Source of the DNA: Billgrantia sulfidoxydans
GTDB taxonomy: Bacteria > Pseudomonadota > Gammaproteobacteria > Pseudomonadales > Halomonadaceae
Length of the DNA: 64,000 bases
Direction: 5' to 3'
NCBI RefSeq assembly: GCF_017868775.1
Contig: NZ_CP053381.1
Coordinates: forward strand, 4,427,949 to 4,491,948
A model generated the notes under the pieces. It saw only the letters and a list, made by a program, of their open reading frames with translations. It was not told the origin of the DNA and did no database searches. Position numbers and translations under genes: made by a program. Of this stretch, positions 1 through 64,000 are shown piece by piece. Each line of letters starts with the position of its first letter. Position 1 is the first letter of the stretch.

Positions 1-1
1 G

Positions 2-211
2 TACCGCCTGCTGCAATTCTTCATGACCCACCAGGAGCGCGCCTACACGCGTAGCCAGTTGCTCGACCAGGTATGGGGCGGCAACGTCTACGTCGAGGAG
101 CGCACCGTGGACGTGCATATCCGCCGCCTGCGCAAGGCGCTGGGCGATGCCCACCAGCATCTGGTCCAGACCGTGCGCGGCACCGGCTACCGCTTCTCCA
201 ACAAGGGCTGA
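2..211 (+). CDS. phoB: Phosphate response regulator PhoB, C-terminal part (5' truncated by window)
   Basis: Only the last about 69 codons are inside the window, read in frame from base 2 to the TGA at 209-211. They form the end of an OmpR/PhoB winged-helix DNA-binding domain: the segment around [13 protein letters not shown] is the recognition helix and the following VRGTGYRF strand-turn is typical of the family. PhoB, phosphorylated by PhoR in low phosphate, binds Pho boxes; a perfect one lies in this window upstream of pstC. It sits directly upstream of the phoR gene, one base from its GTG, which supports PhoB over other OmpR-type paralogues. The receiver domain and start are not visible. 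Confidence 0.93.
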
Positions 212-212
212 C

Positions 213-1532
213 GTGCGTCCCTGGAGCCATGAACTCTGGCGCCTCGGCCTGCTCGCCGTTGCCGGCAGCCTGGTCGGTTGGCTGTTTTCCGCCCCCGGCC
301 TGGGGCTCGCCGCGGGGCTCGCCCTGCGCCTGGTCTATCACCTGCGCCAACTGCACGCCCTGCGCCGCTGGCTGACCCGCAACCCGCACAGCGAGCCCCC
401 CGCGGCGACCGGCCTGTGGGGCGAGTTGTTCGATCGCCTGTACCGTTACCAGAAGGGCCAGCGCCATACCCAGCACCGCCTGCAGGCGACCCTCAAGCGC
501 ATCCAGGAGTCTTCCGAGGCGATGCGCGACAGCGTGGTCATGCTCGACCAGCATGGCGACCTGGAGTGGTGGAACAGCGCCGCCGAGCGCATGCTGGGGC
601 TCAAGGCCGCCCACGATCGCGGCCAGCACATCACCAACCTGGTGCGCGACCCGCGCTTCGTCGCCTACTTCAAAGCCCGCGACTACCGCGAGCCGCTGAC
701 GTTGACCTCACCGGTCGACGAACGCAAGGTGCTGCAGTTCCAGATCACCCTCTACGGCGACGACGAGCGCCTGGTGATGGCCCGCGACATCACCCGCCTG
801 CATCGCCTGGAGGAGATGCGCCGCGACTTCGTTGCCAACGTCTCCCACGAGCTGCGAACACCGCTGACCGTACTGGCGGGCTATCTCGAGACCTATGCCG
901 ACGCCGCCGACCGCCTGCCGCCGCGCCTGGCCCAGGGGCTGACCCGTATGCAGGAACAGACCACCCGCATGCAGAACCTGGTCAACGACCTGTTGCTGCT
1001 GTCACGCCTGGAGATCGACCAGGGCGGTGAGGATCACCTGCCACTGGCCATGCCGGCGCTGCTTGAGGAGGTGCGCCAGGATGCCGAGGCGCTGTCGGCG
1101 GGGCGCCAGCAGATCCGCGTGGAGCTGAAGGAGGAGCGCTGCCTGCTCGGCAGCGACAGCGAGATCCACAGCGCGCTGTCCAACCTGGCCGCCAACGCGG
1201 TGCGCTACACCCCCGAGGGCAGCCATGTCGTGCTGCGCTGGACCTCGCACCCCAAGGGCGCCTGCCTCGAGGTGGAGGACGACGGCGAGGGCATCGACCC
1301 GGTGCACATCCCCCGGCTCACCGAGCGCTTCTACCGGGTCGACAAGGGCCGCAGCAGCGAGAGCGGCGGCACCGGCCTGGGGCTCGCCATCGTCAAGCAC
1401 GTGCTGCTGCGCCACGACGCCCATCTCGAGATCGAATCCCGCCCCGGCCAGGGCGCGCTGTTCCGCTGCGTCTTCCCTGCCGTGCGCCTGGTGGCGGCCG
1501 AAACCGCAGCCGATCACGTCTCCGACCGGTAA
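213..1532 (+). CDS. phoR: Phosphate regulon sensor histidine kinase PhoR
   Basis: The frame is open upstream inside phoB, but the GTG at 213, one base after the phoB stop, gives a 439-residue protein close to the usual PhoR length (E. coli about 431). The N-terminus has a hydrophobic membrane hairpin (about residues 8-37), then a charged linker and a PAS-like segment (about 95-190). The HisKA motif FVANVSHELRTPLT carries the phospho-accepting His. The HATPase domain shows an N-box (NLAANAVRYT), G1 (DDGEGI), F-box (ERFYRVD) and G2 (GTGLGLAIVKH). PhoR senses the state of the Pst transporter through PhoU and phosphorylates PhoB. It is convergent with cysZ across a 20-bp gap, with the pst operon beyond. 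Confidence 0.95.
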   Translation: MRPWSHELWRLGLLAVAGSLVGWLFSAPGLGLAAGLALRLVYHLRQLHALRRWLTRNPHSEPPAATGLWGELFDRLYRYQKGQRHTQHRLQATLKRIQESSEAMRDSVVMLDQHGDLEWWNSAAERMLGLKAAHDRGQHITNLVRDPRFVAYFKARDYREPLTLTSPVDERKVLQFQITLYGDDERLVMARDITRLHRLEEMRRDFVANVSHELRTPLTVLAGYLETYADAADRLPPRLAQGLTRMQEQTTRMQNLVNDLLLLSRLEIDQGGEDHLPLAMPALLEEVRQDAEALSAGRQQIRVELKEERCLLGSDSEIHSALSNLAANAVRYTPEGSHVVLRWTSHPKGACLEVEDDGEGIDPVHIPRLTERFYRVDKGRSSESGGTGLGLAIVKHVLLRHDAHLEIESRPGQGALFRCVFPAVRLVAAETAADHVSDR

Positions 1533-1552
1533 GCGCGCGAGGGCATCACGAC

Positions 1553-2284
1553 TCAGGTCGTGGCGAGGTCACGCTCGCCGCGATAGTGGCGGTCCCACAT
1601 CAGCACGGCGCCGGCCACGGCGCCGGGCAGCAGGAACAGGTTGGCCAGCGGGATCCAGGTGATCAGCGTCACCCAGCCGCCGAAGGTGAGGGTCTGCCAG
1701 GAGCGCGAGGCGAGCCGGCGACGCATGTCGGAAAAGCTCACCTTGTTGTTGTCCATGGGGTAGTCGAGGTAGGTGATCGCCATCATCCAGGCCGAGAACA
1801 GCGCCCACAGGAAGGGCGCGGCGACGTTGAGCGCCGGCACCCAGCTGAGCACGAACAGCGCCAGCGCCCGCGGCAGGATATAGCCCAGCTTGACCAGCTC
1901 GCGGCCCAGCGCGTCCACTGCAGTGCGCCCCAGGCCGCGGTCGTCGAGCGGTGGACGGCCGGTGGCCTCGACCTCCACCTTGGCCGCCAGGAAGCCGTAG
2001 AAGGGCGCGGCGATCAGGTGGGTGACCAGGGTGAAGGTGAAGAACACGATCAGTACCAGGCTGGCCACGAACAGCGGCCAGATCAGCCACTCCAGCCAGC
2101 CGAGCCAGGCCGGCACCAGGGCCATCCAGCCCTCCAGCCAGCCGCCGAAGTGGCTGACCACGTAATAGAGCATGGCCGAATAGACCATCAGGTTGATGGC
2201 GATCGGGGCATAGACGTAGCGGCGCAGGCCGCGGCCGTAGACCAGCCGCGTCCCGCGGGTCAGTGCCGTGAAGGCGTCCAGCAT
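1553..2284 (-). CDS. cysZ: CysZ-family membrane protein (EI24 domain; putative sulfate transporter)
   Basis: This is a 243-residue protein starting MLDAFTALTRG. The frame is open further upstream into phoU, but ATG 2284 is preceded by an AGAGGAT ribosome site and matches the family N-terminus. Long hydrophobic stretches (about residues 25-45, 65-95, 145-175, 200-225) give an EI24/CysZ membrane topology, with conserved-looking GFLAAKVE and DYPMDNN segments. CysZ supplies sulfate for cysteine synthesis in enterobacteria; the substrate here is inferred by family only. It lies 35 bp downstream of phoU on the same strand and could be the last gene of the pst-phoU transcript. It converges on phoR with no obvious terminator in the 20-bp gap. 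Confidence 0.85.
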   Translation of the reverse strand: MLDAFTALTRGTRLVYGRGLRRYVYAPIAINLMVYSAMLYYVVSHFGGWLEGWMALVPAWLGWLEWLIWPLFVASLVLIVFFTFTLVTHLIAAPFYGFLAAKVEVEATGRPPLDDRGLGRTAVDALGRELVKLGYILPRALALFVLSWVPALNVAAPFLWALFSAWMMAITYLDYPMDNNKVSFSDMRRRLASRSWQTLTFGGWVTLITWIPLANLFLLPGAVAGAVLMWDRHYRGERDLATT

Positions 2285-2319
2285 CAGGATCCTCTCTCGG
2301 GAAGCTCGCTCGGGGACCC

Positions 2320-3048
2320 TCACTCCTTGCGGGTCAGGGCATCCTCGTCGAGCTGGGCCGGGTCCATGTGGCGGATGTCGAGCCCCTTGACCAGGTAGAT
2401 GACGTACTCGGCGAGGTTGTCGGCATGATCGCCGACCCGCTCCAGCGCACGCAAGATCCACATCACGTTGAGCACCGGGCCGATGGCACGGCTGTCCTCC
2501 ATCATGAAGGTCATCAGCGAGCGCATGGCGCTGCCGTACTCGTCGTCGACCGACTCGTCCTCGTGCACCACCTGCAGGGCCAGCTCGGTGTCGAAGCGGG
2601 CGAAGGCGGTCAGCGCATCACGCAGCATGCGCCGCACGTGCTCGCTGATGTGGCGCACCTCGACCAGCCCGCGCACGTTGTTGCCGGCGTCGATCAGGGT
2701 CAGGGCATTGCGCGCGATCTTGCTCGCCTCGTCGCCGATCCGCTCCAGGTCGGCGGTGGCGCGAATCACCGCCAGCACCAGGCGCAGGTCGGAGGCCGCC
2801 GGCTGGCGCCGTGCCAGCACCCTGGTGCACTCGTCGTCGATCTTGAGCTGCATGGCGTTGACGTCGCGGTCGCGGTCGCGCACCTTCTCGGCCAGGCGGC
2901 TGTCGCTGTCGAGCAGCGCCTGGATCGCCTCCTGGACCTGCTGCTCGACCAGTCCGCCCATGGTCATCAGGTGGGTCTTGAGCGCCTCCAGCTCCTGGTT
3001 GAACTGGCGCGAGATATGCTGACTGTGGGTATCGCTGGTGATGTCCAT
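2320..3048 (-). CDS. phoU: Phosphate signalling protein PhoU
   Basis: The 242-residue product begins MDITSDTHSQHISRQFNQEL at ATG 3048, with a GAGGAGAG ribosome site 6-7 bases upstream. The frame is open further upstream but not conserved there. It has two PhoU three-helix repeats, each with the E/D-x3-D metal-binding pattern (DLERIGDEASKIA and ALERVGDHADNLAEY). PhoU couples the Pst transporter to PhoR and represses the Pho regulon when phosphate is ample. It follows pstB by 32 bp in the usual pst order. The protein is full length, with no oddities. Confidence 0.97.
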   Translation of the reverse strand: MDITSDTHSQHISRQFNQELEALKTHLMTMGGLVEQQVQEAIQALLDSDSRLAEKVRDRDRDVNAMQLKIDDECTRVLARRQPAASDLRLVLAVIRATADLERIGDEASKIARNALTLIDAGNNVRGLVEVRHISEHVRRMLRDALTAFARFDTELALQVVHEDESVDDEYGSAMRSLMTFMMEDSRAIGPVLNVMWILRALERVGDHADNLAEYVIYLVKGLDIRHMDPAQLDEDALTRKE

Positions 3049-3080
3049 GGTTCTCTCCTCGGGCTGGCGTGCCGGCCTCG

Positions 3081-3893
3081 TCAGGCCATGCGGCCGGTGA
3101 TGTAGTTCTCGGTGCGGCGCAGGCTGGGGTTGGTGAACAGGGTGTCGGTGGGGGCGTACTCCACCAGTTCGCCGTCCTGCAGGAAAGCGGTGTAGTCGGA
3201 GACCCGCGCCGCCTGCTGCATGTTGTGGGTCACGAGGATCAGCGTCAGCTGCGACTTCAGGCCGCGAATCAGCTCCTCGATCTTGAGCGTCGAGATCGGA
3301 TCCAGCGCCGAGGCCGGCTCGTCGAGCAGCAGCACCTCGGGGCGTACCGCCAGCGAGCGGGCGATCACCAGGCGCTGCTGCTGGCCGCCGGAGAGCGACC
3401 AGGCCGAGGCGCGCAGGCGATCCTTGACCTCGCCCCACAGCGCCGCGGCATTCAGCGCCCACTCGACGATGTCGTCCATGCGTCGGCGCGTCAGACCGCC
3501 CTGCAGGCGCAGGCCGAAGGCCACGTTGTCGTAGATCGACATGGGAAAGGGGTTGGGTACCTGGAACACCATGCCGACGCGGCGACGCAGCTCAGCCACC
3601 GCCACCTCTGGGGCGTGGATGTCCTCGCCTTCGAGCAGGACCCTGCCCTCGTGGCTCACCTCCTCGTTGAGGTCGTGCAGCCGGTTGAGCGCGCGCAGCA
3701 GGGTCGACTTGCCGCAGCCCGACGGGCCGATGAACGCCGTGACCCGGTGCCGGGGGACCCGCAGCGAGATATCGCGCAGCGCCGCCTTGCCGCCATAGGC
3801 CAGGCTCAGGCCCTCGATCCGGAAGCAGCTGGCCTCGGGGGGAAAGTCGATGATCGACCCCGAGCTGGGCAGGGGGCGGGACGGCAGGGTCAT
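3081..3893 (-). CDS. pstB: Phosphate ABC transporter ATP-binding protein PstB
   Basis: A 270-residue ABC ATPase. Visible motifs are Walker [10 protein letters not shown], a Q-loop in [20 protein letters not shown] (the NPFP segment is typical of PstB), signature LSGGQQQR, Walker [13 protein letters not shown] and switch His in LVTHNMQQA. It powers phosphate import by PstC-PstA. Start ATG 3893 is 16 bp after the pstA stop, and a GAGGAGAG site directly overlaps the pstA TGA, so translation may be coupled. The N-terminal 20 or so residues before the ABC core are a usual PstB extension. Confidence 0.97.
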
Positions 3894-3909
3894 CGCTGGG
3901 TGTCTCTCC

Positions 3910-5463
3910 TCATGAACGCGGCTGCACGCCGTGGCGCACGCGAAAATGGTGGCGCAGAAAGATGGCAGTCAAATTAAGCACCAGGATCACCAGCACCAGC
4001 AGCAGCGCCGTGGCGTAGACCAGCGGCATGGCAGCCTGCACGTCGTTGCTGTGAAAGGCGGTATCATAGATGTGATAGCCCAGGTGCATGAACTTGCGCT
4101 CCAGATGGAGGAACGGGAACTCGGCGTCCACCGGCACCTGGGGCGCCAGCTTGGCCACGCCGACCAGCAGCAGCGGAGCCACCTCGCCGGCGGCTCGGGC
4201 CACCGCCAGGATCACCCCGGTGAGCATGGCCGGTATCGCCATCGGCAGCACCACCCGGGCCAGGGTTTCCAGCCGCGTGGCCCCCAGCGCCAGCGCGCCC
4301 TCGCGCTGCTCGACGGGGATCCGCGCCAGCCCCTCCTCGGTGGCCACGATCACCACCGGCAGCGTCAGCAGCGCCAGGGTCAGCGACGCCCACAACAGCC
4401 CGCCGGTGCCGAAGGTGGGGGATGGCAGGGCATCGCTGAAGAACCACTCGTCCAGCGAGCTACCGATACCATAGACGAACACTCCCAGGCCGAACACGCC
4501 GTAGACGATCGAGGGCACCCCCGCCAGGTTGCGTACCGCAATTCGCACCAGTTGGGTCCACCGCCCCTGATGCGCCACCTCGTTGAGATAGACCGCCGCC
4601 AGCACGCCGAAGGGTGTCACCAGCAGCGACATCAGCAGCACCATCAGCACGGTACCAAAGATCGCCGGCCACACGCCGCCGGCCGCGTTGCCGTCACGCG
4701 GCCCCTCGGCCAGGAAACGCCATACGCCGCCGGCCCAGGCGGCCAGCTTCTGCGACAGCGACATGGCGTTGGGCCGCCAGGCACGCAGCACCTCATCCAG
4801 CGGCTGTACCAGGCGCCGCCCATCGACGCTCTCGAGCAGCGCCACCTCGCCACGCATCGCCTGCTGCAGGTCGTACACCCGGGCGTTGGCCTCGGCCAGC
4901 GCACGCCGGGCGTCGCTGTCACCCTGGTTGGCGTCGAGCTGGCGGATCAGCGGCCTGAGCACCTCGCGGCGCAACCGCTCGCGCTCGCCGCGCAGCTGAT
5001 CCAGCGCCGCCAGGCGCGCCTCGAGCCTGGCCCAGGCAGCCTGCTGAGGCGTCCCGCCGCGTATCGCTTCAACCGTGCCCACCGCCACCAGGCGGCCGAT
5101 GAACTGGCCGTGACGGCGGCGCTCCAGCACGATCAGCTCCGGCGGAGTCCCGCTCGCGACGATGTCGTTCACCGGCAGCCAGTGCCAGGCGTGGCCGTCG
5201 AGGTCGCGGTTGGCGGTGAAATAGAGCCGCTCACGCCCTGCGCCCTCCTCCAGCGGCAGCTCGCGCACCGCGCGTCCGGCCAGCAGCCGGCCATCCTCCA
5301 TCTCGACCTGCACCACTGTCGCCGGCCAGAAGTGGCCCAGCCCGCGGCCGGCGATGAGCAGCAGCAGCCCGCCCAGCATCAGCAGCGACAGTGCCACGCT
5401 ACCGGCGGCGAGCCAGGCCCAGGGCCCTTCCGGGCGCGGCAGGCGACGCTTGCCGAGCTTCAC
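3910..5463 (-). CDS. pstA: Phosphate ABC transporter permease PstA (long form)
   Basis: At 517 residues it is much longer than E. coli PstA (about 296) and resembles the long form I recall from Pseudomonas. After TM1 (about residues 15-36) comes a roughly 200-residue region with charged, coiled-coil-like stretches ([38 protein letters not shown]), inferred to be periplasmic. The C-terminal half is a canonical MetI-like permease core with the EAA-loop region [20 protein letters not shown]. The start is GTG 5463 with GAGGAGACGCAG upstream. It lies 10 bp after pstC and 16 bp before pstB, so it is clearly in one operon. What the extra domain does is unknown to me. Confidence 0.95.
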
Positions 5464-5473
5464 CTGCGTCTCC

Positions 5474-6607
5474 TCACGGCGAACCCCCGAGCCAGCGGTA
5501 GCGACGCCGCAGTCGGCTCCTCACCACCTCGGCCAGGGTGTTGACCAGGAAGGTGAACCCGAACAGCAGCAGGGCCGCCAGCAGCAGCAGCCGATAGGCC
5601 TCGCTGCCGGGAACGGCTTCGGGCAGCTCGACGGCGATGCCCGCCGCCATGGTGCGCATGCCCTCGAAGGGGCTGAGGCTGATCAGCGCAGTGTTGCCGC
5701 TGGCCATCAGCACGATCATGGTCTCGCCCACGGCGCGGCCGGCGCCGATCATCACCGCGGCAAAGATGCCGGGGGCGGCGGCCGGCAGCACGACCCGCCA
5801 CAGGGTCTGCCAGCGCGTCGCGCCCAGCGCATGGGCCCCCTCGCCGAGCCGGCCCGGCACGCCCGAGAGGGCATCCTCGGCCAGCGCATAGACGCTCGGC
5901 ATCACCGCGAAGCCCATCGCCAGCCCCACGATCATGGCGTTGCGCGTGGCGTAGTCGAGCCCCAGCTCGGCATCCAGCCAGACGCGCAGGTCGCCACCGA
6001 ACAGCAGCGCCTCGACCCCGGGCGAGAGGGTCAGGCCGAGCGCTGCCAGCAGGGCCAGCCACGGCACCAGCCACACGCCGGCCCAGGCCAGCGGCAGCCG
6101 GCGACGCCCCGCCGAAGGCAAGCGTCGCCACACCGCCGCGGCCAGCAGCACGCCCAGCGGCAATATCAGCAGCAGCGCCAGCGAGCCCGCCAGGTGGCGC
6201 TCCACCCAAGGCGCCAGCACCAGTCCGGCAACGAAGCCGATGACCACACCGGGAAGCGCTTCCATCATCTCCAGGGTGGGCTTCATGCGGCTGCGCAGCC
6301 GCTGCGACATGAACATCGCCGAGTGGATCGCCGCACCCAGCGCCAGGGGAATGGCGAAGGCCATCGCCCAGAAGGCCGCCTTCAGCGTACCCCAGGCCAT
6401 CGGCGTGAGGGTCAGGCGGATTCGTGCCGAGTCGAGGCTTCCTCCCAGCAGGGCCGGCAGAACCTCCATCAGCAGGAACACGCCAATGGCCAGCACGGCC
6501 ACGATCACCCCGATCCCTCCGGCCATGATCAGGACGGTGGCCAGCCGATCGCGCTGCCGGCGCCACCCGGATCGCGAGGAAGGGGAAGCGGGAAGGGGTT
6601 CTATCAT
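5474..6607 (-). CDS. pstC: Phosphate ABC transporter permease PstC
   Basis: The 377-residue permease starts MIEPLPASPSSRSGW at ATG 6607. The open frame extends upstream, but that part overlaps the Pho box and the pstS-like stop and is not family-like. TM1 is about residues 21-45. The MetI core includes an EAA-type loop (LSGVPGRLGEGAHALGAT) and a final pair of helices. It forms the channel with PstA. The start has no obvious Shine-Dalgarno, and if the proposed -10 at 6618-6623 is used the transcript would be nearly leaderless. It is shorter than the PstC of Pseudomonas that I recall (over 600 residues) and nearer the E. coli length. Confidence 0.93.
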   Translation of the reverse strand: MIEPLPASPSSRSGWRRQRDRLATVLIMAGGIGVIVAVLAIGVFLLMEVLPALLGGSLDSARIRLTLTPMAWGTLKAAFWAMAFAIPLALGAAIHSAMFMSQRLRSRMKPTLEMMEALPGVVIGFVAGLVLAPWVERHLAGSLALLLILPLGVLLAAAVWRRLPSAGRRRLPLAWAGVWLVPWLALLAALGLTLSPGVEALLFGGDLRVWLDAELGLDYATRNAMIVGLAMGFAVMPSVYALAEDALSGVPGRLGEGAHALGATRWQTLWRVVLPAAAPGIFAAVMIGAGRAVGETMIVLMASGNTALISLSPFEGMRTMAAGIAVELPEAVPGSEAYRLLLLAALLLFGFTFLVNTLAEVVRSRLRRRYRWLGGSP

Positions 6608-6617
6608 GATCGGCAGC

Positions 6618-6648
6618 CTATAACGACTCGATGACAGTTGGATGACAG
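6618..6648 (-). promoter_or_regulatory. Perfect Pho box and -10 upstream of pstC
   Basis: On the minus strand, bases 6648-6631 read CTGTCAT-CCAA-CTGTCAT: two identical 7-mers 11 bp apart, the exact PhoB half-site spacing and consensus. A TTATAG hexamer at 6623-6618 lies 7 bp downstream and can serve as the -10 element. The box sits between the stop of the pstS-like gene (6651) and the pstC start (6607), so pstCAB-phoU has its own PhoB-activated promoter. Confidence 0.85.
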
Positions 6649-6650
6649 CG

Positions 6651-7616
6651 TCACGGCGGCGGAGCGTCCAGTCCCAACCGCTCACGCTGGGACGCCAACG
6701 CCGCCTCCGAGAGCGCCACGAACCCCAGCTCGGAGACCGTCTGCTGGCCCTCGGGCGAGAGGATGAGTTCCAGCAGTGCCCGCTCCGGCCCCGACAACGC
6801 CTCCCCAGGGGGGAGGTTGGCGTAGAGGTAGAGCGAACGGCTCAACGGATAGCCGCCCCGGCGCACCTGCTCGGCATCGGGTAAGCGCCGCGTGCCCTCG
6901 TGATCCTCCAGGGCCAGGGCCTTGACCCCCGGAGTCAGATGGTTGAGCCCGACATAGCCGATCGCCCGGCGACTCTCCGTCACCGCCGCCGCCACGGCGG
7001 CCGATCCGGGATGCTCATTGAGTCGCTGCCGGTACTGGCCAGCACACAGGGCATGCTGGCGAAAGAACCCATGGCTGCCCGATGCCGGGTTGCGCCCGTG
7101 CAGCTCGATACGCCCGGCCCGGTCATCGATGCCCAGCTGCTGCCAACGGGTGATGTCGCGTTCACCGCCGCAGCGGCGGGTGCGGGAGAAGATGGCATCG
7201 ACCTCGGTCAGGCGCAGCGATTCCAGCGCATGGTGGCGATGGACGATGATCGCCAGCGCATCGCGGGCCACCTCGACTTCCACCGGGGCATAGCCGTGGC
7301 GCTGGACGAAGGCGCGGCGCTCCTCCTCGTCCATCGGCCGCGACATGGGGCCGAGCCGGGTGGTACCGGCCGCCAGGGCCGGCGGGGCACTGGCCGAACC
7401 GCTGGCCTGCAGCTGCAGGCGAATGCCGGGGTGTCGCTCGCCGAGCTGCTCGCCCCAGCGCAGCATCAGTCCGGCCATGGTGTCGGAACCCACGACGCCC
7501 AGGGTACCGACCGGCGGCTCGTCAGCCTGGGCCATCGCGGCCAGCAGCGCCAGCAGAACGGTAAGGCAGCCGTGGCGTAGCTTGCAGCGGCCAGGCCGCC
7601 TGCCGATGGGAATCAT
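6651..7616 (-). CDS. pstS: PstS-like phosphate ABC transporter substrate-binding protein
   Basis: A 321-residue protein with an N-terminal basic region and signal peptide (hydrophobic core LTVLLALLAAMAQA, cleavage after about residue 31). The mature part opens with VVGSDTMAGLMLRW and contains SGSASAPPALAAGTTRLGPMSR, which fits the PBP-like phosphate-binding family (PstS, SphX). The segment NPASGSHGFFRQHALC is also typical. It delivers phosphate in the periplasm to PstC-PstA. The start ATG 7616 has a strong GAGGAGG site 5 bases upstream. It is the first gene of the cluster, but only a degenerate Pho-box-like sequence (7633-7650, opposite orientation) lies upstream, in contrast to the perfect box before pstC. 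Confidence 0.88.
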   Translation of the reverse strand: MIPIGRRPGRCKLRHGCLTVLLALLAAMAQADEPPVGTLGVVGSDTMAGLMLRWGEQLGERHPGIRLQLQASGSASAPPALAAGTTRLGPMSRPMDEEERRAFVQRHGYAPVEVEVARDALAIIVHRHHALESLRLTEVDAIFSRTRRCGGERDITRWQQLGIDDRAGRIELHGRNPASGSHGFFRQHALCAGQYRQRLNEHPGSAAVAAAVTESRRAIGYVGLNHLTPGVKALALEDHEGTRRLPDAEQVRRGGYPLSRSLYLYANLPPGEALSGPERALLELILSPEGQQTVSELGFVALSEAALASQRERLGLDAPPP

Positions 7617-7780
7617 GCCGGCCTCCTCATGGCTGTCGAAGGATTGTCGGAGTCATGCATCGACTGGGGCGGCTTGTCGCAGCGCTGGTGAGCGCAGGCC
7701 ACGGCGTATAAGATGGCCCACTGCAATCGCTGCGATGCAATATCAGCGCCCACAACAACAAGCCGAGCTTACGACATTCC

Positions 7781-8188
7781 ATGACCGACCTCGACGATAT
7801 CCCCGCTCCCCAAGGGCAACTGACCCTCAAGTTACTGGCCAACCGCCAGGATACCAACCTCTACGGCGACATTCCCGGAGGCTGGCTGGTGCGCCACATG
7901 GACCAGGCCGCCGAGCTGGCGGCGGGTCGCGAAGCGCATGGCCGCACCGCCACCGTGGCCATCGAGACCATGGATTTCCTGTGCCCGGTACGCGTCGGCT
8001 CGATGGTCAACATCTACACCGCCGTACGCGAGATCGGCCACAGCTCGATCAAGATCGACGTGGAGGTGTGGATCCGCCAGCCCCACGAGCGCGAGGCCAG
8101 CGAACTGCACAAGGTCACCGAGGCCCGCTTCGTGATGGTGGCGCTCGACGACAAGGGGCGCATCCGCGCGGTGCATCAGCCCGGCTGA
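7781..8188 (+). CDS. YciA-type acyl-CoA thioesterase (hot-dog fold)
   Basis: A 135-residue single hot-dog domain. The segment NLYGDIPGGWLVRHMDQAAELAA is the acyl-CoA hydrolase active-site pattern, with Asp in GDI and the GGW turn, followed by TVAIETMDFLCPVRVGSMVNI. It would hydrolyse acyl-CoA to free acid and CoA in the cytosol; chain-length preference cannot be read from sequence. It is divergent from the pstS-like gene and convergent with the TRAP binding-protein gene, separated from it by a strong hairpin at 8212-8235. It is probably monocistronic. Confidence 0.88.
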   Translation: MTDLDDIPAPQGQLTLKLLANRQDTNLYGDIPGGWLVRHMDQAAELAAGREAHGRTATVAIETMDFLCPVRVGSMVNIYTAVREIGHSSIKIDVEVWIRQPHEREASELHKVTEARFVMVALDDKGRIRAVHQPG

Positions 8189-8211
8189 GCGACGCCGGGA
8201 TCTGAACGAGA

Positions 8212-8235
8212 CGAGGGCGCCTGATGGCGCCCTCG
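8212..8235. terminator. Bidirectional hairpin terminator between convergent genes
   Basis: CGAGGGCGCC / GGCGCCCTCG form a perfect 10-bp stem around a TGAT loop, placed between the stops of the thioesterase gene (8188) and the dctP-like gene (8260). There is no long T-tract on either side, so efficiency is uncertain, but the position suits both genes. Confidence 0.7.
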
Positions 8236-8259
8236 TGGCTCGATCCGGTCGGACAGCGT

Positions 8260-9348
8260 TCACTCGACGAGGCTGTCGCGGGCCTTGAGGTAGGCAAATT
8301 CGCCGGCATCGTTGGAGGGGCGGACCAGCTTCTGGAAGGCCTGGTAGGACTCGTAGACCTTGGCCGAGTCGGGGTCGCTTTCCACCTGCTCCTGGATCAC
8401 CGCCCGCGAGGCCTCGTAGAGGGCCTCCATGACGTCCTGCGGGAAGCTGCGCAGCTGCACGCCGTGCTCCTCCACCAGCGTATCCAGCGCCTGCGCGTTG
8501 CGATAGGTGAACTCGCTGTACATCGCCAGGTTGGAGGCCCGCGCCGCCTCGGTCACCACCGCCTTGAGATCGTCGGGCAGCTCGTTCCAGGCATCCAGGT
8601 TGACCGTGCCCTCGAGCACCGCCGACGGCTCGTTCCAGGACGAGGTGTAGTAGTAGTCCGCCACCTGGTGCAGGCCGAAGGCCAGGTCGTTGTAGGGGCT
8701 GACCCAGTCGGCGGCATCGAGCACGCCGGTCTGCATCGAGGTGAAGATCTCACCGCCCGGCATGTTCACGGTGGTCACGCCGATACGGTTCATGGCCTCG
8801 CCGGCCAGGCCCGGCAGGCGCAGCTTGATGCCCTGGAGGTCGTCGAGCGAATTGATCTCCTTCTTGAACCAGCCGCCGGGCTGGGTACCGGTATTGCCCA
8901 CCGGGAACGGCTTGAGATTGTGCTTGGCGTAGATCTCGTCCCACAGCTCCTGGCCACCGCCGTGGTAGAGCCAGGCGTTGGTCTCGGTGGTGTTCATGCC
9001 GAACGGCACGGCGGTGAAGAACTGCGAAGCGGCGACCTTGCCGCGCCAGTAGTAGGCGGCGGAGTGGCCCATCTCAGCGGTACCGGCGGCGACGGCATCG
9101 AACACCTCCAGCGGCGGCACCAGCTCGCCGGCGCCGTGGACGCGAACCCGCATGCGGCCGTTGGAGAGCTGCTCGATACGCTTGGCGAAATCGTTGGCCC
9201 CGGTACCCAGGGCCGGGAAGTTGGTCGGCCAGGAGGTGACCATGTCCCAGGTGATGGTTTCCTGCGCCTTGGCGGTGGAAACGAAGGGGGCGGCGACGAC
9301 ACCGGCGGCACCCAGGCCGGCGGTCTTGAGGAATTTACGGCGTTGCAT
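8260..9348 (-). CDS. TRAP transporter substrate-binding protein (DctP family)
   Basis: A 362-residue protein. The N-terminus MQRRKFLKTAGLGAAGVVAA has the twin-arginine-like RRKFLK pattern and a signal region ending about AKA (residue 28). The mature protein has DctP/TakP features: ITWDMVTSWPTNFPALGTG, AAYYWRGK, GGEIFTSMQTGVLDAADWVSP and a C-terminal long helix. It resembles the subgroup for 2-oxo acids or similar carboxylates (inference). The two membrane subunits (DctQ, DctM) are not adjacent on either side, so it must work with components encoded elsewhere. Start ATG 9348 has GGAGTCAGGC upstream. Confidence 0.92.
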   Translation of the reverse strand: MQRRKFLKTAGLGAAGVVAAPFVSTAKAQETITWDMVTSWPTNFPALGTGANDFAKRIEQLSNGRMRVRVHGAGELVPPLEVFDAVAAGTAEMGHSAAYYWRGKVAASQFFTAVPFGMNTTETNAWLYHGGGQELWDEIYAKHNLKPFPVGNTGTQPGGWFKKEINSLDDLQGIKLRLPGLAGEAMNRIGVTTVNMPGGEIFTSMQTGVLDAADWVSPYNDLAFGLHQVADYYYTSSWNEPSAVLEGTVNLDAWNELPDDLKAVVTEAARASNLAMYSEFTYRNAQALDTLVEEHGVQLRSFPQDVMEALYEASRAVIQEQVESDPDSAKVYESYQAFQKLVRPSNDAGEFAYLKARDSLVE

Positions 9349-9450
9349 GGCGAGCCTGACTCCAGTGATTATTCTGAGTCGCGTCTAATCAAGCGCGATG
9401 TGTCCGCCTGTGAGTATGCTGAATGCCCATTTGGGCAGCAAGGCCGCCTT

Positions 9451-9466
9451 TTGACGTAGACGTCAA
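9451..9466. promoter_or_regulatory. Perfect 16-bp dyad upstream of the TRAP binding-protein gene
   Basis: TTGACGT-AG-ACGTCAA is a perfect inverted repeat (7+2+7) in the 144-bp gap between uvrD and the dctP-like gene, about 103 bp before the dctP start. A second short dyad GCCCA-TT-TGGGC lies at 9425-9436. Symmetry of this kind suits a homodimeric regulator such as a GntR-type protein; no regulator gene is adjacent. Function is inferred only. Confidence 0.4.
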
Positions 9467-9492
9467 CGTACCCAGGGATACGCGGCGTATTC

Positions 9493-11700
9493 CTACAGGG
9501 GGGTGAGCTTGGCGAACCCAAGCACCAGCCACTTGTCGCCCTCGCCCTCGAAGCTGACCTGGACCCGCGCGCGAGCGCCTTCGCCCTCGGCGTTGAGGAT
9601 CACGCCCTCGCCGAACACCGGGTGCTGCACCCGCTGGCCCAGGCTCAGACTGGGCAGGTCGCCGCCGGGATCGACCGAGGTCTGACGCGAGAGGCCCACC
9701 GCCGGGCGCGTGGCCGTCACCGGCCGCGAGATCTGGCCGCGCAGGCGCACCTCTTCCAGATACTCGGCGGGGATTTCGCGTAAAAAGCGCGACGGCCGCT
9801 GGAAGGTCTCCTTGCCGTGCAGACGGCGGATCTCCGAGTGGGTGAGGTAGAGCTTGCGCATGGCGCGGGTCAGGCCGACGTAGCAGAGGCGGCGCTCCTC
9901 CTCCAGGCGGCCCGGCTCCTCCAGCGACATCTTGTGCGGGAACAGCCCCTCCTCGACCCCGGCGATGAACACCACCGGGAACTCCAGACCCTTGGCCGAG
10001 TGCAGCGTCATCAGCTGCACGCTGTCCTCGAACTCGTCGGCCTCGTGCTCGCCGGCGTTGAGCGCCGCCTCGGCGAGAAAGGCCTCCAGCGCCACGACAC
10101 CCTCGCCGGCCTCGGGCGGGTCGAAGGATTCGCCCTGGGTGAAGGCGCGGGCGGCATTGATCAGTTCCTCGAGGTTCTCGACCCGGGCCTGCCCCTTCTC
10201 GCCCTTCTCGTTGCGATGATGCTCCACCAGCCCGGAGCGCTCGTTCACGTGATCGATGATCTCGTGCAGTGACATGCCGGCGGTGTCGTTGTCGAGCCCT
10301 TCGATGAGGTCGGCAAACGCCTGCAGCGACGCGCCCGCGCGCCCCTTCAGCGCGCCGTCCATGAGACCGTCGTGCAGTGCCTGCCACAGCGACACGCCGG
10401 CCAGGCGGGCGCGTTCGCGCACCTGCTCCACGGTACGGGTGCCGATGCCCCGCGGCGGCACGTTGATGATGCGCTCGAGAGAGGCGTCGTCGTCACGGTT
10501 CAGCAGCAGGCGCAGGTAGGCCAGGGCGTTCTTGATCTCGAGGCGCTCGTAGAAGCGCTGGCCGCCGTAGATGCGATAGGGCATGCCCTGACGGATCAGG
10601 GTCTCCTCGAGCACCCGCGACTGGGCGTTGGAGCGGTAGAGGATGGCCACGTCGCGGCGTCGGTAGCCCTCGTCGACCTTCTCCTTGATGGTGTCGACGA
10701 TGAAGCGCGCCTCGTCCAGGTCGTTGAAGCCGGCATACACCGAAATCGGCTCGCCGCGGGCGCCGGCCGTCCACAGCTCCTTGCCCATACGCTCGGCGTT
10801 GTGGCTGATCAGGGCGTTGGCGGCATCGAGGATGGCGCTGGTGGAGCGGTAGTTCTGCTCCAGGCGCACGGTATGGGTGGCCGGAAACTCCTGCTCGAAG
10901 CGGCGGATGTTCTCGATCCGTGCCCCGCGCCAGCCGTAGATCGACTGGTCGTCGTCGCCCACCACGGTCATCGGTGTCTTCATGCCGGTGAGCAGCTTGA
11001 GCCAGGCGTACTGCAGGGTGTTGGTGTCCTGGAACTCGTCGACCAGCACATGGGCGAAGCGCTCCTGGTAATGCGCCAGCAGCGCCGGCGTATCGCGCAG
11101 CAGCTCGAGGCTTCTGAGCAGCAGCTCGCCGAAGTCGACCAGGCCGCCGCGTTCGCAGGTGAGCTGATAGCGCTCGTAGAGCTCGACCATCTGGGCCATG
11201 TAGGCATCGCCGTGCACGTCGACCTGATGCGGGCGCAGCCCCTCCTCCTTGCAGCCGGAGATGAAGTACTGCACCTGACGCGGCGGGTAGCGCTCGTCGT
11301 CGATCTGGTGATCCTTGAGCAGGCGCTTGATCAGGCGCAGCTGGTCGTCGGTATCGATGATCTGGAAGTGCTGCGGCAGCCGCGCATCCTGCCAGTGGGT
11401 GCGCAGCAGGCGATGAGCGATGGAGTGAAAGGTACCGACCCAGACGTTGCGCAGCGACAGCCCGAGCAGCGCCTCGAGGCGCGTACGCATCTCGCGCGCC
11501 GCCTTGTTGGTGAAGGTCACGGCCAGCACGGCATAGGGAGACAAGCCCTCAGCCTGCATCAGCCAGGCGATGCGATGCACCAGTACCCGGGTCTTGCCGG
11601 AGCCGGCCCCGGCCAGCACCAGCATGTTGCCCTGGGGCGCGCTCACCGCCTCGCGCTGGGCCGGGTTCAACTGATCGAGGATCGCCGTGACGTCGTCCAT
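9493..11700 (-). CDS. uvrD: DNA helicase II UvrD
   Basis: The 735-residue SF1A helicase starts at MDDVTAILDQLNPAQREAVS (ATG 11700). The frame extends 35 codons further upstream, but the family begins here. Motifs are Q (LNPAQREAV), Walker A GAGSGKTRVL, Ia (VTFTNKAAREMRTRL), II VDEFQDTN, III VVGDDDQSIYGWRGA, IV LEQNYRST, V LMTLHSAKGLEFPVV and VI LCYVGLTRAMRKLYL. The C-terminus carries the Tudor-like tail (SLGQRVQHPVFGEGVI). It unwinds DNA 3'-5' in mismatch and excision repair. No good ribosome site precedes the ATG, which is unusual for this window. The UvrD assignment over Rep rests on the N-terminus and length. Confidence 0.95.
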   Translation of the reverse strand: MDDVTAILDQLNPAQREAVSAPQGNMLVLAGAGSGKTRVLVHRIAWLMQAEGLSPYAVLAVTFTNKAAREMRTRLEALLGLSLRNVWVGTFHSIAHRLLRTHWQDARLPQHFQIIDTDDQLRLIKRLLKDHQIDDERYPPRQVQYFISGCKEEGLRPHQVDVHGDAYMAQMVELYERYQLTCERGGLVDFGELLLRSLELLRDTPALLAHYQERFAHVLVDEFQDTNTLQYAWLKLLTGMKTPMTVVGDDDQSIYGWRGARIENIRRFEQEFPATHTVRLEQNYRSTSAILDAANALISHNAERMGKELWTAGARGEPISVYAGFNDLDEARFIVDTIKEKVDEGYRRRDVAILYRSNAQSRVLEETLIRQGMPYRIYGGQRFYERLEIKNALAYLRLLLNRDDDASLERIINVPPRGIGTRTVEQVRERARLAGVSLWQALHDGLMDGALKGRAGASLQAFADLIEGLDNDTAGMSLHEIIDHVNERSGLVEHHRNEKGEKGQARVENLEELINAARAFTQGESFDPPEAGEGVVALEAFLAEAALNAGEHEADEFEDSVQLMTLHSAKGLEFPVVFIAGVEEGLFPHKMSLEEPGRLEEERRLCYVGLTRAMRKLYLTHSEIRRLHGKETFQRPSRFLREIPAEYLEEVRLRGQISRPVTATRPAVGLSRQTSVDPGGDLPSLSLGQRVQHPVFGEGVILNAEGEGARARVQVSFEGEGDKWLVLGFAKLTPL

Positions 11701-11768
11701 GGGGAGGGCATCGCTGCTTGAAAAATGGATCGTCAGCTTAACATATCCGCCCGCAGGGGCGCGGGAGG

Positions 11769-11803
11769 GAAGAGGGAAGCCAATTGTTTCCCCTTCCCTC
11801 TTC
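11769..11803. repeat. 11-bp inverted repeat upstream of uvrD
   Basis: GAAGAGGGAAG (11769-11779) and its exact complement CTTCCCTCTTC (11793-11803) flank a 13-base loop containing CAATTG. It lies in the gap between the hexR stop and the uvrD start and could terminate hexR transcripts or fold in the uvrD leader. No T-run follows. Confidence 0.5.
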
Positions 11804-11805
11804 AA

Positions 11806-11866
11806 GCGGCATAGCCGCGCTCTTAGGCGCGAAGCGCCGATCTTTCATCTATGAGCGGCGAAGCCG
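11806..11866. repeat. Three triloop mini-hairpins in tandem
   Basis: Three short perfect hairpins with 3-base loops lie within 61 bp downstream of hexR: GCGGC-ATA-GCCGC (11806-11818), GGCGC-GAA-GCGCC (11826-11838) and CGGC-GAA-GCCG (11856-11866). They look like a REP-type palindromic intergenic element; only this copy was noticed in the window. Confidence 0.4.
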
Positions 11867-11868
11867 GG

Positions 11869-12732
11869 TCAAGGCTTGCCTTCCTGTTCCGGAAACCTCA
11901 GCGGCGTCAAGCTCTTCTTGACTGCCTTGAGCTGCTCGGCGAGCTTCGGCCCGCGGGTCTTGGCCACGCCCACGGCGAGCACATCGACCAGCACCAGGTG
12001 GGCGATGCGCGAACTCATCGGCGTGTAGATCTCGGTGTCCTCGTGCACGTCGATGTAGAGCGGCAGGGTCACCTCCTCGGCCAGCGGCGAGCCGCTGGGG
12101 CACAGGCCGATCACCGTGGCCCCGGCCTCACGGGCCAGGCGCACGCTGGCCACCAGGGCACGGGTGCGGCCGGTCTGGGAGATCGCCACCACCACGTCGC
12201 CCTCCTTGAGGGTCACCGCCGACATGTTCTGCATGTGCGGGTCGGCGTAGGCGGCGGTGGAGATCTGCAGGCGGAAGAACTTGTGCTGGGCGTCGAAGGC
12301 CACCGCGCCGGAGGCGCCGAAGCCGTAGAACTCGACCCGGTTGGCCATCGCCAGGGCCTGGATCGCCCGGCTCATGGCGTCGTTGTCGAGCCGGTCGCGC
12401 ACCGACAGCAGGGTGCCCACGGTGGAGTCGAAGATGCTCTGCGAGAACTCGGCGACGGAATCGTCGTCGTTCATCGAGAACTGGGCGAACTGGCTGCCCG
12501 AGGCCAGCATCTGCGCCAGCTTGAGCTTGAAGTCCTGGAAGCCGTTGCAGCCGAGGGCCCGGCAGAAGCGCACCACGGTCGGCTCGCTGACCTTGGCCTC
12601 GGTGGCCAGGTCGACGATGCGCATGTGGATCACTTCGTCGGGGTTGCGCAGCACGAAGCGCGCCACTTTCTGCTCGGAGCGGCGAAAATGCTCCATGCGG
12701 CGTCTCATTTCATCGAACAGGGCGCGGCTCAC
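11869..12732 (-). CDS. hexR: HexR/RpiR-family transcriptional regulator
   Basis: A 287-residue protein: an N-terminal RpiR helix-turn-helix (about residues 1-77; SEQKVARFVLRNP, EAKVSEPTVVRFCRALGCNG) and a C-terminal SIS sugar-phosphate-binding domain (about 120-260; VEFYGFGASGAVAFDAQHKF, VVVAISQTGRTRALV). HexR represses or activates central sugar metabolism (zwf, edd) and responds to 2-keto-3-deoxy-6-phosphogluconate in relatives. The start is GTG 12732 with an AAGGAGTT site. None of the Entner-Doudoroff target genes lie beside it, so HexR rather than another RpiR paralogue is a likely but not certain call. Confidence 0.82.
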   Translation of the reverse strand: MSRALFDEMRRRMEHFRRSEQKVARFVLRNPDEVIHMRIVDLATEAKVSEPTVVRFCRALGCNGFQDFKLKLAQMLASGSQFAQFSMNDDDSVAEFSQSIFDSTVGTLLSVRDRLDNDAMSRAIQALAMANRVEFYGFGASGAVAFDAQHKFFRLQISTAAYADPHMQNMSAVTLKEGDVVVAISQTGRTRALVASVRLAREAGATVIGLCPSGSPLAEEVTLPLYIDVHEDTEIYTPMSSRIAHLVLVDVLAVGVAKTRGPKLAEQLKAVKKSLTPLRFPEQEGKP

Positions 12733-12925
12733 GCGGAACTCCTTGGTTGACGAACGCAGGGGTCAGTATGCCTGATCCCGCCCCGCTTGGGGGAGTTTCC
12801 CGGCGGGGAGCGTGGAATGGCCCACTTCGTCACGAAACTGTCAAGTAGGGTATAGTAAAGATGCTGTGATTTGATCTTGCTGGACGAGAGAAGATAAGGC
12901 ACAGAAGAAGAAGGGAGAGTCGATC

Positions 12926-13126
12926 ATGAGTAAGGTCGAACGGGTCACTTCCGTCAAGAACGAACTTCTCGACATCTTCATGAGCATCAACGTCGCCGAG
13001 CACGAAAAGCGCTCCCGCAGCGCCGCCCAGCGCAACCTGCGCGCCCGACGCGGCATCGAGCTACACCAGGAGTTCAAGCAGCTGGAGCGCGACATCGCCG
13101 ACCTGGCCGACGAGGAGAAACACTGA
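12926..13126 (+). CDS. Small conserved hypothetical protein (possibly PA3496 family)
   Basis: A 66-residue, highly charged, helical protein (MSKVERVTSVKNELLDIFMS start; AAQRNLRARRGIELHQEFKQ core; acidic DLADEEKH end). It has no membrane segment or signal peptide. The arginine-rich then acidic layout recalls the short PA3496-type family annotated as putative envelope-integrity or regulatory proteins, but I cannot verify this. It has a GGGAGAG ribosome site and a convincing hairpin after the stop, and is divergent from hexR. Function unknown. Confidence 0.65.
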   Translation: MSKVERVTSVKNELLDIFMSINVAEHEKRSRSAAQRNLRARRGIELHQEFKQLERDIADLADEEKH

Positions 13127-13161
13127 AGCGGCCGCCCACCGGCGGCCGTTCGCTACCCACG

Positions 13162-13186
13162 CCAGGCCCCGCAGCCCGGGGCCTGG
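13162..13186. terminator. Hairpin between convergent genes
   Basis: CCAGGCCCCG (13162-13171) pairs with CGGGGCCTGG (13177-13186) around a 5-base loop, in the 69-bp gap between the small protein gene and the NSS transporter gene. A shorter stem, CGGCCG-containing, lies just upstream (13128-13147). Probably bidirectional. Confidence 0.65.
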
Positions 13187-13195
13187 AGGGAGGCC

Positions 13196-14542
13196 TTAGC
13201 CCAGCAGCGAGTGCAGGAACACCGCGACCACGCCCAGCGGCGCCACGTAGCGCGCCACCACCACCCACAGCGACTGACCGGCACCGGAGAGATTGAGCTC
13301 GGCGGCCACGCTCTGGCGATCCAGGCACCAGGCGACGAACAGGATCGCGCCGAGCCCCGTCAGCGGCAGCAGGATCTTGCTGGTGAAGGTGTCCAGCAGA
13401 TCGAACACGTTGAGCCCCAGGATCAGGAACTCGCCCAGCAGGTTGAACGAGAGCAGGGCGAGGATGCCCAGGGCCCAGACCGCGACGCCGCTGACCAGAG
13501 TGGCCACGACGCGCGACAGCGGCGTGCGCTCCTCGACGAACTCCACCACCGGTTCCAGCAGCGAGATGGCCGAGGTCAGGGCGGCGAACGTCAGCAGCAG
13601 GAAGAACATCAGCCCCAGCAGGGTACCGCCGGTCATATTGCCGAAGGCCAGCGGCAGCGTGACGAAGATCAGCCCCGGTCCCGAGTTGAGGTCCAGCCCG
13701 TTGGCGAACACGATGGGAAAGATCGCCAGCCCCGCCAGCAGGGCGATGCCGGTATCGAGGAGGATCACCGTGCGGGCGGTACCCAGCAGGTTGACCTCCT
13801 CGCCCAGGTAGGAGCCGTAGGCCATCATGATGCCCATGCCCAGCGACAGGGTGAAGAAGGCCTGACCCATGGCGGCCAGCACCACCTCACCGCTGATGGC
13901 GCCCCAGTCGGGCCGGAACATGAAAGAGAGTGCCTCGCCGAAATGCCCCGTCGTCATGCCGTAGCCCAACAGGACCAGCATCAGGATCACCAGCGCCGGC
14001 ATCATGGTGCGCACGGCCCCCTCGAGCCCCTTGGTCACGCCGCGGGCGACGATGCCGATGACCAGCAGCATGAACACGGTATGCCACAAGAGCAGGGTAA
14101 CGGGGCTGCCCAGCATACCGGTGAAGACGCCGCCGACGCCCTCGGCATCCTGGCCGCTGAAGGTGCCGGTGATCGAACCCAGCGTGTAGGAGAGCGACCA
14201 ACCGCCGATCACGCTGTAGAAGGAGAGAATCAGGAAGGCGCCGAGCACGCCGCTCACGCCCACCAGCACCCAGGCCGGCAGGTGTCCGCCACGGCGGGCG
14301 AGTTCGGCCATGGCATTGATCGGGTTCTCCTGGCCACGCCGGCCGATGAGCCACTCCGCGACCAGGATCGGCAGGCCGATGACGGCGATGCAGAGCAGGT
14401 AGACCAGGACGAAAGCCGCCCCGCCGCTCTCGCCCACCATGTAGGGAAACTTCCAGATATTGCCCAGCCCCACCGCCGAGCCAGCGGCGGCGAGCACGAA
14501 GGTCATCTTCGACGACCATTGCGCATGTACGAGTTTAGACAT
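13196..14542 (-). CDS. Sodium-dependent transporter, NSS (SNF) family
   Basis: A 448-residue protein with about 11-12 hydrophobic segments. The N-terminus (WSSKMTFVLAAAGSAVGLGN, IWKFPYMVGESGGAAFVLVY) is the signature of the neurotransmitter:sodium symporter family, including the unwound TM1 (AVGLGN) that binds sodium and substrate. Bacterial members import amino acids or tryptophan-like substrates with sodium, fitting a halophile. Substrate cannot be read. Start ATG 14542 has AGGTGAG upstream. It stands alone, convergent with the small gene at 12926. Confidence 0.92.
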   Translation of the reverse strand: MSKLVHAQWSSKMTFVLAAAGSAVGLGNIWKFPYMVGESGGAAFVLVYLLCIAVIGLPILVAEWLIGRRGQENPINAMAELARRGGHLPAWVLVGVSGVLGAFLILSFYSVIGGWSLSYTLGSITGTFSGQDAEGVGGVFTGMLGSPVTLLLWHTVFMLLVIGIVARGVTKGLEGAVRTMMPALVILMLVLLGYGMTTGHFGEALSFMFRPDWGAISGEVVLAAMGQAFFTLSLGMGIMMAYGSYLGEEVNLLGTARTVILLDTGIALLAGLAIFPIVFANGLDLNSGPGLIFVTLPLAFGNMTGGTLLGLMFFLLLTFAALTSAISLLEPVVEFVEERTPLSRVVATLVSGVAVWALGILALLSFNLLGEFLILGLNVFDLLDTFTSKILLPLTGLGAILFVAWCLDRQSVAAELNLSGAGQSLWVVVARYVAPLGVVAVFLHSLLG

Positions 14543-14673
14543 GACTCACCTGTTGTTGTGTATCTGGTTGTTGATCTTTCTCAAGCGCAAAAACTCAGTA
14601 GATCGGAAGGTTTCTGGCTCGAATGTCGGCAAATTTATCCGATCATACGCTCGAACGCCAGTTGCGATGGCGG

Positions 14674-15540
14674 TCAGAACAGGCGCGCTTGCCGCTCCCC
14701 GGCGAAATCGCTCAAAGGCGACAGGCCGAGGGCGCCGGAAAGCGCCTGGAAAAGCCGTCTCGCCAGCTGCGGAGCCTGTCGGTTATCGGCGGTATGCACA
14801 AACAGAAAAGGGGTTTTCCCCTGATTTATCCACAACCTGATCTGGCCGATCCAGGGCTGGAAGTAGCGAAGATTGATGGTCTCGTCCACATGACCGATGA
14901 AGCGAATCAGCGGCTGGCCTCCCGTGGAAAGCACGTGTAATGGGCATCTTGGTTTTTCATTCTGAGCGTGGGCCAGTGCCGGATCGCCCCTTGCCGGGGT
15001 CGAGAAAAGCGCACGAACGTCGAGCATCGCGCGGTTGGCGCCGTGAGTTATCAACAGGCGGTTCAAGGCGACTTCTGCTGTCCCCTTGTGGAAAAACTCG
15101 GGGTGGCGGACCTCCACGGCGCAGGGGATCCCGGTCGGCCAGCGCGCGAGCAGCGCCTCGAGGCGGGCCAGTTCGGCGAAGCCGAAGTCGCGCGGCAACT
15201 GAACGAGCAGCGGCCCCAGGCGCTCGTGCAGCGGGGCGAGCGAATCGACGAAGGCGTCGAAGTCCGCTTCGATGTTGTGAAGGCGCCGCTCGTGGGTCAG
15301 TGCCGCCGGCAGCTTGAAGCAGAAGCGAAAGTGCGGAGGGACCAGGCGCGACCAGGCGGCCGCCGTCTCCGCCCGGGGTGCGCCACTGTAGAAGGTGGTG
15401 TTGCCCTCCACCGCGGAGAAGACCCGGGCGTAGTCCGCCAGCCAGCCTGACTGGCCCGCGTAGGGCGGATAAAGGGAGCCACACCACTCGGGGTTGGCCC
15501 ACATGGGCAAACCCAGATACAGTCCGGACAACCTTGTCAT
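14674..15540 (-). CDS. DUF72 (YecE-like) family protein
   Basis: A 288-residue protein from ATG 15540 (MTRLSGLYLGLPMWANPEW), preceded by ACAGGAGC. It shows the DUF72 TIM-barrel-like pattern: YARVFSAVEGNTTFYSGAPR near the N-terminus, FCFKLPAALTHERRL, LLVQLPRDFGF, CAVEVRHPEFF and a C-terminal FLFVHTADNRQAPQLAR. The biochemical role of the family is unknown to me. The coding sequence contains three DnaA-box-like motifs (perfect TTATCCACA at 14826-14834; TTATCAACA near 15047; TTTTCCACA reversed near 15088). Confidence 0.85.
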   Translation of the reverse strand: MTRLSGLYLGLPMWANPEWCGSLYPPYAGQSGWLADYARVFSAVEGNTTFYSGAPRAETAAAWSRLVPPHFRFCFKLPAALTHERRLHNIEADFDAFVDSLAPLHERLGPLLVQLPRDFGFAELARLEALLARWPTGIPCAVEVRHPEFFHKGTAEVALNRLLITHGANRAMLDVRALFSTPARGDPALAHAQNEKPRCPLHVLSTGGQPLIRFIGHVDETINLRYFQPWIGQIRLWINQGKTPFLFVHTADNRQAPQLARRLFQALSGALGLSPLSDFAGERQARLF

Positions 15541-15641
15541 GCTCCTGTAACAAAAATAATCGGAAGCGACGCGCCGCGAGTGGCAGCATGAGCTGCCCCG
15601 CCGCACAAGGAAGACGCGCCCACCGCCGCGCTACAACGCCC

Positions 15642-16244
15642 ATGGAAACGACGCTCAATCTTGCCCTGTTCACCCGCCTGAACGCTGCACCCGACAGCGA
15701 TCCTCGCCTGCTGCTGCTGGCGGAGGTGTTCGCCGTCTATCTGATCTGGATGGTGCCGGCCCTGCTGGTCATCGGCTGGCTACGCGGCAGCGACCGTTTG
15801 AAGCGTCCGCTGCTCGAGGCCTTCGTCGCCACCCTGCTCGCCCTGGCGGCGAGCTGGCTGCTCGGTTTCCTCTGGCCCAGCCCGCGGCCCTTCATGGTCC
15901 CGGTCGGACAAACCTTCCTGGAGCACGCCCCGACCCCCGGCTTTCCCAGCAACCACGCAACGATCATGCTGACCATGGCCTTCAGCCTGCTGCTGCATGC
16001 CGGCACCCGGCGTATCGGTCGCTATCTGCTGCTGCTGGCACTCCCGGTGGCCTGGGCGCGGATCTTCCTCGGTGTGCATTTCCCGCAGGACATGCTCGGC
16101 GCCCTGCTGCTGGCGGCGGTCACGGCCACGCTGGTCGGCGCCAGCCGCACCTGGCTGATCCTGCCGTTCTATCACCACGTGGCCATGCGGCTCTATCGCC
16201 TGCTGTTCGCCCCGCTGATCCGGCGTGGCTGGGTGGCGCGCTGA
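15642..16244 (+). CDS. PAP2-family undecaprenyl-diphosphatase (BcrC/YbjG type)
   Basis: A 200-residue membrane protein. I start it at ATG 15642 (METTLNLALFTRLNAAPDSD), although the frame is open upstream. It has the three PAP2 phosphatase motifs in a membrane context: PSPRPF, PGFPSNHATIM with catalytic His, and RIFLGVHFPQD with the second His. BcrC-type enzymes dephosphorylate undecaprenyl pyrophosphate to recycle the cell-wall lipid carrier. An unrelated UppP-type enzyme is also encoded here (22541-23353). It is divergent from the DUF72 gene; no good ribosome site was seen. Confidence 0.85.
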   Translation: METTLNLALFTRLNAAPDSDPRLLLLAEVFAVYLIWMVPALLVIGWLRGSDRLKRPLLEAFVATLLALAASWLLGFLWPSPRPFMVPVGQTFLEHAPTPGFPSNHATIMLTMAFSLLLHAGTRRIGRYLLLLALPVAWARIFLGVHFPQDMLGALLLAAVTATLVGASRTWLILPFYHHVAMRLYRLLFAPLIRRGWVAR

Positions 16245-16280
16245 GCGCGCCAGCCAGCCATCAACGCGCCGCAGATCGGT

Positions 16281-17987
16281 TCAGAACTGGCCCAGCAGCC
16301 ACTCGCCGGGTTCGCCGTTCATCCGCAGTTGGCCATCCTCGAGCTGCAGGTGCAAGGAGTAGCGGTCCCCTTCCTCGCGACGCACCACGCCGAGCTCCAG
16401 CATCGGCTGCAGGCCTTGGGCGACCATCTCCTTGGCCATCGCATCGAGTTCGTTGTCCGAGATCATCACCCCGTACTGCTGTCGCAGCGACTCGCGGGCG
16501 ACCTTGTGCAACAGCAGCGCGGAGGCGTTCACGCTCAGGTCCAGGCGATTGTCCGGCGCCAGCAGCTTGTGCTGATCGAAGGCGTCGAGATCCTCGAGGG
16601 CCAGGTCGGCGTCCAGTGACAGGTCGGCATCCGCATCGCCGATGCTGAACGACACCGGCTTGAAGGTGAAGGCGGAGCGACCGGCCATCAGCGTCTCGCT
16701 CGCCTGCTCGATACGTTCGAACACCGGGAGCACGGCGTCGGGGTCGTCCAGGCTGAAGACGTCGATCGCTTCGTAGACCAGTTGCCACAGCGTGTCGTAC
16801 GCCTCTCGCGGAAGCTGGCCATAGCTCGACTCGAGGTGGAACGCGATCGGCTCTTCCATGCCTTGGATGCGTAGATCCCGGGACGCGACCAGCTGCGCCA
16901 CCCGGAACTGCGAATCGGACTCCGGCTCAACGTCCAGGCGATAGTTCACGCTCTGCGCTTCAAAGCCCGGCGACTGCTGCTGGCGTACCGTCATGCCGTC
17001 GAGGTTCAGCCCAAGCTGGCCGTACCAGCTGGTCTCGCCCTGGCGTGTCGCCTTGAAATCGGCCTCGATGCCTTGCAGGGTCAGGAACAGCTCAGGCTCC
17101 TCGGCCTCGAAGCCCCGCATGGCAAAACGGCTGTCGACGCTCGCGAAGCGCCCCTGCTCGTCGAAGTCGAGCTGGACCTCGACGTTCTGCCCATCGATTC
17201 GCGAATCGCCCGTCTGCGCCGGGTCACGGCTCTGGCTCAGCATCGGGCCATCGTCGGAGGTGAAGGTGACCTCACGCAGCACGCCCTGGGGGAAGGAGAC
17301 CACGAGGTTGGAGGTGGCACCTTCGAAGGTATGCACGGCACCAGGCTCCTCCAGCCGGGCCTGCCCCAGGCGGTTGCTGCTGCGGTACTCGCCCATGGTC
17401 GGGTCGTAGCGGAAATCGCCACCCAGGTAATCGGCGACGTAGCGCATGTCGAATCCCGCCTCGCTGAGCAGCGGACCTGCGACCAGCGTCATCTCCTGGG
17501 GGGCCCATTCGCCCTTCACCACGCGATCGAAGCCCACGCTTGCCTCGTAGCGCGAAAGAGCGCCGGCCTCCTCCCACTGGACCAGCTGATCGAACAGCCA
17601 GCCCGACGCCTCGATCCGCCCCTCGAGGCGGGCCAGAGCGCCCATGAAGGGACCGTGGACGATGCGGTCGCTGATGGCGATCCGCAGCGGCTCGCCCTCG
17701 AGCTCCAGCGCCATGTCCTCAGCGAGCAGCCGTTGGTAGGCCTGGGCGAACTCCGGCTCGAGAACGAGTTCATAGCTGGCTCGCGCTTCGAACCAGCCCC
17801 TCTCGTAACTCGGGTTCTCGATCTGGATATATTCGAGGCTGCCGAACTGGTGAAGGTAATCGGCATACTGTCGCTCTATCTGGCGCCCCATCCAATGGGG
17901 GGCCCCCAGGCCGGCGATGAGCGCTAACCCGACGACGGCCGCCAGCGGTTTCTTCAGGGAGTTTCCCTGCTGCTTTCCTTTCCCCAC
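16281..17987 (-). CDS. DUF945 (YdgA-like) family protein
   Basis: A 568-residue protein starting at GTG 17987 (VGKGKQQGNSLKKPLAAVVG) with an AAGGATAT site. One N-terminal membrane anchor (about residues 14-31) is followed by a large extracytoplasmic region with the typical opening QIERQYADYLHQFGSLEY and YERGWFEARASYELVL. Long beta-rich sequence and the C-terminal LLLHKVARESLRQQYGVMIS fit DUF945/YdgA. Such proteins are attached to the inner membrane; their role is not well defined. It lies between the PAP2 gene (convergent) and glmS (same strand, 128-bp gap), probably with its own promoter. Confidence 0.85.
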   Translation of the reverse strand: MGKGKQQGNSLKKPLAAVVGLALIAGLGAPHWMGRQIERQYADYLHQFGSLEYIQIENPSYERGWFEARASYELVLEPEFAQAYQRLLAEDMALELEGEPLRIAISDRIVHGPFMGALARLEGRIEASGWLFDQLVQWEEAGALSRYEASVGFDRVVKGEWAPQEMTLVAGPLLSEAGFDMRYVADYLGGDFRYDPTMGEYRSSNRLGQARLEEPGAVHTFEGATSNLVVSFPQGVLREVTFTSDDGPMLSQSRDPAQTGDSRIDGQNVEVQLDFDEQGRFASVDSRFAMRGFEAEEPELFLTLQGIEADFKATRQGETSWYGQLGLNLDGMTVRQQQSPGFEAQSVNYRLDVEPESDSQFRVAQLVASRDLRIQGMEEPIAFHLESSYGQLPREAYDTLWQLVYEAIDVFSLDDPDAVLPVFERIEQASETLMAGRSAFTFKPVSFSIGDADADLSLDADLALEDLDAFDQHKLLAPDNRLDLSVNASALLLHKVARESLRQQYGVMISDNELDAMAKEMVAQGLQPMLELGVVRREEGDRYSLHLQLEDGQLRMNGEPGEWLLGQF

Positions 17988-18115
17988 GTCGATATCCTTT
18001 TCTCGTTCTTGGTTTAATTGAAATTAGGCGGCAATGAGGCACGCTTATTGCTGCCCGACTTCATAACGGAGTGTAACGACAAGACACGAGAAAGGTAAGT
18101 CGACTCACAGCGGCA

Positions 18116-19951
18116 TCATTCCACCGTCACTGACTTGGCCAGGTTGCGCGGCTGGTCGACGTCGGTGCCCTTGAGTACCGCCACGTGGTAGCTCAGCAGC
18201 TGCAGCGGCACGGTGTAGAGGATCGGGGCCAGGGCATCGTGAACGTGGGGCAGCCGCAACACCCTGACGCCCTCCTCCTCCGCGAGGCCGACCCCCTCGT
18301 CGGCAAAGACGAAGAGTTCGCCGCCGCGTGCCTTCACCTCCTGGAGGTTGGACTTCAGCTTGTCGAGCAGCTCGTCGTTGGGGGCGACGGAAATCACCGG
18401 CATCTCGCTGTCGACCAGCGCCAGCGGTCCGTGCTTGAGCTCGCCGGCAGGGTAAGCCTCGGCGTGGATGTAGGAGATCTCCTTGAGCTTGAGCGCTCCC
18501 TCCAGCGCAATCGGGAAGTGCGCGCCGCGACCGAGGAACAGCGCATGCTGCTTCTCGGCGAAGGCCGTGGACAGCGCCTCGATGGCGTCGTCGAGCTCGA
18601 GCACGCGGCTCACCAGCCGCGGCAGGCCGCGCAGGCCGGCTACCACCTCGGCCTGGGTCTCGGCCGCGAGCCCCTTGACCCGTCCCATGGCCAGGGTCAG
18701 CAGCATCAGGGCGGTGAGCTGGGTGGTGAAGGCCTTGGTGGAGGCGACGCCGATCTCGGGGCCGGCCTGGGTCATCAGCGTCAGGTCCGATTCGCGCACC
18801 AGCGAACTGCCCGGTACGTTGCAGATCGCCAGGCTGCCGAGGTAGCCCTGCTCGCGCGCGAAGCGCAGCGCCGCCAGGGTGTCGGCGGTCTCGCCGGACT
18901 GCGACAGGGTGACGAACAGGGTGTTGTCGGGCACCACCACGGTACGATAGCGGTACTCGGAAGCCACCTCCACCTGCACGGGTATCCCGGCATAGCGCTC
19001 GAGCCAGTAGCGCGCCACCAGACCGGCGTGGTAGCTGGTGCCGCAGGCCACGATATGCAGCTGCTCGACCCGCGCGAACAGCGCCTCGGCGTCGGGGCCG
19101 AAGCACTCGGCCGGCACCGAGCGCTCGCCCAGCCGCCCTTCGAGGGCCGCCGCGATCACCGCCGGCTGTTCGAAGATCTCCTTCTGCATGAAGTGACGGT
19201 ACTCGCCCTTGCTGGCCGCGCCGTCGCCGTGCTCGAAAGTCTGGATCGGGCGCTGAGCGGCCTGGCCCTCGGCATCGAAGATCTCGATACTGCCGCCGGC
19301 CGAGAGGCGCACCACATCGCCTTCCTGTAGGTAGATGAAACGATCGGTGACCTGCAGCAGCGCCAGCGGGTCGGAGCCGAGGAAGGCCTCATCGATGCCC
19401 ACCCCCACCACCAGCGGGCTGCCCTTGCGTGCGCCGACGATGACATCGGGCTCGTCGGTGTGGACCACCGCCAGCGCATAGGCACCCTCGAGTTGCGCGA
19501 GCCCGCGCTGCACGGCGGCCAGCAGACCGTCGCCATGACGGTATTCACGCTCCAGCAGATGAGCCACCACCTCGGTGTCGGTCTGCGAGGAGAAGGCGTA
19601 GCCGGCCGCCTGCAGCTCACGCCGCAGCGGCTCATGATTCTCGATGATGCCGTTGTGCACCAGCGCCAGCCGATCGCCCGATTGATGCGGGTGGGCATTC
19701 TCCTCGCTGGGCCTGCCATGGGTGGCCCAGCGGGTGTGGGCGATACCGCAGCGGCCCGGCAGGGCGGTCTCCGTGAGCAGGGCCTCGAGGGCGGCCACCT
19801 TGCCCAGCGCCCGGCGACGCTGCAGCTCGCCGGCAGCGCCGAGCACGGCCATGCCGGCCGAGTCGTAGCCGCGATACTCCAGCCGCTTGAGCCCTTCGAG
19901 CAGGATCCCTTCCACGTTGCGCTCGGCAACGGCACCGACGATTCCACACAT
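18116..19951 (-). CDS. glmS: Glutamine-fructose-6-phosphate aminotransferase GlmS
   Basis: A 611-residue protein of standard length. Cys2 of MCGIVGAVAERN is the N-terminal glutaminase nucleophile, followed by HTRWATHGRPSEENAHPH. The C-terminal isomerase half has two SIS domains (CGTSYHAGLVARYWLE, SQSGETADTLAALRFAR, GRGAHFPIALEGALKLKEIS) and ends in KSVTVE. It makes glucosamine-6-phosphate, the first step to UDP-GlcNAc. It follows glmU by 20 bp on the same strand, forming a glmU-glmS operon. No glmS ribozyme or GlmZ-like element was recognised, although the 20-bp gap leaves little room for one. Confidence 0.98.
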   Translation of the reverse strand: MCGIVGAVAERNVEGILLEGLKRLEYRGYDSAGMAVLGAAGELQRRRALGKVAALEALLTETALPGRCGIAHTRWATHGRPSEENAHPHQSGDRLALVHNGIIENHEPLRRELQAAGYAFSSQTDTEVVAHLLEREYRHGDGLLAAVQRGLAQLEGAYALAVVHTDEPDVIVGARKGSPLVVGVGIDEAFLGSDPLALLQVTDRFIYLQEGDVVRLSAGGSIEIFDAEGQAAQRPIQTFEHGDGAASKGEYRHFMQKEIFEQPAVIAAALEGRLGERSVPAECFGPDAEALFARVEQLHIVACGTSYHAGLVARYWLERYAGIPVQVEVASEYRYRTVVVPDNTLFVTLSQSGETADTLAALRFAREQGYLGSLAICNVPGSSLVRESDLTLMTQAGPEIGVASTKAFTTQLTALMLLTLAMGRVKGLAAETQAEVVAGLRGLPRLVSRVLELDDAIEALSTAFAEKQHALFLGRGAHFPIALEGALKLKEISYIHAEAYPAGELKHGPLALVDSEMPVISVAPNDELLDKLKSNLQEVKARGGELFVFADEGVGLAEEEGVRVLRLPHVHDALAPILYTVPLQLLSYHVAVLKGTDVDQPRNLAKSVTVE

Positions 19952-19971
19952 GACGATTCCTCGCGCTTGCC

Positions 19972-21339
19972 TCAGTCTCGAGTGTTCTTGGTCGGCCGTG
20001 CCCAGCCGGCCTTGGCGATCTGGCGTCCGCGGGAGACGGCCAGGGCGTCGTCGGGCACGTCCTTGCTGATGGTCGAACCGGCACCGACCGTGGCGCCACG
20101 CCCGACGCTGACCGGGGCGACCAGGGCGGTATTGGAGCCGATGAAGGCGTCGTCGCCGATCTCGGTGCGATGCTTGTTGGCGCCGTCGTAGTTGCAGGTG
20201 ATGGTACCGGCGCCGACGTTGACGTCACGCCCCAGCCGCGCGTCGCCCACGTAGCTCAAGTGGTTGATCTTGCTGCCCTCGCCCACCTCGACGTTCTTGG
20301 TCTCGACGAAATTGCCCACCTTGGCGCCCACCGCCAGGCGAGTGCCGGGACGCAGCCGGGCGAAGGGTCCGATGCGGTTGTGCCCGGCCGCCACGGCGCC
20401 CTCGATCACGCTATGCGGCTCGATCACGCACTCGGCACCGATATGGCTGTCGCGAATCACGCAGTGCGCGCCGATCCGCACGCCCTCGCCCAGCTCCACC
20501 TCGCCCTCGAACACGCAGCCGACGTCGATCTCGACGTCGTGCCCGCAGCTCAGGCGACCGCGCACGTCGAGACGCGACGGATCGAGCAGCGCCACCCCTT
20601 GAACCATGAGCTCGTCGGCGATGCGCGCCTGATGCGCCCGCTCCAGGCGTGCCATCTGCAGGCGGTTGTTGACCCCCTCCACCTCCAGCGGGTCGGCCGG
20701 CTGGGCGGTGGCGATGGCGACCCCCTCGGCGGCCGCCATGGCGATGATGTCGGTGAGGTAGTACTCGCCCTGGGCGTTGTCGGCGGAGAGCCGCGGCAGC
20801 CAGCGCCTGAGCTGGGAGGCGGTCATGGCCATGATGCCGGTGTTGCACTCGCGGATCGCCAGCTCGTTCTCGCTGGCATCCTTCTGCTCGACGATGGCCA
20901 CCGCCCGCCCGTCTGCGTCGCGCAGGATGCGGCCGTAGCCGCTCGGGTCGTCCAGCGTCACGGTGAGCAGCGCCATGCGCGACTCGCCCACTTCGTCCAG
21001 CAGCTTGGCCAGGGTCTCGCGCCGGATCAGCGGCACGTCGCCGTACAGTACCAGCACCCTGCCGTCGCCCAGATCATCCAGTGCCTGCGTCACCGCATGT
21101 CCGGTGCCCTTCTGTTCGGCCTGCAGCGCAAAGCGCACCGGATAGTCGGCGAGTGCCTCGCGCACCCGTTCGGCACCGTGGCCGACCACCACGTGCAGGC
21201 GTTCCGCCTCCAGCTCGCGTGCGGTATCGAGCACGTGGCGCACCATCGGCTTGCCGGCCAGGCGATGCAGCACCTTGGGCAGAGTCGAACGCATCCGCGT
21301 GCCCTGCCCGGCCGCCAGTATCACCACATCCAGGGTCAT
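19972..21339 (-). CDS. glmU: Bifunctional GlmU (N-acetylglucosamine-1-P uridyltransferase / glucosamine-1-P acetyltransferase)
   Basis: A 455-residue protein from ATG 21339 (MTLDVVILAAGQGTRMRS), chosen over an in-frame ATG six codons earlier because an AAGGAG site lies 6 bases before it. The N-terminal pyrophosphorylase has GQGTRMRSTLPKVLHRLAGK and LYGDVPL. The C-terminal left-handed beta-helix has hexapeptide repeats and the acetyltransferase segment around GAGTITCNYDGANKHRTEIG. It converts GlcN-1-P to UDP-GlcNAc. In operon with glmS. Confidence 0.98.
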   Translation of the reverse strand: MTLDVVILAAGQGTRMRSTLPKVLHRLAGKPMVRHVLDTARELEAERLHVVVGHGAERVREALADYPVRFALQAEQKGTGHAVTQALDDLGDGRVLVLYGDVPLIRRETLAKLLDEVGESRMALLTVTLDDPSGYGRILRDADGRAVAIVEQKDASENELAIRECNTGIMAMTASQLRRWLPRLSADNAQGEYYLTDIIAMAAAEGVAIATAQPADPLEVEGVNNRLQMARLERAHQARIADELMVQGVALLDPSRLDVRGRLSCGHDVEIDVGCVFEGEVELGEGVRIGAHCVIRDSHIGAECVIEPHSVIEGAVAAGHNRIGPFARLRPGTRLAVGAKVGNFVETKNVEVGEGSKINHLSYVGDARLGRDVNVGAGTITCNYDGANKHRTEIGDDAFIGSNTALVAPVSVGRGATVGAGSTISKDVPDDALAVSRGRQIAKAGWARPTKNTRD

Positions 21340-21440
21340 CGAAGACTCCTTGTCCATTCGATTGGCTCCAGTTCATCGGGGGCCCGGCGGCCCGCCCTCG
21401 GCTATCGACGGGGCGGTCGCGCCGTTCTCAAGGCGGCGGC

Positions 21441-22508
21441 TCAGCGCACTTCCAGGCCCATCTCGTCACTCAGTTCCCCGCCCAGGTAATCGGCGAAGGC
21501 GGGGCTCGCGACACTGCTCCAGCCTTCGTCCTCGCGCACCAGCAAGAGCACCTTGAGGCCCTGCTCGCGCGCCAGCTCCAAGCCCTCTTCGCCCAGCACC
21601 ATCATCGCCGTGGCCCAGGCATCGGCCCAGGCGTTGGAGGGGTGGGCCACCGTCACCGACGCCACGCGATGCTCGATGGGGCGCCCACTGCGCGGGTCGA
21701 TGGTGTGCGAGAAGCGTTGCCCATTCTCTTCGAAATAGTTGCGGTAATCGCCTGAGGTCGCCACTGAAATATCGTGCAGCGGCACGATATGCGTGGCCTC
21801 CTGGCGATCGTCGAGCGGCGCCTCGATGCCGATGCGCCAGGGCTCGGCCTGCCTGTCGCGGTAGCCGCGCGTGATCAGATCGCCGCCCAGGTTGACCAGG
21901 TAGTGCTCGATGCCTTCGGCGTCGAGGTAGGCGGCAACCCGATCGGTGGCGTGCCCCTTGGCCACGCCGCCGAGGTTGACGAACACGTCGCGCAGCCGGC
22001 GTGCCTGCAGGGCGTTCTCATCGACCTCGATGCTGTCGGGACCGACCTCGGCCAGGCGCGCCTCGAGGGTCTCGTCGTCGGGCACCTCGCTAGGGCGTGC
22101 CTCGGAGCCAAAGCTCCACAGGTTGACCAGGCCGCCGAGGGTGACGTCGAAGGCGCCGTCGCTCGCCTCGGCCACCGATTGGCTGATCGCCAGCACCTCG
22201 ATCAGCTCGTTGGAGAGTGGCTGCCACTCCCCGAGCGGCGCCTGGTTGAAGGCCATCAGCTCCGAGTCGTCGCGATAGATCGACATGGCGGCATCCACCT
22301 GTTCGAGCACCTCGAGCAGCCCTTCCTCCAGCTCGCGCGCCTGGCCCTGGGTCAGGCTGTCGGCGATGGTCACCTGGTAGAAAGTGCCGAAGATGCTTCC
22401 CTCCAGGCGCACCGGCGATTCCAGCGGTCGATCGCTCTCGGAGCAGCCGGCCAGCAGCAGCCCCAGGAACAGCACAGAGATCACCACAGGACGCAGGACG
22501 GGATTCAT
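21441..22508 (-). CDS. apbE: FAD:protein FMN transferase ApbE (lipoprotein)
   Basis: A 355-residue protein from ATG 22508 with a GAGGAGT site. The frame remains open for 306 codons upstream through uppP, which is a shadow. A lipoprotein signal ends in the lipobox LLAGC (Cys at about residue 22). ApbE features include DGAFDVTLGGLVNLWSFG, NLGGVAKGHATDRVA, YLVNLGGDLITRG, ATSGDYRNYF and HTIDPRSGRPIEH. It attaches FMN to Thr in partners such as Na+-NQR or Rnf subunits, which would suit a halophile; no such target lies in the window. It is separated from glmU by 101 bp. Confidence 0.95.
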   Translation of the reverse strand: MNPVLRPVVISVLFLGLLLAGCSESDRPLESPVRLEGSIFGTFYQVTIADSLTQGQARELEEGLLEVLEQVDAAMSIYRDDSELMAFNQAPLGEWQPLSNELIEVLAISQSVAEASDGAFDVTLGGLVNLWSFGSEARPSEVPDDETLEARLAEVGPDSIEVDENALQARRLRDVFVNLGGVAKGHATDRVAAYLDAEGIEHYLVNLGGDLITRGYRDRQAEPWRIGIEAPLDDRQEATHIVPLHDISVATSGDYRNYFEENGQRFSHTIDPRSGRPIEHRVASVTVAHPSNAWADAWATAMMVLGEEGLELAREQGLKVLLLVREDEGWSSVASPAFADYLGGELSDEMGLEVR

Positions 22509-22540
22509 GGTAACAGGACTCCTCGACGAGTGTGGCATGG

Positions 22541-23353
22541 CTACCCGAAGATCCACAGCAGCCATAGTCCGAGCACGATGCGATAGATGACGAACGGCTG
22601 CATGCCGATCCGCTTGATGAAGGCGATGAAGTAATGGATGCAGAGGTAGGCGCTCACCCCCGACAGGATCACGCCAACGCCCATCGCCGGCCAGTCGATG
22701 CCGCGCGGCATCTGCACCAGCCCGACGATCTCCAGGCCCGCAGCCAGGGCCGTCACCGGGATCGACAGCAGGAACGAGAAGCGCGCCGCCCCCTCGCGGC
22801 TCATGCCGAGCAGCAGCGCCGCGGTGATGGTGATGCCGGAACGCGAGGTGCCGGGAATCAGCGCCAGCGCCTGGGCCAGGCCGATCAGCATCGCATCGCG
22901 CAGGGTCAACTGATACTCGCTGCGCCCCCCGCGCTTGTGCCAGTCGGCATAGCCCAGCAGTAGACCGAAGCCGATCAGGGTGATCCCGATCAGGATCGGC
23001 GAGCGCATTCCCACCTCGATGACGTCGTGGAAGGCAAAGCCGACGACACAGACCGGGATCGTGGCCAGCAGCACCCACCAGGCCAGCCGGGCATCGGGAT
23101 CGACGCTGCCCCCGCGCAGGCTTCGTCCGCGCAGGGACAGGGCCCAGCTCGCCCCCATGCGCTTCAGATCGTGGCGGAAGTAGAGCACCACCGCCGCCAG
23201 GCTGCCCAGGTGCATCGCCACGTCGAACACCAGCCCCTGATCGTTCCACTCGGTCAGCACCGGCACCAGTATCAAGTGGGCCGAGCTCGAGATGGGCAGG
23301 AATTCGGTCAGGCCCTGAACCACTGACAGCACGACGACCTGAAGCCAATCCAT
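22541..23353 (-). CDS. uppP: Undecaprenyl-diphosphatase UppP (BacA)
   Basis: A 270-residue polytopic protein starting MDWLQVVVLSVVQGLTEFLP at ATG 23353, 7 bases after AGGAGAG. It holds both BacA motifs: the (E/Q)x3E-like QGLTEFLPISSSAHL and IPGTSRSGITI, with about eight hydrophobic segments. It dephosphorylates undecaprenyl pyrophosphate at the membrane for peptidoglycan synthesis. Its leader AGGAGAGCGCCAT is identical to that of mgtE just upstream. It is 32 bp from apbE on the same strand. Confidence 0.97.
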   Translation of the reverse strand: MDWLQVVVLSVVQGLTEFLPISSSAHLILVPVLTEWNDQGLVFDVAMHLGSLAAVVLYFRHDLKRMGASWALSLRGRSLRGGSVDPDARLAWWVLLATIPVCVVGFAFHDVIEVGMRSPILIGITLIGFGLLLGYADWHKRGGRSEYQLTLRDAMLIGLAQALALIPGTSRSGITITAALLLGMSREGAARFSFLLSIPVTALAAGLEIVGLVQMPRGIDWPAMGVGVILSGVSAYLCIHYFIAFIKRIGMQPFVIYRIVLGLWLLWIFG

Positions 23354-23525
23354 ATGGCGCTCTCCTGTTGGCAAGGACGTGCGCAGCCTGACAGCCGACG
23401 CACGGCAGGACGCGAAGAGGATACACGTCCCCCTGCCGCTTGTCCGCCGTGTCTCGTTACAATTCTGTTCGCCCCCGGCCGGCAGCAGCGAGGGGCCACG
23501 CCGGGGTGCCGTTCGCGCCCGCCCG

Positions 23526-24899
23526 CTAGAGTCCCGTCAGCACCGCCGTGGCGATGCTGAAGTAGATCAGGACACCGCTGGCGTCGATCAGCGTGGTCAC
23601 CAGCGGCGCCGAGGCGGTGGCCGGGTCCCAGCCCACTCGGTTGAGAATGAACGGCAGGCACATGCCGAGCAGGCTGCCGAACAGCACGATGGTCACCATG
23701 CTGGCGGCCACCACCATGGCCACCGCCTCGCCGCCGCGCATCACGCCGATCGGCGCCACCGCCAGCGCCATGGTCAGCCCCAGCGAGCCGGCCACCAGCA
23801 GTTCGCGCCCGAGCAGCTTGCTCCAGTCCTTGACGCCGACATCGCCGGTGGCCATGCCGCGCACCGTGAGCGTGGCAGCCTGGGCGCCGGCGTTGCCGCC
23901 GCTGCCGATCAGCAGCGGCAGGAAGAATACCAGGGCCACCTGGGCGGCAATGGTGTCCTCGAAGTAGGCGATGCCCGCCCCGGAGAAGAGGTTGGCGAAC
24001 ACCAGCAGTACCAGCCAGGTCACCCGCTTGCGATAGAGGCTCCACAGCGGTACCCGGCTGACGCCGTCCTCGAGCTGGCCGATGGACATGCCCTTGTGGA
24101 AGTCCTCGGTGGCCTCCTCCTCGGCGACGTCCATGGCGTCGTCGTGGGTCACGATACCGACCAGGCGCTCGTCGTGGTCGGTGACCGGCACCGCCAGCAT
24201 GTCGTAGCGCGCCACCAGGCGCGCGACCTCTTCCTGCGCCTCGTCCACCGGCACGCTGATGACGTCCTTGATCATCAGGTCGTCGACCTGAGCGCCGGGC
24301 CGCGCCACCATCAGCTGGCGCAGCGACAGCGTGCCGGCCAGCTTACCCTCCGGGTCAATGATGTAGAGCTGATAGACCGTCTCGGCGTCGGGAGCCGTCT
24401 GGCGCACCCGCATCATCGCCTGGGACACGGTCATGCCGCTGGGGATGGCGACGTAGTCCGAGGTCATGATCGCCCCGGCGGTGCCCTCCTCGTAGCTGGC
24501 GAGGCGCTTGAGGTCTTCGCGCTCCTGGCGCGCCATACGCCGTAGCAGCACCTCCTGGCGGTCCTCGCCGAGCAGGTTGAACAGGTCGGCGCGCTCATCC
24601 GATCCCATCTCCTCCAGCACCGAGAGCAGCAGCTCATCGGTCATGGCCTCGGCCACCTCGAGCTGGACTTCGTCGGGGAGATACCCCAGGACGTTGGCGC
24701 GGCGCTCGAGCGGCAGGAAGTCGAGCAGCTTCAGGACACTGGGAAGATCGTCGTCCTCCTCGGCCATCTCCTCGAGTATCTCGGAGAGGTCCGCGGCGCG
24801 CAGCTCGGGAAGCCACTGGTCGAGGCGTTCGCGATCCTCCTGCTCGAGGGCAAGGATCAGGGTTTCCTTGTGTTCCTGCAGCTGTTCGCTCAACGACAT
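23526..24899 (-). CDS. mgtE: Magnesium transporter MgtE
   Basis: A 457-residue protein starting MSLSEQLQEHKETLILALEQ at ATG 24899 with AGGAGAG 7 bases upstream. The layout is an N-terminal acidic superhelical MgtE-N domain (about residues 1-130), two CBS domains (about 135-260; IMTSDYVAIPSGMTV, VVDDLMIKDVISVPV-like region) and five C-terminal membrane helices with the pore segment SGGNAGAQAATLTVRG and a conserved Asp near the end (TTLIDASGVLIYF). It is a Mg2+-gated Mg2+ channel. It is separated from the atp operon by a strong terminator. Confidence 0.96.
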   Translation of the reverse strand: MSLSEQLQEHKETLILALEQEDRERLDQWLPELRAADLSEILEEMAEEDDDLPSVLKLLDFLPLERRANVLGYLPDEVQLEVAEAMTDELLLSVLEEMGSDERADLFNLLGEDRQEVLLRRMARQEREDLKRLASYEEGTAGAIMTSDYVAIPSGMTVSQAMMRVRQTAPDAETVYQLYIIDPEGKLAGTLSLRQLMVARPGAQVDDLMIKDVISVPVDEAQEEVARLVARYDMLAVPVTDHDERLVGIVTHDDAMDVAEEEATEDFHKGMSIGQLEDGVSRVPLWSLYRKRVTWLVLLVFANLFSGAGIAYFEDTIAAQVALVFFLPLLIGSGGNAGAQAATLTVRGMATGDVGVKDWSKLLGRELLVAGSLGLTMALAVAPIGVMRGGEAVAMVVAASMVTIVLFGSLLGMCLPFILNRVGWDPATASAPLVTTLIDASGVLIYFSIATAVLTGL

Positions 24900-25000
24900 G
24901 GCGCTCTCCTGGAGCCACGCCGTGGGAAGCGTCACCACGGCATGGCGGATGCATATGGGCCCGGACGACTCCCGAAACCCGCTCGCTCATGATAACAGAG

Positions 25001-25034
25001 ACGAAAACGCCCCCCGAACGGTGTTCGGGGGGCG
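25001..25034 (-). terminator. Intrinsic terminator of the atp operon
   Basis: On the minus strand a 12-bp stem, CGCCCCCCGAAC / GTTCGGGGGGCG (25034-25008) with a 3-base loop, is followed by TTTTCGTC. It lies 22 bp after the atpC stop and is the clearest rho-independent terminator in the left half of the window. Confidence 0.9.
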
Positions 25035-25056
25035 CTTCGTGGCAGCCGGGCGGAAA

Positions 25057-25485
25057 TCAGCCCTTGCCGCCCTTCTTGCGCAGTTGCTGGATCGTGCGCA
25101 GCTGGGCCACGGCTTCCGCGAGCTCGGCGGCGGCACGGGTGTAGTCCATCTCCGCCGACTTCTCGTTGAAGGCACGCAGCGCATGCTGGCGGGCCTCCTC
25201 GGCAGCGGCCTCGTCGAGGTCGCTGGCCCGTGCGGCCGAGTCGGCCAGCACGGTCACCACGTCCGGTTGCACTTCGAGGAAGCCACCCGACACGTAGTAG
25301 TTCTCCTCCTGGCCCCCGTCGTGGATCACACGGATGGGGCCCGGCTGCAGCTCGGTCAGCAGCGGCGCGTGCCCGGGCAGGATGCCCAGGTCGCCCATGA
25401 TGCCCGAAGCCACGATCTGCTCGATCTCACCGGAGAAGATCGAGGCCTCGGCGCTGACGATGTTGCATGTGAAGCTTTTCGCCAT
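25057..25485 (-). CDS. atpC: ATP synthase F1 epsilon subunit
   Basis: A 142-residue protein with an N-terminal beta-sandwich ([56 protein letters not shown]) and a two-helix C-terminal domain (about residues 90-140). It is part of the central stalk and inhibits ATP hydrolysis. It is the last gene of the operon, 24 bp after atpD and followed by the terminator. Confidence 0.98.
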
Positions 25486-25509
25486 AGCGAAGTCCCCCAG
25501 TGGACGGGA

Positions 25510-26898
<1,389 letters not shown>

Positions 26899-26956
26899 TC
26901 AAAAACCTGCAAATGAAACCTGTGTGCCGGGAAGCGCCCGCAGCGCTTCCGAGGCG

Positions 26957-27841
26957 CTATACGGCAGCGGCGCCGCCGACGATCTCGGAAATCTCCTGGG
27001 TGATGGCGGCCTGACGGGCCTTGTTGTAGACCATCTCCAGATCGTCGATGAGGCTGCCGGCGTTGTCGGTGGCGTTCTTCATGGCGATCATCCGGGCCGC
27101 CTGCTCGCAGGCCCCGTTCTCGACCACCGCCTGATACACCTGGGATTCGATGAAACGAACCAGCAGGCTATCCAACAGCGCCTTGGCATCCGGCTCATAC
27201 AGGTAGTCCCAGCTACCGGGACGCTTGTTGTCCTCGTCGTCCGCATCGGTTCCCATGTCGGGAGCGAGCGGCAGCAACTGACGAACCACCGGCCTTTGCG
27301 TCATGGTGTTGACGAACTCGTTGTACACCACGAAGAGGCGGTCGATACGCCCCTCGTCGTAGGCGTCCAACATCACCTTGACGCTGCCGATCAGGTCCCT
27401 CATCTCGGGCGATTCGCCTAGGCCGCTCTTGGCCGCGACCAGGTTGCCGCCGTAGTTGCGGAAGAAGCCGCCGGCCTTGCTGCCCAAGGCGCAGAAGTCG
27501 AGCTCCGCGCCCTCCTTGCGCCACGCCACGGCGCTCTTCACCACGGCCTTGAACAGGTTGACGTTCAAGCCGCCGCACAGGCCGCGATCGGTGGATACCA
27601 CGATGTAGCCGACCCGCTTCACCTCGTCGCGCTCGACCAGGTAGTCGTGCTTGTACTCGGGGTTGGCGTCGGCCAGATGGCTGGCCACGTTGCGGATCTG
27701 CCGGGCATAAGGCTGGCTGGCCTTCATCAGATCTTGCGCTTTACGCATCTTCGACGCAGCGACCATTTCCATGGCGCTGGTGATCTTCTGCGTATTCTTG
27801 ATGCTCCCGATCTGGGTGCGTATCTCTTTTGCAGCTGCCAT
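26957..27841 (-). CDS. atpG: ATP synthase F1 gamma subunit
   Basis: A 294-residue protein with the hallmark N-terminal helix ([32 protein letters not shown]) and C-terminal helix ([40 protein letters not shown]) that form the rotating coiled-coil shaft. The central Rossmann-like part contains [17 protein letters not shown]. Between atpA (68 bp) and atpD (70 bp). Confidence 0.99.
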
Positions 27842-27909
27842 AGCGATCTACCTCGTTCGTGGCCCTCAGAAGATGTCCATGGCCCGCCCTCGCGGGCGGG
27901 CCGGCGGAT

Positions 27910-29454
<1,545 letters not shown>

Positions 29455-29470
29455 GCCATGTCCCTCGGAC

Positions 29471-30007
29471 TCAAGCGGTAAGAGCTTCGGAGAGGCGGTT
29501 CAATCGACCGCGCACCGACCCGTCGATGACGGTGTCGCCGGCGCGCAGGATGACGCCCCCGATAAGCTTCGGATCCACCTGAGTGGTAATGGAGATTTCG
29601 CGATTCAGCCGCTTCTTGAGCGCGCCGGCGAGCTTGTTCTGCTGTTTGTCGTCGAGCGCGTAGGCCGAGACGACGGTGACCTCGACGCGCTGATCATGCT
29701 CGGCGCGCAGATACGCGAAGCGCTCGGCGATCGCGGGAAGCGCCGCCAGCCGGCCCTTCTCGCCCAGCACGTCGAGGAAGGCCTTGGCCGAGTCGTCGAG
29801 CGTGACCTCGGTCAGCTCGATGAGCATGGCCACCTTGCGCTCGGGCGCGAGGCGCGGGCTGGACAACAGCTTCTGCACGTCGCGTACGGCGACGGCCTGG
29901 CCCAGCTTGCCGAGCCACTCGGACCAGTCGTCCAGCGCCTGGTGATCGCGTGCGTGCTCGAACGCCGCTCTGGCGTAGGGTCGCGCGACGGTGGAAAGTT
30001 CCGCCAT
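29471..30007 (-). CDS. atpH: ATP synthase F1 delta subunit
   Basis: A 178-residue OSCP/delta protein: N-terminal helical domain ([20 protein letters not shown]) and the C-terminal beta segment with [20 protein letters not shown]. It joins F1 to the peripheral stalk b subunits. It is 11 bp after atpF. Confidence 0.98.
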
Positions 30008-30018
30008 GGATCACCTCC

Positions 30019-30489
30019 TCACAGTTCGGCGGCAAGCTTGTCGAGCAGCTTGCGATGCGCCTTCTCGTCGACGGAGGCTTCCAGGACACGCTCGGCACCC
30101 ACCACGGCGAGGCTGGAGACCTGGGCCCGCAGCTCGTCCTTGGCCCGCTGGACTTCCTGGTCGATCTCGGCACGCGCGCTGGCGATCAGACGCTCGCCTT
30201 CGGCACGGGCCTGCTCGCGGGCTTCCTCGACCATCTGCGCCGAACGCTTGTTGGCCTGCTCGAGAATCTGCGAAGCCTGCTCCTTGCTCTCGCGCAGCGT
30301 CTGAGATGCCTGCTCCTGGGCGAGCTCGAGGTCACGTGACGCCCGGCTGGCCGCATCGAGACCCTCGGCAATCCGCTTCTGGCGCTCGTGAAGCGCGGTG
30401 CTGATCGGCGGCCACACATACTTGATACAGAACCAGACAAAAATCGCGAAGGCGATCGTTTGTCCGATAAGCGTCATGTTGATATTCAC
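30019..30489 (-). CDS. atpF: ATP synthase Fo b subunit
   Basis: A 156-residue protein with one N-terminal membrane helix ([20 protein letters not shown]) and a long amphipathic helix forming the peripheral stalk. GTG 30489 is chosen because [10 protein letters not shown] aligns with the usual MNINATLIGQ start; an ATG four codons later (30477) is the alternative. It is 73 bp after atpE. Confidence 0.97.
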
Positions 30490-30562
30490 GGGTATGTACC
30501 TCTGACGGGTTCGTGGCGACCGGAAACGAGCAAACCGAGCGCTTCAGCGCTCGGCAGCGTCG

Positions 30563-30799
<237 letters not shown>

Positions 30800-30858
30800 C
30801 TAGTTTTCAAGTTGACTTTCAAGGGGTTGAGGGTTGGTGAACTGCAAGTTGCTCGTTC

Positions 30859-32101
<1,243 letters not shown>

Positions 32102-32180
32102 CTGTCGACAGTCCTACCCCGCCGTGACAGGGCATGCGGGCCATCAGAACCTGGCGGGTAGCCCAGGCAAACAACGGCGG

Positions 32181-32209
32181 ATTATAGGGAAGCCCCTTGG
32201 CTGGTTCAA
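32181..32209 (-). promoter_or_regulatory. Sigma-70 promoter of the atp operon
   Basis: Reading the minus strand, -35 TTGAAC (32209-32204), a 17-bp spacer and a perfect -10 TATAAT (32186-32181) precede atpI by about 80 bp. This is the best housekeeping promoter seen in the window. A second TTGACA-like hexamer near 32270 has no partner -10. Confidence 0.85.
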
Positions 32210-32288
32210 CCAGACTCGGCGCTTTTCGCCCGCGAATGGTGCAGCTTTGCGACCAAAGAAGCAATGATTGTCAACACGCTTCGCGGCG

Positions 32289-33206
32289 TCAGTGGATGTG
32301 CTCGAGAATGCCGTCGAGTTCGTCCAGGCTGGAGTAGCGTATCGTCAGCCTGCCCTTGCCGCCGCGGCCGTGCTGGATCTTGACGGGGGCGCCCAGCAGC
32401 TCGCCGAGCTTGGTCTCCAGACGCACCACGTCGGGGCTCTCGGCCGTGCCGGCGGCCTTCTTCACCTCGCCCTGGGCCAGGCGCTTCACCAGCGCCTCGG
32501 TATCGCGCACGGTGAGATCCTTGTTGACCACCTCATGAGCCGCACGGCGCTGCTTGGCCCCGGACAGGGCAAGCAGGGCGCGGGCATGGCCCATGTCCAG
32601 GTCGCCGCGCTCGAGCAGGGTCTGCACCTCGGGGTCGAGCGCCAGCAGGCGCAGCAGGTTGGCCACCTGGGCGCGCGACTTGCCCACCGCGTCGGCGACC
32701 TGCTGCTGGGTGAGCTCGAACTCGTCGAGCAGCCGCTTGAGCGCCATCGCCTCTTCCACCGGGTTGAGGTTCTCGCGCTGGATGTTCTCGATCAGCGCCA
32801 GGGCCAGGGCGACTTCGTCGCTGACCTCGCGGATCACCGCCGGAATGGTGTCGAGCTCGGCCAGCTGGGCGGCGCGCCAACGGCGCTCGCCGGCGATGAT
32901 CTCGTAGCGGGCCTCGCCGGTGGGCCGCACCACGATGGGCTGCATCACGCCCTGGGCGCGGATCGAGTCGGCGAGTTCCTCCAGCGCCTCGGGCTGGATG
33001 TCACGCCGCGGCTGGTACTTGCCGCGCGAGAGCTGGCCCAGCGGCAGGCGCTCGAGCCGCTCCTCGGCGGCAGGCGCGGCGGCGGCGGGTCCGCCCGTCT
33101 CGTCGGGATGGACCTCCACCTCGGGCAGCTCGAGATTCTCGCGGCGACGGGCGCCGGCACCGATCAGGGCATCCAGGCCTCGGCCCAGGGCGCGTTTACG
33201 CGTCAT
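32289..33206 (-). CDS. parB: Chromosome partitioning protein ParB (Spo0J/Noc type)
   Basis: A 305-residue protein from ATG 33206 (MTRKRALGRGLDALIGAG), matching the family start and preceded by GAGGGAAAG; an ATG ten codons upstream is possible. The CTPase/clamp domain shows GVMQPIVVRPTGEARYEIIA and GERRWRAAQL, followed by the HTH (FELTQQQVADAVGKSRAQVA) and a C-terminal dimerisation region. It loads at parS sites and spreads as a CTP clamp. parS was searched by eye: only half-site-like CACGTG sequences were found. Downstream of parA by 51 bp. Confidence 0.97.
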   Translation of the reverse strand: MTRKRALGRGLDALIGAGARRRENLELPEVEVHPDETGGPAAAAPAAEERLERLPLGQLSRGKYQPRRDIQPEALEELADSIRAQGVMQPIVVRPTGEARYEIIAGERRWRAAQLAELDTIPAVIREVSDEVALALALIENIQRENLNPVEEAMALKRLLDEFELTQQQVADAVGKSRAQVANLLRLLALDPEVQTLLERGDLDMGHARALLALSGAKQRRAAHEVVNKDLTVRDTEALVKRLAQGEVKKAAGTAESPDVVRLETKLGELLGAPVKIQHGRGGKGRLTIRYSSLDELDGILEHIH

Positions 33207-33257
33207 CAGCTTTCCCTCATCACGAAAATCGGTCATGACAGGTCTCTCGCTCGGCGC

Positions 33258-34028
33258 CTACAGCGACAGGCGACGAATCAGTTCCTTGGCCAGCACCCGA
33301 TGGGCCTGGCTGCCGCGTGAGAAGCGCGCGTACTTGGTCACCGGCAGGCCGTGGCTCGGCGCCTCGGCCACGCGCACGTTGCGCGGAATCGTGGTCTTGA
33401 GCAGCGCCTCGCCGAAGTAGTCGCGCAGTTGCTTGCTGACGTCCCGGGTCAGGCTGTTGCGGCCGTCGAACATGGTACGCAGGATGCCATAGATCGCCAG
33501 GTCCGGGTTCACGCTGTCCTTGATCTGCTCGACGGTGTCGAGCAGCGCCGAGAGCCCTTCCAGGGCGTAGAACTCGCACTGCAGCGGGATCAGCACGCCG
33601 TCGGCGGCGGTCAGGGCGTTGACGGTGAGCATGTTGAGCGAGGGTGGGCAGTCGATCAACACCACGTCGTACTCGCCGGCGACGCTGCCCAGCGCCTCGG
33701 TCAGGCTGCGCTCGCGCCCTTCGGCGCGGTCGAGCAGCTCCACCTCGGCGGCGGTGAGGTCGCCGTTTCCGGGCAGCAACGAGTAGCCGGCGGTGGGGCA
33801 ATCCAACATCACCTCGGGCGCGCTCTTCTCGCCCAGCAGCAGGTCGAGCACGCTGCCCTCGAGCGAATGCTTGTCGACGCCGCTGCCCATGGTGGCATGG
33901 CCCTGGGGATCGAGGTCGACCAGCAGCACGCGGCGATCCAGCGCTGCCAGGCTGGCGGCCAGGTTGACGGCGGTGGTGGTCTTGCCCACGCCGCCCTTCT
34001 GGTTGGTCAAGGCGATGATTTGGGTCAC
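33258..34028 (-). CDS. parA: Chromosome partitioning ATPase ParA (Soj)
   Basis: A 256-residue protein with the deviant Walker A KGGVGKTT right after the N-terminal MTQIIALTNQ strand, A' motif VLLVDLDPQGHATMGSG and Walker B VVLIDCPPSLN. It lacks the N-terminal HTH of plasmid ParA proteins, so it is the chromosomal Soj type. It moves ParB-bound origins over the nucleoid. Operon order mnmG-rsmG-parA-parB is the classic one beside gammaproteobacterial origins. Confidence 0.97.
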   Translation of the reverse strand: MTQIIALTNQKGGVGKTTTAVNLAASLAALDRRVLLVDLDPQGHATMGSGVDKHSLEGSVLDLLLGEKSAPEVMLDCPTAGYSLLPGNGDLTAAEVELLDRAEGRERSLTEALGSVAGEYDVVLIDCPPSLNMLTVNALTAADGVLIPLQCEFYALEGLSALLDTVEQIKDSVNPDLAIYGILRTMFDGRNSLTRDVSKQLRDYFGEALLKTTIPRNVRVAEAPSHGLPVTKYARFSRGSQAHRVLAKELIRRLSL

Positions 34029-34056
34029 GGGCGACTTCCTTGCGTCGAAGGCACGC

Positions 34057-34718
34057 TCACGGGCGGCCTGGGTTGGAATCGGTTCGCTCGACGATCAGCA
34101 GCTGACGCTCCCCCGCGGTGAACGGCACCTCGAGCCGGTGTCGCTCGCGCACGATCAGCCCGGCAGCCAGGGCGGACAATTCCTCGGCGGCGGCCGGCCC
34201 CTTCATGGCCAGCCAGCGTCCGCCTTCCGCCAGCAGCGGGTCGGTCAACGTGACGAAATCGGCCAGGCTGGCGAACGCCCGTGAGATCACCTGGGCATAG
34301 CCGCCCGCCGGCGGCTCGAAGGCCTCGACCCGCGCCTGCACCGGCGTGACGTTGCCAAGCCCGAGCTCCATCACCGCCTGGCGCTGGAAGCGCACCTTCT
34401 TGCCGTTGCTGTCGAGCAGCGTGACCGCCAAGCGCGGCTGCAGGATCGCCAGCACCAGTCCCGGCAGGCCCGGCCCGGCTCCCACGTCGAGCAGCGGCGC
34501 CTCGCCGACGAAAGGTAGTACCGCCGCGCTGTCGAGCAGGTGCCTGGCCACCATCTCTTCCGGTGAGCGTATCGCGGTGAGGTTATAGGCGCGGTTCCAC
34601 TTGTGCAACAGCTCGACCAGACGCAGCAGCCGTTCGCGCTGTTCCCCGTCGATGCCGATGCCCAGTGCGGCCAACCCTTCGTCGAGACGCGATTCCACCT
34701 GAAGCGTGATGGCATCGC

Positions 34719-34722
<4 letters not shown>
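34057..34722 (-). CDS. rsmG: 16S rRNA (guanine-527-N7)-methyltransferase RsmG
   Basis: A 221-residue SAM methyltransferase: [34 protein letters not shown] motif [19 protein letters not shown] and [13 protein letters not shown]. It methylates 16S rRNA G527. Its ATG overlaps the mnmG stop by 4 bases, so translation is coupled. Formerly gidB. Confidence 0.97.
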
Positions 34723-36614
<1,892 letters not shown>

Positions 36615-36639
36615 GGTACACCTCGTTGCACGTGCGTGC

Positions 36640-37090
36640 GGATATTGCCAAAGGGGGTGAAAAACAGCCTGCCAGTATAAACCGCCTGTGGGTAAGCGTC
36701 AGGGGTTTTCCACATCACGTTGGTCAGTACCGAGTGGAGCAGCTCACTAATCAATACAGAATGATTAAAAGAGAGAAGTTCTGTAGTGGTTGTGACTACT
36801 GGTGTGGACAAAAACCGTGGATAAGCGGAATTAATCCTTTGGTATCATCTGCTTGCGCTGTTGACTCTTGCGGTGAGAAAAGGGTGACGAGCTGAGGGCG
36901 GCCGGTGGTGAGCCTGTGGATGACCGCGGCGCTTTTCCACAGGGCGGACACTACACCCTTTTTCCACCGCCGGCTACCCGGCTTGTCACCGCGACTGTGA
37001 ACAGCCGCGTGAGACGCCCAGGAAGTCGACAACCATGCTGCCTGGAGCGGCAAATCGAGGATGAGGAAAAAATTCTTATCCACAGGCCAA
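36640..37090. other. Candidate chromosomal origin (oriC): DnaA-box cluster next to mnmG
   Basis: The 538-bp gap between mnmG and the ABC ATPase gene holds no convincing gene. It contains a perfect DnaA box TTATCCACA (37076-37084) and near matches: TTACCCACA reversed (36687-36695), TTTTCCACA (36706-36714 and 36933-36941), TTGTCCACA reversed (36803-36811), TTATCCACG reversed (36816-36824) and TCATCCACA reversed (36915-36923). AT-rich stretches at about 36750-36790 and 36825-36850 could unwind. The mnmG/rsmG/parAB setting is the classic oriC neighbourhood. Confidence 0.75.
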
Positions 37091-37118
37091 AAAAATGCCC
37101 TGCCGAGTGCGACAGGGC
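37089..37118 (-). terminator. Intrinsic terminator of the amino-acid ABC transporter operon
   Basis: On the minus strand GCCCTG (37118-37113), a 10-base loop, CAGGGC (37102-37097) and then ATTTTTTT. It lies 35 bp after the ATPase stop and protects the adjacent origin region from read-through. Confidence 0.85.
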
Positions 37119-37152
37119 CTGCCGGAGTGGAGATGAGGCGACTTTTTGGGTC

Positions 37153-37926
37153 TCAGTGCTTGAGTACCCGGGACAGGAAGCTCTGGGTGCGCTCGTGCCG
37201 TGGAGAGTCGAAAAGCGTGTCCGGTGCTGCCTGCTCGACGATCTCACCGCGATCGATGAAGACGACGCGATCGGCGACCTCGCGGGCGAAGCCCATCTCG
37301 TGGGTGACGATGATCATGGTCATGCCTTCCCGGGCCAGCTCGCGCATGGCGTCGAGGACCTCGCCGATCATCTCCGGATCGAGCGCCGAGGTGGGTTCGT
37401 CGAACAGCATCAGGCGCGGCTCCATGGCCAGCGCCCGGGCCAGGGCGACGCGCTGCTGCTGCCCGCCGGAGAGCTGGCCGGGGTACTTGCCCGCCTGGTT
37501 GGCGATGCCCACGCGCGTGAGCAGACGCTCGGCGGTCTCGATCGCGTCGGCGCGGCTCCAGCCGCGCACCTTCATCGGCGCCAGGGTGACGTTGTCGAGC
37601 ACCCGGAGATGGGGAAACAGGTTGAACTGCTGGAACACCATGCCGACCTCGGTGCGGATCCTCTGCAGCGCACGGCTGCTCTTGCCGTCGGGCAGCAGCT
37701 CGTTGCCATCGACCTCGATGTGGCCGGCCTGGAACTCCTCGAGGCCGTTGATGCAGCGAATCAGGGTGGACTTGCCCGAACCACTGGCGCCGATCACCAC
37801 CACCACCTCGCCGGGGGCGACCGTCAGGTCGATGTCCTTGAGCACGTGCAGCTCGCCGAAATGCTTGTTGACCCGCTCCATGCGCACGATGGGCTGGGCC
37901 GCGGCGTGGGAAGTGTCTCGGTTCAT
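37153..37926 (-). CDS. Polar amino-acid ABC transporter ATP-binding protein (GlnQ-like)
   Basis: A 257-residue ABC ATPase: Walker [11 protein letters not shown]-loop [17 protein letters not shown], signature LSGGQQQR, Walker [20 protein letters not shown] and switch His in [16 protein letters not shown]. The FNLFPH and [10 protein letters not shown] segments are typical of GlnQ/HisP-type polar amino-acid importers. Start ATG 37926 has AAGGAG upstream and lies 10 bp after the permease stop. It is the last gene of a three-gene operon. Confidence 0.95.
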
Positions 37927-37936
37927 GTCGCGCTCC

Positions 37937-38608
37937 TTATTGTCCGACCAGGCCCTTGCGCTCGAGCAGGCGCAGTGCGAATGACAGGCTCAGGGTTATC
38001 GCCAGATAGAGGAGGGCGACCATCAGGTAGACTTCGAGGGCATTGAAGGTGGTGGCGATGTAGACCTGGCCCTGGCGCACCAGCTCGCCGACGCCGATCA
38101 CCGAGAACAACGAGGTGTCCTTGATGCTGATGATGCCCTGGTTGCCGAGCGGCGGGATCATGCGGCGAAAGGCCTGGGGCCAGATCACGTAGCGGAAGGC
38201 CTGGCTGCGCGACAGTCCCAGGGAGAGGCTGGCCTCGCGCTGGCCGCGCTCGATCGACTGCACGCCGCCACGCACGATTTCCGAGATGTAGGCGCCGGAG
38301 TTGACCGCGATGGCGGCGATGCCCGCCACCAGGGCGTTGATGGGGCCGCCGAGGAGCTGCGGCAGGCCGTAGAAGATGAACAGTACCTGCACCAGCACCG
38401 GGGTGCCGCGGAAGATCTCGATGTAGGCGATCGCCGGCAGCCGCAGCCAGACGAGGGGACTGATGCGCAGCAGGCCGAACAGGATGCCGATGAGGAAACC
38501 GATGGCCAGCCCGCCGAAGGAGATCAGCAGGGTATAGGGGATTCCCTTGAGCAGGAAGGGGATGGAGGCGAAGGCCGCCTCCCAGTCGAATTGGAAGGTG
38601 ACGTCCAC
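37937..38608 (-). CDS. Polar amino-acid ABC transporter permease (HisM/GlnP type)
   Basis: A 223-residue permease starting at GTG 38608, with GGAG 7 bases upstream. It has about five membrane helices, the N-terminal [20 protein letters not shown] typical of the HisMQ family, [20 protein letters not shown] and the EAA loop [20 protein letters not shown]. It probably works as a homodimer since only one permease is encoded here. Confidence 0.94.
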
Positions 38609-38667
38609 TGGGGTTCTCCGGTCAGGGGGCGTCTCGGAAGCCGAGAGACGCGGGCAGGTGGCAACGC

Positions 38668-38698
38668 CGCGGGGCCGGATCCTCGACCCGGCCCCGCG
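38668..38698. terminator. Hairpin between binding-protein and permease genes (attenuator-like)
   Basis: CGCGGGGCCGG (38668-38678) and CCGGCCCCGCG (38688-38698) form an 11-bp GC stem right after the binding-protein stop. Such intra-operon hairpins commonly stabilise the upstream mRNA and keep the binding protein in excess; that role is inferred. Confidence 0.6.
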
Positions 38699-38714
38699 TC
38701 ACAGCGCTGGGCTG

Positions 38715-39479
38715 TCACTCGTCGCTGGCGCTGCCGAACCACTTCTCGTGGATCTCGTCGTAGCTGCCGTCCTCGCGCATCTCGGCCAGCGCCTGGTTGG
38801 CGGGTTCGACCCATTCGCTGCCCTTGACGAAGACGATGCCGTACTGCTGGCCCTCGTAGAGCGGTCCGACCACCTTGGTCCGGCCCTCGCCGCGTGTCTG
38901 GGCGAAGTAGCTGACGTTGGGGGCATCGTAGAACACGGCGTCGGCGCTGCCGCCGAGCAGGGCCATGTACATGTCGCTGCTGCCGGGGTAGGGGGTGATC
39001 TCGGCGCTGTCGCCGAGGTTCTCCTGCAGGAAGTCGTAGCTGGTGGAGCCGACCTTGGTGGCGATGGTCTTGCCTTCGAGGTCTTCGATCTGCTCGACGC
39101 CATCCTCGTCGGCGCGCACCAGGATCTTGAGACCGCTGTCGTAGTAGGGGTCCGAGAAGTCGACGATCTCGGCGCGCTCCTCGGTGATGGTGATGCCGGC
39201 GATGGCGACGTCGACGTTGCCGGTCTGGACGGCAGGAATGATGCCGTTGAAGTCCATCGTCTCGAGTTCGTAATCGAAGCCGGCACGTTCGGCGACGGCG
39301 GCGATGATGTCCATGTCGAAACCGACCATCTCGCCGGTTTCCTGATCCATCATCTCGAAGGGGACGAAGCTCGGGTCGGTCACCACGTCGAGCGTCTCGT
39401 TGGCGGCGGCCGAGGCGGTGAGGCCCAGCGCGAAGGCCATGCCCGAAACCAGGGTGGCCGTCTTCACGTGTCGTTTCAT
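38715..39479 (-). CDS. Polar amino-acid ABC transporter substrate-binding protein
   Basis: A 254-residue SBP_bac_3 protein. The start MKRHVKTATLVSGMAFALGL (ATG 39479) is chosen for its GGGGAAACGT site; another ATG lies four codons upstream. The signal peptide ends near SAAA (about residue 27). The mature protein has DPSFVPFEMMDQETGEMVGF, VDVAIAGITITEERAEIVDF and a C-terminal EIHEKWFG, all typical of lysine/arginine/glutamine-type binding proteins. Ligand not predictable. First gene of the operon. Confidence 0.94.
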   Translation of the reverse strand: MKRHVKTATLVSGMAFALGLTASAAANETLDVVTDPSFVPFEMMDQETGEMVGFDMDIIAAVAERAGFDYELETMDFNGIIPAVQTGNVDVAIAGITITEERAEIVDFSDPYYDSGLKILVRADEDGVEQIEDLEGKTIATKVGSTSYDFLQENLGDSAEITPYPGSSDMYMALLGGSADAVFYDAPNVSYFAQTRGEGRTKVVGPLYEGQQYGIVFVKGSEWVEPANQALAEMREDGSYDEIHEKWFGSASDE

Positions 39480-39592
39480 ACGTTTCCCCATGGTGAATTG
39501 TTGTGGCGTTACGCCTTTAAACCATGGCGAGTCCACGGGGAAGCGTCAAGTCGAACGGATTCTGTGCTGTCGCGGTGACGATTGCAGGAAAA

Positions 39593-39946
39593 TCACACCA
39601 TGAAGGAGGCGCCACAGCCGCAGGTGGTCGTGGCGTTGGGGTTCTGGACCAGGAAACGGGCACCGGCGAGCCCCTCCTCGTAGTCGACGGTGGAACCCAC
39701 GAGGTACTGGTAGGAGAGCTCGTCGACGACCAGTGCGACGTCGCCGAATTGGATCAGGGTGTCGTCATCGCCGACCGAGTCGGCAAAGTCGAAGCCGTAC
39801 TGGAAACCCGAGCAGCCGCCTCCCGTGACGTAGACGCGAAGCTTGAGATCGGGCTTGCCCTCCTCCTCGATGAGCGCCTGGAGCCGCTTCCTGGCGGCCC
39901 CGGAGAGCATCATGGGAGTGGGAACGAAGGTTTCGGCGCCGCTCAT
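39593..39946 (-). CDS. erpA: Iron-sulfur cluster insertion protein ErpA
   Basis: A 117-residue A-type carrier. The three cluster Cys are in [11 protein letters not shown] and TTCGCGASF. The start is the second of two ATGs (39946), because the GGAGG lies 6 bases before it and would abut the first. It delivers Fe-S clusters to apoproteins. Monocistronic, between the ABC operon and argC. Confidence 0.95.
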
Positions 39947-40110
39947 GGGCATCCTCCCCTGGGGAAACGTCGCGCAAATGGTTGCACGAGCGAATCGCGG
40001 CGTTGCGCTTCGCCTCGTGCATCGACTCGTCCCGCGTTTCCCTGAGCTGAATGAATCGGTAACTCGCCATTATCCCTAATCCCCAGCAAAACGGTCAACT
40101 ATTCAGGAAG

Positions 40111-40133
40111 GGGCGCCTCAGGGAAAGGCGCCC
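40111..40133. terminator. Hairpin downstream of argC
   Basis: GGGCGCCT (40111-40118) and AGGCGCCC (40126-40133) form an 8-bp stem in the gap after the argC stop (40155). It sits where a minus-strand terminator is expected; no strong T-tract. Confidence 0.6.
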
Positions 40134-40154
40134 TGTCACCGCTGGGTAGCCACC

Positions 40155-41189
40155 TCAGGGCATCAGCGCGGGGGCGGCGAGCCCGGCGTTCTCGGCGAAG
40201 CCGAACATGATGTTGAGGTTCTGTACCGCCTGCCCCGAGGCGCCCTTGACCAGGTTGTCGATCACCGACAGCACCACCACGGTGTCGCCGCCCGCGGGGC
40301 GATGCACGGCCAGGCGGCAGACGTTGGCCCCCTTGACACTGCGCGTCTCGGGGTGGCTGCCGGCGGGCATCACGTCGACGAAGGGCTCGTCGGCGAAGCG
40401 CTGCTCGAACAGCGCCTGGAGATCGCCCGGTTCGCTTTTCAGGCGACCGTAGAGGGTGGCGTGGATGCCGCGGATCATCGGCGTCAGGTGCGGCACGAAG
40501 GTCAGACCCACCGCGCCTCCGGCGGCGTCGCCGAGGCCCTGGCGGATCTCCGGCAGGTGGCGGTGGCCGCCGGCACCGTAGGCCTTCATCGACTCGCTGG
40601 CCTCGGCCAGCAGCGAGGGGACCTTGGCCCCGCGGCCGGCGCCGGTGACGCCCGACTTGCAGTCGGCGATGACGTGCTCGGTGTCGATCAGCCCGGCCTC
40701 GAGCAGCGGCAGCAGCCCCAGCTGGACCGCCGTGGGGTAACAGCCCGGCACCGCGATCAGTCGCGCCCGGCGAATGCGCTCGCGATGCATCTCGGGCAGG
40801 CCGTAGACGGCCTCGTCGAGCAGTGCCGGGGCGCCATGGGGCTGGCCGTACCACTCGGCCCACACCTCGGCATCGCGCAGGCGGAAGTCGGCGGAGAGGT
40901 CGATCACCCGGGTGCCCTGGGCGAGCAGCTCGCCGGCCAGCGCGTGGGCGACGCCGTGCGGCGTGGCGAAGAACACCGCGTCGCAGGCGCCGAGACGTCG
41001 CGGGTCGGGCTCGCTGAAGGCCAGCGTGTCATAGTGGCCGCGCAGGTTGGGGTACATGTCGCCCACGCGCATGCCGGCCTCGGAGCGCGAGGTAATGGCT
41101 TCGACCTCGACCTCGGGGTGCTGAGCCAGCAGCCTGAGCAGCTCGACGCCGGTATAACCGGTGCCGCCGACGATTCCGACCTTGATCAC
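40155..41189 (-). CDS. argC: N-acetyl-gamma-glutamyl-phosphate reductase ArgC
   Basis: A 344-residue protein: N-terminal NADP Rossmann [17 protein letters not shown], active-site Cys in [16 protein letters not shown] and HRHLPEI segment. It reduces N-acetylglutamyl phosphate in arginine synthesis. Full length; other arg genes are not in the window. Divergent from the ClC gene at 41332. Confidence 0.97.
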
Positions 41190-41331
41190 AACGCGACTCC
41201 TTCGAAGTTTGCCTGGCGGGAGCGGCCGTCAACGGGACCGCCCTGTCCGGATATGATACACAAGAGAAGTGGCGGCGACTCAACCGCCTCGTTGTCGCTG
41301 TCCCAGGAAACGACCGCACAGGAAACACGCC

Positions 41332-43089
41332 GTGCCGCGCCTCTCGCTACCCGCCTTCAGCCTGGAAGGCTTTCGCCGCAAGCTAGCCAGTGTCGACGCC
41401 TTGCCCCAGCTGTGCGTGCTGGGGGTCGTCTCGGGGGTCGTGACCGGCGCCGTGATGGTCGGCTTCCGGCTGTTGCTGGAACTGGGCGGCTTGCTGTTCA
41501 TGCCGGGGGGCGACCACGAGGCCTTCGAGGGGCTCGCGCCGGAGTTCCGCGCCGGCCTGCCGTTGCTCGCCGTGACGCTGATCGGCATCTTCCTGTGGCG
41601 CCAGCCGGCGGCGGCACGCAAGCTGGGCGTCGGCCACGTGATCGAGCGCCTCACTTACCATCAGGGCCGTTTCCCCCTGCGCAACTGGATCAACCAGTGG
41701 TGGGTGGGGGTGGCCACGGTGCTGGGCGGCCTTTCCGCCGGCCGCGAGGGGCCGGCCATCCACCTCGGTGCCGCCGCGGCGAGCGGCCTGGGACAACGCC
41801 TGCGGCTGCCGCACAACAGCCTGCGGGTGCTGGTGGCCTGCGGCACGGCGGCGGGCATCTCGGCCTCCTTCAACACGCCGATCGCCGGGGTCATCTTCGC
41901 CATGGAGGTGGTGATGATGGAGTACACCATCGCCGGCTTCATGCCGGTCATCCTGGCCTCCACCATGGGCGCCCTGATGGCCATGCTGGTGTACGGTTCG
42001 GAACCGGCCATCCAGGTACCCAGCGTCAGCCTGGGCTCGCTGATGAACCTGCCGTGGATCGTGATCACGGCGCTGTTCATCGGCCTGCTGGCGGGGCTGT
42101 TCATCCACGTGGCGAGAAGCGAGCGCCTCAGCGGCCTGCCGGTGGTGCTGCGCCTGGCGCTGGTGGCCCTGGCCACGGCGGCGGTGGCGTGGTGGTACCC
42201 CGACGTGCAGGGCATCGGCTACGACAGCCTGGATGCGTCGCTGGCGGGGAACCTGACCGTCGACGTGCTGCTGGCGCTGGTGGTGGCCAAGCTGCTGCTG
42301 ACGGCCATTACCGTGGCCAGCAAGATTCCCATCGGCATCATCGGCCCGGTGCTGGTGGTCGGGGCTGCGGCCGGGGCGCTGGCTGACCTGGTAGGGGCTT
42401 GGCTCTTTCCCCAACTGGGCGTCGAGCCCGGGTTCTATGCCATGCTCGGCATGGCGGCGATGATGGGCGCCGTGCTGCAGGCGCCGTTGGCCGCGCTGAT
42501 GGCGCTGCTGGAGTTGACCCACAATCCCAACATCATCCTCCCGGGCATGCTGGCGGTGGTGGTCTCGGGGCTGACCGCCCGGCAGCTGTGTCACTGCGAC
42601 GGTTTCTTCATCAGCGTGACCCGCCATGGCCTGCACCCGTTGCAGCAGCCCCTGATGCAGGCGCTCTCGCGGGTCTCGGTCCCGGCGGTGATGGAGCGCA
42701 GCTTCGTCACCACGCCGCGCATGGTGACCCGCGAACAGGCCCGGGCACTGCTCATTGCCAAGCCGGCCTGGATCCTGATCCTGCGCTCCACCGGCGACAA
42801 GCCGACCCTGGCGCTCAAGGCCGCCGACCTGGCGCGGGCGCTGATCGACGAGCAGGAGCTGGAGGAGATCACCACCGAGGAGGCACTGATCGACCTGCTC
42901 GAAGTCCCGGGGCTGCGCCTGGAAATGGCGCCTATCCACTTTCAGGCGACCCTGTCGGAGGCCTTCGAGCGGCTCGAGGACCAGGCCGTCGATGCGCTCT
43001 TCGTGGAGTACGGTCGACGGCCGAAGCACAAGCGGATTTCGGGTATCATCACCCGCGGCGCCATCGAACGTTACTATTCGCTCAAGTGA
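41332..43089 (+). CDS. ClC-family chloride channel/antiporter with C-terminal CBS-like region
   Basis: From GTG 41332 (AGGAAAC site, VPRLSLPAFSLEGF) the protein has 585 residues; an in-frame ATG at 41269 lies without a clear ribosome site. It has about ten membrane helices. The gating motif GREGPAIHLG is intact, whereas the first selectivity motif is changed to GVGHV (usually GSGIP) and the third reads GIIGP. A C-terminal cytoplasmic part of about 160 residues with two CBS-like halves follows. Ion and mechanism (channel or H+/Cl- exchange) cannot be decided. It is followed by hemJ. Confidence 0.88.
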   Translation: MPRLSLPAFSLEGFRRKLASVDALPQLCVLGVVSGVVTGAVMVGFRLLLELGGLLFMPGGDHEAFEGLAPEFRAGLPLLAVTLIGIFLWRQPAAARKLGVGHVIERLTYHQGRFPLRNWINQWWVGVATVLGGLSAGREGPAIHLGAAAASGLGQRLRLPHNSLRVLVACGTAAGISASFNTPIAGVIFAMEVVMMEYTIAGFMPVILASTMGALMAMLVYGSEPAIQVPSVSLGSLMNLPWIVITALFIGLLAGLFIHVARSERLSGLPVVLRLALVALATAAVAWWYPDVQGIGYDSLDASLAGNLTVDVLLALVVAKLLLTAITVASKIPIGIIGPVLVVGAAAGALADLVGAWLFPQLGVEPGFYAMLGMAAMMGAVLQAPLAALMALLELTHNPNIILPGMLAVVVSGLTARQLCHCDGFFISVTRHGLHPLQQPLMQALSRVSVPAVMERSFVTTPRMVTREQARALLIAKPAWILILRSTGDKPTLALKAADLARALIDEQELEEITTEEALIDLLEVPGLRLEMAPIHFQATLSEAFERLEDQAVDALFVEYGRRPKHKRISGIITRGAIERYYSLK

Positions 43090-43135
43090 TCGACCCGATC
43101 GCTGCCGCTTCGTCATCACTCGCCCGGGAGAAGGC

Positions 43136-43567
43136 ATGTATCTCTGGATCAAGGCCCTGCACATCGTGGCCGTCGTGACCTGGTTTGCCGCACTGTTCTA
43201 CCTGCCGCGCCTGTACGTCTACCACGCCATGGCGCGCGACAAGGGGGAGCAGCAGGCCATCGACCACTTCGTGGTGATGGAGCGCAAGCTTTACCGCGGC
43301 ATCATGACGCCGTCGATGGTCGCGGTGCTCGGCCTCGGCATCTGGCTGCTCTATCTCATGCCCCACTGGCTCGGCATGGGCTGGATGCACGTCAAGCTGC
43401 TGCTGGTGCTGCTGCTGGTGGGCTACCACCACGCCTGCCTGGTCTATCTCAAGCAGTTCGCTGCCGGCCGCTGCCGGCGCTCTCATGTGTTCTTCCGCTG
43501 GTTCAACGAGCTGCCGGTGATCGCGCTGCTGGGCATCGTGATCCTGGTCGTGCTCAAGCCGTTCTGA
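43136..43567 (+). CDS. hemJ: Protoporphyrinogen oxidase HemJ
   Basis: A 143-residue membrane protein from ATG 43136 ([20 protein letters not shown]) with GGAGAAGG upstream; the open upstream extension is in the ClC gene. Four hydrophobic helices with the HemJ features: conserved His in [23 protein letters not shown], and [13 protein letters not shown] with the conserved Lys. HemJ oxidises protoporphyrinogen IX in heme synthesis. It is 2 bp from the thiD-hemL frame, so two heme genes lie together. Confidence 0.93.
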
Positions 43568-43569
43568 TC

Positions 43570-45816
43570 ATGTCGAACGAGATGCGCGAACAACTGCCGA
43601 TCGTGCTGGTACTGGCCGGTCACGACCCCACCGGTGGGGCGGGGCTCACCGCCGACGGCGAGGCGATCGCCGCCTGTGGCGGCTGGGCCATGACCGTGCC
43701 GACGGCCTTGACGGTACAGGACTGTCACGACGTGCGGCGGGTGGCGCCGGTCCCGGCGAACTTGATCCGCGAGATGGCGGGGGCGCTGGCGGCGTTTCGC
43801 CCGTCGGCGATCAAGGTCGGCCTGCTGGCCAGTCTCGAGACGCTCGATGCCGTGGTGGAGATCATCGAGGCGCATCCCGGGGTGCCGGTGGTGGTCGACC
43901 CGGTGCTCAAGGCCGGGGGAGGCAAAGAGTTATCCACAGCGACCTTGGTCGATGCCTTCCGCTCGCGATTGCTCCCCCGCGTGGATGTCCTGACGCCCAA
44001 TCGGCTCGAGCTGGCGCGCCTTGCCGGGCCACAGGCCGAGGACGACCAGGCGCGCGCCCAGCGGTTGCTGTCGCTCGGTTGTCGTAGCGTGCTGGTGACG
44101 GCCAGCGACGACCCGGCAGCCGGTGTCCCCGGCGATGCTGTGGAGCTGGTGCTGTACGAGGCCGGTGGGCGCTTTGCCTGGCGCTGGCCGCGGCTGGCGG
44201 GTCGATTTCACGGCTCGGGCTGCACTCTGGCCGCTTCCCTGGCGGCGCGTCTCGCCGCCGGAGAGACGCTGCACCCGGCCAGTGAGCAGGCCCAGCGCTT
44301 CACCTGGCAGGCCCTGGCGCATGCCTGGCAGCCGGGTGACGGCCAGGCGCTGCCGCGGCGTTCGGCCGTGCAGGGCGTGACCCAAGCCGCCGGCATGAGC
44401 GAAGATCCCCGTATCTTCACTGGGGATTCCAAGGTTATCCAAGAAGTTATCCACAGGTCGGGCGGCGCGAGCCCGGCAGCTCCGGTGACGGAGTCAAATC
44501 ATTTTCGAGACAGCAACGAGGCCGACATGATCACTTCCGCAACGCTCTTCGAACAGGCCTGCCGCCACATTCCCGGCGGCGTCAACTCTCCCGTGCGCGC
44601 CTTCAAGGGCCTGCAGCGGCCCCCGGTCTTCATCGAGCGAGCCCAGGGGGCCTATCTGTTCGACGTGGAAGGCCAGCGTTACGTCGACTACGTCGGCTCG
44701 TGGGGGCCGATGATCACCGGGCACGCCGACCCGGACGTGCTGGCAGCGGTGCGCAGCCGGCTCGACCAGGGACTCTCGTTCGGCACCCCGACCGCGATCG
44801 AGACCACCATGGCCGACCTGATCTGCGACATGATCCCGTCGATCGAGCTGGTGCGCATGGTCAACTCGGGCACCGAGGCCACCATGTCGGCGATCCGGCT
44901 GGCGCGCGGTGTCACCGGGCGCGACAAGATCGTCAAGTTCGAGGGCAACTACCACGGCCACTCCGACTCGCTGCTGGTCAAGGCCGGCTCCGGCGCCCTG
45001 ACCCATGGCGAACCCAGCTCGCCCGGCGTGCCCGCGTCGCTGGCCGAGCACACCATCACCCTGGCCTACAACGACATCGACGAGGTCGAGGCCTGTTTCG
45101 AGGAGATCGGCAGCGAGATCGCCTGCATCATCGTCGAGCCGGTTGCCGGCAACATGAACTGCATTCCGCCACAGCCCGGCTTCCTCGAGACCCTGCGTCG
45201 GGTTTGCACCGAGTACGGGAGTGTGCTGATCTTTGATGAGGTGATGACCGGCTTCCGCGTCGCCATGGGCGGCGCCCAGGCGCACTACGGCATCGAGCCC
45301 GACCTGACCTGCCTGGGCAAGATTGTCGGCGGCGGCATGCCGGTAGGCGCCTTCGGCGGCAAGCGCGAGATCATGGGGCAGATCTCGCCGCTGGGCCCGG
45401 TCTACCAGGCGGGGACGCTCTCGGGCAATCCGCTGGCCATGGCGGCCGGCATCGCCCTGCTGACCAAGCTGCGCGAGCCCGGCTTCCACGATGCCCTGGC
45501 GCAGCGCGTGGAGACGCTCTGCCACGGCTTGCAGGAGCGTGCCGATGCCGCCGGCATCGACATGATCACCCAGCGAGCCGGTGGCATGTTCGGGCTGTTC
45601 TTCACCGGGCAGTCGCGGGTCGACAACTTTGCCCAGGCCACGGCATGCGATGCCGAGACCTTCCGCCGCTTCTTCGCGGCGATGCTGGACGAAGGCGTCT
45701 ACCTGGCGCCGTCGGCGTACGAGGCGGGCTTCATGTCCAGCGCCCATACGCCGGAAGACATTCAATGGACGCTGGACGCCGCCGAGAAGGCTTTTGCCTT
45801 GGTGCGCCAGCCCTGA
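43570..45816 (+). CDS. thiD-hemL: In-frame ThiD-HemL reading frame (HMP-P kinase plus glutamate-1-semialdehyde aminomutase)
   Basis: One uninterrupted 748-codon frame. Residues 1-about 268 are Thi[39 protein letters not shown] and [19 protein letters not shown] with the catalytic Cys. Residues 320-748 are a complete Hem[41 protein letters not shown] and the PLP Lys in [17 protein letters not shown] low-complexity linker of about 50 residues joins them; no stop codon occurs in this frame between the modules. HemL could also start on its own at ATG 44527. Thus thiD has no stop of its own: either the product is a true fusion, or thiD ends in HemL with a second internal start. The linker DNA holds a perfect DnaA box. 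Confidence 0.8.
44527..45816 (+). CDS. hemL: HemL module, possible separate product from internal start
   Basis: ATG 44527 begins [20 protein letters not shown], exactly the usual HemL N-terminus, giving 429 residues, the normal length. A GAGG lies 5 bases upstream. HemL converts glutamate-1-semialdehyde to 5-aminolevulinate for heme. Since it shares frame and stop with the longer thiD-hemL frame, both forms could be made from one mRNA. Confidence here is in HemL identity; whether it starts independently is undecided. Confidence 0.7.
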
Positions 45817-45844
45817 CGAGGCGCCACCGCCACGAGGAGTGACC

Positions 45845-47083
45845 ATGGATGCCACCGCCGCGAACGGCCAGATGCCTTCGTCCACTGCCCTCGACGTGGA
45901 CGAACTGATCGATTCGCTGGTGGCCTCCCATCGTACCCTCGTCGACGATCTTCCTTACGTGGGCTCCTCCGGCTGCCTGGCGGCGACCCGCTCGCTGATC
46001 GAGGACGAGGTGGGCGTGCTCGATGCCCGCCTGACGGGCGAGGAGGACCGGCGCCGCCTGCACGGGCTGAGGGAGTGGCTGGCGCAGGAGCTGGTGCGAC
46101 TCGAGCCGTGCTTCCACGAACGCGGTGAACCGCGCCCAAGCTGGGTGGTCGGCCGCCAGTCCCTGGCGTTGTGCGATCGGCAGCGGCTGATCATGTCCCA
46201 GGCCCTCGACCTGGAGGCCACGGATCCGCTGGCCAGGCGCTGCCTGGACCCGGGCTTCGATCTGGCCTCGCTGCTGGTGGGGCTCTACGTGCGTGACGAG
46301 ACGCGGCTAGCCCACTACGCACTCGACCGCTACCTGCGGCTATCCGGCGACTACGCCCTCACCCGCCTCCTCTCGGTGTTTGCCGTGTGCCGGTCGCTGG
46401 CGGGCGCGCGACGGGCGCTGCAGCGCTGGGAGGCGGGGCGCGGTACGGCGTTTCACCTGGCCGAGGTCATGACCGAGTGCCGGCGCTATCTCGAGCTGGC
46501 CGAGCGGGTCTCCAACTTCCGCTTCCCCCCGTTGATCATCGGGGTCGGCGTGTCCGGCAGCGGCAAGAGCCGTTTCATGGCCGAGATCGTCGAGCGGCTG
46601 GGTGCCGTGAGGCTCTGCTCGGATGCCGAGCGGCGGCGTCTCCTCGGGCTTTCTCCACAGGCGCTCGAGGCGGCACCGGCTGTGGATATCTTCGGTCCGG
46701 AGACCACCGGCCGCACCTACCAGCGCCTGGCCAGCCTGGCTGGACTCCTGCTGAACGCCGGCATTCCCACCTGCATCGATGCCACCTGTCTGACGCGTGC
46801 CCAGCGCCGGCTGCTGCAGCAGCAGGGCGAGGCTCGCGGCCTGCCCGTGCTCATCGTCAGCTTCGAGGCCGACGATGACACGCTCAGGGCTCGCATCGTC
46901 AAGCGTGCCAGGCGCCAGGGGGGAGACACGACCACCAGCCTCGAGGTTCTCAACCGGCAGCTGGCGCTGTTCGAGGGCTTCAGCGACGAGGAGCGTCAGC
47001 ATCTGCTGCATCTCGATACTACCGCCGACAACGCCTCTGACACGCTGGCGATGCTGATCCAGCAGCGTGTGTTTGCCGGCTGA
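45845..47083 (+). CDS. P-loop kinase (COG0645 type) with degenerate aminoglycoside-phosphotransferase-like N-terminus
   Basis: A 412-residue protein from ATG 45845 (GAGGAGTGACC site). The C-terminal half is a zeta-toxin/COG0645-like kinase: P-loop GVSGSGKS (residues 235-242), VRLCSDAERRRLLGLSPQAL, TYQRLASLAGLLLNAGIPTC and DATCLTRAQRR. The N-terminal half matches only the end of the APH-like domain of the usual two-domain proteins (FDLASLLVGLYVRDETRLAH, LDRYLRLSGDY) and lacks the HGDLH catalytic loop. Such full-length proteins have roughly 500 residues. So it is a shortened variant with a plausible active kinase and a dead partner domain. Substrate unknown. 28 bp after hemL. Confidence 0.75.
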   Translation: MDATAANGQMPSSTALDVDELIDSLVASHRTLVDDLPYVGSSGCLAATRSLIEDEVGVLDARLTGEEDRRRLHGLREWLAQELVRLEPCFHERGEPRPSWVVGRQSLALCDRQRLIMSQALDLEATDPLARRCLDPGFDLASLLVGLYVRDETRLAHYALDRYLRLSGDYALTRLLSVFAVCRSLAGARRALQRWEAGRGTAFHLAEVMTECRRYLELAERVSNFRFPPLIIGVGVSGSGKSRFMAEIVERLGAVRLCSDAERRRLLGLSPQALEAAPAVDIFGPETTGRTYQRLASLAGLLLNAGIPTCIDATCLTRAQRRLLQQQGEARGLPVLIVSFEADDDTLRARIVKRARRQGGDTTTSLEVLNRQLALFEGFSDEERQHLLHLDTTADNASDTLAMLIQQRVFAG

Positions 47084-47092
47084 ACACCCTGC

Positions 47093-47108
47093 CAGCGGTT
47101 CGCCGCTG
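47093..47108. terminator. UUCG-capped hairpin after the kinase gene
   Basis: CAGCGG-TTCG-CCGCTG starts 10 bp after the stop of the kinase gene; UUCG is a very stable tetraloop. A second GC stem (CCCCGC/GCGGGC-like) follows at about 47115-47132. Probably ends the hemJ-thiD-hemL-kinase transcript. Confidence 0.55.
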
Positions 47109-47544
47109 CCCGTACCCCGCGTCGTGCGGGCGGCCAAGCGCCGCCAAAGGTAATCGAACGTTTACGATGTAAGGAAAACGATACCGAAAGGTTATCGCCT
47201 AAGCTTTTGAAAAATAGCGGCTTGTTTCTCATCACGAAAAACGCTCTCCTGTCGCTGTTACTGTTGCGTAACGTTTTCTTCCTCCCTTGCTGACGCCATG
47301 CCTCCGGTGCGCCATGCCTTGCGCCCGTCCCGTCTATTCCAGCGCCGCAACCCCTTGCCAAACAAGGAATGAAGAAACGCCTGGCATGGAGAGTGCGAAG
47401 GGATTCCCCGACCAGTCACTGCTTCTCCGTCAGCAAGGTGAAGGGGATCGGGGAATGATTTTTTCTTGGGTCAATCCCGGCGAGAGGCGCGAGCGTCTGG
47501 TCCTTCTCTGGAAGAAATATCATGCATGATTAGGGAGAAATGAC
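47109..47544 (+). promoter_or_regulatory. 436-bp regulatory gap before the glycine-rich protein gene
   Basis: No convincing gene is seen. It is AT-richer than its surroundings at 47150-47280. It includes a TTAC-GAT-GTAA dyad near 47162-47172 and the sigma-54-like promoter listed separately; a small frame starting inside that promoter was rejected. Confidence 0.5.
47382..47397 (+). promoter_or_regulatory. Sigma-54-type promoter before the glycine-rich protein gene
   Basis: CTGGCATGGAGAGTGCG has the invariant GG (47383-47384) and GC (47395-47396) exactly 10 bases apart, with a good -24 (TGGCATG) and a weaker -12 (GTGC rather than TTGC). The start would be near 47408, leaving a leader of about 135 bases. 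Two AAA+ regulators of the sigma-54-activator type are encoded in the same block, one with an intact GAFTGA loop. Confidence 0.5.
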
Positions 47545-48726
47545 ATGAGAAAGCATTACGTGATTGCAGGATCATCGCTGTTGGCACTGGTCCTGGCCAT
47601 TTCCCACGCGCACGCCAACCCGAGTTCAGGTTCCGCGGAAAATGTCGACCAGCAGGTCAATTCCGCGGCGCTGGCCGTTGGTGGTGCCGGCGGCAACAGT
47701 AGTGGCGGCAACGGGGGTAACGGCGGCAGCAGTAACAGCGCTGCCGGCTCCGGCGCCTGGAACAATGCCAGCGAGATGGACGACGGGGCCGACGCAGGCA
47801 GTGACGCCGAGATCTCCGCCAACAGCAACGCAACCAGCGATGCCGGGAATGGCGGAGCCGGTGGCATGGGTGGCGCCGGCGGTGCGGCAGGAGCCGGTGG
47901 CGATGCCTGGGCCATGAGCGAGTCCTACAACACCAGCACCAGCGTGGTGGCGATCCAGGACCTGCGTTCCACCGTGACCGGTTCACGCATCAACATCACT
48001 GCCGGCAATGGAGCGGCAGGCGGTGCCGGCAGCAGCGGTGGCGATGCCCTGGGCGTGAGCGCAGGCATCGGTGTCGGTGGGTCCGGCGGGGACGGTACCG
48101 GCGGTGATGGCGGGGCGTCCATGGCCCATGGTGGCGATGGCGCCGATGGCGGCGACGGTGCCGGCCTGGGCCTGGGGCTGGGGCTTGGCGCAGGCCAGGG
48201 CGGCAATGCCGACGGCAGCAACGGCAGCGGGGGTGCCGACAGCAGCGCCGTGGGCGGGCTGGCTGGCAACGTCGCCGGGGATGATGTCGAGGACAACGTG
48301 TCCACCTCGGCGGGCGGCAGCAGCAGCGGCGACGCCACTGCCTCGCCCTCTGTCGCGGGGGGCACCGGCGGGGCCGGAAGCGGCACCGGTACCGGCACCG
48401 GTAGCGGCACCGGCACCGGCGGCGCCGGCGGTTCGGGCGGCGATGCCATGGCGGGCGCCGGCGGCAGCTCCACCGGCAATGGCGGCGGTGGCGGCGGCGG
48501 CACCGGCACCGGCGGCGATGCCTATGCCTACGCCGGCGACGGCGGCGACGGCGGCAACGGTGGCAACGGCGGCAGTGCCTCGCTCGTCACCGGGGGCGCC
48601 TCGATGGCGGCAGGCGCCGGTACCTTCGGCGGCATCGCCAACATGAACCTCTCCACCGGCATCTACAACTCGCAGCTGGCGGGCACCAACGTGGCGGCAC
48701 ACAGCAACGTCAATATCGGCAACTGA
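47545..48726 (+). CDS. Secreted glycine-rich protein with two flanking repeat motifs (candidate matrix/amyloid subunit)
   Basis: A 393-residue protein with a classic signal peptide (MRKHYVIAGSSLLALVLAIS, cleavage after HAHA, about residue 24). The mature part is dominated by Gly, Ala, Ser, Asn, Asp and Thr (GGNGGNGGSS-like, GTGTGTGSGTG). Two imperfect 23-24-residue motifs of pattern N-x-S-T-x-[VI]-x3-Q-x(5,6)-V-x4-[IV]-N-I lie at residues 129-151 and 368-391, the second ending the protein. Repeats joined by long glycine-rich linkers recall FapC and, in the Q-x2-G-x-N run, curlin, but I do not recognise a family. No Cys is present. The start has AGGGAGA upstream. First gene of a four-gene rightward cluster with the C39 peptidase. 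Confidence 0.8.
   Translation: MRKHYVIAGSSLLALVLAISHAHANPSSGSAENVDQQVNSAALAVGGAGGNSSGGNGGNGGSSNSAAGSGAWNNASEMDDGADAGSDAEISANSNATSDAGNGGAGGMGGAGGAAGAGGDAWAMSESYNTSTSVVAIQDLRSTVTGSRINITAGNGAAGGAGSSGGDALGVSAGIGVGGSGGDGTGGDGGASMAHGGDGADGGDGAGLGLGLGLGAGQGGNADGSNGSGGADSSAVGGLAGNVAGDDVEDNVSTSAGGSSSGDATASPSVAGGTGGAGSGTGTGTGSGTGTGGAGGSGGDAMAGAGGSSTGNGGGGGGGTGTGGDAYAYAGDGGDGGNGGNGGSASLVTGGASMAAGAGTFGGIANMNLSTGIYNSQLAGTNVAAHSNVNIGN
48380..48421 (+). repeat. In-gene tandem hexamer repeat (Gly-Thr codons)
   Basis: About seven copies of a GGCACC/GGTACC/GGTAGC hexamer encode GTGTGTGSGTGTG in the glycine-rich protein. Such a tract could expand or contract by slippage in 6-base steps, keeping frame and changing only linker length. 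Confidence 0.75.
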
Positions 48727-48818
48727 TGGCTGGCGTGAGCTGAAGGCAAAGGGCCGGTGGCAAGGCTGCCGGCCCTTCCTTGGTCCCATTGACGAAGCTG
48801 CGAAGAGGGGGCGATGCC

Positions 48819-49187
48819 ATGAGGGGTAACGGGCGAGCGATGCATGTTGTGCTGGCGGCCGGCTTGAGCCTTGCCAGCCCGCTGATGTTGGCGGCGGACG
48901 AAGTCACCACGGAGTTCGATGGACTCCATCGCATCGAGCCAGGTGAGCTGCAGAGCATTACCGGCAGGGAGGGGTTCCGCGATCTGGTCAACGTCCAGAG
49001 CATCCAGAGCATGGAAGCGGTGGCACAGGGAGCGTCATTTACCGCCGATACGATTGTCTCGGGCAATATCACCGTCGAGGCCAATGCCATGGACAACGTT
49101 TCGGGAATCACCCTGATGAACCTCATGACGGGACATGCCAATGCGGTCTCGACAGGGGTGAGCATCAGCGTCTATGCGCCCCAGTGA
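48819..49187 (+). CDS. Small secreted protein with GG-leader-like motif
   Basis: A 122-residue protein from ATG 48819 (GAGGGGG site). The signal peptide core is VVLAAGLSLASPLMLAA (cleavage about residue 26). Then comes IEPGELQSITGREG (residues 39-52), which looks like the L-x3-E-L-x2-I-x-G leader cut by C39 peptidases. The remaining 70 residues are polar and beta-prone (TADTIVSGNITVEANAMDNV, TGHANAVSTGVSISV), sharing N/S/T/V alternation with the glycine-rich protein and with the protein at 49926. No family recognised. The stop overlaps the peptidase gene region (21 bp to its ATG). Confidence 0.7.
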   Translation: MRGNGRAMHVVLAAGLSLASPLMLAADEVTTEFDGLHRIEPGELQSITGREGFRDLVNVQSIQSMEAVAQGASFTADTIVSGNITVEANAMDNVSGITLMNLMTGHANAVSTGVSISVYAPQ

Positions 49188-49207
49188 GACTGGGCAAGGA
49201 GGGGGGC

Positions 49208-49921
49208 ATGACCGGAACCCTACGAAGGCTGGGCGCGTCGTCGGCCTGTCTCGTCATCGGTCTGGCGGCGCTTCCAGTGCAGGCGGCCGGGGTGACGATA
49301 GCGCTGAACGGAGGCTTCGGTTCCGTGACGGTGGCGGCCAGGAGTCATCACGAGATGCGCTGGGACGGTGTCGTCGCCCAGCAGTACGACTACAGCTGCG
49401 GTGCGGCCGCGGTGGCGACCCTGCTCACGTATCACTACGACCGGCCCACCACCGAGGCGGACGTCTTCGAGTCGATGATTCGTGTGGGTGAAGTCGAACA
49501 GATTCGGGAGCAGGGCTTCTCCATGCTCGACATGAAGCGCTATCTCGATGGCCAGGGGTTGAACTCGGATGGCTTCCGGGTGGGGCTCGACGATCTGGAG
49601 CGCATCGGGATTCCCGCCATCACCCTGATCAATACCGGAGGCTACCGACACTTCGTGGTCCTCAAGGGGATGGACGCCAATAGCGTGCTGCTGGGCGATC
49701 CGGCCGTGGGCACCGTGGCGGTGCCCCGGGCGCACTTCGAGTCGATCTGGAGCGGCCTGGTGCTGGGTGCACGCGCCGAGGTGGAAATCGCCAAGGCCAA
49801 CTTCAACCATGAGCGTGACTGGCGCATCCGCCCCGCGGCTCCCGTCGGCAGTGCCGTCGATCGCGCCGACGTGGCCTCCCTGCTGCTGCAACTGCCGGCG
49901 ATCAACGAACTGGGGCGTTAA
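49208..49921 (+). CDS. Exported C39-like cysteine peptidase (FapD-like)
   Basis: A 237-residue protein from ATG 49208, with GGAGG 7 bases before. A signal peptide (core ACLVIGLAALPVQA, cleavage about residue 27) places it in the periplasm. The peptidase C39 pattern is complete: Gln and Cys in QQYDYSCGAAAVATLLTYHY, His in GGYRHFVVLKGM and Asp in VLLGDPAVG. C39 enzymes cut after double-glycine leaders; here two secreted neighbours carry such leader-like segments. Unlike bacteriocin exporters it has no ABC or membrane domain; the free, exported form recalls FapD of the Fap amyloid system. It lies 4 bp before the next gene. Confidence 0.85.
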   Translation: MTGTLRRLGASSACLVIGLAALPVQAAGVTIALNGGFGSVTVAARSHHEMRWDGVVAQQYDYSCGAAAVATLLTYHYDRPTTEADVFESMIRVGEVEQIREQGFSMLDMKRYLDGQGLNSDGFRVGLDDLERIGIPAITLINTGGYRHFVVLKGMDANSVLLGDPAVGTVAVPRAHFESIWSGLVLGARAEVEIAKANFNHERDWRIRPAAPVGSAVDRADVASLLLQLPAINELGR

Positions 49922-49925
49922 CGAC

Positions 49926-50567
49926 ATGAGAATGTGCCGAATCCCATGGCGAGCGGCCGCGAGTCACCGGCGTGACCTGGCCCCGCCGGACCTTCCTGCC
50001 CGGCCCGGGTGCCTCGGTTGGCTGGGCATCGTGTCACTGTGCCTGTCCAGCGCCGCGCTGCCGGCGGCCGACTTCGCCTACCTGGAGCCGCTCGCCGAGG
50101 AGGAGCTGAGAGAGCTGCGCGGCGGGTTCCAGATCTCCGGGCTCGACATGAGCTTCGGGGCCACCCTGCAGACCCTGGTCGACAACGTGCGGATGGACAC
50201 CGTCTTCGTCATCAACGGAGCGGGCACGGAGATCGTATCCCAGACGATCACCCAGCACGGCGCCATCGATGGCCAGGTCGTCAGCCAGGTCGGGCAGGGC
50301 AGCGGCAAGGCCATCATGGAGTTGACCCCGAGCGGTATCAACCTGGCCGGAATGAAGGATTTCCCCGGCCTGGTGGTGAACGACGCCAAGGGTTTCACCT
50401 CGGTGTTCCACTCGGCGACCCGCGACGCCATTCTCGGCAGCGTGGTCAGCAATGCCTCGCAGCGCGAGATCCAGCAGCGGCTCGACATCGGTGTCCAGGT
50501 GAACAACCTGCCCGCCCTGCAAGCGGCCCAGCAGCGTCATGCCATCACGGAGTCCCTGGCCCGCTAA
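49926..50567 (+). CDS. Secreted protein with double-glycine leader
   Basis: A 213-residue protein from ATG 49926, 4 bp after the peptidase stop. After a long basic N-terminus comes a hydrophobic segment (LGWLGIVSLCLSSAALPAA, residues 30-48), then LEPLAEEELRELRGG (residues 53-67), a textbook double-glycine leader with the glutamates, leucines and GG in place, followed by FQISGLDMSFGATLQTL. The rest (VVSQVGQGSGKAIMELTPSG; SNASQREIQQRLDIGVQVNN) is polar and beta-prone. No family recognised; the position resembles accessory subunits such as FapE. A strong hairpin follows the stop. Confidence 0.75.
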   Translation: MRMCRIPWRAAASHRRDLAPPDLPARPGCLGWLGIVSLCLSSAALPAADFAYLEPLAEEELRELRGGFQISGLDMSFGATLQTLVDNVRMDTVFVINGAGTEIVSQTITQHGAIDGQVVSQVGQGSGKAIMELTPSGINLAGMKDFPGLVVNDAKGFTSVFHSATRDAILGSVVSNASQREIQQRLDIGVQVNNLPALQAAQQRHAITESLAR

Positions 50568-50584
50568 ACGCACGAGTGTCAATA

Positions 50585-50609
50585 AGGCCCGGTAGTCGGC
50601 ACCGGGCCT
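50585..50609. terminator. Bidirectional hairpin between the export cluster and the beta-barrel gene
   Basis: AGGCCCGGT (50585-50593) pairs perfectly with ACCGGGCCT (50601-50609) around a 7-base loop, midway between the two convergent stops (50567 and 50621). Confidence 0.75.
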
Positions 50610-50620
50610 CCGGCCGTGGT

Positions 50621-51694
50621 TCAGAACACGTTGGAGCCGAAGGGCACCCGTAGCGTTAACACGGTGTTGGGGGCGTCGTCGGTCACGCCCAGCTCCAGGC
50701 CCAGGTTGACCGAGACATCCTGGTTGAGCTGGTAGGACCAGCCCAGCAACAGCGAGCCGACATTGAGGGTGCGTGAGCTCTGGGTCACTCTGGCGTCGTC
50801 GTCGAAGTACTCGGTTTCGGTCTTGCCGATGAAGTCGTTCTTGAAGCCCAGGGTGAAGGAGGCCCGCGGATTGATGGCGTAGGCCATGCCGAAACTCAGG
50901 CGCACCGCATCGCCCGGATCCACCTCGCCGATGTGCAGCTCGTCGGTGAGTTGAATGTCGACGTCGTCGCTCATGTTGTAGAGGTAACCGAGGTTGGCGA
51001 AGAACACCGCCGGGTCGGAGGGAAACAGGGCGGTGATGCTGGGCTCGATGGCATGGAAGCCGGAGCCGGTAGCCAGCTCCTTCTCGATGCCGTCGGAATC
51101 GCGGGCGATGTCGAAGGGGCCGTCGCCGGTGACGCTCTTGTAGCGCAGGTTGCCGACGAAGAAGGGCCAGCCGTTGTGGCCGCGGTTGAGCTGGTAGCGC
51201 GCGGTGACTTCGATGTCCCCCAGGCCATTGCCGGAAAGGTCGCGGTCGATGTCGAAGCTGTCGTCGCCGACCGTGGGGACCGTGGCTCGCACGGTATCGT
51301 CGCGATAGACATAGGGCACCTTGAGCTCCATCTCGAGCCGGTCGGTGACACCGAGGCGGCCGGTCAGCGCCGCCGTCCAGATGTCGCGCTCGGCCTCCTC
51401 GGCGCTGAAGACTCCGATCAACAGGGTGCTGAGGATCTCGATGCCGCGAAAGGTCAGGCGGTTGACCCCCGAGTGGGAGTACTGCAGCGACGGCTCGAGC
51501 ACCAGCCGACCGCGCGGCGTCAACACGCCGCCGATGTCCGCGATGGCCTGGACTTCGGGCTGCTCGGGCGGTGCTTCGACCGGGGCCTGGCCCACGGGGG
51601 AGGTGATGCCTCCCGGGGTAGCGGATTCTTGGGCCACCACGACCTGGGACAGGCCCAGGGCGGTGGTCAACAGCAGGGCTTGCATTCTAGTCAT
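50621..51694 (-). CDS. Outer-membrane beta-barrel protein (MetA-pathway/transporter type; FapF-like role inferred)
   Basis: A 357-residue protein: signal peptide MTRMQALLLTTALGLSQVVV (cleavage after AQ), a Pro-rich linker (PVGQAPVEAPPEQPEVQ), then amphipathic strands typical of a barrel (LVLEPSLQYSHSGVNRLTFR, LEMELKVPYVYRDD, ARYQLNRGHNGWPFFVGNLR) and a C-terminal Phe (VPFGSNVF), the usual outer-membrane sorting end. It looks like the phenol-degradation-transporter barrel family, to which I recall FapF-type porins being assigned. It overlaps the upstream VpsR-like gene by 8 bases, so it is translationally coupled to a regulator. Confidence 0.8.
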   Translation of the reverse strand: MTRMQALLLTTALGLSQVVVAQESATPGGITSPVGQAPVEAPPEQPEVQAIADIGGVLTPRGRLVLEPSLQYSHSGVNRLTFRGIEILSTLLIGVFSAEEAERDIWTAALTGRLGVTDRLEMELKVPYVYRDDTVRATVPTVGDDSFDIDRDLSGNGLGDIEVTARYQLNRGHNGWPFFVGNLRYKSVTGDGPFDIARDSDGIEKELATGSGFHAIEPSITALFPSDPAVFFANLGYLYNMSDDVDIQLTDELHIGEVDPGDAVRLSFGMAYAINPRASFTLGFKNDFIGKTETEYFDDDARVTQSSRTLNVGSLLLGWSYQLNQDVSVNLGLELGVTDDAPNTVLTLRVPFGSNVF

Positions 51695-53090
51695 GTGTCG
51701 TTTCCCTTGGTGTCCCGGTTCCGGGGAACCGTTGTGATGAGTGTCGATCGACGATGCGCTGGATGTCGTACTTGTCCAGCAGGCGGTAGAGCGTGACGCG
51801 CGAGACCCCTAACTCCCGCGACGTGCGTGCCACGTTGTGGCGATTCCGCTTCAGTGCGTTGAGAATGGTGCTGCGCTCTGCCTGTTCACGGATTTCCTCC
51901 AGAGTGGGTGGCTGAAGTGGCTTGCCCGGGTTGGCAATGGGAATGTCCTCCGCCTCGATGCGGGGAGGATTCGACATGAGCATGGCGCGGCAGACCGTAT
52001 TCATCAGCTCGCGAATGTTGCCCGGCCAGTCGTGGTCCTGCAGTCGCGCCATGGCGGCTGGACTGAAGCCCGTCAGGCCGGAAGGCCTGTAGTGCTTGAA
52101 CTGTTCGAAGAAGAGCTCGACGAGTGGCTTGATATCCGGCTTCCTCTCCCGCAGCGGCGGTATCAGGATCTCGAGCACGTTCAAGCGATAGAAGAGGTCG
52201 AGCCTGAAACGCCCCTCCGCCACGAGCGCAGGCACATCCCTGTTGGTTGCCGCGAGGATGCGCACGTCTGCTCGGGTTTCCTTGCGGCTGCCCAGGCGAA
52301 AGAAACGGCGGCTCTCGATGAAGCGCAGCAGGGTCGCCTGCAGGTCATAGGGCAGCTCGCTGATCTCATCCAGAAACAGGGTGCCCCCGGCAGCGGCTTC
52401 GATCTTTCCCGTGCGACGACTGTGTGCATCCGTGAAGGCCCCCTTTTCGAAGCCGAACAGCTCGGATTGGATCAGGTTGGGCGGAATGGCACCGCAGTTG
52501 ACCGCAACGAACGGACCCTCGGCGCGGGAGGAAAGCTCGTGGATGGCCCTGGCGGCCAGCTCCTTGCCGGTTCCCGACTCGCCGCTGATGAACACCGGGG
52601 CATCGACGTCGGCGAGGGCATGGATCTGCTCGACGACGCGACGCATGCCGGGGGTGGAGCCGACCATGATCTTCCTGGCGACATGCAGGCGTGCCTGCGT
52701 GTCGGCGCGGGTCGACACGGCATGCAGCTTGGCGACGTTGCGCAACAGGCAGACCAGCCCGGGCAGGTCATCCCCGACATGCACGCTGTGGAACAACCGG
52801 ACAAGCGCGGGCCGGACCCGGGCATCGCTGGCTTGCCGAGCGTTGGTCAAGGCCACCCATTCGAAGCCGCTGTCGAGAACGAGGCCTTCCAGGGCCGACA
52901 GACTCTCGGCATCCTCTCCCTGCAGCTGGACGAGTCCGACGTGAAAGTTGCCCTCTGCCATGCAATGGCACGCTTCCTGGTGACTGGCGGCGAGCGTGGT
53001 GATGCAACCCTGTTCGTTCAGCGCCGCCAGCAACCTGCGCGAACGCTCGGGGGCTCGATCCAGCAACATCACGTTGGGGGGCGTTTCCAT
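51687..53090 (-). CDS. VpsR-like AAA+ transcriptional regulator 1 (GAFTDA variant)
   Basis: A 467-residue protein. N-terminal receiver-like domain (about 1-115) of the VpsR kind; AAA+ domain with Walker A GESGTGKE (170-177), Walker B GGTLFLDE (235-242), and C-terminal Fis-type HTH (ALKRNRHNVARTSRELGVSR). The sigma-54-contact loop reads GAFTDA (217-222) instead of GAFTGA, so it may not activate sigma-54 polymerase; VpsR of Vibrio cholerae also lacks a proper loop and, as I recall, works with sigma-70 and c-di-GMP. It lies 47 bp after the CsgD-like gene and overlaps the barrel gene. Confidence 0.88.
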   Translation of the reverse strand: METPPNVMLLDRAPERSRRLLAALNEQGCITTLAASHQEACHCMAEGNFHVGLVQLQGEDAESLSALEGLVLDSGFEWVALTNARQASDARVRPALVRLFHSVHVGDDLPGLVCLLRNVAKLHAVSTRADTQARLHVARKIMVGSTPGMRRVVEQIHALADVDAPVFISGESGTGKELAARAIHELSSRAEGPFVAVNCGAIPPNLIQSELFGFEKGAFTDAHSRRTGKIEAAAGGTLFLDEISELPYDLQATLLRFIESRRFFRLGSRKETRADVRILAATNRDVPALVAEGRFRLDLFYRLNVLEILIPPLRERKPDIKPLVELFFEQFKHYRPSGLTGFSPAAMARLQDHDWPGNIRELMNTVCRAMLMSNPPRIEAEDIPIANPGKPLQPPTLEEIREQAERSTILNALKRNRHNVARTSRELGVSRVTLYRLLDKYDIQRIVDRHSSQRFPGTGTPRETTHD

Positions 53091-53137
53091 GGCGGATATC
53101 CCTAATGACTGCCTCTGGCACGACTCCCTTGCCTGTC

Positions 53138-53809
53138 TCAGTGCCTCGATTCTCGCTTGTAGCTGGGAGGCACGCTGAACAGGTTGCGCCTGGCCCAGTT
53201 CATCGCCTGCAGCCGGTTGTGAACCTTGATTTTCCGGAAAATATTGTAGAGATGGGATTTCACGGTGTGCTCGCTGACGAACAGCTTCTCGGCGATTTCC
53301 GAGTTGGTGGCCCCCGTGCCGAGAAGCCCGATGATCTCCAGCTCGCGCTGCGTCAAGCCGCAGGCCGGGCGGTAGGAGTTCATCTGCTGCCGACGCAGCA
53401 GCTGGATCATGCGCGACATCAAGGTGCGCGACATCCAGAGGCTACCGCTGTGAAGCGCCTCGATCCCCTTGCAGATCAGCTCCAAGCTGTCGTTCCGATA
53501 GAAGATCCCCTGCAGATTGAGCGACGAGAGCAGTTCGACGGCGTGTCCTTCGTCACGCACATTGAATGCCGCAAGGCTGATGTTCTCCTTGCCATCCGCT
53601 GCGGCCTGCCATCGCTGCATGTTCGCTTCGCTCAGGTGATCCAGGTCGAGAATCACCAGGACGTCCTCACCTTCATCCATGGATGGCATGGCCTCGGTGT
53701 CGACAGCAATGACCTCATGATCCAGCTGGTGTTGAAGGTGTTCGATGAACAGCTTCGACTGAGGGTTGATGGCGGTTACAAGAAGGATTTGGAAATCCAT
53801 GGCGGCCAT
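53138..53809 (-). CDS. CsgD/VpsT-like LuxR-family regulator with WMSR motif
   Basis: A 223-residue protein. N-terminal atypical receiver (about 1-125; VLVILDLDHLS) and C-terminal LuxR HTH (about 150-210; GLTQRELEIIGLLGTGATNS, EIAEKLFVSEHTVKSHLYNI). The HTH region is strikingly CsgD-like, ending NRLQAMNWARRNL. W125-M-S-R128 matches the W[FLM][TS]R c-di-GMP-binding motif of VpsT. Such regulators switch on curli or biofilm matrix genes. Start ATG 53809 has AAGGAGG 7-8 bases before. Its upstream gap carries a tandem repeat and a perfect dyad. First gene of the leftward regulator-regulator-barrel cluster. Confidence 0.9.
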   Translation of the reverse strand: MAAMDFQILLVTAINPQSKLFIEHLQHQLDHEVIAVDTEAMPSMDEGEDVLVILDLDHLSEANMQRWQAAADGKENISLAAFNVRDEGHAVELLSSLNLQGIFYRNDSLELICKGIEALHSGSLWMSRTLMSRMIQLLRRQQMNSYRPACGLTQRELEIIGLLGTGATNSEIAEKLFVSEHTVKSHLYNIFRKIKVHNRLQAMNWARRNLFSVPPSYKRESRH

Positions 53810-53835
53810 GCTCGCCCCTCCTTTATCCGAATTTC

Positions 53836-53855
53836 AAAATGTAAAAAAATGTAAA
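53836..53855. repeat. Tandem 10-bp repeat just upstream of the CsgD-like gene
   Basis: AAAATGTAAA occurs twice in direct succession (53836-53845 and 53846-53855), 27 bp before the start of the CsgD-like gene. One helical turn per repeat suits side-by-side protein binding or an AT-rich promoter segment. Confidence 0.6.
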
Positions 53856-53891
53856 ATTACGGTGCTTATCGGAGTCTCGGCCATAAACGGC

Positions 53892-53911
53892 AAAGTTGTT
53901 AATACAACTTT
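53892..53911. promoter_or_regulatory. Perfect 8-4-8 dyad upstream of the CsgD-like gene
   Basis: AAAGTTGT-TAAT-ACAACTTT, about 83-102 bp before the CsgD-like start. It has the size and symmetry of a LuxR/CsgD-type or other dimer operator. The surrounding 53810-54260 stretch is markedly AT-rich and has no convincing gene. Confidence 0.5.
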
Positions 53912-54193
53912 TGCATATAGAAGTCGCCATTTATTCTCATGCGTTCTAATTTCTCATACCAGCTGGCTGGTCTCAGAGATATCAGCCTGTTCAAGGGAGT
54001 ACCTTTCCAGAAACGAAATTCGCTTAAAAATCCAGTTAAAACAATCAACTATAATTATTATGTGATGGTTTTACGGAACAGGGTTACGCCAGGTTTGCAG
54101 AGACTGGTGTTGACCGAAGTATTAGGCCGTGACGCCGCGAGTCGGCGCTTTTTCCTCCCTTGCGGCTGATGAAATCCCTTCCGAATTTACCTT

Positions 54194-54210
54194 TATGCAA
54201 CACATGCATA
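54194..54210. promoter_or_regulatory. Dyad centred about -80 from the sigma-54 promoter (candidate activator site)
   Basis: TATGCA-ACACA-TGCATA is a perfect 6-5-6 inverted repeat. A second dyad, AACTCA-N9-TGAGTT, lies at 54228-54248, immediately before the -24 element. Position and symmetry fit upstream activator sites for an AAA+ regulator; binding is inferred. Confidence 0.45.
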
Positions 54211-54255
54211 CAAAGTAGAAAATAAAAAACTCATTAAAACAGTGAGTTACATTTT

Positions 54256-54271
54256 TGGCATGTCATTTGCT
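54256..54271 (+). promoter_or_regulatory. Strong sigma-54 promoter pointing into a gene-free stretch
   Basis: TTGGCATGTCATTTGCT matches the consensus TGGCAY-N5-TTGCW: GG at 54257-54258 and GC at 54269-54270, 10 bases between. Start expected near 54282. The next rightward gene is rdgB, 2 kb away beyond an opposing gene, so the transcript is probably noncoding. Confidence 0.65.
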
Positions 54272-54281
54272 CCTTACATGG

Positions 54282-54525
54282 CGAGTGACGGCAAGCGTTC
54301 ATTCTCGAGCATTACAACCATCAGGCAATGGCATGACATCAATCACGCCGAGAACGACACATAGGCAAGGATATGGGCCTCGGTCGCGGACAAAGCGCAG
54401 ATGCTTTTCGGTAGCGGTGGACTGGGAGCGGAATCCGACGACGCACGATCACTTGACCCTCCGCATGCCGTTCCAGATGTGACGGCTCGCCCCGTACCGC
54501 GCCGGCGGCGCCGGACGGTACGGGA
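54282..54525 (+). ncRNA. Candidate sigma-54-dependent small RNA
   Basis: About 240 bases between the sigma-54 promoter and a very strong hairpin (54491-54524), with no convincing reading frame (the only frame lacks a ribosome site and family resemblance). The arrangement, an NtrC-type activator gene beside a sigma-54-driven intergenic transcript, recalls luxO-qrr. There is no clear U-tract after the hairpin, and expression is untested. Confidence 0.35.
54491..54524. terminator. Very strong compound hairpin
   Basis: CCCGTACCG (54491-54499) pairs with CGGTACGGG (54516-54524); inside, CCGGC-GGC-GCCGG (54502-54514) continues the stem. It lies 18 bp after the stop of the VpsR-like gene 2 on the minus strand and at the end of the candidate sRNA on the plus strand, so it may serve both. 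Confidence 0.7.
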
Positions 54526-54541
54526 CCTGCGAGAGGGGACA

Positions 54542-55909
54542 TCAAGCGGACGACAGCGAGATGGAGGCGTCGCGATTGCGCGCCAGCTGGTGCTTTTCCA
54601 TGAGGCGATAGAGCGTCACGCGGGAAACGCCAAGCTCATCGGCCGCCTTCTTGACCTTGTGCTTGTTGCGGCGCAGGGCGCAGATCAATGCCTCCTTCTC
54701 GGCATGGTTACGCGCCTCTTCGAGCGTGACGACGTTGCGGTTCAAGGTGCGCCGCTCCAGGCCCAGATCGATGGGTTTGATCAAGCGCTGCTCACACATG
54801 ATCATGGCACGGCGTACCCGGTTGATCAGCTCCCGGATATTGCCCGGCCAGGAGTATTGACGCATGAGGGCCAGGGCTTCCTGGCTGAAGCCGCGAACCT
54901 TCATGGATTTCTCTTCGATGAATTTATCGAAGAAGAACTTGGCCAGGATCTCGATATCCTCCTGGCGCTCCCTCAGTGGGGGGATGGGAACCTGCAGCAC
55001 ATTGAGCCGATGATAGAGATCTTCGCGGAAGCGTCCCTCCTCGATGGCCTTCTCGAGGTCCATGTGGGTAGCCGACAGCACGCGGACATCGACATGGATC
55101 TCATCGACCGCACCGATACGCTGAATGGTTTTTTCCTCCAGGAAGCGCAGCAGGTTGACCTGCAGCTCAAGGGGGAGATCGCCTATCTCATCCAGGAAAA
55201 GAGTGCCCCCCGCGGCCGCCTCGATCTGTCCGATCTTCATCTGGCTGGCGCCGGTAAAGGCGCCCTTTTCATGTCCGAAGAGTTCGGACTGGATCAGGTT
55301 GCTGGGCAGGGCGCCGCAGTTTACCGCGACGAAGGGTGCCGGAGCGCGCATCGATCGCTCGTGTATGGCACGGGCGGCAAGCTCCTTGCCCGTGCCTGAC
55401 TCGCCGCTGATGAAGACGGGAGCATCGACGGAGGCGACGCGCCTGATGGTGTCGAATACCTTCTGCATGGCGGGGACCGTTCCCACCATCTCGAATTCCG
55501 CTGCCTGGGGCTTGGCCGCTCTCTCCTCGACCCTGAGCCGTTTCATGGCCGCGGCATGCTGCATCAGGCAGTCGACCTGGTCGACGTCGATGGGCTCGGG
55601 CTGAAAGGCCATGAAAAGATTGCCCAAGGTCTTGCACAGCACCGGGTCGTCGGGTTCCGGCTCATGGAGCAGTGCCATCCACTCCATGTCCGAGCGGATG
55701 ACGAGCAGTTCGATACGCTTCAGGTCATCATGGCTGTCGTGCAGGAAAAGAATGCCCGCGGCGTACTCAGCCTCGCTCAATCGAGCCTCGGCCTGGGACA
55801 GGGAGCCTGCCGTGTCGATGCGCCAGCCTTTTTTCTGCATGCCTTCAACGAATTCTTGATGGTTGTGGCTCAGCGAGCCGACCATCAAGAGTCTTGCCTT
55901 GTTATCCAT
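54542..55909 (-). CDS. VpsR-like AAA+ sigma-54-type regulator 2 (intact GAFTGA)
   Basis: A 455-residue protein related to the one at 51687: VpsR-like N-terminal domain (about 1-115; ILFLHDSHDDL), Walker A GESGTGKE (169-176), GAFTGA loop intact (216-221), Walker B GGTLFLDE (234-241), arginine region and C-terminal HTH (LRRNKHKVKKAADELGVSRV). Retention of GAFTGA means it can in principle drive sigma-54 promoters such as those at 47382 and 54256. No canonical phospho-acceptor context is obvious. Monocistronic. Confidence 0.88.
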   Translation of the reverse strand: MDNKARLLMVGSLSHNHQEFVEGMQKKGWRIDTAGSLSQAEARLSEAEYAAGILFLHDSHDDLKRIELLVIRSDMEWMALLHEPEPDDPVLCKTLGNLFMAFQPEPIDVDQVDCLMQHAAAMKRLRVEERAAKPQAAEFEMVGTVPAMQKVFDTIRRVASVDAPVFISGESGTGKELAARAIHERSMRAPAPFVAVNCGALPSNLIQSELFGHEKGAFTGASQMKIGQIEAAAGGTLFLDEIGDLPLELQVNLLRFLEEKTIQRIGAVDEIHVDVRVLSATHMDLEKAIEEGRFREDLYHRLNVLQVPIPPLRERQEDIEILAKFFFDKFIEEKSMKVRGFSQEALALMRQYSWPGNIRELINRVRRAMIMCEQRLIKPIDLGLERRTLNRNVVTLEEARNHAEKEALICALRRNKHKVKKAADELGVSRVTLYRLMEKHQLARNRDASISLSSA

Positions 55910-56362
55910 TATCGCTCGTCCCTTTTCGAATCCTTCGAGGTTAAAGCAAGCGTTGGTTTTTTTTCGTTACCTTCCCTTTATGTTTACTAAATTAGATAGC
56001 CGATTGGTATCGGGTCTATAACATTGTTTAACCAAGCCAAGGTCTTGCCGGCTTTCCGGTCAAGATTCCATGACTTGATTTCATTCTTGTCGGTTCGGCG
56101 GCTGCGTTGGAGGCAAAGGGGGATCCACTGCCGAGTCACACCGCTTCCCGCAATGTCATCGTCTCGAGGCTGGATGTAAAGATAGGTTACGAACACCCAC
56201 ACAACAAGCCTGCGCGGGTAATATGCCGTACCGGTATTGTTGTTCGTTATCGTGCTGCAACTTCGGCATACCGCGCCTTCGGTCGGAAGAGAGGCTGGTT
56301 CAGCCCGACTCAAGGCTCGTGTAAGATGATGGCCTGCGGGTCTTCATTGAAGAGGAAGTATC
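55910..56362. other. 453-bp gap between VpsR-like gene 2 and rdgB
   Basis: No gene or repeat recognised. A weak sigma-54-like match on the minus strand (GG at 56049-56048, GC at 56037-56036, -12 reads TGGC) could belong to the VpsR-like gene. A TACCGGTA palindrome lies near 56228. Confidence 0.4.
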
Positions 56363-56974
56363 GTGTCCCCTACCGACGCGCTGGTCCTGGCCAGCGGTAA
56401 TCCCGGCAAGATCCGTGAGTTCGGCCAGCTTTTCGCGCCTCTTGGGCTGCGGGTCCGGCCCCAGGCCGACTTCGGCGTGACCGACGTCGAGGAAACCGGG
56501 CTCACCTTCATCGAGAACGCCTTGCTCAAGGCACGGGCGGCCAGTCGGGCCAGTGGCCTGCCGGCGCTGGCCGACGACTCCGGGCTCGAGGTCGATGCGC
56601 TGGCGGGCAGCCCGGGCATCTATTCGGCGCGCTACGCCGGTGAACCCAAGAGCGATGCGCGCAACAACGCCAAGCTGCTGGAATCCCTGTCGGGGGTCTC
56701 GGGAGCCGCCCGCAGCGCGCGCTACTGGTGCGCGCTGGTCTACCTGCGCCACGCCGAGGATCCGGTGCCGATCATCGTCCAGCGCAGTTGGGAGGGGGAG
56801 ATCCTCGAGCAGCCGTGCGGTGAGGGTGGCTTCGGCTATGATCCGCTGTTCTGGCTGCCTGCGCTCGGCAGGAGCGTCGCCGAGCTCGATGCCGCGGAGA
56901 AGAATCGCCTCAGCCACCGTGGGCGGGCCCTCGAGGCCATGCTGGCGGCCCTGCGCGAGGCGACCCGGCGCTGA
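56363..56974 (+). CDS. rdgB: dITP/XTP pyrophosphatase RdgB
   Basis: A 203-residue Ham1 protein: LASGNPGKIREFGQLF, DVEETGLTFIENALLKARAA, DDSGLEVDALAGSPGIYSAR and GEGGFGYDPLFWLP. It removes deaminated purine nucleotides. The start is GTG 56363 after GAGGAAG; the stop TGA overlaps the ATG of hemW, so the two are coupled. Confidence 0.97.
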   Translation: MSPTDALVLASGNPGKIREFGQLFAPLGLRVRPQADFGVTDVEETGLTFIENALLKARAASRASGLPALADDSGLEVDALAGSPGIYSARYAGEPKSDARNNAKLLESLSGVSGAARSARYWCALVYLRHAEDPVPIIVQRSWEGEILEQPCGEGGFGYDPLFWLPALGRSVAELDAAEKNRLSHRGRALEAMLAALREATRR

Positions 56975-58173
56975 TGCCGGCAGCCACCCGGAAGGCGTCG
57001 GCACTGCCGCCGCTGGCGCTCTATGTGCACGTGCCCTGGTGCGTGCGCAAGTGCCCCTACTGCGACTTCAATTCCCACGGGGTGGGCCGGGGCGCCGAGT
57101 TGCCGGAGGCCGAGTACCTGGCCGCCCTGTTCGACGATCTCGATGCCGACCTGCCGCTGGCGGCGGGCCGGCCGCTGGTCAGCATCTTCATCGGTGGCGG
57201 CACGCCGAGCCTGATGTCGGCCGACTTCTATGCGCGCTTTCTCGAGGGGCTGACGCGGCGCCTGCCGCTCGACGAGCGGGTCGAGATTACCCTGGAAGCC
57301 AACCCCGGCACGCTGGAGCGGGGGCGCTTCCTTGGTTATCGCCGGGCCGGCATCAACCGGCTGTCGCTCGGCGTGCAGAGCTTCCAGTCGGCCCAGCTCG
57401 GGGCCCTGGGACGAATCCACAGCGGTGACGATGCCGTTGCCGCGGTGGCCGAGGCACGCACGGCCGGTTTCGATAACCTCAACCTCGACCTGATGCACGG
57501 CCTGCCGGGGCAGACTCCCGAGCTGGCCCTGGCCGACCTGGAGCGCGCCCTGGCGCTCGCGCCGGAGCACCTCTCCTGGTACCAGCTCACGCTCGAGCCC
57601 AACACCGAGTTCCACTCGCGCCCGCCCGTGCTGCCCGAGGAGGAGCTGCTCTGGGAGATCCAGGACCTTGGCCATGAGCGGCTCGAGGCGGCGGGCCTTT
57701 CGCGCTACGAGATTTCCGCCTACGCGCAGCCTGGGCGGCGCTCCCGCCACAACCTCAATTATTGGCGCTTCGGCGACTACTTGGGCATCGGGGCCGGCAG
57801 CCACGGCAAGCTGAGCGCCGTGGACGAGTCGGGGAGGCTTTGGGTCGAGCGCCGCTGGAAGACGCGCCAGCCCGAGGCCTACCTGCGCCGGCGTCGCGAT
57901 CCGCGCGGCTTCGTCGCCGGCAGCAGCCGGGTCGACGACGCCGAGCTGCCGCTGGAGTTCGCCATGAACGCGCTGCGCCTCGTCGACGGTGTGGCCATGG
58001 CCGATTGGCCGGCCCACACCGGGCGCCCCCTCGCGGTGCTGAGCGAACGGCTCGCTGCGGCATATGAAAAAGGACTTCTTGTGGAAGATCGTGAAAGGCT
58101 TCAGGCTTCGCCGCGAGGTCTATTATTCTTGAACGAGCTGCTGGCGCTCGTGGACGACGCCGGCACGAAATGA
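56974..58173 (+). CDS. hemW: Heme chaperone HemW (radical SAM)
   Basis: A 399-residue protein: radical SAM cluster C-x3-C-x2-C in VRKCPYCDFNSHG, FIGGGTPSLMS, the HemW marker SRHNLNYWRFGDYLGIGAGS and a C-terminal HemN_C domain. HemW carries heme to acceptors; it is often misnamed coproporphyrinogen dehydrogenase. The Cys after the CxxxCxxC in oxidase HemN is absent, supporting HemW. Coupled to rdgB. Confidence 0.95.
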   Translation: MPAATRKASALPPLALYVHVPWCVRKCPYCDFNSHGVGRGAELPEAEYLAALFDDLDADLPLAAGRPLVSIFIGGGTPSLMSADFYARFLEGLTRRLPLDERVEITLEANPGTLERGRFLGYRRAGINRLSLGVQSFQSAQLGALGRIHSGDDAVAAVAEARTAGFDNLNLDLMHGLPGQTPELALADLERALALAPEHLSWYQLTLEPNTEFHSRPPVLPEEELLWEIQDLGHERLEAAGLSRYEISAYAQPGRRSRHNLNYWRFGDYLGIGAGSHGKLSAVDESGRLWVERRWKTRQPEAYLRRRRDPRGFVAGSSRVDDAELPLEFAMNALRLVDGVAMADWPAHTGRPLAVLSERLAAAYEKGLLVEDRERLQASPRGLLFLNELLALVDDAGTK

Positions 58174-58200
58174 TCTCGACACCCTGAACGGAGATTGCCC

Positions 58201-58884
58201 ATGCTCAAAGCTACCCGATTCGTTGCCCCCCTCGCGGCTGCCTTGCTGCTCGCCGGCTGTGCCACCACCGATCCCTATTCGGGGCAGACCCAGCGCAACA
58301 AGACCCTGTCGGGAGCCGGGATCGGTGCGGCTGTGGGTGCCGCCGCCGGTGCCCTGTCGGGCGACGGCAGCACCAGCCGTCGCGATCGCGCCGCGATCGG
58401 GGCGGTCGTGGGGGCCGCGGCGGGAGCCGGCATCGGTGCCTACATGGATCGTCAGGAACAGCAGCTGCGCGAGAGCATGCGCGGTACCGGCGTCGACGTC
58501 GAGCGCCGCGGCGACGACATCGTGCTCAACATGCCGAGCAGCGTGACGTTCGGCTTCGATTCCAGCGATCTCACCGTGCAGGCGCGCAATGCGCTCAACG
58601 ACGTCGCCAACGTGTTGACCCAGTACACCGATACCCGCGTCAACATTGCCGGGCACACCGACAGCACGGGCGACGACGCCTACAATCAGCGGCTCTCCGA
58701 GCGCCGCGCCGAGGCCGTCGGCAGCTACCTGGCCCAGGCAGGCGTGGCACGCAATCGCCTCTCGATGAACGGTTACGGCGAGAGCCAGCCGGTGGCGAGC
58801 AACAACACCGAAGAGGGCCGGGCCCAGAACCGTCGCGTCGAGATCACGCTGACGCCGATCGAATCGCAGTTCCCGCAGCAGTAA
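58201..58884 (+). CDS. OmpA-family lipoprotein with glycine-zipper region
   Basis: A 227-residue protein from ATG 58201 (GGAG site 7 bases before). Lipoprotein signal with lipobox LLAGC (Cys about 20). A glycine-zipper stretch (GIGAAVGAAAGALSG; IGAVVGAAAGAGIGAYMD) is followed by an OmpA C-terminal peptidoglycan-binding domain (VNIAGHTDSTGDDAYNQRLS, ERRAEAVGSYL, GAGYGE-like NGYGESQPVASNNTEEGRAQ, NRRVEI). It probably tethers outer membrane to cell wall, like YiaD. Monocistronic. Confidence 0.92.
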   Translation: MLKATRFVAPLAAALLLAGCATTDPYSGQTQRNKTLSGAGIGAAVGAAAGALSGDGSTSRRDRAAIGAVVGAAAGAGIGAYMDRQEQQLRESMRGTGVDVERRGDDIVLNMPSSVTFGFDSSDLTVQARNALNDVANVLTQYTDTRVNIAGHTDSTGDDAYNQRLSERRAEAVGSYLAQAGVARNRLSMNGYGESQPVASNNTEEGRAQNRRVEITLTPIESQFPQQ

Positions 58885-58978
58885 GCGTCCTCCAACCGCG
58901 ACATTGCCCTGCAGGCCCGCCACTGCCAGTGGCGGGTCTGTTCGCTGGTCGCTTCCGTTGCGCCTGAGGTCACCGTTC

Positions 58979-59824
58979 ATGCTCTCCTACCAGCATGCCT
59001 ACCACGCCGGCAATTTTGCCGATCTCCACAAGCACCTCGTGCTGCATGCCGTGGTCGATCACCTGCTGCGCAAGGCCTCGCCGATCACCTTCGTCGATAC
59101 CCACTCCGGACGCGGGGTCTACCCCCTGGACGCGCCCGAGACCCAGCGTCTCGGCGAGTATCGACACGGCGTGTTGCCGCTGTGGCGGGAACGGGGTCGC
59201 CTGGCTGACGAACCGTTGCTGGCAAGCTGGCTCGATGCCGTCACCGACCTGCAGCACGGCGGGCCTCGGCTCGAGGTCTATCCCGGTTCGCCCTGGTGGC
59301 TGGCCCGGCGACTGCGCCACGGCGATCGGCTGTGGCTCTACGAACTGCACCCCGGTGAGCACGACCACTTGGCGCAGCAGCCGCTGCCGGCGAATGCCCG
59401 GCGGATTCACGGCGATGGCCTGGCGGGCCTGGTCCAGGCGCTGCCGGTCCCCACCCCACGGCTCTGCGTGCTGATCGACCCCAGCTTCGAGCGCAAGGAG
59501 GAGTACGCCGAGGTCGCCGGTACGCTGCTGGCGGCGATGCGCAAGGCGCGTCATGGCGTGGTGCTGGTGTGGTACCCGCTGCTGCCGGCTGGGCGTCACC
59601 TCGAGCTGCTCGAGCGGCTGCGTGACGGCGGGCTGCGCAAGATCTGGCGCAGCGAGCTGACGCTGCGCCCGCCCGGCGGGGAGCACGGCATGTACGGCAG
59701 CGGCATGCTGGTGGTCAACCCGCCGTGGGGACTGGACGAGCGCCTCGCCGCGGCCATGGCGCGGGCCACGCCGCTGCTGGGCGAGGCAAGCCGCTACACG
59801 GCCGGTTGGTGGGTGGCGGAGTAG
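58979..59824 (+). CDS. rlmJ: 23S rRNA (adenine-2030-N6)-methyltransferase RlmJ
   Basis: A 281-residue protein from ATG 58979 (MLSYQHAYHAGNFADLHKHL), the canonical RlmJ start, with GAGGT 8 bases upstream. It has FVDTHSGRGVYPLDAPETQR, YPGSPWWLARRLRHGDRLWL, ELHPGEH and the catalytic LIDPSFERKEEY (DPPF-like, here DPSF). It methylates A2030 of 23S rRNA. Convergent with mnmE, 4 bp apart. Confidence 0.95.
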   Translation: MLSYQHAYHAGNFADLHKHLVLHAVVDHLLRKASPITFVDTHSGRGVYPLDAPETQRLGEYRHGVLPLWRERGRLADEPLLASWLDAVTDLQHGGPRLEVYPGSPWWLARRLRHGDRLWLYELHPGEHDHLAQQPLPANARRIHGDGLAGLVQALPVPTPRLCVLIDPSFERKEEYAEVAGTLLAAMRKARHGVVLVWYPLLPAGRHLELLERLRDGGLRKIWRSELTLRPPGGEHGMYGSGMLVVNPPWGLDERLAAAMARATPLLGEASRYTAGWWVAE

Positions 59825-59828
59825 CAGG

Positions 59829-61199
59829 CTACTTGCCGATACAGAAGCTGCCGAAGATCTCGCCGAGGAGGTCGTCGGCGCTGAATTCGCCGGTGATCTC
59901 ACCCAGGGCCTGCTGGGCGTCGCGCAGATCCTCCGCCAGCAGTTCGCCGGCGCCATGGCCGGACAGCTGCGCCTCGCCGCTCTCGAGGGCCCGCTGGGCA
60001 CGATCGAGGGCGTCGAGATGGCGGCGGCGGGCCGAGAAGCGTCCCTCGGTGGTGGTGGAGTATCCCATCACCGTCTTGAGGTGCTCCTTCAGGTTATCCA
60101 CCCCCTCTCCGGTTCGCGCCGAGAGGCGTATCACCGGCGGCGTCGTGGACAACTCCGCTGTCGCTGCCTCCCGGCTGGCGTCGATCTTGTTGCGCACCAG
60201 GGTCAGGCGGGAGGGGTCGGGGAGGCGCGCGACGAACTCGGGCCAGATCGCCATGGGATCGGTGGCATCGGTGGTGGCGGCGTCGACCAGCAGCAGCACA
60301 CGATCGGCCCTTTCGATCTCGGCCCAGGCGCGGGCCACGCCGATCCGCTCGACCGCATCCGGCGTGTCGCGCAGACCCGCGGTGTCGATCACGTGCAGCG
60401 GCATGCCATCCAGATGGATGTGCTCGCGCAGCACGTCGCGGGTGGTGCCGGCGATCTCAGTGACGATGGCGGTCTCCTGCTCGGTGAGGGCGTTGAGCAG
60501 GCTCGACTTGCCGGCGTTGGGCCGCCCGGCGATCACCACGCTCATGCCTTCACGCATCAGGGCCCCCTGGCCGGCGGCGGCGCGCACCTCGGCGAGTTCG
60601 GCCTGAACGGCGCCGAGCATCTCGGCCACCCGGCCATCGGCGAGGAAATCGATCTCCTCCTCGGGGAAGTCGATGGCCGCCTCTACGTACATGCGCAGCT
60701 CGATCAGCCGCTGTACCAGCGCCTCCACTCGACGCGAGAACTCGCCCTGCAGCGAGCGCAGGGCGTTCTCGGCCGCCGTCCTCGAGCTGGCCTCGATCAG
60801 GTCGGCGATGGCCTCGGCCTGGGCCAAGTCGAGCTTGTCGTTGAGAAAGGCGCGCTCGGAGAACTCGCCGGGTCTGGCGAGACGGGCGCCGAGCTGCACG
60901 CAGCGCTCCAGCAGCAGGTCCATGATCACCGGTCCACCATGCCCCTGCAGCTCCAGCACGTCCTCGCCGGTAAAGGAGTGCGGGCCGGCAAAGAAGAGGG
61001 CAATGCCCTCGTCGATGATCGTCCGGTCGCCATGGAAGGGACCGTAGTGGGCGCGCCGGGGCTCGGGGCAGTGACCCACCATGGCCTCGGCGATCGCCGC
61101 GCACAACGGCCCCGACGCGCGGATGATGCCCACCCCGCCACGCCCCGGCGGGGTGGCCAGGGCGGCGATGGTGTCCTGGTGATAGAGCGGATGCGACAT
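59829..61199 (-). CDS. mnmE: tRNA modification GTPase MnmE
   Basis: A 456-residue protein: N-terminal folate-binding domain ([20 protein letters not shown]), GTPase G1 [13 protein letters not shown]2/G3 GTTRDV and DTAGLRDT, G4 NKID, and the essential C-terminal CIGK. It acts with MnmG on tRNA U34. The stop is 4 bp from rlmJ; mnmG is not adjacent here. Confidence 0.98.
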
Positions 61200-61260
61200 T
61201 GGCTGGCCCTGTTGGTTGCGGCGTCACACGCGGCATTGTCCCGTCGTGGGCCCCCAAACG

Positions 61261-61287
61261 CCAGACCCCCGCGGGGCGGGGGTCTGG
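61261..61287. terminator. Hairpin between yidC and mnmE
   Basis: CCAGACCCCCG (61261-61271) and CGGGGGTCTGG (61277-61287) form an 11-bp stem; on the minus strand CGTTTG follows. It would end or reduce the rpmH-rnpA-yidC transcript before mnmE. Confidence 0.7.
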
Positions 61288-61311
61288 GGTCTGGGGCGAC
61301 GCCTGGTGCGC

Positions 61312-63000
61312 TCAGCGCTTGCTCTTGGCCGCCTTGCCCACGCTGGGGTCGTTCTCGATCTTGCGCGTGATCACGTACTGCTGGGCAATCGAGATGACGT
61401 TGTTGACCACCCAGTAGATGACCAGGCCGGCCGGGAACCACAGGAAGAAGAAGGTGAAGACGATCGGCAGCATCTTCATGATCTTCGCCTGCATGGGGTC
61501 CGGCGGCGTGGGGTTGAGCAGCTGCTGCACGAACATCGAGGCACCCATCAGGATCGGCAGGATGAAGTACGGATCCTTCATCGACAGGTCCTGGATCCAG
61601 AGCATGAAGGGGGCATGGCGCAGCTCGACGGACTCCAGCAGCATCCAGTAGAGGGCGATGAACACCGGCATCTGCACTAGGATCGGCAGACAGCCGCCCA
61701 GAGGGTTGATCTTCTCCTTCTGGTAGAACTTCATCATTTCCTGGGACATCTTCTGGCGGTCGTCGCCGTACTGCTCCTTGAGGCGCTGCATCTCGGGGCC
61801 CAGCTTGCGCATGCGGGCCATGGACTTGTAGGCCTTGGCGGAGAGCGGCCACATGGCCAGCTTGACCAGGATGGTCAGGACGACGATCGACCAGCCCCAG
61901 TTGCCGATGATGTCCTGGATATGATCGAGCAGCCAGAACAGCGGGTTGGCGATGAACCACAGCCAGCCGAAGTCGACGGTCAGGCGCAGGTTGGGGGCCA
62001 CCTCCTCGAGGTAGCTCTGCACCTTGGGTCCCATGTAGAGCGTGGCGCCCAGGCGGGCTTCGCCGTCTGCCGCCACCGAGGTCACCGGGCCGGCAAAGGC
62101 GGCCACGCTGCGGTTGCGTGAATCGGTGGTGGCGTATTGCAGGTTCTGCTGGTTCTGGGGCGGCGCCCAGGCCGAGACGAAATAGTGCTGGATGATGGCG
62201 ACCCAGCCGCCCTGAACGTCACGGTTGTTGAACTTGCCGGACTGGATGTCGTCGAAATCGACCTTCTGGTAGCGGTCTTCCGGCGACGAGTAGGCCCCCC
62301 CCAGGTAGGACTTCATGCCCATCGAGACGCCGCTGGAGGGGTCGGGGCTGTTGTCCCGCGCCAGCTGGCCGATGAAGCGGGCCGTGATCGGCTCCTCGGT
62401 GTTGTTGGCCAGGAGGTAGCTGACCTCGACCGCATAGCTGCCGCGTTCGAAGGAGAAGCGCTTGATCACGTCGACGCCGTTCACCTCGCCGTGAAGGTCG
62501 ACGTCGAGGCGGCCCTCGTCGTCGGCCAGGCGGTAGCTGGTGTTCTCCGGCGTGAAGCCGATGCGGCCCCCGTGGCCGTCCACCTGCAGTCCCGAGCGGG
62601 CCACGTAGCTGCGTGTCTCGTTGTCCGAGAGCAGCACGTAGGGGCGGTCGGAGCCCAACGCCACGCGATGCTGGGGCAGGGCGGCGTAGACGATGTCACC
62701 CCCCTGGGGGTCGATGCGAACGTCGAGCACGTCGGTCACCACGGCGACCAGATCGCGCGTGCCGCTCGACGGCTCCGCCTCGGCCGGCATGTCGCCGGCC
62801 ATCTCCTGTTCCGCCCGAGGCGCGGCGGGTACCGCCAGGCCATCCTCGTCAGGTGCCTGCTGCTCGTCGGCGGCCGGTGCGGTGATGGCGGGAGCGTCAG
62901 GCTCAGGAGCAACCTGGCCATAATCCTGATTCCACTGCACGACCAGCAGGTAGGCGAGCACGGCCAGTGGAATCAGCAATAGGAGTCGTTTTACGTCCAT
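61312..63000 (-). CDS. yidC: Membrane protein insertase YidC
   Basis: A 562-residue protein: TM1 at MDVKRLLLLIPLAVLAYLLV, a large periplasmic P1 domain (about residues 80-340) and the conserved core of five helices (WGWSIVVLTILVKLAMWPLS, ARMRKLGPEMQRLKEQYGDD, PLGGCLPILVQMPVFIALYW, WVVNNVISIAQQYVI). The positively charged groove Arg lies at the start of the core (LTILVKLAM region carries Lys rather than an obvious Arg). It inserts membrane proteins with or without Sec. It follows rnpA without an intervening yidD. Confidence 0.97.
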   Translation of the reverse strand: MDVKRLLLLIPLAVLAYLLVVQWNQDYGQVAPEPDAPAITAPAADEQQAPDEDGLAVPAAPRAEQEMAGDMPAEAEPSSGTRDLVAVVTDVLDVRIDPQGGDIVYAALPQHRVALGSDRPYVLLSDNETRSYVARSGLQVDGHGGRIGFTPENTSYRLADDEGRLDVDLHGEVNGVDVIKRFSFERGSYAVEVSYLLANNTEEPITARFIGQLARDNSPDPSSGVSMGMKSYLGGAYSSPEDRYQKVDFDDIQSGKFNNRDVQGGWVAIIQHYFVSAWAPPQNQQNLQYATTDSRNRSVAAFAGPVTSVAADGEARLGATLYMGPKVQSYLEEVAPNLRLTVDFGWLWFIANPLFWLLDHIQDIIGNWGWSIVVLTILVKLAMWPLSAKAYKSMARMRKLGPEMQRLKEQYGDDRQKMSQEMMKFYQKEKINPLGGCLPILVQMPVFIALYWMLLESVELRHAPFMLWIQDLSMKDPYFILPILMGASMFVQQLLNPTPPDPMQAKIMKMLPIVFTFFFLWFPAGLVIYWVVNNVISIAQQYVITRKIENDPSVGKAAKSKR

Positions 63001-63066
63001 GAGGGTTCTGCCCGGTGGGTAGTGAACATGCCGCTGGAACGAAATCCGCTGCCATGTAGGAAAGGT

Positions 63067-63111
63067 CGATAGCCTGCCGAGACAGGCTATCGAAGCGGAG
63101 TAAAGACTCCG
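63067..63111. repeat. Two hairpins in the rnpA-yidC gap
   Basis: CGATAGCCTG (63067-63076)/CAGGCTATCG (63083-63092) and CGGAGT (63096-63101)/ACTCCG (63106-63111). They occupy the place where yidD usually lies and may process or stabilise the mRNA. Confidence 0.6.
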
Positions 63112-63118
63112 TATCCGG

Positions 63119-63496
63119 TCAGGAGGTCATCGACTTACGGACGTCACGCTCCAGGCGGCGCCACATGCCGAAGAACTGGCGATGCAGCGTGGCCCGGTCC
63201 AGCTCGTTCGCGCCACGCCGAGCCAGCAAGACGATGTCGACGGCGGGTAGCGAGCGCTGCTGCAGGCGGATGGATTCACGAGCGAACCGCTTGAGGCGAT
63301 TGCGATCCACGGCCCTGCGGACGTTCTTCTTGCTGATGACCAGGCCAAGGCGGGGGTGGTCCAGTCCATTGGGGCACGCCAGGGCCATCAGCCCCTTGCC
63401 ATGTACCTTGAATGCAGCGTGATCGAAAACGTATCGATAATCCCCGGCAGTCAGCAGACGCAGCTGCTTGGGGAAACCATGACCGGACACGCGCAA
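63119..63496 (-). CDS. rnpA: Ribonuclease P protein component
   Basis: A 125-residue basic protein: FPKQLRLLTAGDYRYVFDHA, RLGLVISKKNVRRAVDRNRL (RNR motif), KRFARESIRL. It is the protein cofactor of RNase P. Start TTG 63496 gives MRVSGHG; GTG 63490 is an alternative, and neither has a strong ribosome site. It follows rpmH by 7 bp. Confidence 0.97.
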   Translation of the reverse strand: MRVSGHGFPKQLRLLTAGDYRYVFDHAAFKVHGKGLMALACPNGLDHPRLGLVISKKNVRRAVDRNRLKRFARESIRLQQRSLPAVDIVLLARRGANELDRATLHRQFFGMWRRLERDVRKSMTS

Positions 63497-63503
63497 TCCG
63501 AGA

Positions 63504-63638
63504 TCAGGCGCTCAGACGCTTGCGGCCCTTGGCGCGGCGGCGAGCCAGAACGGCGCGACCATTCTTGGTAGCCATGCGCGCACGGAAACCGTGGACACGC
63601 TTGCGCTTCAGAACGCTGGGTTGAAAGGTACGTTTCAT
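63504..63638 (-). CDS. rpmH: 50S ribosomal protein L34
   Basis: A 44-residue protein too short for most ORF lists: [20 protein letters not shown] then [20 protein letters not shown] and RLSA. This is the universal L34 sequence pattern. ATG 63638, TGA 63504-63506. First gene of the rpmH-rnpA-yidC transcript, with its promoter upstream. Confidence 0.98.
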
Positions 63639-63736
63639 AACACTGGATTCCCACGTGGTTTATTGACGGAACGTCTTACAGGAATGCCCTGGCTCCCGCG
63701 ATAGGAACCAGGGGCGGATTCGGTTCAAGACCGGAA

Positions 63737-63765
63737 ATTGTAGAGACTTCGGCTGCCCGACGCAA
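63737..63765 (-). promoter_or_regulatory. Sigma-70 promoter of rpmH
   Basis: On the minus strand, -35 TTGCGT (63765-63760), a 17-bp spacer and -10 TACAAT (63742-63737); start near 63730, about 92 bases before rpmH. Confidence 0.7.
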
Positions 63766-63869
63766 TTGTTCCGCTCGAAGCCGTGGGGCTTGTCGTCGCC
63801 GCCGGCGGGGCGGGGGCGTGGCCTCGATACCGCGATGGCCAGTCGTCCGCTGTGGTCAATACTGGGGAC

Positions 63870-63945
63870 GAGCACTGTTGATAAGTCGAAGCTTTAATTA
63901 ATAAACAATGGTATAGGTCGTGTTCAGGGCTGTGGAAAAGCGTTT
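63870..63945. other. DnaA-box-like sites and AT-rich stretch in the rpmH upstream region
   Basis: TTATCAACA reversed (63876-63884) and TTTTCCACA reversed (63931-63939) flank an AT-rich run with AAGCTTTAATTAATAAACAA (about 63889-63908). The rpmH-dnaA gap holds a second origin or the dnaA autoregulatory region in relatives; dnaA should begin beyond the right edge. No gene seen from 63639 to 64000. Confidence 0.5.
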
Positions 63946-64000
63946 CGTAAATGCGCAGCGCTGGCGGCCTGCCGGCCTGGCCTGCGCTTCCTGCGGCGCC

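Follow-up and report, generated by a model that had tools for sequence, protein, structure and literature searches.

The question raised by positions 47545–55909 of the window, the 64,000-nucleotide stretch of Billgrantia sulfidoxydans DNA analysed here, is what kind of export system its eight contiguous genes encode. Genes A–D lie on the forward strand and genes E–H on the opposite strand, as read from the open reading frames of the window, with gene starts and signal peptides assigned by eye from the translations. The inventory in the original prediction (a glycine-rich protein, two further secreted proteins, a C39 peptidase, a barrel, two VpsR-like regulators and a CsgD/VpsT-like regulator) was accurate for all eight genes and their positions. 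Judged by sequence comparison, the locus is rather likely to be a divergent Fap-type secretion system, for which leader cutting, export steps and fibre formation are proposed below. No tRNA was found in the window, and no Rfam family matched it at the gathering threshold.

Matching the Fap machinery are the products of genes C and E, the apparent counterparts of the exported FapD peptidase and the FapF barrel. Gene C (49208–49921, forward strand, likely start ATG at 49208) encodes a C39 cysteine peptidase with a signal sequence, which matches Peptidase_C39 in Pfam (4.5e-22) and both FapD (3.6e-39) and FilB (2.5e-35) in NCBIfam, as well as the double-glycine protease of PDB 6mpz (1.4e-7). Its Cys (49397–49399), His (49649–49651) and Asp (49697–49699) are invariant in eight sequences, and it is about 36–43% identical to the C39 peptidases of canonical fap loci from the same genus. 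Gene E (50621–51694, reverse strand) encodes an outer-membrane barrel matching the FapF crystal structure (PDB 5o67, 4.3e-30), with family matches to FapF (1.6e-42), FilC (2e-20) and Phenol_MetA_deg (7e-6). All NCBIfam Fap, Fil and CsgD scores of the locus proteins lie below the NCBIfam cut-offs, at 134 bits against 330 for C with FapD and 145.7 bits against 700 for E with FapF; the canonical FapF of locus L052 also falls below the latter, at 373.6.

The gene set was followed in 35 deduplicated Halomonadaceae-type loci, chosen by the similarity of their C39 peptidases. Genes B, D and E are present in all 35 and A in 34, a VpsR-like regulator was found in 35 of 35, and E lies on the opposite strand in every one. 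A lack of co-occurrence across genomes had been named as evidence against the original prediction; with the genes kept in 34–35 of 35 loci, this check did not refute it. Because the gene set and the opposite-strand position of E are both conserved across these loci, the arrangement is more than chance, and together with the family matches it supports a single dedicated, Fap-related export system. Among 58 genomes, the window's own included, 25 have a C39 match, and a close-type C39, 59–84% identical, occurs in the window's own genome and 13 others.

E could instead be an ordinary channel for the uptake of hydrophobic compounds, with the neighbouring C39 operon unrelated to it, as Pfam assigns it to Phenol_MetA_deg and FapF itself resembles an uptake-channel family (available portion of PMC6173800). 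The closest match of E is nevertheless FapF, for which reason the channel was set aside, and the barrel accompanies the C39 gene and D in all 35 Halomonadaceae loci; of 51 loci that are more distant, 47 have it within the stretch. We rate this reading as highly improbable.

Likeness to Fap in parts, combined with a different layout, had been predicted and is what we find. In place of a single fapABCDEF operon, the barrel gene of the window is separated from the subunit operon and adjoins the regulators on the opposite strand; in each of the 35 relatives the barrel is likewise encoded on the opposite strand. The separation is thus real, but the idea that the barrel had 'moved' suggests something more unusual than it is: Vibrio Fap variants, as described in the accessible text of PMC3792158, include a separate fapF, a single-repeat FapB and a FapC with 16 repeats. 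They share with the locus a small single-repeat subunit and a separated barrel. In Vibrio superstes (L131), an A-like gene, B, the C39 gene, D and an opposite-strand barrel follow the window's order, the A-like protein differing in its D/S/N-rich repeats and single terminal module.

The proposed main fibre or matrix subunit is the 393-residue product of gene A (47545–48726, forward strand), which has an apparent signal peptide and a mature part that is 33% glycine. Conserved columns in 24 sequences delimit a middle module (GGDAWAMSESYNTSTSVV..., 47890–47994) and, with profile comparison, a C-terminal module (FGGIANMNLSTGIYNSQLAGTNVAAHSNVNIGN, 48580–48723). Below it in size is the secreted protein encoded by gene B (48819–49187, forward strand, start ATG at 48819), with a leader-like motif and one Fap-like repeat (49071–49178). 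The C terminus of A resembles the B repeat (hhalign probability 94%, score 37; control maximum 14.9), so that A, from its sequence, is a glycine-rich linker with a conserved B-like end. This C terminus found no counterpart at the ends of the A-like proteins of Thioalkalivibrio, Vibrio and other genera (0.8%, score 12.0, below the control maximum of 13.9).

The subunits had been called unrelated to FapB and FapC. Neither A nor B matches the NCBIfam FapB or FapC models at E ≤ 1, and A matches no Pfam or NCBIfam family at that threshold. A profile of 44 repeats from canonical FapB and FapC of same-genus loci found nothing at E ≤ 0.05 among 54 B proteins and 32 A tails (best, one B protein at 0.18; the window's B at 64). 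Profile–profile comparison, by contrast, links the B repeat to the Fap repeats (hhalign 77%, E = 2e-5, score 25; maximum 9.8 in 20 column shuffles), as it links A to B and, at 90%, D to a module of FapE, and because of these links 'unrelated' is too strong. Even at this level A itself is only weakly similar to the Fap repeats (score 15.1; control 11.6). A FapC with about three Fap repeats is absent, A having neither a FapC model match at E ≤ 1 nor a significant Fap-repeat match at its C terminus. The FapA chaperone model, which detects FapA in canonical locus L049 at 2.7e-6, matched none of the nine proteins scanned at E ≤ 1.

The composition of A also bears on what is exported. Structure prediction, which had been suggested for the glycine-rich protein, gave no confident model of A (AlphaFold with 24 sequences; pLDDT 33, pTM 0.16) and was uninformative. 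A is mostly glycine-rich linker, and A-type linkers vary by taxon, being either Gly-rich or D/S/N-rich; these properties would suit a soluble or gel-forming matrix polymer, with neither amyloid nor ordered fibre. The conserved terminal modules, the Fap-like repeat of B and the Fap-type machinery argue against this, and we consider the polymer rather unlikely.

Adjoining the C39 gene in 35 of 35 loci is gene D (49926–50567, forward strand, likely start ATG at 49926), which encodes a secreted protein with a FapE-like N-terminal module. The match to the whole-protein NCBIfam FapE model is weak (0.0048), and similarity is confined to this 37-column module (hhalign 90%, score 45; maximum 17.4 in 20 column shuffles), compared with 26 FapE rows from canonical operons, Pseudomonas FapE not among them. 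Halomonadaceae D proteins alone gave 54% and a score of 34 (control 17.3).

Within the module, directly after the apparent signal peptide, is a leader of the form L-x3-E-L-x2-L-R-G-[G/R], shared by D, FapE and, more loosely, B. Leaders cut by double-glycine C39 peptidases have the consensus L-12, E-8, L-7, hydrophobic -4 and G-2 G-1. The D leader (L-x3-E-L-x2-L-R-G-G before F, 50091–50126) conforms to it. After deduplication, 69 of the 70 D loci have it in the form R[GA]G[FLY] with L or M at -7, the seventieth reading RGTF. At positions outside the selecting pattern, -12 is hydrophobic in 68 of 69, -8 is E in 44 of 69 and -4 is L or M in 57 of 69. FapE proteins of canonical operons read RG[RK][FY] in 26 of 26, mostly as LSD-x-EL-x2-MRGR. 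The motif of B (I-x3-E-L-x2-I-T-G-R before E, 48933–48968) fits in 33 of 36 Halomonadaceae B proteins, the window's included; it is looser than that of D and often ends in GR, unlike the classic GG. The strict pattern occurs in 68 of 17,966 open-reading-frame pieces, 47 in the D and B families and the remaining 21, read by eye, all in Fap-type proteins. Beyond Halomonadaceae some of the D matches are weak: 35 pass E ≤ 0.05, and 18 pass E ≤ 1e-3.

Two further observations on the leader were discarded as evidence. In an alignment of 50 D proteins the leader's R and second G were the sole invariant columns, but the rows had been chosen by that motif, and the single excluded row, L090, reads RGT. 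A G-to-A change that B and D show in parallel (10 A/A, 22 G/G, one mismatch, three unclassified) proves little as covariation, because the tree explains it by a single change in D and two changes in B.

Leader and peptidase are linked across genomes. In 38 whole genomes the leader profile gave 24 matches at E ≤ 2.5e-7 (the next at 0.009), all of them 140–340 bp downstream of one of 24 standalone C39 genes, and in 369 class-wide genomes it gave 29 matches, each with a C39 gene in the 3-kb stretch. The reverse pairing is partial, a leader accompanying 28 of 57 standalone C39 genes at E ≤ 1e-15 and 28 of 36 at E ≤ 1e-31. Four of the 29 unpaired genes were examined: G394 has a leader missed by the model, G424 is without a D gene, and G266 and G064 are of other types. 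Since the leader is tied to standalone C39 genes, it probably marks the substrate of FapD-type peptidases (D or FapE, and B) and the residue at which it is cut.

The leader could alternatively serve for docking, either to the barrel or to the peptidase, the latter acting as a chaperone that cuts neither D nor B. Consistent with docking, the last leader position in FapE and B is mostly R or K, not G; consistent with cutting, the leader register is that of double-glycine leaders and Cys, His and Asp are invariant in the eight sequences. According to the available parts of PMC5557850, some C39-like domains are inactive chaperones, but the active Cys of FapD is needed for secretion, which C38A abolishes, and the first ~70 residues of FapE are absent from mass spectra. 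We consider docking without cleavage quite unlikely. Cutting of the leader would give FapD a predicted substrate and cut site, where the accessible text of PMC5557850 and PMC6173800 calls the substrate undetermined and PMC12822426 states only that it is 'thought' to be the FapE N terminus and part of FapF.

From the gene set, the homologies, the leader and its linkage to C39 genes, an order of events can be proposed. G, and H with sigma-54, both presumably binding and responding to c-di-GMP, would turn on the A–B–C–D operon, whose products would pass through the inner membrane via Sec. Peptidase C, acting in the periplasm, would recognize the leader at the start of mature D (and B) and cut at or beside RG↓G or RG↓R. 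Once trimmed, D and B may license or guide A through barrel E; outside, B may serve as nucleator and D as a FapE-like anchor or initiator, together organizing A into a glycine-rich matrix or fibre secured by Fap-like terminal repeats. We regard it as evenly balanced whether exported C39 peptidases of the standalone kind are the hallmark of a general two-step pathway, in which Sec transport is followed by periplasmic cutting of a double-glycine leader that gates export via a FapF-type barrel; its branches, with interchangeable fibre subunits, would be Fap amyloid, the Gly-rich system and the D/S/N-repeat systems of Vibrio, Marinobacter and Thioalkalivibrio. The tie between leader and standalone C39 genes would in itself extend Fap-type export to systems whose main subunits escape the family models used.

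Fap (fapABCDEF of Pseudomonas and of same-genus loci L043 and L045–L052) shares with the locus the periplasmic C39 peptidase, the barrel, repeat-bearing subunits, the leader-bearing FapE-like N-terminal module and nearby VpsR-like regulators; the locus differs in a Gly-rich main subunit with conserved modules only and in a one-repeat B that carries a leader. Fil, NCBIfam's 'putative pilus system', likewise combines a standalone C39 (FilB) and a barrel (FilC), but its scores are below those of Fap (122 of 475 and 73 of 630 bits). DUF6160, which we take to be the FilA-like partner of Fil, had no match among the locus proteins scanned; a DUF6160 protein neighbours another C39 type in L194. Peptidase-containing ABC transporters (PCAT1, ComA) have a C39 domain (PDB 6mpz, 4ry2) and leader type in common with the locus, where the peptidase is instead separate and exported and substrates would use Sec first. 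Curli was rejected, as CsgA, CsgB, CsgG, CsgE and CsgF had no match among the locus proteins scanned and only G is CsgD-like. With curli (CsgD), VpsT/VpsR and BerB the locus shares the regulator families of G and F/H, which here adjoin a different export system.

These regulators agree with the predicted c-di-GMP-type control. F (51687–53090, with GAFTDA in place of GAFTGA) and H (54542–55909, with intact GAFTGA), both on the reverse strand and 44% identical to each other, match families of sigma-54 activators with a VpsR domain in Pfam and NCBIfam; BerB of Burkholderia is a c-di-GMP and RpoN activator with GAFTGA (PMC5552954, available sections). G (53138–53809, reverse strand) is a VpsT-like REC and GerE protein (CsgD model, 1.8e-42) with the sequence WMSR, and the VpsT motif W[FLM][TS]R is found in 21 of 21 G-like frames, G included. 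A candidate sigma-54 promoter, TGGCATGGAGAGTGCG (47382–47397, forward strand), lies 163 bp upstream of A; in the window it is weak (8 of 11 positions, equalled in 12.5% of 200 shuffles), and among 23 loci such a site scores at least 9 in 19 and at least 8, at 118–196 bp upstream of A, in 21. A second, orphan site, TGGCATGTCATTTGCT (54256–54271, forward strand), is 447 bp from G; L060 has a comparable site at nearly this spacing, followed by a canonical fap operon. Orthologues of H with 83% identity occur beside L060 and in L052, in the latter at the matching chromosomal site and next to a canonical fap operon; TGGCATGTCATTTGCT is possibly a remnant of a lost canonical fap operon.

Eight genes, present and contiguous in the window as the original prediction had it, make up the locus, the window being the final 64 kb of the genome's only contig. 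On the + strand are A-B-C-D; converging on them from the − strand are G-F-E, and H, also on the − strand, stands alone upstream. In family scans, the exported peptidase C matches C39, FapD (3.6e-39) and FilB (2.5e-35), E is a FapF-type barrel (1.6e-42; 4.3e-30 with the FapF crystal structure 5o67), F and H are sigma-54 activators, each containing a VpsR domain, and G is a VpsT/CsgD-like regulator. The glycine-rich secreted protein A has no match in these scans, the small secreted protein B has chance-level matches only (E of 0.07–0.09), and the secreted protein D has weak matches only, among them FapE at 0.0048. Fap-model scores at the locus fall below the NCBIfam cut-offs, which are also missed by FapC, FapD, FapE and FapF of a canonical fap operon (L052). 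The closest named relative of the C39 gene among the matches listed, from which near copies of the window's genome were possibly excluded, is in Billgrantia antri (89%). Between hemL and A is an AAA_33 kinase-like gene (45851–47083, + strand), found in the same place in several relatives.

Located directly after the apparent signal peptide of D is a double-glycine-type leader, LAEEELRELRGGF, with L at −12, E at −8, L at −7, L at −4 and G at −2 and −1, counted back from the second glycine; this is the register of the double-glycine leaders that C39 peptidases cleave. Among the matches listed, R[GA]G[FLY] with L or M at −7 is present in 69 of 70 deduplicated D loci, the remaining one (L090) having DLRGTF; at positions outside the selecting pattern, the 69 have a hydrophobic residue at −12 in 68, E at −8 in 44 and L or M at −4 in 57. 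FapE of canonical operons carries RG[RK][FY] in 26/26, mostly as LSD-x-EL-x2-MRGR, and the Aeromonas FapE leader is LADGELAHLRGRY. The alignment of D with these 26 FapE is limited to 37 N-terminal columns (hhalign 90%, score 45.0, with 20 column shuffles at ≤17.4); Halomonadaceae D alone gives 54% and a score of 34.1, against 17.3 for the control.

In B the leader-like motif takes the form IEPGELQSITGR followed directly by EGF. A leader pattern fits 33 of 36 Halomonadaceae B proteins, and RGG occurs in some distant ones (L113, L115, L129, L135 and L192). A strict pattern has 68 matches in 17,966 ORF pieces, 47 of them in the D and B families and the other 21, judged by eye, comprising 17 FapE, three D-like proteins and one first gene of a fap operon; this result is only partly independent, because the D and B sets were gathered by profiles containing the motif and 8 of the 17 FapE belong to loci retrieved by means of a FapE model. 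In one clade (L036, L038, L040, L068, L073, L075, L076, L077, L079 and L084), RG is changed to RA in both B and D. In fap operons of the same genus, the small first gene ahead of fapA (for example, L049, 4992–5414) carries a leader of the same type, RGR[FY], and could be a B homologue; two such genes tested had no NCBIfam match at E ≤ 0.01.

A leader profile of 34 positions and 30 rows gave 24 matches at E ≤ 2.5e-7 in 38 whole genomes (at least four being rows of the profile itself), the next match being at 0.009. All 24 lie 140–340 bp downstream of a standalone C39 gene, on the same strand and one to one (24 C39 genes); two weak C39 matches in 706-residue frames have no leader match. One of the 38 genomes, G428, is absent from the 58-genome C39 search described below. 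Across 369 genomes of the class, 29 leader matches were found in 27 genomes at E ≤ 1e-4 (at least seven being rows of the profile), with C39 in 29/29 of the surrounding stretches. Counted from the peptidase, a leader match accompanies 28/57 C39 genes at E ≤ 1e-15, 28/36 at E ≤ 1e-31 and 13/15 at E ≤ 1e-60; the two misses among the 15 best are G394, which has a leader overlooked by the profile, and G424, which is without a D gene. From these pairing counts in 38 and 369 genomes it follows that, in the genomes searched, the leader has a C39 neighbour, but C39 does not always have this leader.

Passages of PMC5557850 report that the FapD cysteine is required for secretion, give the FapD target as unclear, describe the Fap proteins as being without a canonical C39 sequence and note that the first ~70 residues of FapE are without peptides. 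In an excerpt of PMC6173800, the FapD substrate is described as yet to be determined, and fapD and fapF homologues are said to co-localise in five additional phyla. No earlier description of the leader was found among the matches listed for open PubMed Central papers or in excerpts of them. The locus offers a testable answer to the question of the FapD target: C39 quite likely cuts D, and cutting of B is somewhat favoured. Other standalone C39 types (L193, 993–1754; L194, 2383–3243) adjoin proteins with leader-like starts, LSDEELSQHDG and LNDTGLEQATGQAG, the latter in a DUF6160 protein, a hint that the principle extends more widely.

The C39 protein search gave a match in 25/58 genomes, its own included. 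The close type is found in the window's genome and 13 others (59–84% identity), the remainder being at 36–44% except for two at 26–27%, in 706-residue frames. Pooling this search with a C39 profile scan of genome contigs, whose named loci are the best 80 of 566, and removing 7 duplicates gave 35 Halomonadaceae-type loci. The sample is not random; co-presence of the other genes is informative because the loci were selected by C39 alone. The original prediction of one system is borne out: among the matches listed, B, D and the barrel are each present in 35/35 of these loci and A in 34/35, with the barrel on the opposite strand and a VpsR-like regulator in 35/35. Of the 51 more distant loci listed, among them those of Aquisalimonas, Pelagibius, Thioalkalivibrio, Ectothiorhodospira, Marinobacter, Vibrio and Photobacterium, 35 have D adjoining C39 at E ≤ 0.05 (18 at E ≤ 1e-3) and 30 have a VpsR-like regulator; the barrel gene runs opposite in 35 of the 51, shares the strand in 12 and falls outside the stretch in 4.

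The C-terminal repeat of B resembles Fap repeats in profile–profile comparison (77%, E 2e-5, score 25.1; controls ≤9.8), and the A C-terminus resembles B (94%, score 37.3; controls ≤14.9); A matches Fap repeats weakly (15.1 against 11.6 for the control), and a plain Fap-repeat profile detects neither A nor B repeats. Variable linkers and a separated fapF are known Fap traits, according to a passage of PMC3792158. The locus is very probably a Fap-type export system, the best explanation as a whole is likely to hold, and A is fairly likely to be the main fibre or matrix subunit. Pelagibius and Aquisalimonas A-like proteins are glycine-rich and carry the window's C-terminal module (profile E of 1.5e-27 or better, found with bias correction off and missed with it on). 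The A-like protein of Thioalkalivibrio, Ectothiorhodospira, Marinobacter and Vibrio carries D/S/N-rich repeats, and its tail is Fap-like by eye; 13 such tails, from these taxa except Marinobacter and from some other loci, show a modest match to B (43%, with a score of 22.4 and a control of 13.3) and do not match the window's A tail (12.0 against 13.9). Six A- and B-like proteins of these taxa that were tested have no Pfam family at E ≤ 0.1. In the alphaproteobacterium Pelagibius, A-type glycine-rich genes are in tandem (L089, 5907–7058 and 7083–8201, + strand), with the barrel encoded on the opposite strand, a few kb upstream.

W[FLM][TS]R, the c-di-GMP motif of VpsT as given in a passage of PMC9303241, is present in 21/21 G-like ORFs. 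GAFTGA is kept in H; F has GAFTDA and may be non-working with sigma-54. Among the matches listed, 43 VpsR-like regulators in 35 loci comprise 30 with GAFTGA, 8 with GAFTDA, 4 with GSFTGA and 1 with neither. Preceding A in 19/23 loci is a sigma-54-like site with ≥9/11 positions, each equalled by ≤4.5% of 200 shuffles; the site in the window has the same position but is weaker (8/11, 12.5% of shuffles). Some Billgrantia relatives have a second CsgD/VpsT-like gene beyond A (L030, 3171–3812, − strand; L032, 11239–11919, + strand; L060, 5679–6503, − strand), which in L030 and L032 shares ~56% identity with G; none was seen beyond A in the window.

Canonical fap operons occur in same-genus genomes (L043 and L045–L052), with scores in L052 of 3.1e-38 for FapC, 2.3e-84 for FapD, 5.9e-30 for FapE and 1.1e-111 for FapF, and of 2.7e-6 for FapA in L049. 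The L052 operon lies at the chromosomal site of the window's locus, flanked by a CsgD-like gene and an 83% H orthologue, before rdgB-hemW. In Billgrantia aerodenitrificans (L060), window-type and canonical systems are adjacent, with H just beyond. Between G and H (53810–54541) of the window, 447 bp from G, is an orphan sigma-54-like site (54256–54271, + strand) with no same-strand gene close downstream; in L060 a similar site (14072, + strand), at about the same distance from G, precedes the canonical operon. Because it has a single C39 match, the window's genome may have lost a canonical fap operon, with the orphan site as its scar. In genome G006, a tandem pair of canonical fap operons (L047, 2736–12703, − strand) is present, with a window-type system elsewhere.
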